Origin: Larus michahellis
Lineage: Eukaryota; Chordata; Aves; Charadriiformes; Laridae
Reading direction: 5' to 3'
Length of the DNA: 64,000 bases
Assembly (NCBI RefSeq): GCF_964199755.1
Contig: NC_133896.1
Span: 82,551,815 to 82,615,814, forward strand
Shown here piece after piece: positions 1 through 64,000 of the stretch. The number at the start of each line of letters is the position of its first letter. The stretch's first letter is position 1. Both the position numbers and the translations under genes were made by a program. A model generated the notes under the pieces. It was given only the letters and a program-made list of their open reading frames with translations. It was not told the DNA's origin and searched no databases.

Positions 1-1326
1 TTTGCCTTGTGTTTTGCTGTACGGGGGGAACAAACATATGGTCAGTTTAGGAGTCTAGCCTGATGGACAGCAACTTGTTCAGTCACGATAACTCAGTTTT
101 GATTGCATGTCTATATTCTGAGGCATTTCATTTGGAATGTGTGCCACCTAAATGATAACTCTCTTAAGACTTAGGCTTTTTAATTGAGAAATTGTGGTCA
201 TGAGATAAATTTGTTATAGGGAAGAAGACAGAAGGTACTAAAAAACCCTGCAGGTATGAATGAGGGCTGCAAAGTTCCAGAATTTTAGCTTGTTTCCAAA
301 GTATGTGTATCGACCCCAGAATTGTGCTAAATCAAGTTGTTGAGAGGCAGCTGTCATCCTGAGTATCTTGCAATGCAAATAGATTCTACCATGCCAGATG
401 TTACCATCTGAAGAACTTTCTTAGGGTATAAATACATGTCTTCTGATCTCACTGGTAACAGCAGTAGAAGTTTCTGCCTCTTCTGTCTTCACTAGAGTTT
501 AATGCTGCATCTATTTTCTGTGGACTTCACAGGTTCATGTGGTGGCTTCTAAGCTGTTTGGATCAAAATAGGCCTTTTTAGCAGATAGCAGAGACTTTAT
601 ATGTCAAGCTCACCTACTGGGAATGACAAGCAGCAGGGCCAGTTGGGCCAACCAATGAGGAGTCATGCATTTAGTCAGTTCTATCATATGCTGCTTTGAG
701 CTGTCTTTGAGAGAAACTTGAGGCTTTTCAGCTTTATTTGAGGGATGTGGTGTAATGGATCAAGTCATTTCCCAGGTGATTACAGTTGCAAAAACTCCTT
801 TTGCACTTTCATGTGAATACTGTGATGTTTGCTGTATAATGTTAAAGGCCTACCGCATTCCATTTTGGAGAGTTTCATCTTGCAGAGGAAGAACAAAGAA
901 AGCTGATACTAGCTGAAAGAACAAGTCTTGTTCAAGTGCAGGATTTACATCTGTTTTTATAGTACGATATTCCAACTCAGAAGTCTTTATCCCATGGGGC
1001 CAAAGAATCCCCAAAAGTTTTATGATAACCTAAGTTGTTCCCCAGGCACTGGTACAATGGTTGTTATATTTTGGTAAAGTTCATAGTAAAAATCTCCCTA
1101 TCCTGGCTGTCAGTATTGGTACTTCAGAGGACTGTATAGCTGTCTGTTTGCCATGTGCGTGATGTTATGGGCATCTATTGAGAAAGCCAACAAATGGACC
1201 AGCTTGTCATTTGTCAAGGTATTTCTCTATGATCTGAACATCTGCCTTCTGGGTGTTTGTGAGGCTGGTTCATTGTCCACAGGCAACTGTGAATATAAAA
1301 CACTACTACTGTTCTGGGATCAGAAC
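1..1326 (+). other. RIMKLB: Intronic sequence of RIMKLB (upstream intron, part 1)
   Basis: No coding block was found here. The first RIMKLB exon in the window starts at 5667 with an intron acceptor and enters mid-protein, so everything to its left should be the preceding intron. I looked for the missing N-terminal part of the protein in this stretch and did not see it. The sequence is AT-rich and has no obvious repeat. Confidence 0.6.
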
Positions 1327-2452
1327 CACAGAATGATAGGGGTTGGAGGGGACCTCTGGAAATCATCTAGTCCAACCCCCCTGCCAGAGTAGGGTCACCT
1401 AGAGCAGGTTGTACAGGAGCATGTCCCAGCGGGTTTTGAATGTCTCCAGAGTTGGAGACTCCACCACCTCCCTGGGCAGCCTGTTCCAGTGCTCCAGCAC
1501 CCTCAAAGCAAAGAAGTTCCTCCTCATGTTTAGATGGAACTTCTATGTTCAAGTTTGTGCCTGTTACCTCTTGTCCTGTCACTGGGCACCACTGAAAAAA
1601 GACTGGCCCCATCCTCCTGACACCCACCCTTTGAGTATTTATAAGCATTGATAAGATTCTCCCTCAGTCTTCTCTTCTCCAGACTAAAAAGACCGAAATC
1701 CCTCAGCCTTTCTTCACAAGAGAGGTGTTCCAGTCCCATAATCATCTTTGTAGCCCTTTGCTGCACCCTCTCCAGCAGTTCCCTGTTCTTCTTGAACTGG
1801 GGAGCCCAGAACTGGACACAGTACTCCAGGTGCGGCCTCAGCAAGGCAGAGTAGATGGGGAGGATGACCTCCCTCAACCTGCTGGCCACAGTCTTCTTGA
1901 TGCACCCCAGGATGCCATTGGCCTTCTTGGCCACAAGGGCACGTTGCTGGGTCATGGTCATACTGTTGTCCACCAGGACTTCCAGGTCCCTTTCAGATGA
2001 GCTGCTCTCCAGCAGGTCAGCCCCCAACCTGTACTGGTGCATGGGGTTATTCCTCCCCAGGTGCAGCACTCTACACTTGCCCTTGTTGAATTTCATAAGG
2101 TTCCTCTTTGCCCATCTCTCCAGCCTGTCCAGGTCTCTCTGTATGGCAGCACAGCCTTCCAGTGTGCCAGCCACCCCCCCCAGCTTTGTGTCATCAGCAA
2201 ACTTGCTGAGGGTGCACTCTGTCCCTTCATCCCGGTCATTGATGAAGATCATTACTGACCCCTGGGGAACACCACTTGTCACAGACCTCCACCTAGACTC
2301 TGTGCCCCTAATCACAACCATCTGAGCTCTGTCTTTCAGCCCGTTTTGAATCCACCCCACTGTTTATTCATCTGACCCACATTTCCTAAGCTTCCCTATC
2401 AGGATGCTGTGGGATACTGTGTCGAAAGCCTTGATGAAGTCAAAGTAGACTA
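1327..2452 (-). mobile_element. CR1 LINE, 5'-truncated, antisense to RIMKLB
   Basis: The left edge reads as the reverse complement of a CR1 3' tail (cagaatgatag, then the TTGGA..GGACCTCTGGA..ATC..TAGTCCAACC block). On the minus strand, 2360-1530 translates to the C-terminal part of CR1 ORF2: [19 protein letters not shown] (the reverse-transcriptase FADD box), [10 protein letters not shown] and [12 protein letters not shown] are all visible. A few codons of the box preceding FADD are missing, and the frame breaks in the last third. The 5' truncation falls near the YFDF..KAFDT block at about 2450. It is an old, inactive copy inside the RIMKLB intron. Confidence 0.93.
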
Positions 2453-5400
2453 TTGGTACTATTACTGCAAAGGAAAAGAAAGTTCATCTCCATTTTAAAA
2501 AAATGTTTTATTAGCTATTAACCATTCTTTAAGTAGTATCTCTGTAACATCTCTTTTTTTTTTTTTTCCTTTCTCCCTCTTTGCATTTGTGGATTGGTTC
2601 TTTGGGAAAAAAAAATTAATTGTATGAATTAATATCTTCTGTGTTACTGCTTTCAGCACACCATAATGAATAAATATTATTTTATCAGCCCACTCAGCAA
2701 TAATGACCATTAACCTGTTAACTGTGGGGTCTCAGATGGAACGCTGAATACAAGCTTGTTCCAAAATGGCAGAGTCTAGCTTTCCTTTTTACTGTAATAA
2801 AGCTGCTTCTGTTTGCAGCACTGTGTTGCTGGGAGACTGCAGCTAATTTTTATGGCGCATGTCAGTAGTAGTGATTCAAATTATACATTTCATTGAGTAG
2901 CTCTTCTCTTTGTTTGTAAACAGTCTTCTATGATAGGAGAGAATTTTTTTTTTTGTTCTGGGGAGAACAGTATCCAGACCAGAGAAAATGATTGAATCTG
3001 AAACAAAAGCTCAGATTGTTCTGTTGATAATATCACTGTACTTCTAAGTCACTCCAGGGGAAATGGTGGTCTGGGCTGAATTTACATCAGTCTGATAGTC
3101 AAGTCTAATGGAGGTATTCAGGAGAATTCCAGGTGAGGCTTATACATCCCCTCAAACTGTCTTTTTTCTTTTTCAGACTCTGTTACCAAAGGCAGGCCTC
3201 TGCTTTGTTTATAAACATACGGTAACTAAAATATTGTTTGTTTCCTACTGACCTTCTTACTGTGTGAGAAAAGAGCTAGTCACTGAGCTGATGTTACAAA
3301 GAGTGATAATGAGGAGGCAGCCAGAAGTAGCTAATCACCAAGGATGGGATAACAAGGAGTAGTTAATCACTTCAAGGTTCTTTTATGCATCAAGTATGTG
3401 CTCCTATACCAATTAGGACAGAGCTGTGGCTACTTCAAGGAACATCCATATCATCCTCAAGAAGCTGGCCAACTTAAGAGTAAACTTTTACTGTCCTGAG
3501 ATGACTCAATACCTTAAAAGGATAATGGAAAAAGGGTATCCCCACCCAAATGACCACCAGGGAACTCACACCTGCGCAGAAGTGTCTTGCTGACGCTGCA
3601 AAATTTAACACGCATGTGCAAAAAGGCTATTTGGTCATCCTAAGGAATATGTAAGCCTAGGTGGAGTTATGTATTAGGTAGGTGGAATTATGAGCATCTC
3701 CTCTCTAAACTACTTTTCATTTTGAGAGCTTTTATTTCAGGTAACAACTCCATGGTGCAAAGCTTCAGCATGTGGTGTGTCTTTAAAGCAAAACGACAAA
3801 ATAGACTCTGAGAATTAGAAATTAATGAGTTAGAAAACCATGTAGTTTTGGTTCACAGCAAAGATCTAGTGGCAATTTGGGGATCTGTAGAAAATGCAGT
3901 CATTTTTAAAATGACCGTTACACAGCTTGCATATGGATCAGGACATGCATGTAATTACACTGGCAAAAAGTGGGTGTAATTGGGCATGCACCTAAATGAG
4001 AAAATACATGTGTAGGGTGGAATCTGACTAATGTGTTAAAAATCTCTTGCTTGCTGAATTTGTACTCCTTTTCTGGCTGTAGGAGATGGTAGTCCATTTC
4101 CTGATGTTTACATTCTGCTTGGGTTTTTAGCAGTGTCTTGCTTTTAATCTTGCTTGAGATGCCTTTATAAAATGGTGTGTGTGTTTGTCTGAAGCCTGCT
4201 TGCTTAAACACGCAAGTCATGTCAGCTGCAGTGCGGCAGTGCTTGGTGCTAATGAGGTGAGCAGCCAGAGCACCCGTCTGCTTGTGTTTTCTCATCTCTG
4301 TACAATTATAGCAATGGGGACTGGAAAAAGCGATTTGTATTGGATATAGCTCTGTTTTGGCCTTTCCAGACTGTGACTCTGTGTCCTCCTGATGACTGGG
4401 CAGCATATTTCTACATCCATTTTGGGAATTAGGTGGTCGCTTCACTGTATTTAAGGCAAGCTCTAAAATAATCCTCCTTGGGAGAAGAAAAGAAAACGGG
4501 AAGTACAGAGAGGGGGACCCCCTCCAATTAATTCAAAAGCACCTTGAAATGAAATATATTGCCTGGCAATATTTATCTTCAGGTTGAGTAGCTGTAAGTC
4601 TGTATTTGAAAAGTAATATCTTTAGAGTAGAGCTAATCAGGTAATTAATTTGGGCTAGATCTGAATGGTTACAGCTGGCCTTTTATAGGCACAGAAATGC
4701 AGATGCACTGTGATTTCTCAGCTCCCCTTCTTTCTCTTTTTTTAACTCTTAAGGTGCTGACAGCAGTGGGAGCCGCGTATTTTACACTGAAGTCATAAAG
4801 TTTTACTTTGAACATGAGGCAAATAAAGTGACTATCAAGTCCTGTTTGTCTTCTCCCATACTCAGATGTCAGACTGTCTTTATCAAACTTGATGCCTTCC
4901 CATCCGGTCCTGTTGTATTCCTGTTTCTGCAGCCTGTCTTTTAGTGTTTCTTTTTCAGAGACATAGTCTGTAAAGCTATAGGTCATTATTAAGTAATACA
5001 TTGGTCCTGGTAGCAAAGCTGGCTTTCCTTCTCGTTCTTGCCATAATGTCATGGGGTGCTGCCCTGTTAGCTGATAAAGTTATTTCTGAGTACTTACTTA
5101 GTATAAATCAGATCATTGAAATTATCTGTGTTAAAAATACTGCTGTGGGGGTTTTGTTTTGTTGTTTTTTTTTTTTTTTTAAGGGTCATATCTAGTCTCT
5201 GTTACTTTGGCAATATGTTGTGTAACGTGATAACACAGAGGGATCAATACAGCTAGGACTGAGAAAGGTATGAACTGTATCATGTAGGCAAGAACCAGCA
5301 GTGGGAGGCAAGAACCTCCTGAGGTGTTGATACTGCTGATGTGAATGTTATGTGCAGCTAACACCCATAGAAAGGATCATGTGTTAATCTATAAAAAAAG

Positions 5401-5666
5401 TTCTTCATCCTAGGAGGTAGACCAAGATTGCGTGCTCTAATACAGTCTGTTCTTTGCCTAGTCCTAATTTTAAGTGGGTTAAGAGTGACATGCATGAAAC
5501 TGTACAACTGACAAGATGCATTTTATGGAGAGTTGTGCTGTTCTAATGCTCACTGTTGAAGTCTGGTATCTCTGTTGTCCTCTCATATAGTGCAGTATTT
5601 CTTTGCCGTTTACCTTCTCCTGAAGACCTTGTAGTTGATTGGAATGGTTTTCTCTTCCTTCTTTAG
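2453..5666 (+). other. RIMKLB: Intronic sequence of RIMKLB (upstream intron, part 2)
   Basis: No exon with splice sites and family similarity was recognised before the acceptor at 5665-5666. Poly-T tracts lie near 2551-2568 and 5163-5180. The open frames in this stretch (for example the 175-codon minus frame at 3918-4445) show no recognisable family and have no splice context, so they are left as chance. A segment at about 3250-3750 has a texture that could be a solo LTR, but no clean ends were found. Confidence 0.55.
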
Positions 5667-5897
5667 GTCTCCGGGTGAATGGGGAGCTCATTACTGCTTA
5701 CCCGCAGGTGGTGGTTGTGCGTGTACCAACACCTTGGGTCCAGAGTGACAGCGATATCACAGTCCTTCGCCACCTAGAGAAGATGGGCTGTCGATTGATG
5801 AATCGTCCCCAAGCCATCCTCAACTGTGTCAACAAGTTCTGGACGTTTCAAGAACTTGCTGGTCATGGTGTGCCTCTTCCAGACACTTTTTCATACG
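5667..5897 (+). CDS. RIMKLB: RIMKLB coding exon ([15 protein letters not shown])
   Basis: The acceptor is ttcttctttag at 5666 and the donor is gtacgg at 5898. The exon is 231 nt and an exact multiple of three. It starts and ends inside glycine codons (G|GT, phase 1). It encodes [20 protein letters not shown], then [20 protein letters not shown] and [20 protein letters not shown]. This is the end of the N-terminal pre-ATP-grasp lobe and the linker in which RimK proteins read N-[KR]-x2-[TF]. The reading frame is fixed by the near identity to mammalian RIMKLB, not by the in-intron start at 5639. Confidence 0.96.
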
Positions 5898-7794
5898 GTA
5901 CGGATAAGAAGGATAGCAGGGTGGCCTACAATAATTTGTGCTTTTGCAGTGCAAAAGATATGAGTCAAGTTTTGGAAATACATAGAATTAAGTAGCATTA
6001 GGCTAGTTCCACAGATAAGCATTCAGTAACCAGAAAAGGAAATAAAAATCGTAACACTCAGATTCTGGTTTTGGCTTTGTTGATTAGCTGCGTTGCTTTG
6101 GGAAGAGCACTTTAACTGTACTTCAGCCTCCCAGGCAACTAATTTGGGCTGTTACTACTAAAACACTTTGAACTCTTTTCCAATTGCCTGAAACAACAGA
6201 CAAGAACTTGGGGAGCTAACCATCACAGGATACTATAAAGATCTAAACTTTGGTAAAATCTGAAATTAGAATTAAAATTCTATATGAATAAAAATATCTG
6301 CAAATGTATTAGTTATTGTGAAAGGACAGAAAGAGTACAGGCCCTTGCGTTCAACTTTTTAACAGTTGTTTGGGGTTTGTTTCCCACCAGAACAGTTAAT
6401 TATTGTTTCTTGTGCTTGCCTCTGGACACTGTTCTTGACAGTGTACTGGATTAGAGGAACCATTTGTCTGAGCTACCCTGATGCTATCTCTGCTTTTAAT
6501 TACAATATATTAAAGAATTGAAGATACCTCTCAGCCTTCCTTTCCTTCTTGGGAAATATCAGTGCTTTCCTCCCCTTTGTGTGATTGCACTGATAGGCTT
6601 GTGTAATGGGATCTTGACAAAAACACAAACAAAACTTGACAAAAACATGGGTCAAATGTTTCCATCAATTACTATGAAAATACATCTGAGAAGAAACATA
6701 TCTTTTCTTTAGAGATGTGGTTGCTTTAGCTCTGAGAAAGAAATGAGTTTTTAATTTTTTGGGGGGAAGGGGAGACCACGAATGATGGGGTAATTGGAGA
6801 ACATCTCTGTTCATAACTCCCTGCCACTTGTTTTAATGCCTGCCTCTGGAATTTGACAGAAGCATGACCTTTTTTTTTTCTTTTTTCTTTTTTCTTTTTT
6901 TTTTTTTTAACACAAGCATCAAGTTATCAGTGAGAGCTGGCTTTGCCATGAAAAACAGGATGTGCTGAACGACATGTTATTCCATGACACGCATTAAAAT
7001 CCATGGCAGGGTAGTGATGGCTGCTGCTGGCTTTGTGACCAGTATCTTGGCTTGACTTCTGCGCTTTACTGCACATGCTGTTAGAGCAGTCTCCCTTTGT
7101 CTGCTGACTTTCTCCTATAGTTCTTGCACTGTGGTCAGCGTTCTGTGAATTCAGCTGAACTCAAATAATCTTGAAGTATCCACCATCATCATGTGAATGG
7201 TCATTAAAAGCTACTCTCTAAAGTCCTTACAGATGCAATGAGACGCAAAGGTTGAAGTACTACTTCAGGATCTAGGGAGAATGAGATGCACGAGACTTAA
7301 GCCTTGGAAAGGGGGGAGGTGGAGTGACAAGATTTGGGTTGTTGCTGCTCTCTGGATTATGCCTTATCTTTGTATTTCATGTTGCTTTCCTGGTTAGTAG
7401 TTTGGATGTAACCGTTACTGGTCATACCATCTGTGCTATTTTCCTGCTAGATATTTGAAAAGGTGGGAGTTGGTAAACTAAAGGGGATGAATTGGAACAA
7501 GACGGTAGAATCAGGGCATTAAGATTTGGAAGATTGGATTGAGCCTTTGGGGGTTATGATCAAGTGGCCTTTGTCAAATCGTGTCTTCCATTTCAAAGGA
7601 AGTAGGAGTTAGTATCCCACAGATTACAAACACCTTCAAAGTCTGATCATGCTCCTTGACCAAGTTCCTCTTAACTGATAGTTTTTTCTGCATTATCTAA
7701 GCTGTAAGGGTGGGAGGAATGTGTGGCAATTACATCCCCAATTTTGCAACACCAGATTGGTGGCACATAATGTTGTTGGTTTTCTTTTTGCCAG
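5898..7794 (+). other. RIMKLB: RIMKLB intron
   Basis: GT..AG intron of 1.9 kb, phase 1. It contains a T/C-rich low-complexity tract at about 6869-6908 and nothing else that I can name. Confidence 0.85.
6869..6908. repeat. T/C-rich low-complexity tract
   Basis: Runs of six to fifteen T separated by single C in a RIMKLB intron. A polypyrimidine simple repeat. Confidence 0.85.
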
Positions 7795-7881
7795 GTGGTC
7801 ATGAGAATTTTGCCAAAATGATTGATGAGGCGGAAGTGCTGGAGTTCCCTATGGTGGTGAAGAACACGCGGGGTCACCGAG
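7795..7881 (+). CDS. RIMKLB: RIMKLB coding exon ([17 protein letters not shown]..)
   Basis: The acceptor is tttttgccag at 7794 and the donor is gtgggt at 7882. The 87 nt exon is phase 1 at both ends. It encodes [17 protein letters not shown] and then [10 protein letters not shown], the beginning of the ATP-grasp domain. The lysine of VVKNTRG is the expected ATP phosphate contact. Confidence 0.96.
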
Positions 7882-9819
7882 GTGGGTGTGAGGTCAGGGG
7901 TGAGGGCAAGGAGTATTCTGAGCAGCACTCTTTAAGATTTTTGTCTTGTTGAGGGATAATAGTTAAGAAAGTCTTCTAATAGGCGTTGGACCTCTTTGCA
8001 GTACATCTAAATTCTACCACCCTCTCACTTCTGAATGCTGAGTAGACTGCAACAATGGGAAGTAGTCTTAGTAGAGACAAGTCTTGCAATAGCAGGGGGA
8101 ATAGAGGTCCAAGATTATGGTGCGTCGGTGAGGAAAGCTTTGAACTGGAACAATGGAAGGTCTGGCCTTAGGGAAGTAGAAAGAAGCCTGTATGGATTTT
8201 AGAGCTGTTTCTAAATAGGCATAAGAAATTAAATCTTAGTTTGTTCAGTCTTAGTTTGACTTTTTTTCTACTTGACTTTCTCTATAATTAGGATCCTGAT
8301 TTAAATAAAATCTCGTGTACTGCTTGTCAGACTGGATCTCTGTTTTTCAGAAAAATATCTTTGGCAGTGCCGATGATAATACAGCAGGTTCAGATAAAAT
8401 TGTTCTGTTTAGCAGTGTTTTATTTTAAGTGTTGAATATGAAAAAATACATCAGTTTGGTTTAATGTTAGATAGTGATCTACTAAAGGAAACAAGGTTTA
8501 AAATCAAATTCAGAGGTTATTTGCACAGGAGGTTCCATGTTCCTCTAGCAGTGTTCTGTGTTATGGAGACCTTAAATCCTGAGGAAGCAGAGGCTGCTCC
8601 AGTTAGGCTTTGGAGCACTTGATTTAATTCTTCTTCACGTGTTATTTCTCTTTAGTTCTGCTACTGCTGCATTTGTATTCCCGTAGTTGAGATAGACAAT
8701 TTGTCAATTGATTTTTGTACTCTGTTAACACTGTAGCTTGATTGAGTGGCGATTCTGCCACAAAAAGTTTCTACAGCCTTACTGCAAAACATAAATCTAA
8801 TATGACACATAAGAGTGCTTGGGAAAGAGGTATAGGAGTTGGGAAATGTAGCTGAAGATGGAAAGGGATGCCTTCTTGTGAGACTAGAAATGAGATGCAA
8901 AGTGGTAGAATCTGTTTCAGGAGTGACTTTCATCAGTATTTTAAAATTGAAAAAGAACAAAGTCATCTTTGGTGTGCTCTAGAAATGAAGGGTAATGAAA
9001 TGATGATGTTTTAGGTTAAACAAAACATGTCCTTGAGATGCTTGCTTGCAGAAAAGTCAGTGGTTTCCAAAGAGGTTTTATTTTGTTTGGTTTTGGTTTT
9101 GTTTTTTTCAAAATTGCAGTACATTCCATTCGGTTTAATATTTTATGGAATCTTCTGCTAAATTTATCTTGAATATTGTGGATTCTAGTATTTTCCTCTG
9201 AACATAGTTGTTCTACTGCAAGGCCTCATCCTGGAGTTGCGAGCTCTTGAAAATATTTGGAAGAGCAGCTCTCAACAACTTCCCTCTAGTTGAAGCAGTG
9301 CTGCAGTGGCACATTAGTGACTTCAGTATTCTTAGCTGCCTGGTGTTTAACAGCTTCATCTCATTGGTTCCTGTGTGTCAAAGCTGTAGGCTGCAGGTCC
9401 AGTCATCTTGGATTAACAAAACTGTGCTATTAATTAAATGTCTGCTGCTCTTTAAGTATTTCTTTCTTTTTTTCTCTCATTAAGGACGTGTACCAAAAGG
9501 AGTTGAAATGACAAGACCACCTCCTTTATCTAAAGCAGTTTTATTTTCTTTCTTTCTTTCCTTTACTTTCTTTTTTCTTTTTTTTTTAACTCCTCATACG
9601 GCTCCTCATCTATGTCAGTACTTGAACACTTATGAGCCCTGAAGCAGTGGAGCACTTCTGATGTCCACAGAAGAATTTGTAAATGGTTATAAGCTACAGA
9701 TGGGGCCTTTGAGAATGGGCAGCATACTGGTCAGAGGTTTTACTTTTATGTGGTGAATCATTGATGCAACTCAAATCAGTAGCTTCTTCCGATCTTCCGA
9801 TTTTCTTTTCTTCTTACAG
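7882..9819 (+). other. RIMKLB: RIMKLB intron
   Basis: GT..AG intron of 1.9 kb, phase 1. A CTTT/T-rich low-complexity stretch lies at about 9540-9590. No repeat family or exon was recognised otherwise. Confidence 0.85.
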
Positions 9820-10023
9820 GTAAAGCTGTGTTCCTGGCACGAGACAAGCACCATTTGGCAGACCTAAGCCATTTGATCCGTCACGATGCCCCTTACTTAT
9901 TTCAAAAATATGTTAAAGAGTCCCATGGCAAGGATGTACGTGTCATCGTAGTAGGAGGCCGTGTAGTGGGCACCATGCTTCGCTGCTCAACAGATGGGAG
10001 GATGCAGAGTAACTGTTCACTTG
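9820..10023 (+). CDS. RIMKLB: RIMKLB coding exon ([19 protein letters not shown])
   Basis: The acceptor is cttcttacag at 9819 and the donor is gtagga at 10024. The 204 nt exon is phase 1 at both ends. It encodes [20 protein letters not shown], then [20 protein letters not shown] and [20 protein letters not shown]. This is the ATP-grasp core, including the region that clamps the adenine and the DVRVIVVGG strand conserved in RimK. Confidence 0.96.
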
Positions 10024-11459
10024 GTAGGAAAAGCATTGTTCATAGTTTTGATCAGAATTTTTAATCCAGTTGAAAAATCACAAACCCAACTGAAATAAGC
10101 TGCAGATTTTATTTTGCATTAATTGTGCTTACTGTTGGAGGTTTACAGAGGAGACATGGGAGTGAGGATTAAGTGAGAGATGTGTTGAGCAAACAGAAGG
10201 AGAGATAATCTCTGCCCAAAGTATTAGATGGATAGCATGGATGAAAAGGAGGGGAAAGGTCTAGGAACACAAATGGAGTAACTGATATGGCAGTGTCATG
10301 CTAATGCCGTGTTATCATTCATTTCATCCTGTTAAGAGGAATAAAAAAGAAGGAAGACAGAAGACAAGACTGAGAGAGGTGGAGGAGACAGTTGGCAAGA
10401 GGGTGAGAGAAAGTGTTAAGGGAGGAAACTATTGAAGGCAATAAACAGTTGGATTGAATTGTGCAGCTGCTGTGCTGCCTTAAGTCTTTCAGACTCCTCC
10501 CTGAAGGCATTTCCCCCAAAGACCATGTCTGGGAGGAAGAGGAGAGTTACTACATTGATTGTAGCATACTCAGAACTGAGTTTCTGCATAACTTTGGGTG
10601 TAGGACAAGGGGGTTTGTGAGGGTAGAAGGAGGGTTGAGGGTGCCTGGCTGAAACTGTACTGAAACTGAGCAGGGATGGGATAAAATGTGTTCATGTGTA
10701 GTACAGTTTTGGCTAGTCAAAATGCCCAAAATGCCTGAGAGGTTTTAGTTACTACTCGATGCTGAGGATGTAAAGCCTGAAAGATTTTTCTGCTAAATGC
10801 TTTTTTGTTTTTTATTGTTTGTTTTATGTTTTTTTTTGAAAACTTAAATGTGATAGATGAAGTCTGAGTCGGTTAATACTTAGATGATGGACTGTGAACT
10901 GGACCAGCTGAGATTCAGATGCAAATGTTCCCTAATTCTTGCTTTAGAGACAGTAACCTATGATAGCAAGCTGAGAGGGACATGAGTAGATTATAATGTC
11001 TTAAACCTCTTCCCCCTCAATTATATCTGTTAGAGCTGTAGTCTTATCAGGAACATTTGGTTAAATTTTGCTGAAGGATTTCTTGTGATGGCTTAAAAAT
11101 ATGTATGAAAAGCCTCTACCTTAAAAGAAACAAGGGTGTTTGTTAGGTCATCTTTTTTCTATCCCAAGGTCATAAAAATCTATGACACCTTTCTTGACTA
11201 AAAAGTCACTACTTACTGTTTTTTAAACAAGTCATAATCTTGACCTGCCTTTGGCAGTTCAGAATCTTTTGAAATCCTGCTGTGGCTTCAAGTTCATTAG
11301 TAGTCACCGTGGAAAGGAGGTTGCTATCTGAGTCATCAGCAGTATCCTTGCAGGCTCGCTTTGGAGCTTCCCAGCCAAAAAGCACCAATCATTTGAGAAG
11401 GATGTCAGTCAGCTGTGACCAGACTACAGACAGCAAGCTTTTTTTCCTTTTTTTTCCAG
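10024..11459 (+). other. RIMKLB: RIMKLB intron
   Basis: GT..AG intron of 1.4 kb, phase 1, ending in a long pyrimidine tract (ctttttttcctttttttttccag). No other feature seen. Confidence 0.85.
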
Positions 11460-11923
11460 GTGGTGTAGGTATGATGTGCTCGCTGAGTGAACAAGGCAAG
11501 CAGTTGGCAGTCCAAGTGTCAAACATCCTGGGGATGGACGTGTGCGGCATTGACCTGCTGATGAAGGACGACGGTTCATTCTATGTCTGCGAGGCCAATG
11601 CAAATGTAGGTTTCATTGCCTTTGACAAGGCTTGTAATCTAGATGTAGCTGGTATCATAGCGGACTATGCCGCTTCTCTCCTTACCCCCGGTCGCTTGAC
11701 GCGGCGCATGTCCTTGCTCTCTGTGGTGTCCACGGCAAGCGAGACTAGCGAGCCAGAGCTGGGCCCTCCAGCTAGTGCCACTGTCGACAATATGAGTGCT
11801 AGCTCCAGCTCTGTCGACAGCGACCCTGAGACCACGGAGAGAGAGTTGCTCACCAAGCTCCCGGGGGCTCTATTCAACATGAACCAGCTATTAGCCAATG
11901 AGATCAAACTTCTTGTGGAGTGA
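11460..11923 (+). CDS. RIMKLB: RIMKLB terminal coding exon and stop
   Basis: The acceptor cag ends at 11459 and the stop TGA is at 11921-11923. The exon encodes [20 protein letters not shown], then [20 protein letters not shown] and [20 protein letters not shown]. These complete the ATP-grasp fold; the E/N of CEANANVGF match the RimK metal-binding residues. The remaining about 80 residues form a low-complexity Ser/Glu tail ([20 protein letters not shown]) ending NEIKLLVE. The tail carries RRMS-type serines that could be phosphorylated (inference). Confidence 0.96.
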
Positions 11924-14086
11924 TGCCACATGTAAATAGATGACCAACAGAACTCTCTCTTGTAAATTTTTTTTAAACCAACTTGCAGTGCTGTTTATCA
12001 GAGAAACTCAGAGGAGTGAGGAAAGGGGTGGGGGTGTCGATCAAGAGAGCAAGAGTAAAAGGCATGCGTGCTGTAGTTGCTGCCCCTACTTTTTTGCAGA
12101 ACATAAAATTGTGTTCATTCTTCAGCATCAGTTTTCTAATGAAGATGCTCCGTTCACAACCTAAGTGGGAATTTTATTTGGATGCTGCTTAGGTCCCCAG
12201 GTGTGTTGCAGTTCATGTGTGTTCACAGGAAAGCACTGGAGCATGATTCATGCTTGAAGATTTTCAGAAAGCTGTCTGGCAGCTCCCTAGAAACTTCGGT
12301 GAATTACTGCACCAGTTAAGTCTCTTCTTCCTCTGTAAGGCTTGATCCTGTAAATTGCCGAGTGCCTCAAATTCTGAATTTGAGTTGAAGGTGTTAAATA
12401 CCAGGTATTTCAAAGTTTCTGGGCACCTTACTACTCTTGTAGATGGGAGTAAGTTCAGGATCTTTTAAAAAAGTCGTCACTTTCTGACCTTGCAGGATAT
12501 AGCCTTTCAAATGATGAGGCTGAGAGAAGTGTCAGTTGACTTAACGTGAGCTTTCTGTACAAATCTGTAATTTGTGCCATCTTGGTATTAATTGACAGCT
12601 TTGTGTCTGTATTTCTTTATGAAACTTTTGAAGGAGGATTTTAGTACTTGCGCTTTTCTCATTTCAAATCTTGATTTTGGAAGGTATGTAGGGGAATTGG
12701 TCATTCTATTTGTGGCAGAAATGGCACGTTTTAACTATTTTTTGCGTGATTGGAGGAGATAAACAGCACTGTAATGTTTGGTATACAAAATAATGTTTAA
12801 TCCAATGTGAAAAAGAATTACACTAGTTTAAAGCAAACGTGCATCGACTTGTATTTGTTAGTGTTTTAGTCTTTTTGAGAGAGATCTGCAATGTTAATGT
12901 TCCTTTTTTTTTTTTAATACATGCTAGTCCAACACTCCCTTCTCTATGCCTGCATCTTTAACAGTGGCCAAAGTGAAAACACTGCAGACTATTTGTTAAG
13001 AAAACACTGAGTTAAAGCCTGTACATTGGCATGGGTTTTTTTTTTGTTTGTTTTTATTTTTTGTTTTTTTGAGGGGGGAAACGTGGTAAGGTGTGGAGGA
13101 GGAAAAAGTTGGTTAAAAGTGATTAGACATCTAGAGGTACTTTAGAATAAAGCTGCAGTTCATACAATACTTACCAGGCTTACTTTTTCCCCAGTGAACA
13201 TAAAAGCTGATGTTGGCAGAAATCCAAAGAGGGGAGAAATACTCAATTCTTAGCTTTGGAAAACATGCAGCAGATTTAAAAAAGAAAAATTATTAAAAAA
13301 AAAAAACAAACCAAGAAAAAAAACCAACAAAGAGAGCTTGGCCAGAATTAAAAATAAAAATAACTAGGTCCACAAACAATTAACAGATTGATCTTGGACC
13401 CTTATGTGTGTGTGGTATGAGCGCACACACTTGTGTGTGTTTGTGTGTGTGCATTTGCTTTGCTTTATTTCTTTTTGGGTTTTGGCTGTTTAGCTTCTAA
13501 TTTTTTTCCAGGATGTCTGATTTTCCTTAGTCCTTCCGGCTGTGCATTTTCTCATTAGCCTTGAGCTCTTTTGGAAAACAGATAACCAAAACAGATACTG
13601 AGTCCATTTTTCAGTCCTTATCTTCTCCCTCCTTTTCCTCTTGTTTCTCCTCCCTCCCTTTCATTCCTTTCTCATTCTCTGGGTTCATAAAGCCCTGGAA
13701 CTATAGAGAGAGATATATATAAAAAGATAAGCCTCTTTTTTAAAAAAACAAAAAGTAAAACGTTTACAATTGAAAAATAATCTTCTGAAAATAGGGTTTG
13801 TTTGGAGGGGGGTTGTGTGTGTGCAATGCTGCTGTTTTCTGGATACTTTAATGGAGCATGTCCCATGTACCCTCTGAGGCTCTGCACTGCCCACCTCTGT
13901 GGCCCCTCCTCACCTCTCTGCTGCTCTGCTGTTTTATCTTCACTTGGACCTTAAACACAACTCACGGACATTATGCAGAGAGTCTTCAAGAGGCAATAAA
14001 CAGAACAGTATTAACCTGCTTTATGGAGGTTTGATCATGCTTCTTTGTACAGTTTGTTTTTGTTTTTTTTATTTTAAAAGGAATGT

Positions 14087-14092
14087 AATAAA
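14087..14092 (+). promoter_or_regulatory. Candidate poly(A) signal of RIMKLB (proximal)
   Basis: AATAAA in gaatgtaataaaatgg, followed within 30 bases by a T-rich/TGT-rich downstream element (tttttttttgtag, then gttgactgttggtgtt). Two further hexamers lie upstream at 13146-13151 and 13995-14000. This cluster would give a 3' UTR of about 2.2 kb. Confidence 0.4.
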
Positions 14093-17000
14093 ATGGCTTT
14101 TTTTTTGTAGAATTAAATATTATTATTAAAATCAAGTGAAAGGTTGACTGTTGGTGTTAAGCAGGAGAATGGGCCACCTGGTCCAGCCACAAAAGGAGCT
14201 TCAGCAGTAAAGGTATTTTCAAGTCTTTTCTTCCTGAGCCTTCAAGTGCAGAGGTTAAACGTGAAGAATATAAAGGTCTTTAACTTCCATGAAGAGTTGC
14301 AGAAACACAGAACATGAAAGAAACCTAATTTTCCAGTCTCTTCCAGAGACTCATCTCCCCCTGCTTGTTTATGTAAGGGGAATTTGGGTGGTGTGTGTTT
14401 GTGGTGTTTTGTTTTGGTTTGGTTTTTTTTCTTTTCCTTTTTTCTTAGGTGACTGCACTCCTTGAGAGGTTGATAGGGTCAGTCTTTCCCTTCTCAACTG
14501 TGGCACACATTGAGCACATGTGGAATAACAGAAGGGAGTAAACATTTGCTAGTTGATACAGTAGGACCTCTGTATTTCTATCACAGGAAACTTCTTTTAA
14601 AGGAAAGAACTGGTAACTGAACATTCTGGAGTGTTTTTTGAGTCTCCGTAGTATTTTGCAGGGAAAGGCTATGGCTCACAGGAACTTTACATTTCCATCA
14701 CTGTTCCAGAATGTCCAGGTTACACCTCACAGTAGTAAAATCTTTGAAGTAAACGTGAGATTTTTTGAAAGACAAAGAGTGGATTCAGAGATTTATGGTT
14801 TGGCTCCCTTGGGATAAGATGCTCCTATGTGGTTGATGCTTCCATTGCTAGCTTGGAGATAATTCTATGCAATAGTGGTCAGGGAGGCAGACAGGATGTA
14901 TGTTTGTTTGGACATTGGGTATTGATGCTACATATGAAAACCTTGCTTGAGGGTTCATTGGTACAAATGGGCACACTTGTCTTGTGTATTTACTCCCTGC
15001 TTATCCATTGCTCCTGAAATACTGAAATGTGTAGAATGGGCTGGGGGTGTGAGGGGGGTGTCTTGTTTTTACTTAAAGGAGAAAAACGTCAACAAATCTA
15101 GCCTGTGGTGACGAGGCAGTGTCTCCCATTGAAGGTGAACTTTACAGACATGAGCTTTGTACACTGTATTTCCTTCAGTTCCACATGTTGAAAAATACAT
15201 GCTAAACTTTTATACAGTTGCACTAACACTACCTCTGTATGTAGTTTTGGAAGCATGTGCTGAAAAAATGGTCAACGTAGTGCTGGATTACACATAGTAT
15301 TAATAACAGCTGATGGTGTTACAACTGTTTTTGTATATTCTAATGTTTGAAAGAGCCAGGTAGAAACTCTTGTTGGCAAGAATAAGTTTCTTAAACTACA
15401 TCTGATGAAATTTTGTTCTTTGTAACACTGGAGATTTTCTTCTGTTCAATTTACTGCATTTATAATTGATGTCTTGCTATGCCAATGTACAGATTGTATC
15501 TTAAGCCTTGTATTTAATGCTTTAATGTGTTTTATAAAATCTTTTCTTGGAATGTTACAACACTTCATTGGTAACACAGTGTCAATGATTGATGCACATG
15601 TGGACTCTTAACGTTTTTGTTCTGAGCTGATGGTCACTCTTGGAGAGTTTTCTCCTACTTCGTGTGCTATCTTTCATGTGTGATACTCAGGAAATAACCT
15701 CTGGAACATCTGTGTATGTCCGACGCAAAGGAGATACTTCTATAGATGTTGTAATGGACTTCAAAATCCAACAAAAGAAACCAGTGACGTTTGCTAAATC
15801 TTTTCTCCCCCTTATTGCAAAAATCTATCAGTTAAATACGTGAGGGACCTTAAGGGACTTTGAAAACAAATCACATGTACAGTATCTTTCTCATGGCTCA
15901 CTCTTTTTGAGAAGGTTTATGGGCTTTATGGCTGGTGTGAGACACACGACCCACTCCTGTTCTCTCTATGGAATAGTAGGTGCTCTGACAGGTAACTTCT
16001 GTTGCTACTGTCTTTTCATTTTTAATTTTTTCACTGTTCCAGGAATTGTTTTAAACTGAACATTGCAAGGTTTATAACCAGATGTTTGCTGCCTTTTCCT
16101 TTGTTTTATTTCTTTAAGTCTTTTTTAATCTTTGAGGGTGACTTTTGGAGCGTTCTGGTGGTCGATCTTGGCCTGCTGTTGGAAGTCTCCAAGCCTCTCA
16201 TCTTTCCAATTTGAGTTGAAAAGTTTTTGTTTTGTTTATTTGTTTAAACCAATGACACAAACTAGACGTGCGGATTTTGGGTGGGATTTGTTGTTGCTCT
16301 ATTTTGTATGACTTATTTTCCCTTTTTTAACAGAAATGTGTTCTAACAGTTCACACTTTGTTACTGTTCTTTGCAAAACTTTTCAGGAGCCAAAAAAGTC
16401 AAACAATGCAGTGAAAACCTTCCCTTCTCCCTTTTCCGATGGCGAGAGTGAGAACTTATGAAAAGTCCTTGAGAATGTTCCTTCCTAAACTTTTCCCCCC
16501 AGTAATGCAAGCGGGTAAAATGGTAAACGCAGCAGTTTGGTGACATCCAAACCCACCTGTTGTCAGGTAAATTGACTCTTTTCTGCTCTTACTGTAACCT
16601 TCGTAAATTTGCTAACTTTTCTGCCTTCCTTTTCTTCCCATCAGTTCATTTTGGTGAAACTTCTTGAATGCTTTCTTTAACAGTGATATTTAGAGAAAAT
16701 CCTACTTTTCTTCATTTCCCCTCCTTATACATGTTGACCTCTAAGAAAACTGTCATTGTCCTTTGCTTTACTCAGGTGAGACAAAAGTGAGTCCCCTCGT
16801 GTAAGTACATGAGGGATAGTTTTGTAATGTGTTAACTCCACCCTCCTCTTTATTGCTTCAAGGTAGTTTGCCTTCAAGTGTACTGTTTTAGCTTAGGTTT
16901 TTGAAAGATTTGATACTTTCCATTTGCTAAGTGAACATAAAATGTAACTGCATCAATTAGGAGTTGATTGGTATGAAAAACTAGTACAAAGAATGTTAAA

Positions 17001-18217
17001 TTAAATTATTAAAATTCAATAGAGCAGGATCCTGTAAAGAGGACAGATGGGAGAATATGTGTGCTACAGAACAAGACTGTGTGGCTGATAATACCTCTTT
17101 GTCAAGGATGGTGTGACGCAGGTTATGTTGCCCTTAGTGCTGTACCTAAGTACTTGTACACTTTATCGTTCTTTGGTAACTCCCTCCCTTAATCTCAAAC
17201 CACTTAAAAGTGCTGGGAACGTAATATTTTTTTTTTAACTTTGTCTAAGGAGAATCTGTATTTTACTCACAGAGGTAAATACCAGACGATTTGAATACCA
17301 TTCAAAGTGTAAGAACGAATATAAGCCTTCAGACAGGCTTCCTGATGCAGTGTTTTATTTCCCATGACATCTGTAAAGAATTAGCACTTGTTTCAGGGTT
17401 TTTTTTTGTGTACATTAATAACTCTTCTGTATCATCATAAAATAGTCTACTCTTCGTCTTCTTAATTTATATTTTCCTGAACACAGCAAATTTATCAGCA
17501 ATACCATAAATTGCAACTTCATATTAAGGTGGGAGGTAATAATTTTAGAGTAAAGTTTTGCTCTCAGTTACACTGAGATAAACCTGGAATCGTGCTGTGA
17601 AAGTCAGTGGAGTGATATCCAATTTCACTGGTATAATTGAGTGTATAAATTGTGTCTTTAATTTTACTTGCAAGATAATTTTACAGACCTGTTATACTTA
17701 TGTTTCCAATGCTTTTTCCTTTCAGACACACCCACCTCTTGCGTCTCAGCACTGGGCAGGCCTATTCCTTTATTTGTGTATATTTTTGTGCATCAGCTGC
17801 TGTAGGACACGGGTGTAACACTTTCAGGCATGTGGTTGGGTGTCTTTTTGGGAGAGAGATCGTGGGTTTGTAATATGTAAAAAAAGCAACTTCTTTTCCT
17901 CAAATTTGTTGAACAAATTCATGTCGGCTGACAGTTTTGCATCTCTAACCTGATGTTATATATATTATGTGAAGATTTTTCTTGAAAGGAGGACAGTACT
18001 AGTTCTTTGCAGTGTCTGCAAATGGTCTTTGGTGGGGAAAGTTGGTAAAAATTTACTGCGTTCTGCAGAAGTTAATGTCTTAATATTTAATGTTGCTTGA
18101 AAGGTGGTTTTACAGATCATGCTCCTTCCTGTTTATGGAATGGCTTTCAAAGCCTTGTATTGATCTTGGTTGTGCCCAGTGCTTTGCCTAGTGTATGGGG
18201 AAGTGTTGTAGAACTTG

Positions 18218-18223
18218 AATAAA
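18218..18223 (+). promoter_or_regulatory. Candidate poly(A) signal of RIMKLB (distal)
   Basis: AATAAA in gaacttgaataaaccatg. It is followed by a G/T-containing stretch (aaaggggatgattatgtgcatg). It would end a 3' UTR of about 6.3 kb. It was chosen because no comparable signal follows before clearly intergenic sequence. Confidence 0.35.
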
Positions 18224-18240
18224 CCATGACATCTTAGACA

Positions 18241-20096
18241 AAGGGGATGATTATGTGCATGCTGAACAAGAACTTCTTCTATATGCCCTTCTGCTGCAAC
18301 AGAGTAATAAAACTGGTAGGTGGCAGCAGTAGCAGAAGAAACTCATGTGACTGTGACCTGGGAAACCTACAGTACTGGGAGAAATGGATTGCAAAATATT
18401 AACTGAAGTAAGGGGGATGGAGGAGAGAGGCAGAGTCCCTGAACTGTCCCTTTGAATGGTGAGTCTAATTTACAGAATTCTAACCATCAAAAGACTAGCT
18501 GTAGTACAGTAGACATGTTGATCTATCCGATTTGGTGTTTCGTTACCTGACATCCTAATTCTCACCTTTGATTCAACATTCTGGTTTCCCCACTGCCTTT
18601 ATAAGGCACAATATATGCCTTAAAAAATTAGACCTCACCAAGTTGCCACATCTTAAGAGTACTGGAAAATAAGGTACAAAGGAATTTATCTAGTCCATCC
18701 ATCTCTCTGCCCCGCAGGAAGATCAGCCATAGTTACGCCATTGGTGACATGTTTCTTTTAACCTGTTTTACAAATCAAGGAATAAATGAGGAAGATTCTG
18801 CAGTCTGTACCTACAGAATTTTATTTTATGAAGGTTAAAAGCATCCTTACTGTCAGCCAGTGGTCAGCTTCATGGTCTGAGAGCTACTCTGCTTTTTTTG
18901 CTACTTCTTTTTTTGACTATTTGCTATTTAATGCTACTTTTGGGATGATCCTCTTATGTACTTGTACATATAGGTCTTTTTTTAAAATGTTCTTGAGCAG
19001 TTTATCACAATGCTACTTGGTGATAACCGAAATTACATGTGTGTATATATATATGTAATAACATTTCATATCAAATGTTGGTCTGTTGAATTTAAAGCCT
19101 CGTCCACCTTTGAGTGTGAAGAACTTCTATCCTAGTATTACCAACATGCATTATTTTATGCAAGGGGCATAGTTTACAAATGCGTATAATAAGCAACCAG
19201 TTTCATGCTGTAATGACACTTTAAGAAATCAGAATTTTTGCTGGAATGTGATGGTCACTTGAGATTTAGGGACAACAGCAGGGATTCACCTGTAACAAGT
19301 AAATAGATTTGGCATCAGGTCTGAATCGTATCCTTGAACCATTCTGATTTTGTCCAGTAGGGTGCAATGGTGCACACTTAATTCAAATTAATCTAGATGA
19401 ATTTTTCAAAATTCTGGCATGAAGTTTCCTATATATAAAAAGCCTCTTTGAGACTTTCCCCTCTGTTTCTGAATCCTGGCTTTTTTTTTTTTTTTGGTTA
19501 GTATAACTAGTCATATCACTAAATCCAAACTGGTAAGTACAGAACATAAATTACTTTTTAGGTTCTTATCAGTCATTAGCCCATTACAATATAATGAAAA
19601 GAATTTAAGGACTTCTTATTAATTGAGATGCTCAGATCTCTTTATATAACACTGAAGAAAGATTTGTTTCTACATAATGTTAAAAGATTTTTATGTAAGG
19701 GGGAGATAAGATATTGATATAGGAGGAAAGTGAAAGTGCAGAATGTTCTCAGGCACCCAAATGCTATCACTCCCAAACTTGGAAATATTAAGTAGAAGCT
19801 CTAAAACAGGAAGAGCCAAAACCCAGATACATTATTCTCTGCTGTGACTCTTACATAGATACTAATTAGTGTGTAATGGTATTTATAGAGCACCATATAG
19901 ATTAAATGATACATGCCTTAGAAACACCATGATACTGAAGGACAGTGTTCATCTTTATGGAGACATGTATCTCAAGATAGAAAAAATGTTCAAAGCACCA
20001 ACAGTTAAAATTCTTTTTTGAAAGTGAGGAACGCAAAGTCTATAATGTTTCTGACTTAATGGCTGACAGCTAGTAGTTTCAACCACCTCTTAAGTT
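18241..20096 (+). other. Intergenic, nothing recognised
   Basis: AT-rich sequence downstream of RIMKLB. A short poly-T (about 19482-19496) and an AT dinucleotide run (about 19043-19055) are the only patterns. No gene or named repeat was seen. Confidence 0.5.
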
Positions 20097-20104
20097 ATCT
20101 AGAC

Positions 20105-20380
20105 CAGTGGTCTCTAAAAATTTTTGATTGCACATCCCTATCAGTAAAAAACATTTTGAGCATGCACCCCAGTATGTTTATTTGTAAGTTGTATACATCT
20201 CCTACTATGTACGTTATAAAACATACACAAACCCAGATAAAAAAGGGTGGGATAAAGGTGAAATGAACAGTATTTTAAACATTGATTTCATTGTATTTAT
20301 TAATGGTGCAAAAAATGCAGCCTTATGGATTGCCTTGTGTACCCCCCTGGGGAATGTGCACTCCATTTTGGAGACCACTG
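20105..20380. mobile_element. Non-autonomous hAT-type DNA transposon, complete, with 8 bp TSD
   Basis: The 276 bp element begins CAGTGGTCTCTAAAA and ends, read inverted, CAGTGGTCTCCAAAA. Imperfect similarity continues inward to about 32 bases (GATTGCACATCCC against GAGTGCACATTCCC). It is flanked by an exact 8 bp duplication, ATCTAGAC, at 20097-20104 and 20381-20388. The CAGTGGT ends and the 8 bp duplication are the hallmarks of the hAT superfamily (Charlie-like). The interior is AT-rich and non-coding, so it is a MITE that needed a transposase supplied in trans. Confidence 0.9.
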
Positions 20381-20388
20381 ATCTAGAC

Positions 20389-23300
20389 ATCATAAAGAAT
20401 TATTCTTGCACACGTCATTAGTGTGTTCTGTCATAACAATACCTCCCTTTTAAGTAAGTCTCCTACTAGAGATTAAAATGCTGACCTCTAGTAGGATGAC
20501 TTCTCTTTCTGAAAAGAAAGTAAAAGAGGAGAGAAGAGCAGATTATGGAAGCACTGATGAATGGTCTGGCACAGGGGAAGTTTGAATCTGGATCAGTTGA
20601 AAATGTGGATGAATGTGTCCAAGTGGATTGGGAGGAAAAAAAAATTGTGGTCAGAATATCTGCCAATATGCAGAATACAACAGTAGCTTTTGTACTTTGA
20701 TAAATGTTTCTAGTTCACTTACAGCTAAGTATTACTTGATGAATTCCAAATTCTTTTTCCTGTTATTATCTGGGGTAGTCACGCTAAAATTGGGAACAAC
20801 GCTTATATATGGAAACGAAGCTGGATCTGAGGTTTCCATATTCAGGCAACTAAATAGTCTCCAGTGCACATCAGGTACCACTTAGGACTGTGGACAACTG
20901 ATGTGCTTATCTCAGTAGCTTCTCACTTTTCATAGAGTCTTTAAAAATATTATGTGGAACCACAGGCTGGAAATCCCAGAACTGAGTTACTGCGAAGTGA
21001 AAGGAGACCAAATGTGCAAAGTGAAAAATATCTTAGTGGAGATTTGAAAAGAATCTTGTGAAATACAGTGATGAGTAAAGTCTGTGTGTGAGATGAAGCT
21101 CATAGAGAAGGTTTTTAAAATTGAGACAGACTGGAGACGTGAGAGAAGGAAAGTAAAATCTGGTCGTAGAGGCAAAGGAGTCTGAAGCATATGACAGTCT
21201 GTCAGCAGAGATGGAGATGAGGCAGTAAAACAGCTTTTGCCTTTTGCTACTCCTGAGCATTCTCACCTTTTTCTTGTAAGGAGGAATCTTACCAGACTTT
21301 CAGTACATAATATACACTAGGCATGCTAGCCTTTGGGGACTGGATATCAAAGGAGAGAGCTGAAAGTTGATACAGAGCTGTTGATATGGAAACTAGCTGT
21401 AGCACTTGCCTACTAGAATGGATGGCCATGTGATTAAAAATGTTACTGCACTGATTTTAGATGACAGTAATACTTGGGAAGAAGGGTGGCTGTCTGGCCG
21501 TGAACATGGGCTTATTTCCCAGATACGCCTGTAACTTTTTGCTTCTCAGCGTAGTAAGGGATAGAGGCAAAGAAATGTATGTAAGCCTTTTTAATGAGTA
21601 AGGGGACCATTCTAGGTGACTTAGTCAACTGTTCAGGGAATATATTTTTTTTTTTTGCTTGTGAAATAAGCAGGGATTTAGAGTAGTCTCCCAGATCTTC
21701 CGTGTTTTCACATGTGGCTGTCAATACAAAAGGGTATTATTACTTTTTTTCTACTAGATGTGACATAGCAAAGTGTCGTGTTCTCTGCCGCTTTGATACG
21801 GTAGAGATTTGAAGAAGGCAGAATATTTTCCATTCTTTTCATAGACTTCCAGGGGCAGGCAAGGGGTGGTATGTATGTGAAAGAAGGAATGGATAGGTTC
21901 CCCACGCTGACTGAAAAGCGGATTATGGATTAGGCTGATTGAAAAGTTAACATTTACATTGTACTTAGGCAAGGCATTTTCAGGGTATTTCTGCATCCCC
22001 TTTTTGTTCCATTTAGAAAGAGTACAAGTGTTACTAGAATATACAGAGTCTGCATAGTAATATGTCAGCGTATTAAGCTCTGCCAAGTGCATGTGGGGGA
22101 AGGGCTAATAAAAGATTTATGTGAATTTCTGTCTGTCTGCTAAATCTACTTTTTTATTTGGAGGTAATTTGCTATATGTAACTGCATGTAGTACTCTGTC
22201 TTAGTGTAATAGATTTGTTTGTTTGTTTGTTTTGTTTGGAAGGAAGGAAATGTGTTTGTGGAGTTAAATATGTCGTGCTGTTGTCCGTTTCTCTAGGAAG
22301 CAGAATGGTTAAGGGAAAGCAGTCAAAATGTATAGGAACTACACAACTAGTTATATCTGAAGTCTGGTGTCAGTTGAGTACTCATTGAGGTTTCTGGGGA
22401 GAAGGCTTTTTTGTCTATCTTTTAATAAAAGGAGACAAAGAAACATCGAGAAAGGACTTTGAAAGTGTTGCGTACATTGAATTGCATCTTTTGTTGCCAT
22501 TTCTTTTTGCTTTCAGAACTCTCTGGTGTCCTTCTGTACACATATCTTATTAAAAAAGCAGTGTCTGCTGAAATGTTTCTGGTGCATAGAGCTGAGGTCA
22601 GTCGGAACAGTGGGAATGCTCTTGAACTGAGAATGGTCAGCTGTGCTCATCTTGGCCTTGACCAGATGAGGACAGAGACTTTAAATGTAACATAGATTTT
22701 ACTGGGCTGTATATTTTTATTGCAATATATGCAGTTCTAGCAGAAGTCTTTGTCAATAGTATCCTGTATAGCTGTCACTAGAAAGTGCAGTTGCTTTTGA
22801 TCAACAATGAATTTTTAAGTTTCCCTTATGTAATGCTTTGCATTTTCCCAAGTAATGTGGTTTAATGTAATATGTTATATACAGTTTTCCAAATCAGGAC
22901 TCAATTTTTGTCTTAGACAAATTGCAGTATAATGGAGGTATTTTAATACAGGAATGGAAAAGAAATGAAGTTTTATTAGAGATCATTGGATTTTTTTTCA
23001 ATGAAGTATTGTAATCAGAAAAAACTAATTTATCACATTCATAAATTTTCAGGCATATATGTTAATTTCCAGAATTTATTGGGACAATCTCTCTTGTACA
23101 AAACAGCATTTGTTGTTAGAAACGGATGAAAAACCTGTAGGCGGAAAAATTAGCCAGTAATCCACTTGTTGCTACCTCTTTGGCCAGTCACGCGTTTTTT
23201 CTGTGCAGATTTCCTGTTTGTGGTGGAACCAGTGATACTGCTGAGCTTTCTCAATGCTTAGTTTATCTGTGTCGTAAAATAGGTACATTTTGGGGAGAAA

Positions 23301-26300
23301 GGAACTGGAGAGGTGAAAACTGTACAGTGTTACATGGACTAAACAGGAAGGTGCCATGAAGCAGGGAGAGAAGACTAAGCAGTAGCTGTATATACACAGG
23401 TATCCTTTCAACTCTGTTTTATCAATGTAGTGGGAGGCCAGGAGTTAAGATGACTGTGTCACTTATACCGTGATGAGGAATGGGAATGTCACATTGACTG
23501 TTTGTGCAACTCTAAATATTGCATATCTGGTGTTTACAAGAAGTGTGGTTTGACCAAGGGTGCGTATGCAGTTTCTCTTCCTCACTACGACTATGCAAAG
23601 CTCTGTCTGCTAGTATTTTTTATTCCCTGGATTCTGTCTGTTCAGTGGTATTGTGTATTAAACCTGAAACTTGTACAGTATTCTGTGAGTTTCAGGAGGA
23701 AACTTGGTATGCTTGTGTGTATATTTTACCATCCATCTAACAAACATGAGGCCAACAGAAACAACACAAATGTTACGGTTACGCCCCCACCCATCTTTAG
23801 AACAGCGTATAGGAGGAGTAGCGCAAATGTAATGTGATGTAGGAATACTTGTCCGTGCAGAATGGAAATGCTTGTTTACCGGATGGCAAATTCTGAAGCT
23901 TTATCAGTGAGAGAACTAGGCAGAAAGAGGCTGAAGTTTGACTTTGCTAAACTTTTACACAATTTTTCCCCCACGTGAAATATTTCCACAGGAATGTAAT
24001 GCTTGTGAAAGATGCTGGATCAGCAGTTGCGGAGATTGAGCTCCTCTACCCACAGGAAAGGTAACAGGAATTAGATTTTACCTTTAGAACACAGCCTTCA
24101 CTGCATCTCCCTCCTTGACCTGGAAAGGCCTTTTCCAAGGTCAAAAGAGGAGTTTGGTACCCATGGCTCAGTCCTTGGTGCATCTGCAATGCAACTATGA
24201 AGGAAACCAGATAGATGCTAGTTACAGCGATCTTTTTAATGATGTCTGCTTGAATTTCTGATATTTTGGGGGAAAAGACTAACTTTTTCAATGGTTTGTT
24301 TCTCTAGGTTTTTCTACACCAGCAGGAGGTCTTCTCTTCTGTCTTATGGGGACACTTATCTCTTGATAATGCCCCCTTCACAATGAAGGGAAGAAAGGAT
24401 GGACCAGCAGCAATGTGGAATGGGGTGATGTCCACACTTGTGGTTAACAGTCGTAATGAATGCTGTCCTACTAACATGGAAAACTGAATAAAAAGAGTTG
24501 TGAATTGTAATTCATGAGAGTGTGAGGTTCTTTTTGGTAACTTCTGCACCATCTCCCCTTTCTTGAAGTGTCTTTTTTTTTTTCCTCCTGTAATTGCATT
24601 CCTAAAACTTCTAAAATGCTTTATATCAACATGAATAATTTTCCTGAATGCCTTGGAAATCTCAGTATCAGGCCTTTGGTGTTTCCAGTCATGTTACGAG
24701 TTCACCTAAGTCACTGAGAATACAAGTCTCTTGAGTTTTAAAAGGAAAATTATACTATACTGATCATATTATACTGATAGCTTCGGTAGCTGCTAGAGAG
24801 AAACAGAACTGCAGCCCTGTTAACCTATCAGAGAGTCTTTGAATGATTAGATAATGTGCCTTTGGATTTTGAGGCCACAGTGGCAGGGCTTGTTGTAGTC
24901 ATGGTCATGTAAATTCTTACTATGTATTGTTTCTGAAGAGAGCTAATCTTTAAGACCATAGATTATAAATATTGCACATATCTCTTTTGGTTTGTTGTTA
25001 GTGAAACACTGTAAAGAGTTAGACATATACTGATGCTATTTCTATAGTGTGCCTACTTGAAATTTGTATTATAAAAGTGAAGCAAAAAAGGGAAGCAAGA
25101 TACTGAGTTGGTACATTATCAGTAAACACCTCTTATTCTTGACAAGGTATAACGTTTAGTTTCCTTGTAATCTTTTCTTTCTGTCCTTGAAATCCTGGCT
25201 ACATCTTTCAGAGGGATGTGATAATGCATTATAAAGCTTGACCAAATTAAATTTTGAAACAAAGAATTGGTGAAATTTAAGTGGAAAATGCAGCCAAATT
25301 TAAAACCTTTAGCTAATTGGTAATTGCAAGAGGGAGCATAAGGAAATCAAAGGGTAGTATCCCCTTGGATATTTTTTAAGTTAGATTGCATCACACCAGG
25401 CTGAAAGCTACCACAGTTTGGGTAAAATCAGTATAATCCACTTTATGCAAAAAGTGCCCTTAGATTTGAAGATAAATGAAAGAATTTGTTTCAAGGTGCT
25501 CTTTAGGCCAAGAGTTTAGAAAGAGCGAGGCAAGTGTTTTATTTTTATAAGCACTTAACATGACTGACATATACATGGTAACTGAATCACCAATGTATTG
25601 TAGCAATGAGAAAAGCAAAGAGTTTAATGTTCAGATGTTTCTAGAGAGGTATTCCAGTCAAAGAGGGAGAGAGATATTCAATGCTATTTGGCAAGGTCAA
25701 GCTGAGACATCACCGCTAATGCTGTAAGCAATACTGATCTGGAATGGAATTCCTCGCACTGAGGCATGTCTTCTAGGATAATAAGTTCTCCATTCTCTAA
25801 TATAACAAACAAAATAAAGAAACTTGTTTTCTGAAACGTGTCGAAGAGTGAGGGCTGCTACTGAAGAAGATTCCACGTGGTGGTATGGATATTTTCATTC
25901 CTGTTTTCTGTATGCTTGTTATAGTTATTTACGTGTCGGTGGAAACTAGGAGTGTGACTGGTACTCTTGTCTGCAGCTGTGCCCTTCCTCCAATAGCTGC
26001 AGTTTGTGGTTGGTGGTTTTTCAAATTTGTGTGTCAAATCACACCTCTGGTAGCACTCGGATACCTCTGTAAGCAAGTAAAATGGCTGCCTTTGCAGACT
26101 CGTGGCCATTTTCTCTCATGTGGTTTAGAGTATGCTGATGCATATAGTAATGCTTCCATAAGTGCTTTTCTATAATTTTCCTTAATATTTAATGTTATAA
26201 AAGTAGAACAGCTGAGAACCTTCTAAATTCCTTTTTAGTTTCATATATCCTATCTTGCTAAGCTAGTTCCAGGCCGTATCTGTACTTCAGTTCTCTTTTA

Positions 26301-29300
26301 TTTTCTTTGTGAGTGTTCAGCAGTGTTCTCCCTGTTCTGCTGCCTAAAGTTCACAGATTTGCTTTGGCTTCTCCTGCCTTTGTAGTCCAGAATGTCTTTT
26401 CCTTTTTTTTTTTTTTTCTTCCAAATGCTCCTGATGCTCCTGCCTGCTTGTCATAGGAAAAGACCTGCTGTTGTTCCTGCTTTTAACCACTGGCCCTCTT
26501 TGTTCTTGTCCTTGTCCCAGGCACACACATAGTAGTAGCTTAAGAGCATTTCTTACTCAGTGTCTATTATAGATAACTATTCTTTGACGTTTGTGTGACT
26601 GACTTACCCTAAAAGCGTCCCTTCCTTTTTTAGGGGGAGAAAGACAAGTTTTGTTACTACGCGTTTTGTTTTGGTATTTCACAGCCCGAAAGGCATTAGA
26701 CGTTAAATAGAAATTAAAATAAGTTAATGAAAATAGGGATGTCTGGTTTCACTGTAATGTCTCGGTGAATGAGAGTGAGCAAATTGCAATACCAAGAAGA
26801 TCAGTAGGTCCCTGGCTGTTGTACTCATTTAGCTATCTTTGTTTAGAGGGATTGGTCTCCTTGCAGTCCATCTCTTCATGTACCTCACTTAAAAACTCCC
26901 AGGAGTTATGGTCAAGAGCACGTTAGTAACTTGTTAAGTTTTACTTTTCTTCGTCTTTCCTTTGTTCCTTTGAATATGAATATTCAATAGTTAAATAGTT
27001 TGATATTAATATTTGTACAGTACAGTGAAAATGGTAATAATAGATCTGTAGTGATAATACTGACTTGTGCTGTGATGCTTGGGGAAACTTGATATAAACA
27101 GTTCCTTTTCTGCGTTTTCTCTTAATTAGACTTGTGCTTTTGTGCTGGCTACAGAAATGGAGTACTTTAAAATGTGGTTTGCTTAGTATAATGAGATCTT
27201 GGGGTGGAGTATATTTGTGTTGAGGCCAAACTGGGACAGAGGTTGTAATTTTGTTCAGTATAAGATCTGGAAAACCTCTGTAACTTGGCTGGCCTGCGTT
27301 CCCAGTTGTGCATGACATAAGCAGACAGCTGCATTTTGACCACTGTCTTTTGTATTTTTCTTGGTCACTTTCCTTATTTTGTGCCTTATCACCTTGGTCG
27401 CTTGTCCAACCTGCTCTTTCTCTGTCTGAACAAATTGCTTTGCTGCTGCACGTTTACCTCTAGGTGGTCTGCAAAATCTAGGTATCAGCTTGGAACTAGA
27501 CATTGCATCGTCTTCTCCGTGACTCTCTCATCCCGTGCTGTCATCACTTCAGCGTTTTTCCAGACATGCTACTTTGGAGGCCTTCCTCTGCTGAGGTGGT
27601 GGTGTTGAGAAGGGAGAGCGTGCAATGCAATGATGAAGTTGCCTCAAAAGCCTAGAGGGTGGAATCCATGGGAGAGAGGTTGCTGCTCTGTACTACTCCC
27701 GCCACCCCCAATTTAGCTGTTGGTGTACAGGCTTGTAAGCAAAGCACAAGCTAATAAGCTAAGCCCTACACTGATTATTGGCTTGCGCGCTTTATCTTGG
27801 ACATTGGCATGCTTCAATGGTTGGGATAAACAGCACTTCTCCCTGCCAGTTGGTGAGATCAGTGATAACTGTGTCAGTGCTGCTGTGCTCTTTCTTGCTT
27901 TGCAAATGCCTGGTTCTGAGATTTCAGGCGAGTTCCTTGGTCTCCAGCATGTTTGCCGTGATCAGCTGTGGATCCACTATCCTGGTTTATGGAAGGAAGA
28001 TGAGTAATACTGGGCTTCAAAATCATGTGAAACACACCAGGAAGAGTTTTTGTCAGAGATGGAATTACAACTGCTCCATATTTTTATTCAGCTTTTTCAT
28101 TAAAAGGTTTTTTTATATTTTTTGTGATAGTGCTTCTGAAGATCTCTAACAAAGGAAAAAGTTCTCCACTATCTAGTTCTGCCCATCTTTTCCTTCCTAG
28201 AGAGAGCATACAGCAACTGTCAGAGCTGTCCATAGAGTTACTCTTCTTCCCTACAGCCCTTAAGATCCAGAATGAAGAGATACAAAAGAATATAGCAGTG
28301 AGTTTCCAAGAGAAAAGAATGGGATGTTGCTTTCTAGCATCCCTGGTATCCATCTGTGTTCAGCTGCTTAGTGGTGACAGTGCTTGTTTCTGTAAGAATA
28401 TGAAATGGTTTGGGCCTTTTGAGAAATAACAGAGCAATTTCCACAGTTTTCTACTCCCTTCTTTCCAGCCTTGTGGCCAGTGCTTCGTTATAGGGAAGAA
28501 CATCTCCTTAGTCTTCCCCATAACATCACCCCATACAGCTTTCTGTGCAAGGTAAGACTCTGAGGGAAAAACTCCACGAAAATCATTCAAAGTGTTCTCT
28601 GCAGCCTGAATCCTTTCATGGCTCGGATTGGTGATCTTCGTCTGAGCCCAGTCTTAGTAATAGCTCACGTAGTTTGAAAACAGCTGAATTTGCGAGCAGG
28701 GAATGGAAATGAAAAATTGCAGCCCAGTTAAGGGACTTTACTCTGGAATAAGCAAGCCCTGCAATGGGAGAAGAGGCCCAGCAGAGGGAAGGAAAGAAAG
28801 AGTGTTTTGAATATCTTAAGTTTTCAGATTTTGTTAGGGGTGTGTTTGTAACTTTCTGTTACAACACCCTGATTCTGATTTCATCGACTGTCAGATGACG
28901 TGAGTTTGCTTGGAAGGGAGATGTTAAAGCAGTATAGCTTTGTTACTCTGCTTGGCACAGGGACGACGTAGTAGCAGAGGGATAAGAGGGGTTCCTAAAG
29001 ATGCTTTCTTCTCTGAACTGCCTTCCTCCCGTTGTTGTACTGAGATACCGTTTTGCAGAGTGATTTGGTAGGTGGCTTTTTTGCTTTAATTTCAAAGGCC
29101 AGCAGTTCTTAACTGTTGCAGGTTCCTCTTTTGCAACAGAGCTAAGGTCCTCTGGCACTTCTTACAAGGCTGGTCATTTACTTCAAAAATCTGCTTATCT
29201 GTCACCTTGCCTAAAAGGTTGTGGGGGGAACACTGAATTATATTTTTCTCCTCAGTTTTAAAGGGTTGTGGTTAATTTCCCTTTGTGCAAGTCTGTTTTA

Positions 29301-32300
29301 CGTCATCACTGTTATGGAGCTCCTGCTGGTTTTTACACCGGCCGAGTTAGCTATGTTTGCAAGTTTAGTCACTACTTGAGACCAAAGTGGCGTTGAAGGC
29401 GTGTTATTCTAGACTGTACAAAAAGATGAGCCTAGTGTGGAAGGCCTACAGTCAAAGCAGATGACAAGGTGGAAGGACACGGGGAAACAGCATGTCAATA
29501 ATTAGTTGTTACAACACATCTGCGATGCAGTGACAGCTGCTCATTCTGCTTTAAGATCCATCGGATTGAAAGATGGAAAACGACCAGAATTTTGGATGTT
29601 GGCTGGCTACTCTGCTTCGCGTGCATCCTGTTTTTCACCCTCATATATGGAATTATTGCCAAGAGTCATACCTCCTTGGCAGGTAGAAACTGTGGACGTC
29701 TGTTCTTGAGCAGGTAATGTATTTCCTAGCCTGCACACTGACAAGAAGTGTAGTGGTGACCCTTCTTCCCGGGCTGAGTTGCCACAGTTTTCTTTGTCAC
29801 ATAGGGAGCTCCTGGTGAGCTGCATGCAGCTGAAGGTGCCAGCAACAAAAGTGAGGACGCAGTCACCTGGAATTTAATGTTAAGGACACTGTGCAGGCCT
29901 GCTTTTGGTGACCAGAACTCACAAAGTCACATCAGGTCTCCGCATACAGTGACACTGAGCTCTTCCGCATGGAGTATACAGTGTGTGTCAAGGGAATGCG
30001 TTTGTGGTGCTCTGTGGGAAATGATTCAAAGTGCTTAATTTCGTCAGTGCCTCCTGACTGCAGAGAAAAGAGAAGGTGCTCAAAACTTACAGGATGAGGC
30101 TGTAGCTGACTTTGAACATGGAGGAGGGAAAGAAAAGAATGTGTTCTTAAGGCAGACAGGTCTTGCAAAATTACTTCTCGTAGCCATCAACTTTTACTTA
30201 AATTTCCATCTCTTTCCCGTAGCTCAAATGATGGGTGTTTAATATCACTGCATTTGGTGTCCCTTGGAGCGAAGCACACTGAAGTGCATTGTTTTGTTTG
30301 TATACAGTTGGCAAGCAGGTCATAGTGAGTGTGTGTTTGCTTTGGTTGCCTGGAGAGTTCAGCATCTTCTAATTGCATGTTTTCATAAGTGTTCTTTAAC
30401 AGATGTAACCCTTAGGAGCTAGCATTGCGAGCATGAGAAGCAGGCTGGTTTGGAAGCAGATGTTGTGAGCCCAGAGTGGTGAAGGGCCCAGAGAGGTGAA
30501 ATTCATGCTCATATGCAGTCCCACTCTTGGAAGCTTTTTCTACAGTTCCTGCCTTCTTCATTGGTTTTGGAAGCCCTCCCGATGTTCTAGATACATGCTG
30601 TCTGAACGCACCTCCTTAAGGCAGCAGTATTCCCGTCGTTGAACTTCTGATAAAACCTGGCCTAATACTGCACTTCTCTTTTTCATAGAAAGGGTGTGGG
30701 GTCATCAGTGTTCAGGACAGAGACGCATTGAACCAGTGCGTGGGAAGTGCTTTTAGAGTTTGCTGATCGTGTCTGTTCATTCGGTTTCTTTTTTCCAGAA
30801 GTGATTTTGTTGCAGGCACCTACTGCTGCAGTGGCTGGTGTTTGAATGACATCTTCCAAGGAGTAAGATGTGAATTCCAACATCTAACTGTGCTGGATTT
30901 GGATCATATTTTGCCAAATGCACTTTGGACCCATTAACTTCATGGAGAGTAGTAGTACGCACTTACAACCTTGAAAAAAGTCAAGCCCAAGATGTCTGAG
31001 TCCTATATTAACAGATGCAACTCGAAGCGGAGATCACTTTTCTTTATTTCTGTCGGCATACATAGTAAATACAAGATACAAGGCAATATATCGTACCACT
31101 TCTCAATGGGTCTAATTTATCCCTGGGTAAATCAGTCAGTTTCCAAGGATGCGATGGATAAAAAACATCTCCGATAGTATGAGTTAGTTTTCTTGAGGTT
31201 GTGTTTCCCTCTGCTGGCATGTAGTTAATACTGCCGACCTTTTTTTCTTTTTTTCTTTTCAAAACCAAGCTTCAGAAGCTACTGCTTCCTTGTAACCCCA
31301 AGAAAGATTTCAACTATCATCTTTGGTGACCAAATATAGCATATTAATCAGAACAAAATGAAGGAAGAAACAGCAACAGTGCTAATCAGTGACCCAGTCT
31401 ACATGTAAAGTTGGCTGTGCTTTGAGCAGAACGTTGGACTGTTATGACTTGCCAATTTTTCTGAGTGTGATATGCATACTACCTTTTTTGAGGGGGAAGG
31501 AGTTAGACTGAAGAAGCGAAACAACAATTTTCAGAGTCTCCTGTTTTTATTCATCTAGGGTAATGAGTAATAATAATTTCATAACCCTCAAACTAATATT
31601 TTTGAAAATTCATACTGCTGTCTGGCATGATCTGCTAATCTATGTTACACGGAAATTATAAATTTCATCTGAACATTGGTTGCTCTGCATGTTTAGATTA
31701 AAAAAAAAATCTATGAAATTACAAGTAGCACTATTTTAAAATCCATTTTATCAGTTTCCATTTGTAAAACCGCTACAGATGGTTCTTAAACAAAGATTGA
31801 AACTAAGTCAGTCCTTCGGTTGTTTAGAAACTGAGGTGCATAGATTTGCAAGTGAGTAATAGTAACGATTTCCTGAAACTCAAATGGAGTTTATGCGCAT
31901 GTATGTATGTTTACATGAGTAGAAGCTAAAGCCATACTTTCTTGTAAGTAGCAATATTTAATAACCACGATGCCCCCATAAAAAATTGTTAGGTTATATA
32001 GTCTGGATAGGCCACAAATCTGTTTTCAAGTTACTCATAGAGAGTTTTAAACTGTACTTTTCTCTACCTTGTTTTTATTATTTAGATTTTCATGCCTATA
32101 GGAGCGGTATTTCTTGGAGCTGTTTTGCATATGCAAATTTAAAAGCTTTGCTTTTGTTCACGTGATTGTACTGTACTCAGAAGAGGAAATTCCGTAGAAA
32201 GCTCTTTCAAAGCTTTTTGGAATACTGTAGCAGTTTCAAGTACAGGCCAGGTCTAAGCCCTTACAGCTTCCATGCTAGAAGATGTATTCAATGTGTGTGT

Positions 32301-33286
32301 ATGACTTAGATGAAATCGCAGGGTGTAGATCTAGCAGAGGCACTGCAAAAGTCATACCTAATGTCTGAGATGTTCAAGAGGGTGAAGTTAAGAGGATAAA
32401 AGCTGATGCTTGTAACCTAAAGTTTTGTTACGAACAGAACATGCTGCGTTGATCATCTTGGTATCTGTCTTAATAGGACTAGAGCACAAGATCGACAGAC
32501 TGGTGTCCCTCCTGTGGCCCAGCAACACTAAACTCAGCATCGAGTGTGGTAGCCATGGCCTCTCATTCCCAAATTGCCTGGTGGTGGAGGAAGAAGAAAG
32601 GTTGTTACTCCCTTTCAAGGTGCTGAGAACCTTTACCTCTGTTTCTTACTTTTACAATGCCTATGCCATCAAGGTATAGCCAAGTGGGGTGGTGAAGACT
32701 TGTGAAGGTCTTTCTGTTGAATCTACAACTGCATAGAAAAAAGAAATGTAAGGCTTGGAGCCAAAGAAGGAGGAAATAAGAGGAGTTCTGACTCCATATG
32801 CTAGGATGAAGAAATTTTCTTGCTGTGAGTGATGAAGGCCTGAATTTTTCTAAAGTCCCCTTAGAATGTCCTCCTTAATAGGTTAGAGAATCAAACTCTC
32901 TTTGGTGTAATAAATCTTGTGTTTGTTGCTGCACACCTGCTAATTATGTCCATGGAGATCAGCTCTTTGGGTTAATTGCTCGTGGGAGATTCCTTTTGCC
33001 TTTTCCGTCAGAGGGTGTTCTCTGAGCCATCTATTGCTAGTTGAGATAATGGCAAAAACAGCCACAGGAGATACTCTGAATGAACAAGGAGGCAGTATCA
33101 GAAATGGTACGTACTCCTTGGATGAACCAGGTACCTGAATGAGCAATCTCTACGTGAGTTCTCTTGTCACTTCTCTAGGGAAAAGAGGCTGTAGAGACAG
33201 CCCCTTCAAGACCTTGGGGTTTTGGTTTTCAGAGTCATAAGGACCCTTCCTCTCTCTCAGCCATCCGAAAGACTTCAGATGATGGG
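20389..33286 (+). other. Intergenic, no supported gene
   Basis: About 13 kb without a coding block that I can defend. A TTTG tetranucleotide run is at 22214-22238 and a poly-T at about 26403-26419. On the minus strand between about 26.3 and 31.3 kb, several 60-125-codon frames have protein-like composition (for example 27503-27255, Lys/Arg/Gln-rich). They share no frame, have no family match that I know, and are interrupted repeatedly. At 33079-33096 the + strand reads NEQGGS, which may belong to the DIRS-like remnant further right. Confidence 0.4.
22214..22238. repeat. (TTTG)n short tandem repeat
   Basis: tttgtttgtttgtttgttttgtttg, about six units with one interruption, in intergenic sequence. 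Confidence 0.85.
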
Positions 33287-33713
33287 ACTTACAAACCTTA
33301 TGAAGAACGACTGAGGGAGCTGGGGTTGTTTAGCCTGGAGAAGAGGAGGCTGAGGGGAGACCTTATCAGCCTCTACAACTACCTGAAAGGAGGTTGTAGA
33401 GAGATGGGGGCTGACCTCTTCTCCCTGGTGACAAGTGATAGGACAAGGGGAAACAGGTTCAAGTTACATCAGGGGAGGTTTAGATTAGATATTAGGAGAC
33501 ATTTTTTCACTGAAAGGGTTATTAAACATTGGAATAGGCTGCCCAGGGAGGTGGTGGATTCACCATCCCTGGAGGTGTTTAAAAAAAGGGTAGATGGGGC
33601 ACTTAGGGACATGGTTTAGAAGTGGCTCTTGTCAGGGTAGGCTAAAGGTTGGACTCGATGATCTTAAAGGTCCCTTCCAAACTCAACAATTCTATGATTC
33701 TATGATTCTATGA
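33287..33713 (+). mobile_element. CR1 LINE 3' fragment, sense
   Basis: Starts at about the YEERLRELG block and keeps the end of ORF2 open from 33326 to 33619: [20 protein letters not shown], then [20 protein letters not shown] and [20 protein letters not shown]. The short 3' UTR contains TTGGACTCGATGATCTTAAA and ends in three copies of the ATTCTATG octamer unit at 33689-33713. It is a relatively young-looking, strongly 5'-truncated copy. Confidence 0.95.
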
Positions 33714-34199
33714 CTTGCAAGCTGATCCAAGTTCATCAGAAATGAAAACAGCAGTCCTTTGGGATATCTGTCAGCTTGAATATTTGTGACAGTTTAGTTG
33801 GTCATACTTCAGAGAGTTTTAGATGTCAGTGAAGTCAGAACATTAACAGCACCAGTCTGCTGATAAGAGTCTGGAAATCTTTCCTACCCTTTCTGTAGTG
33901 GAAAGAAGAGAACAATGTTTACCTACAAAAGAGCACTAGAGCCTGCTAATCCTCCAGTCACATCATTTCCTGATACGTGGAGTTTGATCAAAAACAAATT
34001 TCAGGCTTCACATAGGTGTCTGTGGACTGAAAGCTGTTATGGCTGTTGTGTGAATCTTTTATTCAATTTGGAAAAGAAACATTTTGTGTCAAAGCCTGGA
34101 CTATCTAACAGCCTTAAGCAAGCAAGGGGAATGAAACCATTTGTGTTAGGAAGCTAACATGTCTTGAGAACTTAAACATCAGTAAATCAAGTAAATTCA
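33714..34199 (+). other. Unassigned sequence between CR1 and the DIRS-like remnant
   Basis: Holds an 80-codon open frame (33915-34157) of no recognised family. If the NEQGG motif at 33079 belongs to the same retroelement as the block from 34225, then this segment and the CR1 separate two parts of it. That is not shown. Confidence 0.3.
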
Positions 34200-35990
34200 C
34201 TGGCTATGCATCTCTGCAGGGGGGGCAAGCATTTGGCAGACCACCTGTGTTTCCCGCGAATGATCTCTGCAGGTGTATTTTGATCATCAGTGTAAGGTTA
34301 TCTAAGACCATCCCCCTGTTGAAAAAGTCAATTCTATTACATTCAGCAATAGTATGGCCTGAGATTAATTTAAGATGGTTTTCAAAGTGAATCCCAAAGC
34401 TACCTATTGTACCCCAGTTATTCCATAGATGTTTATCCCTGAGGTGGACCTCCTTGTGACCAAAGACAATGCAGATTGTCTTCCTTTGTTCTCAGGAACA
34501 GAGTAGCTCAATATTGACAGCAATATTGACAGAGTTTTCCTTAGCTGGTACACACCATCTCTTGGAATTCATGGAGATTAGGCAAGACAGGGCTCGGGTA
34601 ATGGTATTAGTTTCTGCTTAACCCTGGTAGCTCTAATTTTTATATTCTCTGTCCACGCAATCACCAGAAGTCAGTACTGCTATCCCAAACAATGGTATGT
34701 TGCAGAATTTAGAATTGCTGGACCATCAAGACGGATATTACTCAGCTCATGGTGTGCAGCGTATCTGAACGACATCTATGGGAAGAGATTGCTTTACGGA
34801 TACCTAGAGAATGCTACTGCAAAGCTTTTCTGGGCCACAACTTAATGCTCTTAAGTGGAAATATTTTTCAAAGCTGAAAAGAAAGCATGTTAGACAATCT
34901 TCACTTTCAGTTACTCTGAAGTCTTTGTCACTGTTAGAGCCTATTTTACAGTAGAGAGAGGTACATTTGACAGCAATATCTGCCTGACACTTTTCAGTAC
35001 AACATGAATTCAGTTTCTCAGACCAAACCTTTATTGTCTAGCCAGGAAGATTTCATTACTATAGGACTTCAGGTCAGTCAAGGCTTGATAAAACCATTGT
35101 TTGAACCACTATTTTCTTCTGCAGTCTATTATTAATCAATGAAGGCAACTTTATAGTGGCTATTACTTCAGCTTACAAAGACAAGCTACATGTCAGTCTT
35201 TCCAAAGTACTCCATTCAGAGACATGAAACATCATCCCACATTTATCTAAAAAAAATGGTGCTAGACTTTCACAATGATCAAGACGTAGGAATGCCTTTG
35301 CTTTTAAGGTGTTTTGTTTTTCCTCTTTCTAATCACCGTGAAGTGAAGCAAAGCTGTCCCATCAATGTAAATACGTATTCTAAGCACAGAGACTCAAACA
35401 GAATAAGGTCCCTTAGCACGTTCCTTGTTTACATCTCCTTCTGACAGCACAGAAAATTTGGATCAGAGGCTAACAAAATGGATTGCACATCTAGTTGGAA
35501 AAGCCCATGCTGTAAACAAGCTGAATCTTCCACAGCGTGGCCCCCAAAGCGGTTTAAAGAGCTGCTGCAAACATTTACCAACTAGTTGTAGGGAGGGTAG
35601 TATTCAGTAGGGAGGGTGGTATTCAGATGAACTCCCAGCTCAATGCACTGACAAGATTTTTGTTAGCTCATCATGGTAAGTGGGATCTACAAAAAAAAAA
35701 AAAGATTGTTGTTGACTTCCAAGACACGTTGTTCTCTTCCTGTTTTCCGCAGGTGAAAATCCCATGACCCATTCTCCTTTTCCTCAGGTTGTTATTTTGG
35801 CATTAGGATTCTAGAGAAATAAGAATTGAAGACGGAAGGGGTTATTCTACTCCTTACCGCTTGGGAGGGTAACACAAGAGCGTGTTGGTGACGTATGTTA
35901 CCCTTGATGCAGAAATCTTTCCGAGCTACTGCGTGTGGGACTCTCGTGCATCTGCAGATGCTCAAAAAGCAGTAGCCGAACATTCAGGCA
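34200..35990 (+). mobile_element. Degraded DIRS-like (tyrosine-recombinase) retrotransposon remnant
   Basis: Ordered pieces of a DIRS-type polyprotein can be read on the + strand, with shifts and stops between them. (1) 34225-34290: an RNase H tail, in which the decayed sequence fits a former LADxLSR-E-SL block. (2) 34437-34497: PEVDLLVTKDNADCLPLFS, resembling the DIRS PE[VI]DLFA...N...LF block. (3) 34574-34618: EIRQDRARVMVLVSA, very like the DIRS K-IRQDRARVILIAP linker, followed by a broken WP..W. (4) 35150-35173: FIVAITSA, the start of the tyrosine recombinase (usually AITSA[KR]R). (5) 35256-35297: MVLDFHNDQDVGMP, like the PK.VS.FH..QD..LP block. (6) 35470-35508: LTKWIAHLVGKAH, like the L.RWI...I..AY block before the catalytic H..R, which is lost. 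From about 35750 to 35990 the sequence is non-coding and resembles a DIRS terminal region. Matches are from memory of family motifs, not a search. An alternative is some other YR element such as Ngaro. Confidence 0.62.
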
Positions 35991-37515
35991 GTTCTTCTTC
36001 AAGTGATGGTTTTGCTGTTCCCACTGGTTTCTAGGCTGAGCGCGCTCCCATGCCCTACCTTGTTCCCCACCTTTGACTGGTTTTCCCTGAAGAAGCCAAG
36101 AGGCTTCTGGACGTATCTAAACTTCCCAGTGATTTCCCCTGCTTTCCCTTTAATTTCCAGTCCCACAGTTTATGGTTCTTACCTACTTCTGTGGCCTAGT
36201 CTGGCCTTTTGCAATCGCTGCTTTCAGCCTGTCCTCCACTAATTCGCTTTGTGTGCCTCAGGGCGGTGCTTTTGACACTTCTGAGGTTGAGTCTGACGTT
36301 TGCCTTTCATGTGCTCTCTGCGTGGTGATGCAGAGAGGTGAGTGAGCATTCAGAGCAGGCAAGGCCAACTCCTTGCTCAGCACAAGCATTTGCTTTCTTG
36401 CTGTTGATGCTACATCTGTCCTCGCTTCTGGAGCACTGAAAAGGAATTTGTTAAGTTGCTGTGTGGCGATGGTACACGTAATGGGTTAGTCAGCGCTAGC
36501 GGAGAGGCTTCAGCAAGCTGTTAAGCGTTAACACGTTCTGATTGAGCCTGTGCTCATTTCTACGCTGCAGTTCCTATGTGAATGAGTTATAAGGAAGAAT
36601 CATCAGAAAATTTTTATGTTAAAATTCAACATACAGTTCCCAATCTTCGTCCTCGGGAAAGGGTGCGCCTTTTGGCAGAAGCTTCCAAAAATTTGGAGCG
36701 AGGAAGATGCGTGCCCTGGAAAACGTCACCCAGGATTGATGACTGCAACTGAAAACAGCTTGTTGTAATGAAGAGAACGAGCTTTAATAAGATGTACTAC
36801 AGATTTGCTTGTAGTTACCTGGATTTGCCAGTCAGTTGTGGCCTGCAGTATCTTATCTAAGGAACATGTTTTGCATGGTCTGCATGTGTGCAAACACACC
36901 CTACGGTTATTCCACAGGCAGACTGAACCCCAAGTTTGCTCAAAAGCAGAGATAGCAGCCATGATTATTTGATCTCACTAGGCAATCCCTTCTGCAACAA
37001 TAACTGCTCAGCCCTCGTGTAAAGAGGGCATGTTTACCTGTAGGGCACAACTATATTGGTCACATTCCTTCACTCCAGAAAACAGGTGTTTCTTAGGGAG
37101 CAAACTGACGGGTGGTTCCTGGTTATCCACACTTGAGAATTTGAGTGGAGCCAGCTCTGGGCAGAGGTGCTGAGTGCTAGGTATTTTGCTTAGGCTGTAG
37201 ACAAGGAGAAAGAGGATTATAAAAGCCCAGTAAAGAAATTCTGTAGTAAAGTGCTCCCTTTTTATTATCTGATGTGATTCCCTGACTTCAAAACATCTTT
37301 TGTTCTTGCTGATTGATTCAGTGTCCCAACCCATTATTTGTCTGCAGCTGATCTCATTTTGCTTTGAGGCAGACAAGTGCTTTGCCTTCAAATTTGTCTG
37401 TCTTCCAAATCTATTGTCTGCAATATCTGATTATGCCTTTGTAGTCCCTAAATCCTAACAAAAATTAAACTGTAAAATTATCAATAGTTAGTTTCAGGCA
37501 AAGTCTTGAATTAAA
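35991..37515 (+). other. Intergenic, nothing recognised
   Basis: No coding family, splice-bounded exon or named repeat was seen. The open frames on both strands (for example 37391-37008 minus, 127 codons) have no recognisable motifs. Confidence 0.45.
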
Positions 37516-37696
37516 AGCATTGGAACAGGCTGCCCAGGGAAGTAGTAGAGTCACCATCCTCAGAGGTATTTAAAAGATACGTAGATGTAGTGCTGAGGGA
37601 CATGGTTTTGTGGTAACTTGGCAGTGTTAAGTTAACGGTTGGACTTGATGATCTTAAAGGTCTCTTCCAACCAAACCGATTCTATGATTCTGTGAT
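37516..37696 (+). mobile_element. CR1 LINE 3' end, sense, short
   Basis: Begins in the HWNRLP.EV block (attggaacaggctgcccag), continues through the last ORF2 codons and a short UTR (gttggacttgatgatctta), and ends in two degenerate octamers (attctatgattctgtgat). It is about 180 bp, severely 5'-truncated. Confidence 0.93.
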
Positions 37697-40600
37697 CAGG
37701 TGGAAGCAGTTGATGAGTGAAGAGAAGGTCTTGTATAGCTTTTTGCAAGCTTTATTTTTTTTTTTCTTTTAAAAATAAGTTTTGCCTTCCTGCACATTTT
37801 CAGTAAGAATGCGAATTTTATATTGCAAAAATACGTGTGCGCAAACAGCAGGCCTGTGTTTTAGTGACCTTTAGTAATCCCCACACCAGAATGCACAGAC
37901 CTCTAAGGGCCAGCAGGGAGAGCCTGAAATGCGCTTGTCTTGAGCATGGAGAAGGGATTCTTCCATTGTGGGGTGCTGGTTTAAAAATGGAATTTCCAAG
38001 CTCCACTTGGGTACCAGATTGATTTCACGTGACAGTAAATCCTACGTACTGAATAATTAGATTATAAACTTTGTGGCCCTTCAGCACAGAGTGGAACACA
38101 TGCAAACTTGTCCTGCAGGTTCAAGGTCTTTTTCTTCTCTTCTTGATAGAGGAAACTTTTCTAGCAGGGTTCATACTTTATCAGGCACCATCTGCAGTCC
38201 CATGGGTCAGGGAAACACCTAGGTTTGTTCAACAGAATTGCAACTCCCACTTTATCTGGATCACGTGCATAATTACAAGTGATTTGGCAGTGCCCCGTGC
38301 TGCTACTAATATTGATGGAACTATGGTTTTAGCTAAACTTTTACCTATAGCAAAGCTAAACATCCTCTCAACGGGGGAAACCTTGAATTTCTAGATCAAA
38401 GAGGAGAGGAAGGAGAAACTTCTGGGCATCCTGTGGAGGAAGGAGGGCGCGAAACGTGCTAAGCTGGATGCTGGGCCCTCACAAGAATTGCTGCTGTCCT
38501 TTAGAACTGTGCTAAAAGCAGCAGTATTGTGTACATTATGAACGACACCTACTTAACTCCGGCTGGCCGCTCACCTCTTGCTGTCATCTGACTGGAGCCT
38601 GTCACCTTGCCACTGCCGAGTCCTCCAGCTTCATGAACTCCATGATATGGGCTGTCATCTGGTTTTCCCCTGAGAATCTCAGTTTTTACTGGAAAAGAAA
38701 TACATTTCCGGCCCTTGTGGCTTTAGAGGAAAATCTGAAATACGTGAACTTTACATACTGTGAAAGGGAGCTAAGCATTTATTATTTTTAAGCCTACATT
38801 TTAGCATATCTCAGGAATTTTGAGGCTGTTTGGGAGGTTTTTTAACACGTTGAGGTGATGGTGAAGCATCTTTGAAACTCCTGACGTAGCACAGGGCCAG
38901 AAGTCAGGGGGCCAGAATGTGTATCAGGGCCAGAAGTCAGGGGGCTGCATTGAGTCCGTTTTATGTCTGCGATGGCTCTGTGCGCTCGCAGAGATCTGTA
39001 GCTGATGTGGACACAACGCAGCAGGGCAACCACTTTTTCCATGGTCTTGGCAACCCGTACAGGAAAATGGCCCTTTATTGCCCAGAGGGGTAAGGTTGGC
39101 AGAGCTGACCTCTTGTACTATAGAGCTCTTCAGCAGCAGGTGTTGCCTGCGAATCGCAGGTAGGCAAGTCTTGCTTCTTCACCTGGGATAAGATCTGCAG
39201 GCTGGACAGCACGTTATCTCATAAATTAGTAAGCTGAAGTATTTTTCTGTATAGGCTTGTCCACAAGAAAAAGGACAAGCAGATGATGGCAGGGCGGCGC
39301 ATGTTTTCAAACACCCAGGGAAGAGAAATAATTCTTTCAGAATGACGGTATTCACGTGATCATGTGTTACTTCCTTCAAATGATTGTGCCCATACAACAG
39401 CCGGTGGGGGCTTCAAAGCGTCTGTCAGCCTTGCAGTGGGGCTCTGAGCTCTCCTGAACACTTCCCATGGTGCTTGGGATACCTCCCAGAAATCACCCTC
39501 TGTATACCTAAGGGCAGGGAAAAGCAGAATATGCTGGTATGGGCTGATCAAAACATAGAAATAGCATTTATTTCTGAAAATTGTGTTCCTCAGTTCATTA
39601 GCTGTGGGTAAAGTGTGTTGAAAGAGGACCTTCCTGGTTATTAACTCCAACATCTCGATTTCCAAACGTTTGTGACTGGAAAGCTGCAAAACTGGCAGTA
39701 CACAGTTACATTTGCTGTGGAAGCATGCAAGAAAACTTAAACAAACAAAAAGCAAAGCAAAAAATCAAAGGAAATAATAGATCTAGACGCAAGGGTACAT
39801 TCAGCTTGGAGAGCAAGGGGCTCAAACGACATTAGTTGGAATCCTGGAGCTTCCAGGCTCCTGTAACACCTACCAACATGCAGATGAATGGGAATTAACC
39901 CGCATGCACCAATCAAACAGCATTTGGCTTTTACTCTCTTAATCTCAGCAAGCAGTAGGTCCTCCAAAATTTAAATCTGGAGATAATCTTCAGGAAAAGG
40001 TCAGTCACTCAGAGCAGGGGAGAATTGTTTCCATTGTTCTGTCTCAACTCTGCTGCACATTGTTTTGCAGTCTCCCCTTTGAACTGCGTCATTCCAGTAA
40101 CTGCTTTCCTCTGGCTAAAAGCCTTGTTGGCGCAGGTGCTGAGCTACGCCCCACGCTACTCTTTTCCTCCTCTGTTATCTTGCTGTCTGGCTTGAAGTGA
40201 TTAGCATCTGGAAAGATTTCAATTTGTCTCGCATGTACCACGCAGGACATACCACTTACTAACAAAAATGCGAACGTCACCAGGATCAAACTGACACGCT
40301 TGAGAAGTTGCAGCTGTAAAAGTTCAGATCGAGTTGATTTCCTTATGGCAGTCTGATTTCCCTCAAATCAAGGTATCATCTGGGAAGGGTCCCAGGACGT
40401 TGAGCTGCGTGTGTCTTGTAAGCGTGTATTTCCTCGGCGAGGCATACACAGTACTTTTGAGCTCTCTGTTAAGTCTTGCGTAAATGAGCTAGCAAATCTG
40501 ATAGCCATGATTCTCTGCTACAGCAGGCTCACGGGGAGTAGCAGCGACAGCACAGAAGCTGTTTTAGAGAGTTCAGGCTGGTGAGTTTTAGACAGCTTGG

Positions 40601-42014
40601 TCTGCTGTGAACACCTACGCGGTAAGATTCAGGAATTTTTCCTACCTGAACTACTTTACAGCTTTGGATGGACGTTGGATGAAGGGTCTGATGACAAAAA
40701 AAAGTAGCAAAGGCTACAAATAAGTAGCAAAGGAAACATGAAAGAGGCGGGGAAGGAGGCTGTAATCAGCTTGATTTGAGTGATTATGCCTTGTCCATGA
40801 GGAGGACTGGGGGTGGGATAGGTGCCTGGTGGGTATGGGGAAGTGGTTATAATGTGATAAGGGAACCAGAAAGACCAATTATGAGGTTTTTCCCATGGAT
40901 AGTGGAGTCAAAGGGATTAAGGGGGGCAGAGGCTGGACTTTTTTGTGATTTAGTATGACTTTTGGAGGGGTTGTGGCGGGAGTTTTGAAAAGCCAGTAGC
41001 AGTGTTGCGCTGAGAAACCTTTCGATGAAACTAGTTGGGTAGACACAATTTTCCCCCTCAGTTTCACGCTTTCTTTCCTGTTCGTTGTAAGGTAGAAATA
41101 GAGGAGAGAGATAGTGGTCGCCTCCTTCTCTCGCTCTGCTTAGCCACTGATTTTTGCCTTCAGGGGTCACCGAAGGCCAAGGACTGTAGGGCATGTAGAC
41201 AGATGCCTGTTGGGGCTGCTTGTTTTCCTCTCGCCTGGCTCCCCATTGCCTCTGTCTCTTTCCAGCCCTCGCAGTTTGGAGGCACGGTGGTTGATGAAGG
41301 ATGAAGGCAGGCAGAAAGGATGACCCAGGTGCGGTACCTCTACGGAGACTTTGTTTCCGCAGCATTGTTACTGGATGACAGAGAAACAACCCCAATGTCC
41401 CAGGGAGCAGGTAAGGGCCTCTTCTGATTGAAATTCAGAGGTAAGAGCAGGACCCTTTGAGAGATGGGGTACTTTTAGTGCTTGTTCCTCTTACTGTGTG
41501 CTGGGCGTACCTCTGTAGGGCAGGTCCCCAAGCACCTGTTGCCTCAGTTTCCTGGGCCACTTTCTCCGTATTCCTAGATCCTAATGCTGGAGTCCACAAA
41601 CCTCGCTGAGTCCCTTTGGCACTGAGAATTAATGAGGCAGGTCCAAGGCCTGGGTGGGAAGCCAGCCTGTGGCATGAGGTCAATAGGGCCTGGGCAGGCT
41701 TGTGAGAGCCAGAGACCGGCCCTTCTGCGGCATCACTGGGGCAGGGGCTGATGGACCTGGGGGGGCTGAGATGGGGTCCTGGGCTGTGGGCAGGTGGGGA
41801 AGGCCCTAGGGGGACTGGGTAGGGACAGTCAGAGCTGCAGGTGTCCTCTAGGCCCTGACAGACTGCTGCAGTCACGTTGGTGCCAGGCCACCACTTAGTG
41901 AAGAACTTGGTTGACTTCTGAATTTCCTTTTCCTTTTTTAAACACAGATGCTTCTCTTTTTAAAGCATTAATGCTACTAAACCGCTCTGTTCCAGTTTTC
42001 ACTTATCTTGCCAG
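37697..42014 (+). other. Intergenic, no supported gene
   Basis: Contains a poly-T at about 37757-37768 and the short direct repeat listed separately. From about 41200 to 41900 the sequence becomes more G/C-rich, and a 146-codon minus frame (41875-41435, Pro/Ser-rich) is open. It shows no family resemblance and could be a by-product of composition. The promoter and signal-peptide exon of the decayed A2ML copy should lie here but were not identified. Confidence 0.4.
38892..38945 (+). repeat. Perfect 21 bp direct repeat
   Basis: cagggccagaagtcaggggg+c occurs at 38892-38912 and again at 38925-38945, separated by 12 bp. It is a local duplication of 33 bp period with no known function. Confidence 0.85.
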
Positions 42015-42185
42015 GACCTGTGGGGTGGTGCTGCCAGCATGACTAAACTATGGAGGAGGTCCACGTGGGTTCTCTGCCACTGTGGAGGAGCCCTACTGCT
42101 TATCCACACGGTGGAGTCTGAGGGCAAGAACTGCATGCTGCTCGGTGGCAATCAGAAGACTGTTGCAGTGCTTCACTTTCCTGGT
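42015..42185 (+). pseudogene. A2ML pseudogene, N-terminal MG1 block (exon 2-like)
   Basis: Acceptor cttgccag precedes 42015. Across two frames the remnant reads VVLPA-stop-LNY, STWVLCHCGG, TVESEGKN..LL and CFTFLV. It lines up with YLVVIPADLRYPSTQVACLH and the following part of the intact gene at 62545-62728. The open sequence runs on to a gtgagt donor at 42341, so exon 2 may have fused to following sequence. Similarity is low, and the identification rests on spacing and the ST.V.C block. Confidence 0.5.
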
Positions 42186-44169
42186 GGCTGGAGCTACTTC
42201 AGCAGTGAAAGCAGCTTTCTGTACCAGGGCATTACGATCGGGGCTTTGCTCCATGGGGAGGTTCTTGAAATGTTGCAGAGCAGCGTGCGTTCCTTGGCCA
42301 AACTGGCCGCCAGTGGAGCCTCGTCCCAGGCTCCCTGCAGGTGAGTGTAGAGATGCTTTAGTGCTAACTGAGTTCCTATATGAAAGGGACTCTTCACAAA
42401 TGTGCATGCTCTCAGGCTGCTATATCGCCTTTTGAAAACGCAGCAGTTCTGCAGTAATCTGCAATTACAAGCAGTGCCAGAAGCCTGCTTACAGTCCCGT
42501 GTAAAGCCTTGTCATCAGCATGGTTATGAGCAGAATTACCTTGGCCCTGGATTTTAGTAAAGAAATCACATTTGATTTACAGTTCATACCTCTGCTGTTA
42601 CTTCAGGCTTGTTTCTAAAACAATTGTACCAACCTACTCCACAGTTACCCTGATGCTGACTTGTTAGGTTTATAAGCACCAGCCTTAGGTGGCCTCCAAG
42701 AAACATCATCTTGGGTATCTCCACATGAAGTTCAGCAAGGACTGGTCGAGAACATTTTATTGAACTCACCACCTTTATTGCCCTGGATTCCCAACGCTGT
42801 GGTGCACTCTTGCCTGTTTTAGAAATGGTGGAAGCTCACCTGGCAGCTGCCTGTCACCTATCAGAGACCATCATCTTATACTACTTAGTTGCATCCAAGC
42901 TGCTCAAATAATCTTTGCCTGAAAGACCTCTTCCTTGTTTCATCAAATCCAGAAAATTCTGCTTTTCTATTTGTAGGTGGTATATCACTGGGGGGCACTG
43001 GGCATCTTGGGGGGGTTGGTTTTTTTTTTTGTTTGTATGTTTTCTCACACTGACTGGTGCTGCAGTAATGCCTGGCCTATTCAGAATATCTTCTCCAGTA
43101 ACAAAAACTCCAGCTACACTGAAGGCAGGGCTTAATTTTAATTACTGGAAACTGACACACCCACACTCTTTCCCATGAAGGTGGAAAAATATAATTATTG
43201 AAATAAATATTTGAGTAATGTCTTTTTGCAAGGCCCTATGCCTATTGTGCATTTTGTAAGACAAAACTGGTACTATTTGTTGAATTGTTACCACGTTTTG
43301 AAAGATAAGGTAAAGGGTTCTTCAGCTGCAAACAAATCCAGTCTCTCATCTCCTTCAGACCGTTAATAAGTTCATGTCTTAGGGACTATATGCACCTCCC
43401 TTCCTTCTTCAGCATTTCTCTTAGGCTCATATTCTCATGTTCTTTTTGTGTATTTCTTCTTAGCCTGTATCCTCAGGACTGTTATGCTCTCAGATCTGAG
43501 AATGAAAGCACGATGCCTTGGCAATGCCCTGAAAGGACAACTCCAATTTTGGAGGACAGGTTGGGTAGGGGTGGAGTGGGCTAACTCTGTTCTCGCAAGC
43601 ATTTTGTTTGCTTTTTTCCATTGCAGTGCAGTCTCAAATTGTCACTCTGAACAGCATTTTCGTTCCATCGAATGATGATGTGAGGAACGTAAAGGAGAAA
43701 ATGTGGGGAGGATAGCATGAGGAAATGTTAACAGGAGACTTAGATTGGGCTTACGTAGGGGTGCAGCTCTCTGCTCTTGATCTTGCCTTTGGGATCTACA
43801 AATCCAGCATTCCTGAGCAGTAGCAGGAATTCATAATCAAACCCAGGTAAAGCCTCAGATCCTTTCTTTAGACTTACCCCGGAGATAACCCACCTCAGAC
43901 TCCATTCTAACCTGCAGCTGGATGACTTCGAAGGACTGCCAGCCCCTGACCTTACGCTACTGTGCTCCAGCTCAGCTCCTTCCTTTTGACCCGAAGAACC
44001 ACTCCATGAAATCAAGTGAGTCCCTAGAAAATAGTTTGAGATCTGCACAAAAATCCGTGGAGTCCCTGCCAGCAAACTGAAAGAAAGCATTTTGAGCTGA
44101 CCTTCCAGATATGTATGTCTGGTATCTTCTGCAGGCTGATGGAATGTAAACAACAGTGGCAGCAAATTT

Positions 44170-44222
44170 TGGGGAAATGGTACTTAACTGGATGTTTTTA
44201 ATCCTCTCGAGGTTTGTGAAAG
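44170..44222 (+). pseudogene. A2ML pseudogene, possible exon 4 remnant
   Basis: The stretch ctggatgtttttaatcct..gtgaaag fits a decayed MDSNFVPVNDK block. It is followed exactly by a gtgagc donor at 44223. It is short and weak, supported mostly by its position between neighbouring blocks. Confidence 0.3.
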
Positions 44223-44355
44223 GTGAGCTGAATCCTCATGACTATGAGGGTTCGATGGCTACAGTGACCGGTCCCGAGTCCTTTTGCCATCCAGTGATTT
44301 TATGAAAAAAGGTTTCAAGGAGCTAATGGGAAATCTGTTTGCTTTGTTTTTTCTT

Positions 44356-44370
44356 CTAGTGGAGCTGAAG
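44356..44370 (+). pseudogene. A2ML pseudogene, possible micro-exon (VELQ) remnant
   Basis: cta gtg gag ctg aag (LVELK) sits directly before a perfect gtgagt donor at 44371. A2M-family genes have a 21 bp micro-exon here, which in A2ML1 encodes YSMVELQ. The match is only five codons, so it could be chance, but the order is right. Confidence 0.4.
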
Positions 44371-44668
44371 GTGAGTAACTATGAGATGCCTTTGTTTTCC
44401 ATTATTTCTCGTCCAAACTAAAGGATGAAGCAGAACTTTTATGTGTGTCTGCAGTGGGCAGGGGCTGACCTATCCAGGCTGGCAAGCTGTCTGTTGGACT
44501 GTAGGATTTTTTTGAATCGTGAAGTAGTAATCTACTGGAGGGTCACCCAGAGTTCCCTCTTGTCCTACGAAGGGACAAGGACATGAGAGAATGAACCAGA
44601 CTTGAAAAGTCTCCTTCATCTCACTGGAGATGCTTTTTGCCTGTTTGGAGCCTTGTCCCCGTTTCTAG

Positions 44669-44850
44669 GTGGCTAGGAAAACGCATTGCTCAGCTCTGAG
44701 GGTAACTGTCTCCTCTCAGGCACATCCTAAGATTTTCTTTGTTGAACTTGTGCATGGGCTTCTTAGGCGTTTTTTCTGCAGATCGTATCCACAGGCTGCT
44801 AAAGTTCTATCGCACAAGAATTGGCTCTGTGTAGTTGAAAAAGCAAGCTA
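44669..44850 (+). pseudogene. A2ML pseudogene, possible MG2 exon (NRIAQWL..FSVEEY)
   Basis: Preceded by tttctag. The sequence aaacgcattgctcag..ctgagggtaac fits a damaged N-R-I-A-Q-W-L-R-V-T block. The end (ggctctgtgtagttgaaaaag) fits a damaged FSVEEY. Several indels are needed. The 60-codon open frame in another phase is not meaningful. Confidence 0.4.
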
Positions 44851-45414
44851 GTCTTGTTGGATTCCAGCCATATCTATGGGTAAATCCAGAGTCTATTTCT
44901 CAGGCTGCCAGTGTGTACATAGAAATGGCTTATTTGAAGACTTCCAGTTATGGGTGCTCATGAAGTTGCTGATATCTTTGTTTTATGTGTCCCATAACCC
45001 AGCCGGCTGAATTTTCATATTGGTATGCTAGTAACTTACGTAGCTAAATGCAGAGTGTAGGACTTCTCAGATCTTGCTGGTCTGTAACAATGGCAGTATG
45101 CTGCCTCTGAAAATAGCTAATACCACAAGCTGTGGAAGAAATTGAAAAGAATACGTAAATAAATAAAGGGACATTTAGGCATTAATCCCCTCAGGAGCCA
45201 TTTCTTCCTAGTTCAAAGCAGCTGATGGTTGGTGTCAGCATGAAAAGAATTTGTACCAATGTGCTGCAGATATTTATCTGTTGCTATATATGCTGTAACG
45301 TATTATTGTATTACATTTAACATACAATTAATATTAGATGTCATGGAGGAAAGATTTAACTTATTTTGGAAGCATATAATATATGCACTTCTGTCTGGGC
45401 TAGTCACTTTGTGT

Positions 45415-45504
45415 TCCCTGTGGAACTAATGGTGAAAGATAAGCCACCACTGGATGCTGTGTGTCTGACTGGATCTGGAGGGTTAACTTCAGACCTGAGT
45501 CATC
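45415..45504 (+). pseudogene. A2ML pseudogene, possible MG4 block truncated by CR1
   Basis: The + strand reads VELMVKDKPPLDAVCLTG, similar in layout to the KIRV..DD..LKNHLVFLV block of A2ML1. The resemblance stops where the CR1 begins at about 45505. A possible continuation (NLCSIRSAVLWLSHAGATSK, 48089-48154) lies beyond the CR1 pair. Weak. Confidence 0.35.
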
Positions 45505-46840
45505 TCACAGAATCACAGAATCTTCATGGTTGGAAAGGACCTTTGAGATCATCAAGTCCAACCATACACACACACACAAAAAAAACCCAAACACCAAAAA
45601 AACCCCTACAATCTCTGCCACTAGAGCATGCCCTGAAGTGCCACATCTAGACGTTTCTTAAACACCTCTAGGGATGGTGACTCGACCACCTCCCTGGGCA
45701 GGCTGTTCCAGTGCCTGACCACTCTTTCAGTAAAGTAATTCTTCCTAATGTCTAATCTAAACCTCCCCTGCCACAACTTCAGACCATTTCCTCTGGTCCT
45801 GTCATTATTCACCTGGGAGAAGAGGCGAACACCCACCTCTCTGCAACCTCCTTTCAGGTAGTTGTAGAGGGCAATGAGGTCTCCCCTCAGCCTCCTCTTC
45901 TCCAAACTAAACATGCCCAGCTCCCTCAGCCTCTCCTCATATGACCTGGTCTCCAGACCCCTCCCCAGCCTGGTAGCTCTCCTCTGGACACGCTCCAGCA
46001 CTTCAATGCCCCTCTTGTACAGAGGGGCCCAGAACTGAACACAGTACTCGAGGTGAGGCCTCACCAGTGCCGAGTACAGAGGCACGATCACTTCCCTGCT
46101 CCTGCTGGCCACGCTGTTCCTGATTCAAGCCAGAAAGCTGTTGGCCTTCTTGGCCACCTGGGCACACTGCTGGCTCATGTTAAGCTGGCTCCACCAGCAC
46201 CCCCAGGTCCTTTTCTGCTGGGCAGCTTTCCAGCCACTCTTCCCCAAGCCTGTAGTGTTGCTTGGGGTTGTTGTGACCGCAATGCAGGACCCGGCACTTG
46301 GCCTTATTAAACCTCATACAGTTGGCCTTGGCCCATCGATCCAGCCTGTCCAGGTCCCTCTGTAGAGCCTTCCTACGCTCAAGCAGATCAATACTCCCAC
46401 CTGGTTTGGTGTCGTCTGCAAACTTACCAAGGGTGCACTCAATCCCCCCATCCAGATCATTGATAAAGATATTAAACAAAAACCGGCCCCAAAACTGAGC
46501 CCTGAGGGACACCACTGGTGACCGGCCGCCAAGAGGATTTCACCCCATTAATCACAACTCCCTGGGCATGGCCATCCAGCCAGTTTTTTACCCAGCGAAG
46601 AGTACACTTGTCTATGCCATGATTCACCAGCTTCTGCAGGAGAATGCTGTGGGGGAAGGTGTCAAAGGCCTTACCAAAGTCCAGATAGACAATGTCCACA
46701 GCCTTCCCCGCATCCAGAAGGTGGGTCACATGGTCATAGAAAGAGATCAGGTTGGTTAAGCAGGACTTCCCTTTCCTAAACCCATGCTGGCTGGCCCTGA
46801 TCCCTAGAAATGTCTGTGTGTGTCTCTCCCCACTAATTGT
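45505..46840 (-). mobile_element. CR1 LINE, 5'-truncated, antisense
   Basis: The left edge is an inverted CR1 tail (cacagaatcacagaatcttcatggttggaaagg..). Minus-strand frames give C-terminal ORF2 at 46112-45621 ([40 protein letters not shown]). The RT region is at 46729-46472 ([27 protein letters not shown]) and 46515-46180 ([11 protein letters not shown]). The reading frame is broken in at least two places. A CA microsatellite has grown inside its 3' UTR. The element sits within the decayed A2ML copy. Its 5' truncation at about 46840 abuts the next CR1, which points the other way. Confidence 0.95.
45565..45578. repeat. (CA)n microsatellite inside CR1 3' UTR
   Basis: tacacacacacacaaaa, a short CA run followed by A-rich sequence, interrupting the normally conserved CR1 tail. 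Confidence 0.8.
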
Positions 46841-46864
46841 AAAGGCAACCTAAAGGATTATCTG

Positions 46865-47895
46865 CGATGAATAGGGTTGTGATCAGCGGCACAGAGTCCA
46901 GTTGGAGGCCTGTAACCAGCGGTGTCCCTCAGGGGTCAATACTTGGACCAATTTTGTTCAATATATTCATTAATGACCTAGATGAGGGGACAGAGTGTAT
47001 CCTCAGCAAGTTTGCTGATGATACCAAGCTGGGAGGGGTGGCCGACACTCCAGAGGGCCATGCTGCCATCCAGCGTGACCTGGACAGGCTGGAGAGCTGG
47101 GCAGAGAAGAACCAAATGAGGTTCAACAAAAGCAAGTGTAGGGTCCCGCACCTGGGAAGGAAGAATGCCAAACACCAGTATAGGTTAGGGGCGGACATGC
47201 TGGGAAGCAGCTCTGAGGAGAAGGACCTGGGGGTCCTGGTAGACAGCAAATTATCCATGAGCCAGCAGTGTGCCCTTGTCGCCAAGAAGGCCAATGGCAT
47301 CCTGGGCTGCATAGGGAAGACTGTGGCCAGTAGGTCGAGGGAGGTCATTCTCCCCCTCTACTCTGCACTGGTGAGGCCACAACTGGAGTACTGTGTCCAG
47401 TTTTGGGCTCCCCAGTTCAAGAGAGACAGGGAACTACTGGAGCGAGTCCAGCGTAGGGCAACCAAGATGATTATGGGACTGGAGCACCTCCCTTATGAGG
47501 AAAGGCTGAAAGAGCTGGGACTCTTTAGCCTGGAGAAGAGAAGGTTGAGGGGGGACCTGATTAATGTTTACAAGTATCTAAAGGGTGGGTTTAAGGAGGA
47601 CGGAGCCAGGCTCTTTTCAATGGTTCCCAGCGACAGGACAAGGGGCAATGGGCACAAGCTAGAACATAGGAAGTTCCGTTCAAATACACGGAAAAACTTC
47701 TTTACAGTGAGGGTGACAGAGCACTGGAACAGGCTGCCCGGGGAGGTTGTGGAGTCCCCTTCTCTGGGGACTTTCAAGACCCGCCTGGATGCAGCCCTGA
47801 GGGATGTGCTTTAGGCAATCCTGCTTCAGCAGGGGAATTGGACTAGATGATCTCTAGAGGTCCCTTCCAACTCTGAAGATTCCGTGATTCCGTGA
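46865..47895 (+). mobile_element. CR1 LINE, 5'-truncated, sense, with an uninterrupted ORF2 C-terminal half
   Basis: From 46867 to 47814 there is one open frame of 315 codons, all of it CR1 ORF2. It contains [40 protein letters not shown] (the FADD catalytic box), [20 protein letters not shown] and [20 protein letters not shown]. It ends DAALRDVL plus stop. A short UTR follows (ggactagatgatctctagaggtcccttcc), ending in degenerate octamers (gattccgtgattccgtga) at 47895. The start ATG lies just inside the truncation point and is not the native start. It lacks the endonuclease and the first RT blocks, so it is inactive. Confidence 0.95.
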
Positions 47896-48228
47896 ATATG
47901 CTTAAAGGTGGCCAAGATGAATCTCACTCTTAATTTCGGATTTTTATCCACGTGTGGTGGTCTAACTGTAGTGTGGTCTAACTGCTCTGAGATCTGTGTT
48001 GTACTGGAGTCTTGTAGTGCTGCCCTGTAGTCTTTTGGGAGTAACTGATCTACACCTCAGCAAAGACTGCTACTTAAACTGAAAGGCAACCTCTGCAGCA
48101 TCAGAAGTGCTGTGTTATGGCTGAGCCACGCTGGTGCTACTAGCAAAGGGCTGAAGGTACGCACATTTCGCCCGAAATCATGGAGCTCTGTCTGAATAGC
48201 TCTGCGTCTGTCTTTATTTCCTTTTCAG

Positions 48229-48456
48229 GAGAAATTTGCAAATGAGGATCCTGTGTATGAACTGGGGACAATCCGTCCATACTACCAGAGCACCTATTTG
48301 CGCCTGCAGCCCTAGTGCGGCACCACCAAGAGTTACCTCAACGCCAGGGGTCTGTGGTGGGTGCTGGCCTGTGCCCAGGAGCAGGAGGTCTGGGTGGATT
48401 ACGATATTGACTCTGTGAACCTGATCTTTGTGTGCACCCTGTGGTCATAGCAGGTG
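48229..48456 (+). pseudogene. A2ML pseudogene block (NEDPVYELG..YYQSTYLRLQP)
   Basis: Acceptor ccttttcag ends at 48228. The frame reads EKFANEDPVYELGTI and then PYYQSTYLRLQP. A TAG stop follows, then CGTTKSYLNARG and EQEVWVDYDIDSVN, ending with a second stop. It matches the A2ML1 segment ending in CGQPQEVLVDYYID. The stop replaces a residue of a well-conserved strand. Confidence 0.8.
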
Positions 48457-48845
48457 GAGGACCTGTGTGTGTTGGAGTGAAGCTCTGGTGGCTGAAGCCA
48501 AGGTGCTGTAGGTAATGGCAAAACTGGTCTTGACTGCAGCTCCCATGGTCTGTGCTTAGCCCTGGATAGCCCTAGGGATGTTCATTAGATATAGTCAACT
48601 GTTCTGTTTTGCAGCATCCCGCTCCCCCTTCCCACTCTTGGTTGTCTTTTTCTTCCAGGCATAGTAGCTAGCTGTGACCTTTGAACTTATTTTTTTAAAT
48701 ATCCCCAGGTGCTTTTCTCTGCTGCTTCAATTCTTGCTGTCTGATCTCACTGTGTCTTTCCTGGCACTAGTAGAGCATAAAAAGATGGGGAAGATTTTCA
48801 GAGAGGGGAGTTTTCAACTGAACCTCTGCTATGCTTCTCTTCCAG

Positions 48846-48929
48846 GTGGTGGGAATGATAGGCTTATGGATAGTCAGAAACTCGTTGACCTCAAGAAGGA
48901 TGTTGGAAGTACGGAAAGTTGCTTCCAAG
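48846..48929 (+). pseudogene. A2ML pseudogene block (RLMDSQKLVDLKK)
   Basis: Bounded by cttccag before 48846 and the donor gtaaag at 48930. It reads GGGNDRLMDSQKLVDLKKD, matching the KGSLVMEGQKHLNSKKK region of A2ML1. The reading frame is open here. Confidence 0.65.
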
Positions 48930-49090
48930 GTAAAGGGGGCTGCACCCTGTTGAATGCAAGGACACCTCAAAATTAAAGGGGGTACCTGAGGAAGGCACGT
49001 CTTGGTGGGCTGGGGAAGGACTCTATTGCTAGGGGGGAATAGTGTTAGATGTGGTTGATTAGACTCTCACTTCCTCCTCTTTTTTCCTAG

Positions 49091-49232
49091 GTCTGAAGGT
49101 CTCTTTCTCCACCCCTTTCTCCTCCTCCTCCTACTCTGCTCCCAGACGCTCACTGGTGGCTTACGCCATGTTCCCTGGTGGAGGCCTTGTTGCTGGCAGT
49201 AGAACAGGTTTTCCCTGTACTTCAGTAATCAG
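49091..49232 (+). pseudogene. A2ML pseudogene block (GLKVSFS..SLVAYAMFPGGG)
   Basis: Bounded by ttttcctag and the donor gtgagg at 49233; 142 nt. It reads GLKVSFSTPF and then SLVAYAMFPGGGLVAG, matching A2ML1 GLKASFSLSL..SLVIYAIFPSGGVVA. The last part (expected KIQFSVEMCFDNQ) is only recovered in another frame as FSLYFSNQ, so a frameshift is present. Confidence 0.85.
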
Positions 49233-49398
49233 GTGAGGCTTACTCTGAAGCAGAATGGGGAAGGAAAGAATAAGAAAGACGTTATCCGGCTTGCATTGCA
49301 CAGAGAGCTCTGCTGAAGCAGTGTAAGAACTGCAGCCAGGCCACTACCTGTGTCCCCTGACTGGTTCCTCTTTCCAATGTCTTCTCTTTTTGTCCCAG

Positions 49399-49595
49399 TT
49401 TGCTCCCAGGCCACTTGCTCCCTGTTGGAGCCTGCTGCTGTCAGTCACATCGGGGTTTCACAACAGCAAGATCTGCCAGTGAGCCTTCAGCTGAGGGCAG
49501 CTCCCAGCTGGCCGTGTGGTGCTGTGGACCGGGACACGATGCGCCTGAGGCCAGAGGACAAGCTCTGCAGCATCAGCCTGAGTGGCTTGCTGTGA
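49399..49595 (+). pseudogene. A2ML pseudogene block (VSHIGVSQQQDLP..VDRDTMRLRP)
   Basis: Reads VSHIGVSQQQDLPVSLQLRA, then GAVDRDTMRLRPEDKLCSIS, and a TGA at 49593. It corresponds to VSLGFSPSQQLP..LQLQA..RAVDESVLLLRPDRELSNRS of A2ML1. The conserved RAVD becomes GAVD, and the exon end is lost. The exact left border is uncertain (tgtcccag before 49399, or an AG at 49444). Confidence 0.75.
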
Positions 49596-51329
49596 TGGGC
49601 AGCGAGGCAGAGGGGCAGGGAGGAAAGACAGAAAAACTGCGTGGGGTTGTCGAAGGAGCTGAGCTGATGAATGGACAGCAGGTCCCCGTGCTGGGAAAAG
49701 AGCAGGGGTCAGAACGGCAACGTTTCTGAGATCAACTGATGCAAATTGTAGCGCTGTAAATGATGTGCTTAAATACATTTAAATGAACAAATAAGAAACC
49801 CTTATTTAAACTATGTCAGCTTCTTATGGGCTGGTAACCAGTATACTCTAAGCAAATATTGTGTATATTGCCCTTTAAGCCTATTTTTGCTATCCAGAAA
49901 TGTGTGCTATGGCTGTGCACGTTTAATCAGCCCAGTCAGGTTAATGTTTTAGAGTCCTTGCTTTTATCAGTTTTTCAGGAAGAGAATAAGATAAGTGTCA
50001 GGTTTTGTTTCTCAATTCATTCCAGTATAGCTTCATGGAAGCTGGAATTCAATTAACGCACAAATCCCTCAGCACTTAAAATTTGTCATTCAAATAAAGC
50101 TACCTTGGGTGTTTTGGATTCACGGAAAGTAAGCTTGTCTAAACATACTTGACATTTACATGGATTCAATTTAAACAAAGCAAGATTTATCTCTCAAAAA
50201 ATAATTAATTGATTGATTATTTATTTCCCCCGCCCCCACTCTTCTGGTCACTGTGTTCCTCAGTGTTTCAGAAACCATAGAGCTTAGCTCCTCACAACTA
50301 GTTCCTATTTGCAGATGTGGAGGGCAAAAGCAATTTCCGCGCTTTTGCAGTCCCCAAAGCCTCTTTCAGTTTGAATAAGCTAGTCATTACATTGAACCAG
50401 GTGAATAAACAGAAAAAAAAAAAGAAATATTCTGTGGAGACGTGAACAGAGTGCTCTTGTCAAAAACTGGCTGAACACCTTTGTAAACTGTTTTCTGGGC
50501 ATTTGCTAGTGGCTTATACTTGCTCAGTAGTCTACATCTAGAACATTGTAGGAAACACGTAGGGCTTTATTCATTCTTTTACTTTAATTGCTTGGCTGTA
50601 TTCTAAAAGGATATTCAGAACTCAGCGTAAGTGTACTATGACCTTAAATTGACTTTTTAAAAGGCTTATTTTTAAGCCAAGATGTTAAATAAGCAGCAAA
50701 ATTTAAGAAATCTTGACTTCTTAGGGATTTGTATACTATTTGTCTACACCTTTCTCCTTCATTGTAACCTTCCCTGTTTATGTATTCCCAACTCCCTGAC
50801 CCTAATGACCCCATTTTCCTGTGTTTCTGCACTTCTGGCTAGGGCAAGAGGCAAGGCATGTTTTGGCTGGTTGAGAACTATTTGTTTGCTGTCTGACTAA
50901 CTGGTACCCATCTACGGACAGGCTGGCCGGGTAGCCGCTGTACAGCACAGATCGCTGCTGATCTTAAAAATCTCTCCTCAGTGGGAGATATGAAATCTGG
51001 TCTCCCTTTTCTTTATTTAAAGTTTTAAAAAATATTTTCAGGGAAAAGATGCAAACACTCTGGCTTCCACTTCGAAGAATTCAACAAGTCTGCTGAACTG
51101 TGATTAAATGACACTAAAATTCTACCTTTTAAAAATGGATGATCTTGATTAAAGGATGACCTATTTGGATTTTGGAGAGTTGCAGTACATGGTGGGTTGC
51201 TGGTATTTAAAAAGATTAAGAATGGAGAGAGAAGTCTGTGGGGTGGTGGTTGGGTAGCAGTCTGTCATGTTTTGTCTGCCGTGTGAGCATTTTGTTAAGT
51301 TTTCTTGGCCTTTTTGTGTGATTATGCAG
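49596..51329 (+). other. Former intron of the A2ML pseudogene
   Basis: No exon-like block or named repeat was recognised. An AT-rich run at about 50196-50225 and an A-rich run at about 50414-50425 are the only patterns. Confidence 0.5.
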
Positions 51330-51507
51330 GTGTATTCTATGTTCTCCTCCCAAAATGTTATCCCTGTGAAGTCAATGAGGATGTTGACTGCTCTGTACCA
51401 GGGGTAAGGTCATTTCCAATACCTGTCATTGATCTTCTGCCACTGGAATGTAGAAGGTATCTTTCCTTGTGGTTTAATCAACCAGCTGACTTCTTCACCT
51501 TCCAAAG
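51330..51507 (+). pseudogene. A2ML pseudogene, bait-region-side exon (VFYVLLPK..FFTFQR)
   Basis: Bounded by attatgcag and the donor gtaggc at 51508; 178 nt and still open. It contains YPCEVNEDVDCSVPGV and PIPVIDLLP, matching the A2ML1 stretch YPYQVAEYDQCPVSG..PQPLIDPMP, and ends DFFTFQR against DLFSFFR. This is the exon just before the protease bait region. A CR1 follows 20 bp after its donor. Confidence 0.8.
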
Positions 51508-51526
51508 GTAGGCTCCTACAAGCTCC

Positions 51527-52085
51527 TCATAGAATCGCAGAATGGTTGGGGTCCAGGTCCCCTGGAAGGGACCTTTACAGATCATCTAGTCCAACCCCCC
51601 TGCCATGGGACGTCTTTCACTAGATCAAGCTGCGTCCAACCTGACGTCGAATGCTTTCAGGCTTGGGGCATCCACAACTTCTCTGGGCAACCTGTTCCAC
51701 TGTCTCACCACCTTCATTATAAAGGTTTGTATTTGTATTGTAAAAATTCCTTATATCTAATCTAAACCTACTACCCATTTTTAGTTTAAAACCACTGCCC
51801 TTTTTCCTGTCACCATCCTGGTAAAACATCTCTCTCCGTCTTTCTTATTAACTCCCTTTATATATTGAAAGGCTGCAATAAAGTCTCCCTGGAGCCTTCT
51901 CTTCTCCAGGTTGAACAACCCCAACTCTCTCAGCCTTTCCTTATAGAAGAGGTGTTCCTTTCCTCTGACCTCATCTTTGTGGCCCTCCTCTGGACCTACT
52001 CCAACAGGTCTTTCCTGTACTGGGGACCCTGGAGCTGGATGCAGTACTCCAGGTGGGGTTTCACCAGAGCAGAGCGGAGTAGTGC
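51527..52085 (-). mobile_element. CR1 LINE fragment, antisense, diverged
   Basis: The left edge is an inverted tail (catagaatcgcagaatggttgggg..gacctttacagatcatctagtccaacccccctgcc). It is followed by inverted ORF2 C-terminus (tctctgggcaacctgttccactgtct; ctccaggttgaacaacccc; tggacctactccaacaggtctttcctg). The frame is heavily broken. It ends at about 52085 and is followed by a T/G-rich tract. Confidence 0.92.
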
Positions 52086-53001
52086 AAGTGAATATAGCAG
52101 AGTGGTCCTAAGGTTTGAATTTGAGCCTGTAAGTTTGCATGCTGTTTTTTGGTTGTTGGTTTTTTTTTGTTGTTGTTGTTGGGTTTGGTGGTGGTTTTGG
52201 TTTTTTTTTTTTCAGTCCTGCAGCTGCAAAAAGATCTGGGAATTCTTTTTTTTTTTTTTCCCCCAAGTTAAAAACAACCAAACAACTAACGCTAACAGAT
52301 TCAACTAGATCTTTAAAAGTTCAGCACTCATTTTAGCATAAGACTTGGACTTATACCTAAGGCCTTGTGCCTTAGGGCTTGCGCCATGCTGTTGATACAA
52401 GGTGCCGCTGAATCAGTCAGACTGGTTCATGGACCCTCTACTGCTGGCACTGACGATGACAAGTGGGACTGTCAGCCATGTTGTGGAGTCGTTTCTAAGC
52501 TCTAGTGTCCTCGAGTTGTATTAAAGACCTCAGGAAAGACTGTAGGAAGAAGGGGAGAAGAGATGGAGGGCGGCAAAGAAAATTGAGGGAATGGCTTAGT
52601 GACATACCAAGAAGAGAGATTTACAGTCATAAAACATAGAATTCCTCTTCTAATATGTTACATTGGGTTTGGTTTTTAAATATCTAATGCAAAGAATACA
52701 TGGGCCTGAAAATTCTGCCAAATGGCAAGATAAAGAAGCCGGTGCACTGCATATGTAATCATGAGGAGCTCCTTATTTTCTTGGGGAGGAATGGTTGATC
52801 CTATCTATAAAATCTCTTTCCACTGTCTTAACAGCTGCAGTCCTCCTAATGTCTACCTCTGACAAAGGGGCTGGTCTGGCATGCCGTCTTCTTTACACCT
52901 CCATGCGCTTGTTCTAAGTGCCGAGCTGCCTTTGTGAATCCCATCTCTGGATATTCCTTGTGTTCATTTCTAGGAGTACCCATGACTTTCCCTCTCCCCA
53001 G
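52086..53001 (+). other. Former intron sequence of the A2ML pseudogene with T-rich tract
   Basis: A T/G-rich low-complexity tract lies at about 52142-52262. The exon expected here (DVGLKILSNAKI-type, after the bait region) was not found. Confidence 0.45.
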
Positions 53002-53083
53002 AGAATCCACAGATGAAGTGAGTCAGATACTCATCAGTTTTCCCCTCAAGACCTGGATCTTGGACCTGATGCCCACTGGCTGA
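53002..53083 (+). pseudogene. A2ML pseudogene block (SFPLKTWILDLMPTG)
   Basis: Acceptor tctccccag precedes 53002. The frame ending at 53080 reads ILISFPLKTWILDLMPTG and is then closed by TGA. It matches the highly conserved QYFPETWLWDLFPIG block of A2ML1. The upstream portion is out of frame (TGA in the other phase). Confidence 0.75.
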
Positions 53084-53450
53084 GTCCAGCCTAAATTGTT
53101 AGGTGTGGTTTGGGGGCTGCTACTTTGGACCCAGCGCTCCCGTCTGTGAAAGGTTAATGTTTGTTGAGGAAACATCTACTTGGCCTTGAGCATTGGTGTT
53201 GTCTCTGTGGCCCCGGTTATGAGTCCCTGTGCAGCCCTGAGAAAGTCCCTTCTCTTTCTATGACTAAGTTCCTTAGAGAGTGATGTAGCTGGTCTGTCTT
53301 CTCTTCAGTGTTGCAAAGCTTGAAAAAGCACGGATGGAAGTGCCACAGGTAATCTTCGTATTAGTATTTATGTTCAGATACTTTTAAATTTATTTATTTT
53401 TTTAAATGTGCATCCTCTTTCCTTTATCCTGAGATCTGGCTTCTTTTCAG

Positions 53451-53674
53451 GGGCTCAGGAGAGAAGCAAGTTCACCATCCCTAATACCGTAACATAATGG
53501 AAAGCCAACATGTTCTGTGTCTTGGGCAGTGATGGCTTTGGGATCTCTTCCACAGTAGGACCGATGGCCTTCAAACCTTTCTTTGCGTGGCTGCCCTTAC
53601 CATATTCCATGATTTGGGGAGAGTCATTTGTGCAGAAAGCTACTATGTTCAATTGTTTGAAAAGGTGCATTTGG
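53451..53674 (+). pseudogene. A2ML pseudogene block (FTIPNTVT*WKANMFC..)
   Basis: Bounded by cttcttttcag and the donor gtaagg at 53675; 224 nt. It reads SKFTIPNTVT, a TAA stop, WKANMFCVLGSDGFGISSTV, then MAFKPFFAWLPLPYSMIWGE and FNCLKRCIW. This matches VTVPDAITEWKAMSFC..GFGLSPTVGLTAFKPFFVDLTLPYS..GES. The stop replaces the near-invariant Glu of the TEW motif. Confidence 0.92.
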
Positions 53675-54063
53675 GTAAGGTCTCTCGTACTCAGCTCAGG
53701 TTTTCCTCTTTCTTTTTATAAATCACTCCCCAGACACACAATAAATTTGAAACTGGTTTAAAAAAAGATATCCAGTGATACTTTAGCCCTCCATGTTTTC
53801 CATAGACTGGAATAAAAGTCCACAACGGCCAGCACAAATTTTACTTCCCTTTTCATATATCAAGATGCTACTTAGCTCCCTAATGGGTCTGAATGGGAGG
53901 TACGTCTTGCTGCTATTCCAGCATCTTCTGCATTCCCTATCAAAGAAATAGTGCATTAAAATGTCACCCACTTTCTCCCTTGTCCTGTAGTGATGTTTGC
54001 TGTTAAGCCTCCACTTGTCCTGTCAGTGGTTGCTAACTCTGTCTTCCTATGTATCTGGGACAG

Positions 54064-54182
54064 ATCCAGCTTACGCTGGCCAAGACCAAGGAGTACCAGT
54101 TGGAGTCACGCATGAGCTGTGACTGCACTGCCTGCCCATGTGCTGAGGAAACCGAGACTCTTTTCTGAGACGTTACAGCCGT
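54064..54182 (+). pseudogene. A2ML pseudogene block (IQLTLAKTKEYQLES..)
   Basis: Acceptor tgggacag ends at 54063. It reads IQLTLAKTKEYQLESRMSC and CPCAEETETLF, then a TGA stop and DVTAVNLNE. This matches VQTDLAKSHEYQLES..CLCADDAKTHHWNITAVKLG. TGA sits where A2ML1 has Trp (TGG). The paired cysteines are partly kept. Confidence 0.9.
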
Positions 54183-55734
54183 CAACCTGAATGAGAAAGC
54201 AGAGGAGACAGATAAGAGAAAGTCATTTGTGTTGAGTTGCTGTGGTCATCAGGCCGTGGCTGAAGCTAATCCAGGATTCTGCTTTGCTTTGGCCAGGAGT
54301 CTGTCTTGTGCAGGTTGCTTCTGCCATGCTGGGTAGATGACTGATCTCTTTAATTCTGTGGGAGTCCTGAGGTTTAGCACTCCAATAACTAAGTGTTCCA
54401 GAACATGGGAAGACTTTAACTCCATTTTTCTGTGTTAGGTAATGATTTCAAGCTGTGTATGCAGGGAAAACACAAAGATCACTTCAGAGCACCAACATAC
54501 GTTCCCCTTAAACTGTCAGTTTGTCTTCCACAGAAGTCACCGGTCCTCCAGACTCTGCAGAATCCATCCCTCTTTTTCCTGAGGATTTCTGTAATCAGTC
54601 TGAGCCTATTGGTAGTGTGCAACTCCATGAGAGAAAGACACAATACACTGGCCACCATTAGGGAATGGCAACATGGAAGTGCCAAGACATTCCCAATACA
54701 AGACTTCCCCTGGTTCCTCTAGAGTGGGTGGAGGAGGAATGCTGGCCCCTAATCTGTGATAGAAAGTCTTTGTTCAAGCAAAGTCCCAAAGTCTTGCAAA
54801 TGTGAACAGTTTTTGTTTCTATACTGTCCTTAATGTGTTCCAGTGCGTGTTTTCCACAAGCTGTAAGCTGTATTGGTGAAGAAGCCTCACCACTACTTTC
54901 CCTTCTGCCCAGAAGGTAGGTGTGAGCCAAAAAGGCAGGGAGGGCCTCAGTCATGACAGAATTTTGTCCCTGGGGAGTGAAAATCTACTGTGAGCAGGTG
55001 CTGGTGCTTGGAAACCCTTAGTATGTGAGGAAAAGTTGTCTTTCCTTAATAGGAACATAATTTATATAAACTTGCTAGTAACGCGTGTGTATTGTGTCTA
55101 TGTGTTTTATGTGTTTATTGTGTGAAAAACGAATTTTGTTTACTTTCTGAACAAGTAGGTTTGGTCAATGTGGAATAACTTGCAAGTGAGGGTTAAATGA
55201 ACACTTGAGTGGTGTTCCAGGATTAGGCTAACTACCAATTGAAGATAGTCACCTACTCATTTTTTCAGTTGTTTTTATGAGAGATAAACTGAATAGTCCT
55301 CCTTTTCAACTCTGTTGCTTCACTTGAAAGTGCCCAAAATGGATGCGATACATTTTATTTTGATTAAAAAGTGACATTTTTGACTAAAATCCATGTTTTG
55401 AAATCAAACAAGTAGAAATTATTCAGTGAAGACTGGGCTGAACAATAATTTCCTCCTACACCGGCTCTTTCTTTTGAGTCACCGAACCAAGATATTACTG
55501 ACGTGGCTGCATTTTGCACGTATGAGAAAATGCCGCAGGGGGTGAATGACATGCATTGAAACTGAAGCCAAGTGGAGTCCTGCAGCAGGTGGGAAAGTGG
55601 ATAGCTTAGGTAGTTGGACAAATATTGGGAGGACTTGTGACGGAAAGTAGGCAGAGAGATGGGGTAAGTAGTGATGTTTGCTAGAATATCGGAGCTTTGC
55701 CCTTGCCTTTTTGTCCTTTATCTTTCATGCCCAG
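54183..55734 (+). other. Former intron(s) of the A2ML pseudogene
   Basis: At least one expected exon (the block leading to PVLVKPEG and the CUB region) was not recognised. No named repeat was seen. Confidence 0.45.
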
Positions 55735-55899
55735 GTGACGTCACTGGAGAACCTGGACTGCCTGGTTCTGCATCCCAGACAGATGCCTGGTGTCTGTAGT
55801 GCAGAACGTGGTGTTGCGTTATTATCTGTGCGCTGCCACACCTGGAGAAGACAGGACAGCTGACAGCTAAAGATTAAGCTGTGGGATTCTTGCAGACAG
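55735..55899 (+). pseudogene. A2ML pseudogene, former thioester exon
   Basis: Bounded by catgcccag and a gt at 55900; 165 nt. The first frame reads VTSLENLDCLVLHPRQMPGV and CSAERGV. After a shift the next frame reads HLEKTGQLTAKD, a stop, then AVGFLQTG. This matches TALQNLDGLVQMPSGCGEQNMV..YLEKAGLLTEEI..AVGFLEIG. The thioester motif GCGEQ is replaced by residues that lack the Cys-Gly-Glu-Gln order, so the covalent-trapping chemistry would be impossible even if a protein were made. Confidence 0.9.
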
Positions 55900-56060
55900 G
55901 TTCATCAGATGGGTCACACCCTTTCTTTATCCCGAGTACTGAGTGACTTTGTTCCATTATCAGGTCGTTCCCTCTTCAGGAGTACAACGTGACTGTGGCA
56001 CAGGGAAAGTAATTGTTGTTTCTGGGAAAAAAAATTAATTCTTACTTCTCTCCCACCCAG

Positions 56061-56138
56061 GCTACCAGAGGAAGCTTCTGTTCAAACACAGCAATGGATC
56101 CTCCACTGGATTTTGAGAGGGTCATGGGAAAGGCAACT
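56061..56138 (+). pseudogene. A2ML pseudogene block (GYQRKLLFKHSNGSS)
   Basis: Acceptor tctcccacccag ends at 56060. It reads GYQRKLLFKHSNGSSTGF, a TGA stop, then EGHGKGNF. This matches [28 protein letters not shown]. The stop stands at the position of the Gly of FGER. Confidence 0.92.
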
Positions 56139-56263
56139 TCTAATAAACAAATGCCTTTTGCTCCTCAGTACAGTAAAGAGCAAGTCTTCCTAAACTCTCT
56201 GTCACTGCTTATGTAGAGTCAGCTCTGTTGGTAACCTGTTCTGTCTCAGACTCTCTCTCCTAG

Positions 56264-56432
56264 GCCAACAGCCTCTGTGACCAAATGCTTCTTGAGAGCC
56301 AGGCAGTACATCTTCATAGGTGGCAAGATCATCCAAATGGCTGTGAAGTGGATGGCTGGGAAGCAGCAGGACAAGCTGCTGTGCAGAAGCCGGGCAGCTC
56401 TTCCCCACGCTGCAGTGTTGCAGCCAGGAGGC
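56264..56432 (+). pseudogene. A2ML pseudogene block (SVTKCFLRARQYIFI..VKWMAGKQ)
   Basis: Acceptor tctcctag ends at 56263. It reads ASVTKCFLRARQYIFIGGKI, then IQMAVKWMAGKQQD, decaying into ALPHAAVLQPGG. This matches AFVTKCFGQAQKFIFIDPKNIQDALKWMAGNQ and LLHTAMKGG of the thioester-containing domain. KWMAG is specific to A2ML1 rather than A2M (KWLSQ-type) or ovostatin (WLATKQ). Confidence 0.92.
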
Positions 56433-56670
56433 CTGCCCTTGCTCACTAGTCTTTCTCCATGGCTGGTGTAAACTTTGGCGGAGGCCTGTGTTTGCTTATG
56501 TATCCATACTAAGAGAGAGAGAGTAATAAGTAGCAACGTGGTTTACCTCTTGATGAGTATTTCTCTGAACACCCTAATCCTGCTGTTCCATGTGACAAGC
56601 AGGGTATGAGAAGTGAGTGTATTCGCTCCTCTTCAGAAGCAAGTTCTGGAACCCTTTGGAAGAAAGACCT

Positions 56671-56885
56671 ATAGAATCATTTAGGTTGGAAAAGACCCTT
56701 AAGATCATAGAGTCCAACTGTAAACCTAACACTGCCAAGTCTACTGCTAAACCATGTCCCTAAGCACCATGTCTTTTAAATACATCCAGGGATGGTGGCT
56801 CAGCCACTTCCCTGGACAGCCTGTTCCAGCACCTTGTCAATGAAGAATTTTTTCCTAATATACAATCTAAACCTTCCCTGGTGCA
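56671..56885 (-). mobile_element. CR1 LINE 3' end, antisense, short
   Basis: Starts ctatagaatcatttaggttggaaaagacccttaagatcatagagtccaac (inverted tail) and runs to the end of ORF2 in inverted form (gatggtggctcagccacttccctgg..cctgttccag). It is about 215 bp and 5'-truncated, lying in the decayed A2ML copy. Confidence 0.94.
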
Positions 56886-58439
56886 CCCATGCTGTGGATG
56901 GGAACTCTGTGAGCCATGGCTTCACAGCAAGGGGAAGCTCAGCAGAAGACTGATGATGAACTCTTTAGGACTTTGTTATCTCTCCCACATCTCTACTTCT
57001 GGCTCTTCTAGAAGGAGAAGACAAGTGATCTGGAACCAACAGGCTCCAAGCAGCTGCCGGTTAGAGTGCCTGCAAACACAAGAACTGGGAGATCCCCTGC
57101 TTGGCTGCAGTACTGCCGTGTTACCCTCTGGATTCCTGGCTGGTGGAACCACAGCATGAGATAGACATTGCCTAGCTTTCTGCACGTATAGCCAGAATAA
57201 TGTATGTTATGGTGTAAATCATCTCATTGCTTCCTATGGAATACAAATGTGCTTAATTGCTGTAGTGGTGCCCTACAGCTGTTTAAACAGCTGGGTGAGT
57301 ACTCCACTTAGCTCAGCCCCATAACACTGTGTGGTGTAACACACCCTCAGACTGGGTACAGAGACAGACCTTTAGTGTCCCTGAAGTCTTCCTGGTATTT
57401 AGCAGATAGGCCCCTTGATAGCGACCACACCTTCCTTCAAATTATGCAGCATTTGAAGGAAAACTTTTATTGGGTCTGGGCGCGGGATGCAATAGCTGGT
57501 GTCTCTGCTGTAGGGAGCAAACATTTTCACTTTCTCTATGTGCAGTAACACAAGATATACCCACAGCAGAACTGTGGGGTGGGGGAATAATAAGCTCAGA
57601 GAGGAGAAAAGAGCTTTGTTACACAGAGACTGTCCCCCTCCGACTAAGCATGCCAGTATCCAGGAAGGGAACTACCCTGCCTGGCGAGCCATTTCCCTCC
57701 AAGTGCCCTGGGGCTATGGGTCTGGTCATCTGTGAGCTGGCCAGTGCTTACTGTGTCCTATCCTTTACAGCTTGGCAAAGGAAGGCTACCCAAATACAAT
57801 AGCAGAGGAAAAAGAGGGAATATCTGTTTTACAATGAAGCTTCTTCCACACGCCTTTGTTCAGTAACTGTGGGCAGGTCTCTATCACTTGCTGCATGGTT
57901 CATCTCCAGTTGTATGCTCAGTCCCACGTTAAATGGAAAAGGCACAGTCACAAGATTTTTAGGAAATATCCTGACTTTGAGCGTAGCCTCCTGCCCACAT
58001 CTAGCAGTGTTCAAGGTATTCCACAAAGATCAGCTATTCCAAGCTACTGCAATGTCTCAGGTCAGTTTACTAGAACTATTTCCATACAAAATGAGTTTTG
58101 TTTGGTCCTGTCACCATGGAGGAGCTCCTTGGGTGCAAAGTTAATTGAGAAAGTAAGTGGCTTTGCCAAAATTAAGAATCTCACATAACATCTGACAAAT
58201 AGGTCCACAAATATATTACATGTAGTTGAAGCTTCACCACAGTTATTCTGGTGGAACTTGCTTTATCCAGGATCTCAAATTCTACCACTAGGTTCTGGTT
58301 TGGGTTTTGATTCTTTGTTAACAGTAGAGGTGATCCCTAAGCCACAGCATTCGGGTCTGGAAGTCTTTAGTAGTTTCTAAATCTTGAACCAGTTTACTGA
58401 CTGGTAAAAGCTTTTCAACTTCCATAAGTGCTTATATAC
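56886..58439 (+). other. Former A2ML pseudogene introns/exons, mostly unrecognisable
   Basis: At 57718-57800 the + strand reads LVICELASAYCVLSFTAWQR, which could be a much decayed NLYTQALLAYIFSLAG block, but this is weak. Nothing else was recognised. Confidence 0.35.
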
Positions 58440-58554
58440 TTGATGGCTAGGTTTGAATTTACAAGTCAGGATGCTGTGAATCAGAGAGTTCATTGTGCCT
58501 GGAGTGGTGGTGAGACCTTCTCAGTTCAGTGGGGTGAGTGGGAGAGACCAGGTA
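58440..58554 (+). pseudogene. A2ML pseudogene, possible GGFSSTQDTVVALQAL block
   Basis: Reads ARFEFTSQDAVNQRVHCAWS, which keeps the F..TxQDxV spacing of the family's conserved GGFSSTQDTVVALQALAKY helix. It is followed by a gtaaga donor at about 58552. It is one short match in the expected position. Confidence 0.4.
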
Positions 58555-59005
58555 AGAACCAGAGCTTTGGTATTGGGCCAAGAAGGTTCAGAAGACAATA
58601 TGCTCTTTCAGTGGGTTGTGTGGATTTTTGGGGTGTTAGAAGTAAGCTGTGCTAGGTATTTGTGCCCTTTCATGAAAGGTATGTAAAGCTTCGGATTCAC
58701 ACCTGTTCTTTGGAGACAGATCCGGGGCTCACTCATGGTTTGTGAGCCTTCTTGTGAAGGTTTCCAAACTCCCTTGGGCATAGTTCCATAATTTTCCAAA
58801 GCTCATTCCAATTAACAAATTTCAAACCTACCATCCTAAAGGCTTACATGAGATTTCTGGGCAAAGATTTCAGAAGATTTGCAGTTCTTTAAATGATCGT
58901 GGTGTAGGAGCCAATCATTGAGAGATGTATAGAAGAGTTTACATTATGTTGCCTTCAGGCTTTCTGACCCAGTCAGTTCCTGCTCCTTCTGCTGTGTTTG
59001 TCCAG

Positions 59006-59125
59006 GTGTGTTCTCAGTTCCTTGCTTGGCTTTGAGGCAGTGGACAAATTCCGCTGTCAAGGCAACAGAAAGCGGGTGCGGTGCTCTACCTTGGCGTTAT
59101 AGGGAGATTCTGTCGAGGAATTCCA
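59006..59125 (+). pseudogene. A2ML pseudogene, C-terminal block (SAVKATESGC)
   Basis: Acceptor gtttgtccag ends at 59005. It reads VFSVPCLALRQWTNSAVKAT and ESGC, then a damaged WRYREIL. This corresponds to LVFQQDTLPNVPGMYTLEAS and GQGCVYVQTVLRYNIL before the receptor-binding domain. It is the last block recognised in the decayed copy; the receptor-binding domain itself was not found. Confidence 0.55.
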
Positions 59126-61907
59126 TTATGTTGTGTATGCTGGTCAGGTTGCAGAAACATGGCCTCAGTTTTTTTACCAACCCTGTATGGGCTGTGAGAT
59201 ATCCTTAATGCAAAAGTATAGTTCCCTATCAGAACACAACAATATCAAATCCTGTTGTCTTTGAAGATGCTACACAGGAGGTATAGATTACGTGTATGTG
59301 TGCGTAAGAGGCGAGCTGGAAATTAGGAGCGTGAAGTTTGTGGTTGAAAAGGAAAGAAGGCAACAATGGAGGAGGCCCTAGGCCTGTTTCAAGCTCGTGA
59401 CAAGTGTCTAGAGGAGAATGAAGAATGATTCAGTTCCTTCGATGAATTATTCTGCACTACAGGCTTTCTAACAGATGCGATTCTTTAAAGAAAATGATGA
59501 CTTCTCTCTGCAGTCAAAGTGCTCTGCAGGAATCAGTGTTTCCCCAATACTCCTCTCACAGAGAATCTTGGTACTATTGCCTTTTTGTTTTCTTCAAAGA
59601 TATTAAAATGCTGGAGTGATTTCCAAGGTACCATTGCTCCTCGTCCTCTGAACCATGGAAAATGTCTTCCGTGATCACAGGTGTGACCTTTACTAAGTCT
59701 CCTCTTCTTCGTTTTCATTTTTGATTCAAGTTATCTGTGGAGAACAGGTATCCATCTGGTTTTGCATTGTCTGTATGTATTACGTTTTGCTCCAGTTGAA
59801 TGGTGTGTTTTCGGGAGGGGTAGAGCCCTTCCTCCCCATGGGTCTCCTGGCTCAGCTTTTCTATCACAAGGGCCTTCTCTGAGTCAGTTTAGCGAAAGAA
59901 ACTGCAAAACTAGAAACGGCGCACATCCTTGCTGTGTTCTCTCTATTTCAGCACCTTTGTTCAGGTCTATGACACCTGTGCACCTGTCAGTCACTGCTTT
60001 CAATGCAGGTCCTTCAAACATATGTTCCTGTGACCAAGAGCCAGGTTTGCCAAAGTCAAGCAAGGAACAGAGAACACACCTGGGCAAACACAGTAGGAGG
60101 AGCACGGTGGGACAGGGTCAGAGAGCTCTCCCCAGCGCTGGCCCCAGTGGTTGCAGCTCCTGTCAGAAGTCTGACAGCAGCTGGACCTCTCTGGCTACAG
60201 TTTATTGATTTATGACAGATCTGGCTGGTGCTTTCTGTAGGAAAATCTCTGGTTTTAGGTAAAAATTTATAAGTTTGCCCACCATTTTCAGTAACAAGAC
60301 CTTCCTTCACAAAGAGACAAGAAGGGGGGAGCATGTGTCCATCAGTATTAAAAGTGTCCAGTTTTCCTTGCCTAGGAGCCTAGCACTGATTTAGACCAAC
60401 TCAAAGCTGATTTCTGGAAACAGCTGGGATATCTGGCCTCTGGCCAGTTATCTCAATCAGTTGAGCAGTGAAATATTCACTTAAGACAAAGGCAATGCTA
60501 GTGCTAACAGCTGCCGTACATAGTGTAAAGCTCCCATGACGAATGGTTGTTCAAGTGCGGCCCGGTAATAGAGGTAAAACGGAGATCGGTCTTCCCAACC
60601 CTAGATGGAAAAAGAGTACGGAGAGCCTTGGGAACAGGGATCCCAAGTCAGCTGGAAATTTCTAGGCGTCCTGGAACCTGGTTTTATCAGACAGAAAGAT
60701 CCCAACTGCCTGCTTGAGTAACACCGTGTTGGGACCCAGATATGGAAAGCTTAGGCTGCGTCAGCACTGTTAAAGAGTGCTGGGAAATATTTCTGGACAC
60801 AGAACCATAGCGGTTTGTATTATTAGGACAGTCTCTGGTACATTTCAGCCTGGGCTAACTAATGCTGTCTCACACAAGTCTCAGATGTAGTTTGAGTTTA
60901 ATGCAATCCATGTATCGCTCATGACAGGCAGTTTACGTGATAACCACGCTTTTCTGGAGGCCAGGCTGATTAAACAGCACAATTGTCCACCCTTCTGTAC
61001 AGGTTGTCATCAGTGCTAGAAGAGGTCCCACACGTTTAATTTGTGAGTTTTAACCTGAGCCTCAGGTTCAAAAACAGAGCAAAAAGGCTGTCTGTGTCTG
61101 AAAAGTCTACAGTAGATACATGAACAATGAGGAACAGGAATTAGTTCCTGAGACCCCCTTCTTGCAAATGGTGCTATTGCTAAAGGGTGTTGCAGTGAGC
61201 TGGTGGAGACTTCTGTGGGCCATTATTTCCATATATTTCCGTTTCCCTCATTGTATACGGGGAAGGAAAAGGCAAAGTCATTAGCTCATTAGTGGTTGCT
61301 GGTGGTGGTAGTGTTGCTACAGTGCTTCCTTGTGCACATGCCAGGATTTGCTCCCATTCTCAAGCCAGACAGCCTAAGAAGATCCACATCCCCATAATCT
61401 GATGGGGATACTGAGCCTCTGTCCCGAATGACAACACTGCCTGCTGTGTGCTGGGGTGAGCTCTTGCTGCTGGCTGCACAGCAGCAATCCATTTCCAGCT
61501 GAAACAAAGAGACGCAAGTGACAAGTGATCAGGACCTGGCCTGGGTCACTGATCAGCAAAGTTCTCTCTGTTGTTGTTTTTTTTTGTTTGTTTGGTTTTT
61601 TTTCCCCCCTCCATGAAAAGTCCATCTGGTCAGATATCTCCATGGCAGCAGGAGGGGATGTTCTGAACTGGTGGATGGCAGCCAAAGCAGCTGCTATTGG
61701 CTAAGGAGCACTCGGCACCATAGGCCCATCCCTACTGCTGCATGCGTATAATCTTAGTAGAGAGGAAGAGGTGGGGAGAGGCTGGCTCCTCCCTGCATAC
61801 CACCTCTTCATTTAGGCGGTGCTAGAAAGAAATTACCCCTCCAAAAACAGCCTCAGTGATTTCAGAGGAAGAGGGCCATTGGAGATTGGGCAGCAAGAGC
61901 CCCCAAG
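59126..61907 (+). other. Region between the A2ML pseudogene and A2ML1; promoter of A2ML1 expected
   Basis: No coding block was recognised. A T-rich tract lies at about 61570-61606. The 140 bases before the A2ML1 start contain an A/T-rich motif (gcgtataatctta at about 61744), but I cannot support it as a TATA box. The final exons of the decayed copy should lie here and are not visible. Confidence 0.4.
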
Positions 61908-61966
61908 ATGAGGATAGCTGTCCTCCTGAGCCTTCTGTTCCACATTGCAGCTGCTTTTCACCAACT
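61908..61966 (+). CDS. A2ML1: A2ML1 exon 1, signal peptide
   Basis: The ATG is at 61908 in ccccaagATGAGG. It encodes MRIAVLLSLLFHIAAAFHQ and two bases of the next codon, then the strong donor gtgagtg at 61967. The peptide has a basic residue, a hydrophobic core of about 12 and small residues (AAA) suited to signal peptidase. The start was chosen because it gives the only signal sequence in phase with exon 2 (CT|A). The 5' UTR upstream is not delimited. Confidence 0.8.
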
Positions 61967-62544
61967 GTGAGTGATGCTGAACTTCTTTTAGGTCTCTTTC
62001 ATGAAGGCATCAGTCTGGGTAGATGGACGACATTCCATGCCATCAGCTCTCCTGCTTCCTGCTGTATCAGACCACCCCAGAGGGTAGCCGAGTCATTTAC
62101 GTGGCCTACCACGCATTAGATCAACTCCTGTGAGTTAAAATACAAGCTACACTTTTGGTGGGCTTCCAAGTCAGATCTTCGGCCCAAGGATGTTTGCTTC
62201 TCCAGTTGCCATGCCAGATCAAATCACTGGTGTCTAGACTGCAAGGTTATGAGGCCACTTCTGAAGATTGCAAGGGATGGGTTTGGGGAGTTCAGAAGAC
62301 AACCGGAGTAAAGGGTTTGAAATAGATTATAGGGCTGTACTTAAGATAATCAAGCAGAATCCATTTCTCAGGTTATCAGTGAAGCAATCACTTTGCTGGG
62401 TTCGCTGTTGCTTTTGAATATTGGCTGCAGCCATGGCACATTGTTGAGGAATTCTCCAGTAGTGGGCCACTGCAGGGAAGCGCTTTTGCATTTCTGAGCC
62501 CTCAACCTGATGCCACCTCTGATGTCTTCTTTCCCCTACCCCAG
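61967..62544 (+). other. A2ML1: A2ML1 intron 1
   Basis: GT..AG, 578 bp, phase 2, ending ctaccccag. No repeat seen. Confidence 0.75.
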
Positions 62545-62728
62545 ACATTACCTGGTGGTTATCCCTGCAGATCTCCGCTACCCATCCACCCAAGTTGCCT
62601 GCCTCCATATCACCTGTTATGAAACAAAACTCCAAGTGAATCTGGTCCTAGAGCGCTCTGCAGGACGTGAGCTTTTAGTGCAAGAAACCATCCAGAAGGA
62701 GAAGACTTTCATGTGCACTAAGTTCTGG
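62545..62728 (+). CDS. A2ML1: A2ML1 exon 2, MG1 domain
   Basis: 184 nt, the size I recall for exon 2 of A2M-family genes. It encodes HYLVVIPADLRYPSTQVACL and then VNLVLERSAGRELLVQETIQ, ending FMCTKFW before the donor gtgagc at 62729. It has the beta-sandwich pattern of the first macroglobulin domain. CL..TC and FMC hold the expected cysteine positions. Confidence 0.88.
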
Positions 62729-63782
62729 GTGAGCCACACTAGGCAAATGCTATCACTGATTTTTCCTTCAGGAACTGTAAATCCCTTGTGTTACTCCCTA
62801 ACCAGGGATGACACGGTCAGGGTCTACTTTGCCTTGGAGTGTGCCTGCTAGGAAGAGGAGTGGGTGGTGCCTAGGGATATGTAGCCCAGCGCAGTATCTG
62901 TTGATCAGAACTGAATTCCCTTTCTGAATCTAATTTTTAAATTGAACTTACATTTGTTATAATCTACCACACTTCTGGATACGTAAGAATAACCCACCTG
63001 TTTCCTTCTCTTCCATCCCAGACCAGGTGAAGCAGCTTTAGCTCTTCTCTGAAGGACTTCTGCAGCTCCATAGCTAAAGCTTGGGGAAATGGTTGTTTGC
63101 ATGACATAATGCAGTTTCTGTAGGACCCAAAGTCAGGCAGCAGCTCAGCTCTTAGGAGCTACCGGAGAGCAGTTGGATGGAAATGGATGTGCTTGTTATT
63201 TTAAAACAGCATCTTAGAGCTGATTCATTGTTGGTGAGAATTTAACAAAGATGTAGGATAAGGCAGACATACCTAAACGGTATCCCTTCTATTATGCAGT
63301 ATATTCTTTGCTGAGGCTGCTGGGGTCTTTGGCTCCTGGAGCTGGGAAGACCATTTGGTTGTCTTTTCTAATCTGGCTTTCTTGCTTGTATATGCTGGGT
63401 AGTTCTGAAGACCTAGCATTTGGGGGTCTGCTACAGCTCAGGCTCTCTCCTTTGAGTCTGTGCTACCATCTCCCACCTTTCTGGCATCTGCCCATCTTCC
63501 TGACTAAGTCAGAAGACCCAGAGGTGTCAGGCACCTGCTTGTCACCAGAGGCAAAATTCCTTAGCCAGCGTGTAAAAGGACAGATTCCGTGACATGCAGG
63601 GCCTCCTACTGTCATGTAGGACTGAGTGAGATCTGGATGTGATCTGTATCCAAATATTGGAGGGGATGTCCTGGGACAGGTGGAGGTGAACTGGTTAGTT
63701 CTTCCACTTTACTTTCAATTCCTGCTCAGGGCCCCCAAGAAGATTACCTGGGGTCTGCATGCTCTCCCCTCTGTCTGTACAG
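62729..63782 (+). other. A2ML1: A2ML1 intron 2
   Basis: GT..AG, about 1.05 kb, phase 0, ending gtctgtacag. No repeat recognised. The open frames here are not conserved-looking. Confidence 0.75.
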
Positions 63783-63945
63783 GTTGCATCTCCAGCTGAT
63801 GGCACAGAGGAGATCGCCACTGTCAAACTGATCATCACGGGCGAAGGGGCCAGTATCGAGGAGGAGAAAAAGGTCCTGATCCGCAAAGCCAGCAGTGGCA
63901 CCTTCATCCAAACAGACAAGCCCTCCTATCAACCAGGGCAGACAG
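63783..63945 (+). CDS. A2ML1: A2ML1 exon 3, end of MG1 / start of MG2
   Basis: 163 nt with donor gtgaga at 63946. It encodes VASPADGTEEIATVKLIITG, EEEKKVLIRKASSG and TFIQTDKPSYQPGQT. The F[VI]QTDKP.Y.PGQ motif is the signature start of MG2 in alpha-2-macroglobulins and complement C3-type proteins. The reading frame continues past the right edge of the window. Confidence 0.92.
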
Positions 63946-64000
63946 GTGAGAGATGCAAATGGGACCAACCATGGCCTGTATTCACTCTGCCGGTAACACC

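Follow-up and report, generated by a model that had tools for sequence, protein, structure and literature searches.

The window, a stretch of 64,000 nucleotides from Larus michahellis, probably contains a dead and heavily mutated fragment of a DIRS1-like retrotransposon between 34.4 and 35.6 kb, to judge from its ordered peptide remnants. This fragment would keep coding remnants of two parts, methyltransferase (MT) and tyrosine recombinase (YR), which follow one another on the + strand as in an intact element (Table 1). Live DIRS elements are copied by their own reverse transcriptase, and their DNA form is inserted by a YR and not by a DDE integrase. From the present fossil no protein function is expected, because the reading frame is broken throughout; we infer its membership of the DIRS family, its old date and the loss of all function.

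Table 1. Putative DIRS1-like fossil, adjoining segments and gag-type open frames (window positions, except where a contig, C1 or C4, is given)
Feature	Position	Strand	Basis
Presumed CR1 3' end with ATTCTATG tail repeats; adjoins the fossil, not part of it	33270..33715	+	similar to six other window regions
Possible end of an RNase H domain, 5' of the MT motif	34230..34435	+	tentative, by eye only
Putative decayed MT-like part of a DIRS1-like pol (PEVDLLVTKDNADCLPLFS and EIRQDRARVMVLVSA)	34436..34745	+	translations, DLFAS, MT length; right boundary putative
PEVDLLVTKDNADCLPLFS	34438-34494	+	translation
EIRQDRARVMVLVSA	34574-34618	+	translation
Putative decayed YR part (GLIKPLFEPL, FIVAITSA, MVLDFHNDQDVGMP, LTKWIAHLVGKAH)	34760..35620	+	motif order compared with simulation; boundaries putative
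GLIKPLFEPL (sixth piece, added here)	35082-35111	+	translation
FIVAITSA	35150-35173	+	translation
MVLDFHNDQDVGMP	35256-35297	+	translation
LTKWIAHLVGKAH	35470-35508	+	translation
Non-coding stretch, could hold 3' terminal and internal complementary repeats	35621..36060	+	weak inverted repeats
705-codon open frame with LAP2alpha domain	C1:31893479-31895596	+	Pfam
685-codon open frame with LAP2alpha domain	C4:94622273-94624330	-	Pfam

A sequence-only reading had proposed a tyrosine-recombinase retrotransposon fossil of the DIRS type on the grounds of six short motifs. The five peptides it named are all present letter for letter in the translations of the + strand, between 34438 and 35508, whereas its sixth motif bore no name and GLIKPLFEPL is supplied here in that place. 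The order and spacing of the peptides on one strand are likewise borne out, except that PEVDL precedes EIRQ, which had been given first. From the first peptide to the sixth, the frame reads 1, 2, 0, 2, 0, 1 (position mod 3), which makes a minimum of five frame changes over three frames; stop codons also lie in between. Within the YR part, the four pieces are separated by three of these changes and by several stops.

Concerning the MT-like part, the series PEVDLL...EIRQ...VLVSA extends from 34438 to 34618. PEVDLL resembles DLFAS, a pol motif specific to DIRS1-like elements according to the accessible part of PMC2685390; the window reads DLLVT at this place, with two of the five letters identical. 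In Anolis, domain lengths of 300-320 bp for MT and 900-940 bp for YR are given in the available text of PMC3266345, and the fossil, with its MT-like part followed by the YR-like part over a span from 34438 to 35508, agrees with the DIRS1-like layout and with these lengths. The window peptide AITSAYK is without the arginine expected in the YR box, which counts against the assignment to DIRS.

The same YR pieces, taken alone, do not separate the groups of YR elements, such that an Ngaro or Crypton remnant has to be weighed in place of a DIRS1-like one. Cryptons are without pol, which counts against the second of these, and the only match to Phage_integrase at E 10 or better in the entire genome remains below the cut-off and is situated elsewhere, in a DUF3504 frame. 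Ancient Ngaro fossils exist in human, 28 of them of pre-amniote age according to the portion of PMC9004415 at hand; against such an origin, the MT-like piece precedes YR here, and MT is the mark of DIRS among YR retrotransposons in the accessible part of PMC4157794. Another kind of YR element is thus quite improbable, and the DIRS1-like identity is preferred.

The chance level of the motifs was assessed with five loose patterns scanned over the window: A, P.[VIL]DL; B, FEP[LIM]; C, [VILAFS][IVL]TSA; D, [DE]FH..Q; and E, [LIS][ST][RK]W[IV]. Patterns B, D and E have a single + strand occurrence each, which is at the fossil, and the same strand carries A four times and C three times, with one of each at the fossil; the - strand carries A twice, B and C once each, and neither D nor E. 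The spaced triple B-C-D, a loose YR core, was found in none of 300 simulated 64-kb strands of order 1 (pairs: B-C 1, C-D 1). Among 2000 strands of order 3, the pairs B-C, C-D, D-E and A-B came up 0, 2, 0 and 8 times, and the triple did not occur. By a hand estimate from the single-motif rates of the order-3 simulation, about 4e-7 triples are expected per 64-kb strand, a figure which is optimistic because the patterns stem mostly from general background on DIRS elements and were relaxed once the window sequence was known. The evidence from the simulated strands for the YR core is therefore good but not decisive.

These figures bear on the possibility that scattered peptides have simply been recognised in ordinary intergenic DNA. 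Short motifs, some of them chosen post hoc, with neither a profile match nor a second copy in the genome, would suit such a coincidence; an ordered and correctly spaced core in 0/2000 simulated strands argues against it, as do similarities longer than the patterns, which lie within 216 bp (GLIKPLFEPL, FIVAITSA and MVLDFHNDQDVGMP, with their presumed likeness to DIRS). Chance is accordingly regarded as unlikely, and the DIRS1-like interpretation is retained.

The profile searches add little to either side. The sequence-only reading had named the lack of any YR-retroelement match in a profile search as grounds for giving up the DIRS identity and, taken to the letter, this lack is what was found in Pfam, PHROGs and PDB. 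The identity draws on the ordered motifs and their spacing. As these three libraries are not known to us to include any model for the MT or YR of DIRS, the negative outcome says little. In Pfam, none of ten proteins (nine single-frame pieces of 33867-35610 and the neighbouring CR1 frame) and none of eight others (seven upstream frames and the PEVDL frame) exceeded the cut-off, the sub-threshold rows of the single-frame pieces (E 0.015 to 0.23) belonging to unrelated families and being taken as chance. Three read-through proteins had no relevant match in Pfam (one row at chance level, E 0.2), two had none in PHROGs, and the YR read-through piece had none in PDB. No better match to another family appeared in Pfam, PHROGs or PDB, or in the DNA comparison with the window and the genome, and Rfam yielded nothing in the window at gathering score. 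The Pfam family Dam has no match in the whole genome, compared with one of the 14 control genomes. In IMG/VR, a search aimed at a DIRS protein gave no relatives, and a further one gave nothing; of 20 stretches obtained there, 15 carry one similar protein and none is DIRS-like by eye. A GTDB search with the same aim gave two bacterial records.

Upstream of the MT-like part, neither RT nor RNase H is detected by Pfam in the seven + strand frames of at least 50 codons in 30601-33290 or in the two in 33867-34390. By eye, neither of them is recognised in the + frames of 30601-33290, as far upstream as 30.6 kb, although a decayed or truncated copy would look alike.

Apart from the window, an open frame of 516 codons with DUF3504 and the sub-threshold Phage_integrase match is situated at offset 523-2073 (+) within C1:54353859-54357056; it is probably a Crypton-derived host gene.

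Concerning the ends of the fossil, the non-coding part had been read as resembling a DIRS terminal region, which could not be confirmed: its best inverted pair measures 16 nt at 81%, and a hand estimate puts the number of equally good pairs expected in DNA of this length at about one. The hairpin folds of two pieces near 35.9 kb do not go beyond those of shuffled sequences (z -1.31, 23 of 200 as good; z -0.92, 37 of 200). Neither the coding pieces nor the tail have a second copy in the bird's own genome (an assembly of 1.405 Gb in 616 contigs, with the window at C1:82551815-82615814) among the best first-pass candidates, which alone were scored. The left end of the fossil was not located; on the 5' side, the ATTCTATG tail repeat of the neighbouring element, which we take to be a CR1, lies at 33689-33713, and CR1-like repeats with such tails are frequent. 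The placement of the fossil between RIMKLB and A2ML1 is broadly right: an exon with a RimK domain is found at 11273-11920, whereas the other side is represented within the window only by a weak match to a thioester domain (A2M/complement type) with an internal stop at 56268-56555. Beyond the window, at C1:82.63-82.92 Mb, thioester-domain matches form a large cluster.

The ratio of observed to expected CpG is 0.24 in 34200-35600 as against 0.25 in the window, and this depletion at the window average, together with the stops, argues against a young insert. A different date for the same DIRS identity, namely horizontal transfer into birds at a late stage followed by decay, would find support in the less depleted segment at 35840-36060, where the ratio is 0.63 (nine CpG observed) and short inverted repeats occur. 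Such an arrival is nevertheless unlikely, given that about 1.1 kb contains five or more frame changes and numerous stops; moreover, the detection of just one copy, with a decayed gag-like piece elsewhere, is what long-dead families would leave. It is plausible that the fossil is instead a relic of archosaur age or older.

The statement that DIRS elements are not generally reported in birds agrees with the literature, as far as the accessible parts of four publications go: they were not detected in bird genomes (PMC5753468), chicken has none (PMC5006616), they are widely distributed except in birds and mammals (PMC9210276), and they are absent from mammals and birds (PMC7786948). The consulted portions of PMC5486457, PMC3783388 and PMC7561263 add nothing decisive. 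For human, Frith 2022 (PMC9004415) describes, in the text available, DIRS fossils that date back to tetrapod and pre-amniote times, a number of which were initially discovered in alligator or turtle, and attributes the patchiness of DIRS to ancient loss of activity. Given human fossils of pre-amniote age in that part of the source, ancient fossils in birds would be expected rather than startling. Among the open-licence PMC papers listed and the texts consulted, no report of DIRS fossils or of DIRS-gag genes in birds was found.

A second line of evidence comes from the gag side. The LAP2alpha domain is derived from the gag of DIRS1-like elements according to the accessible part of Abascal 2015 (PMC4495291). 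A genome-wide search with its profile, PF11560, gave five places at E 10 or better, two of which exceed the cut-off of 25 bits, and no match in any of 14 control genomes (bacteria and archaea). These two are long open frames on C1 (46.3 bits, E 4.8e-12) and C4 (30.5 bits, E 3.2e-7). In PDB, where the C1 frame alone was searched, it matches 2v0x (LAP2alpha) at E 1.2e-11. Aligned with each other over 263 columns, the two frames are 24% identical (E 6e-12). TMPO itself has its marker domain at C1:51880825, away from the C1 frame at 31.89 Mb and the C4 frame at 94.62 Mb, such that neither of them is the TMPO exon and this identity was rejected. An AlphaFold model of the LAP2alpha-like stretch was set aside (mean pLDDT 50.5).

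In the C4 frame, an ATG is found at codon 3, beside a CpG-rich stretch (observed/expected 0.86-1.20 over the 1.75 kb before the frame) in which we recognised by eye words presumed to be YY1-like and NRF1-like; this stretch could also reflect subtelomeric composition, the end of the contig being some 0.17 Mb away, or the promoter of another gene. The C1 frame exhibits, by eye, an acceptor-like tract just before Met95, although codons 48, 52 and 53 also encode Met, and its CpG ratio of 0.14 argues against recent insertion. Both frames have poly(A)-signal words after their stops, at about 25 and 140 bases, and the C4 frame has one soon after its stop. With 276 possible stop-making changes in the C1 frame and 235 in the C4 frame, the chance of encountering no stop would be 1e-4 and 4e-4, respectively, at a neutral divergence of 10%, a value assumed and not measured; freedom from stops does not by itself prove selection, as the null rests on the chosen divergence. 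The likeliest explanation is that the two frames are co-opted gag genes of the host.

Around the gag-like places, a scan with loose RT, RH, MT and YR motifs, which a decayed pol could escape, met with scattered single hits and no ordered set. A tblastx comparison of the fossil with the gag-like flanks gave nothing better than E 0.11, and a gag search of the window itself produced nothing at E 1 or better. The domain of the C1 frame, used as a query, found five more weak places (E 0.2 to 7.6). They include the decayed gag-like piece at C19:13197149-13197361, which two related queries detect, weakly in each case (E 1.59 and 1.24).

The two LAP2alpha-domain frames lend independent support to the past presence of DIRS-type genes in this lineage. 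We incline slightly towards the view that birds keep DIRS fossils and have co-opted gag at least twice (C1 and C4), independently of the mammalian LAP2alpha, with the fossil of the window as a pol remnant of the same vanished population. If this is true, the status of DIRS in birds would turn from 'absent' to 'extinct but fossilised and partly co-opted'.

Compared by published layout with the DIRS1-like elements of sauropsids and other vertebrates (Anolis, turtle and Xenopus; DIRS-1a_Amnio in Repbase), the fossil is alike in the order of MT and YR, in the spans of these domains and in the resemblance of its motifs, whereas it is short and broken, and no RT, gag or terminal repeats were recognised in it. 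With the DIRS fossils of human, alligator and turtle, as described in the accessible part of Frith 2022 (PMC9004415), it shares the condition of an old, frame-broken amniote fragment; those fossils were obtained by a frameshift-aware search with E-values, and table 1 of that source includes no bird. The two open frames, for their part, carry the same DIRS-gag-derived domain as the LAP2alpha exon of mammalian TMPO and an isoform of ZNF451 (PMC4495291, in the portion at hand). They differ from the mammalian LAP2alpha exon in lying outside TMPO and in being long single open frames, with no host protein identified of which they would form an exon, and would serve as comparators for the mammalian LAP2alpha domain.
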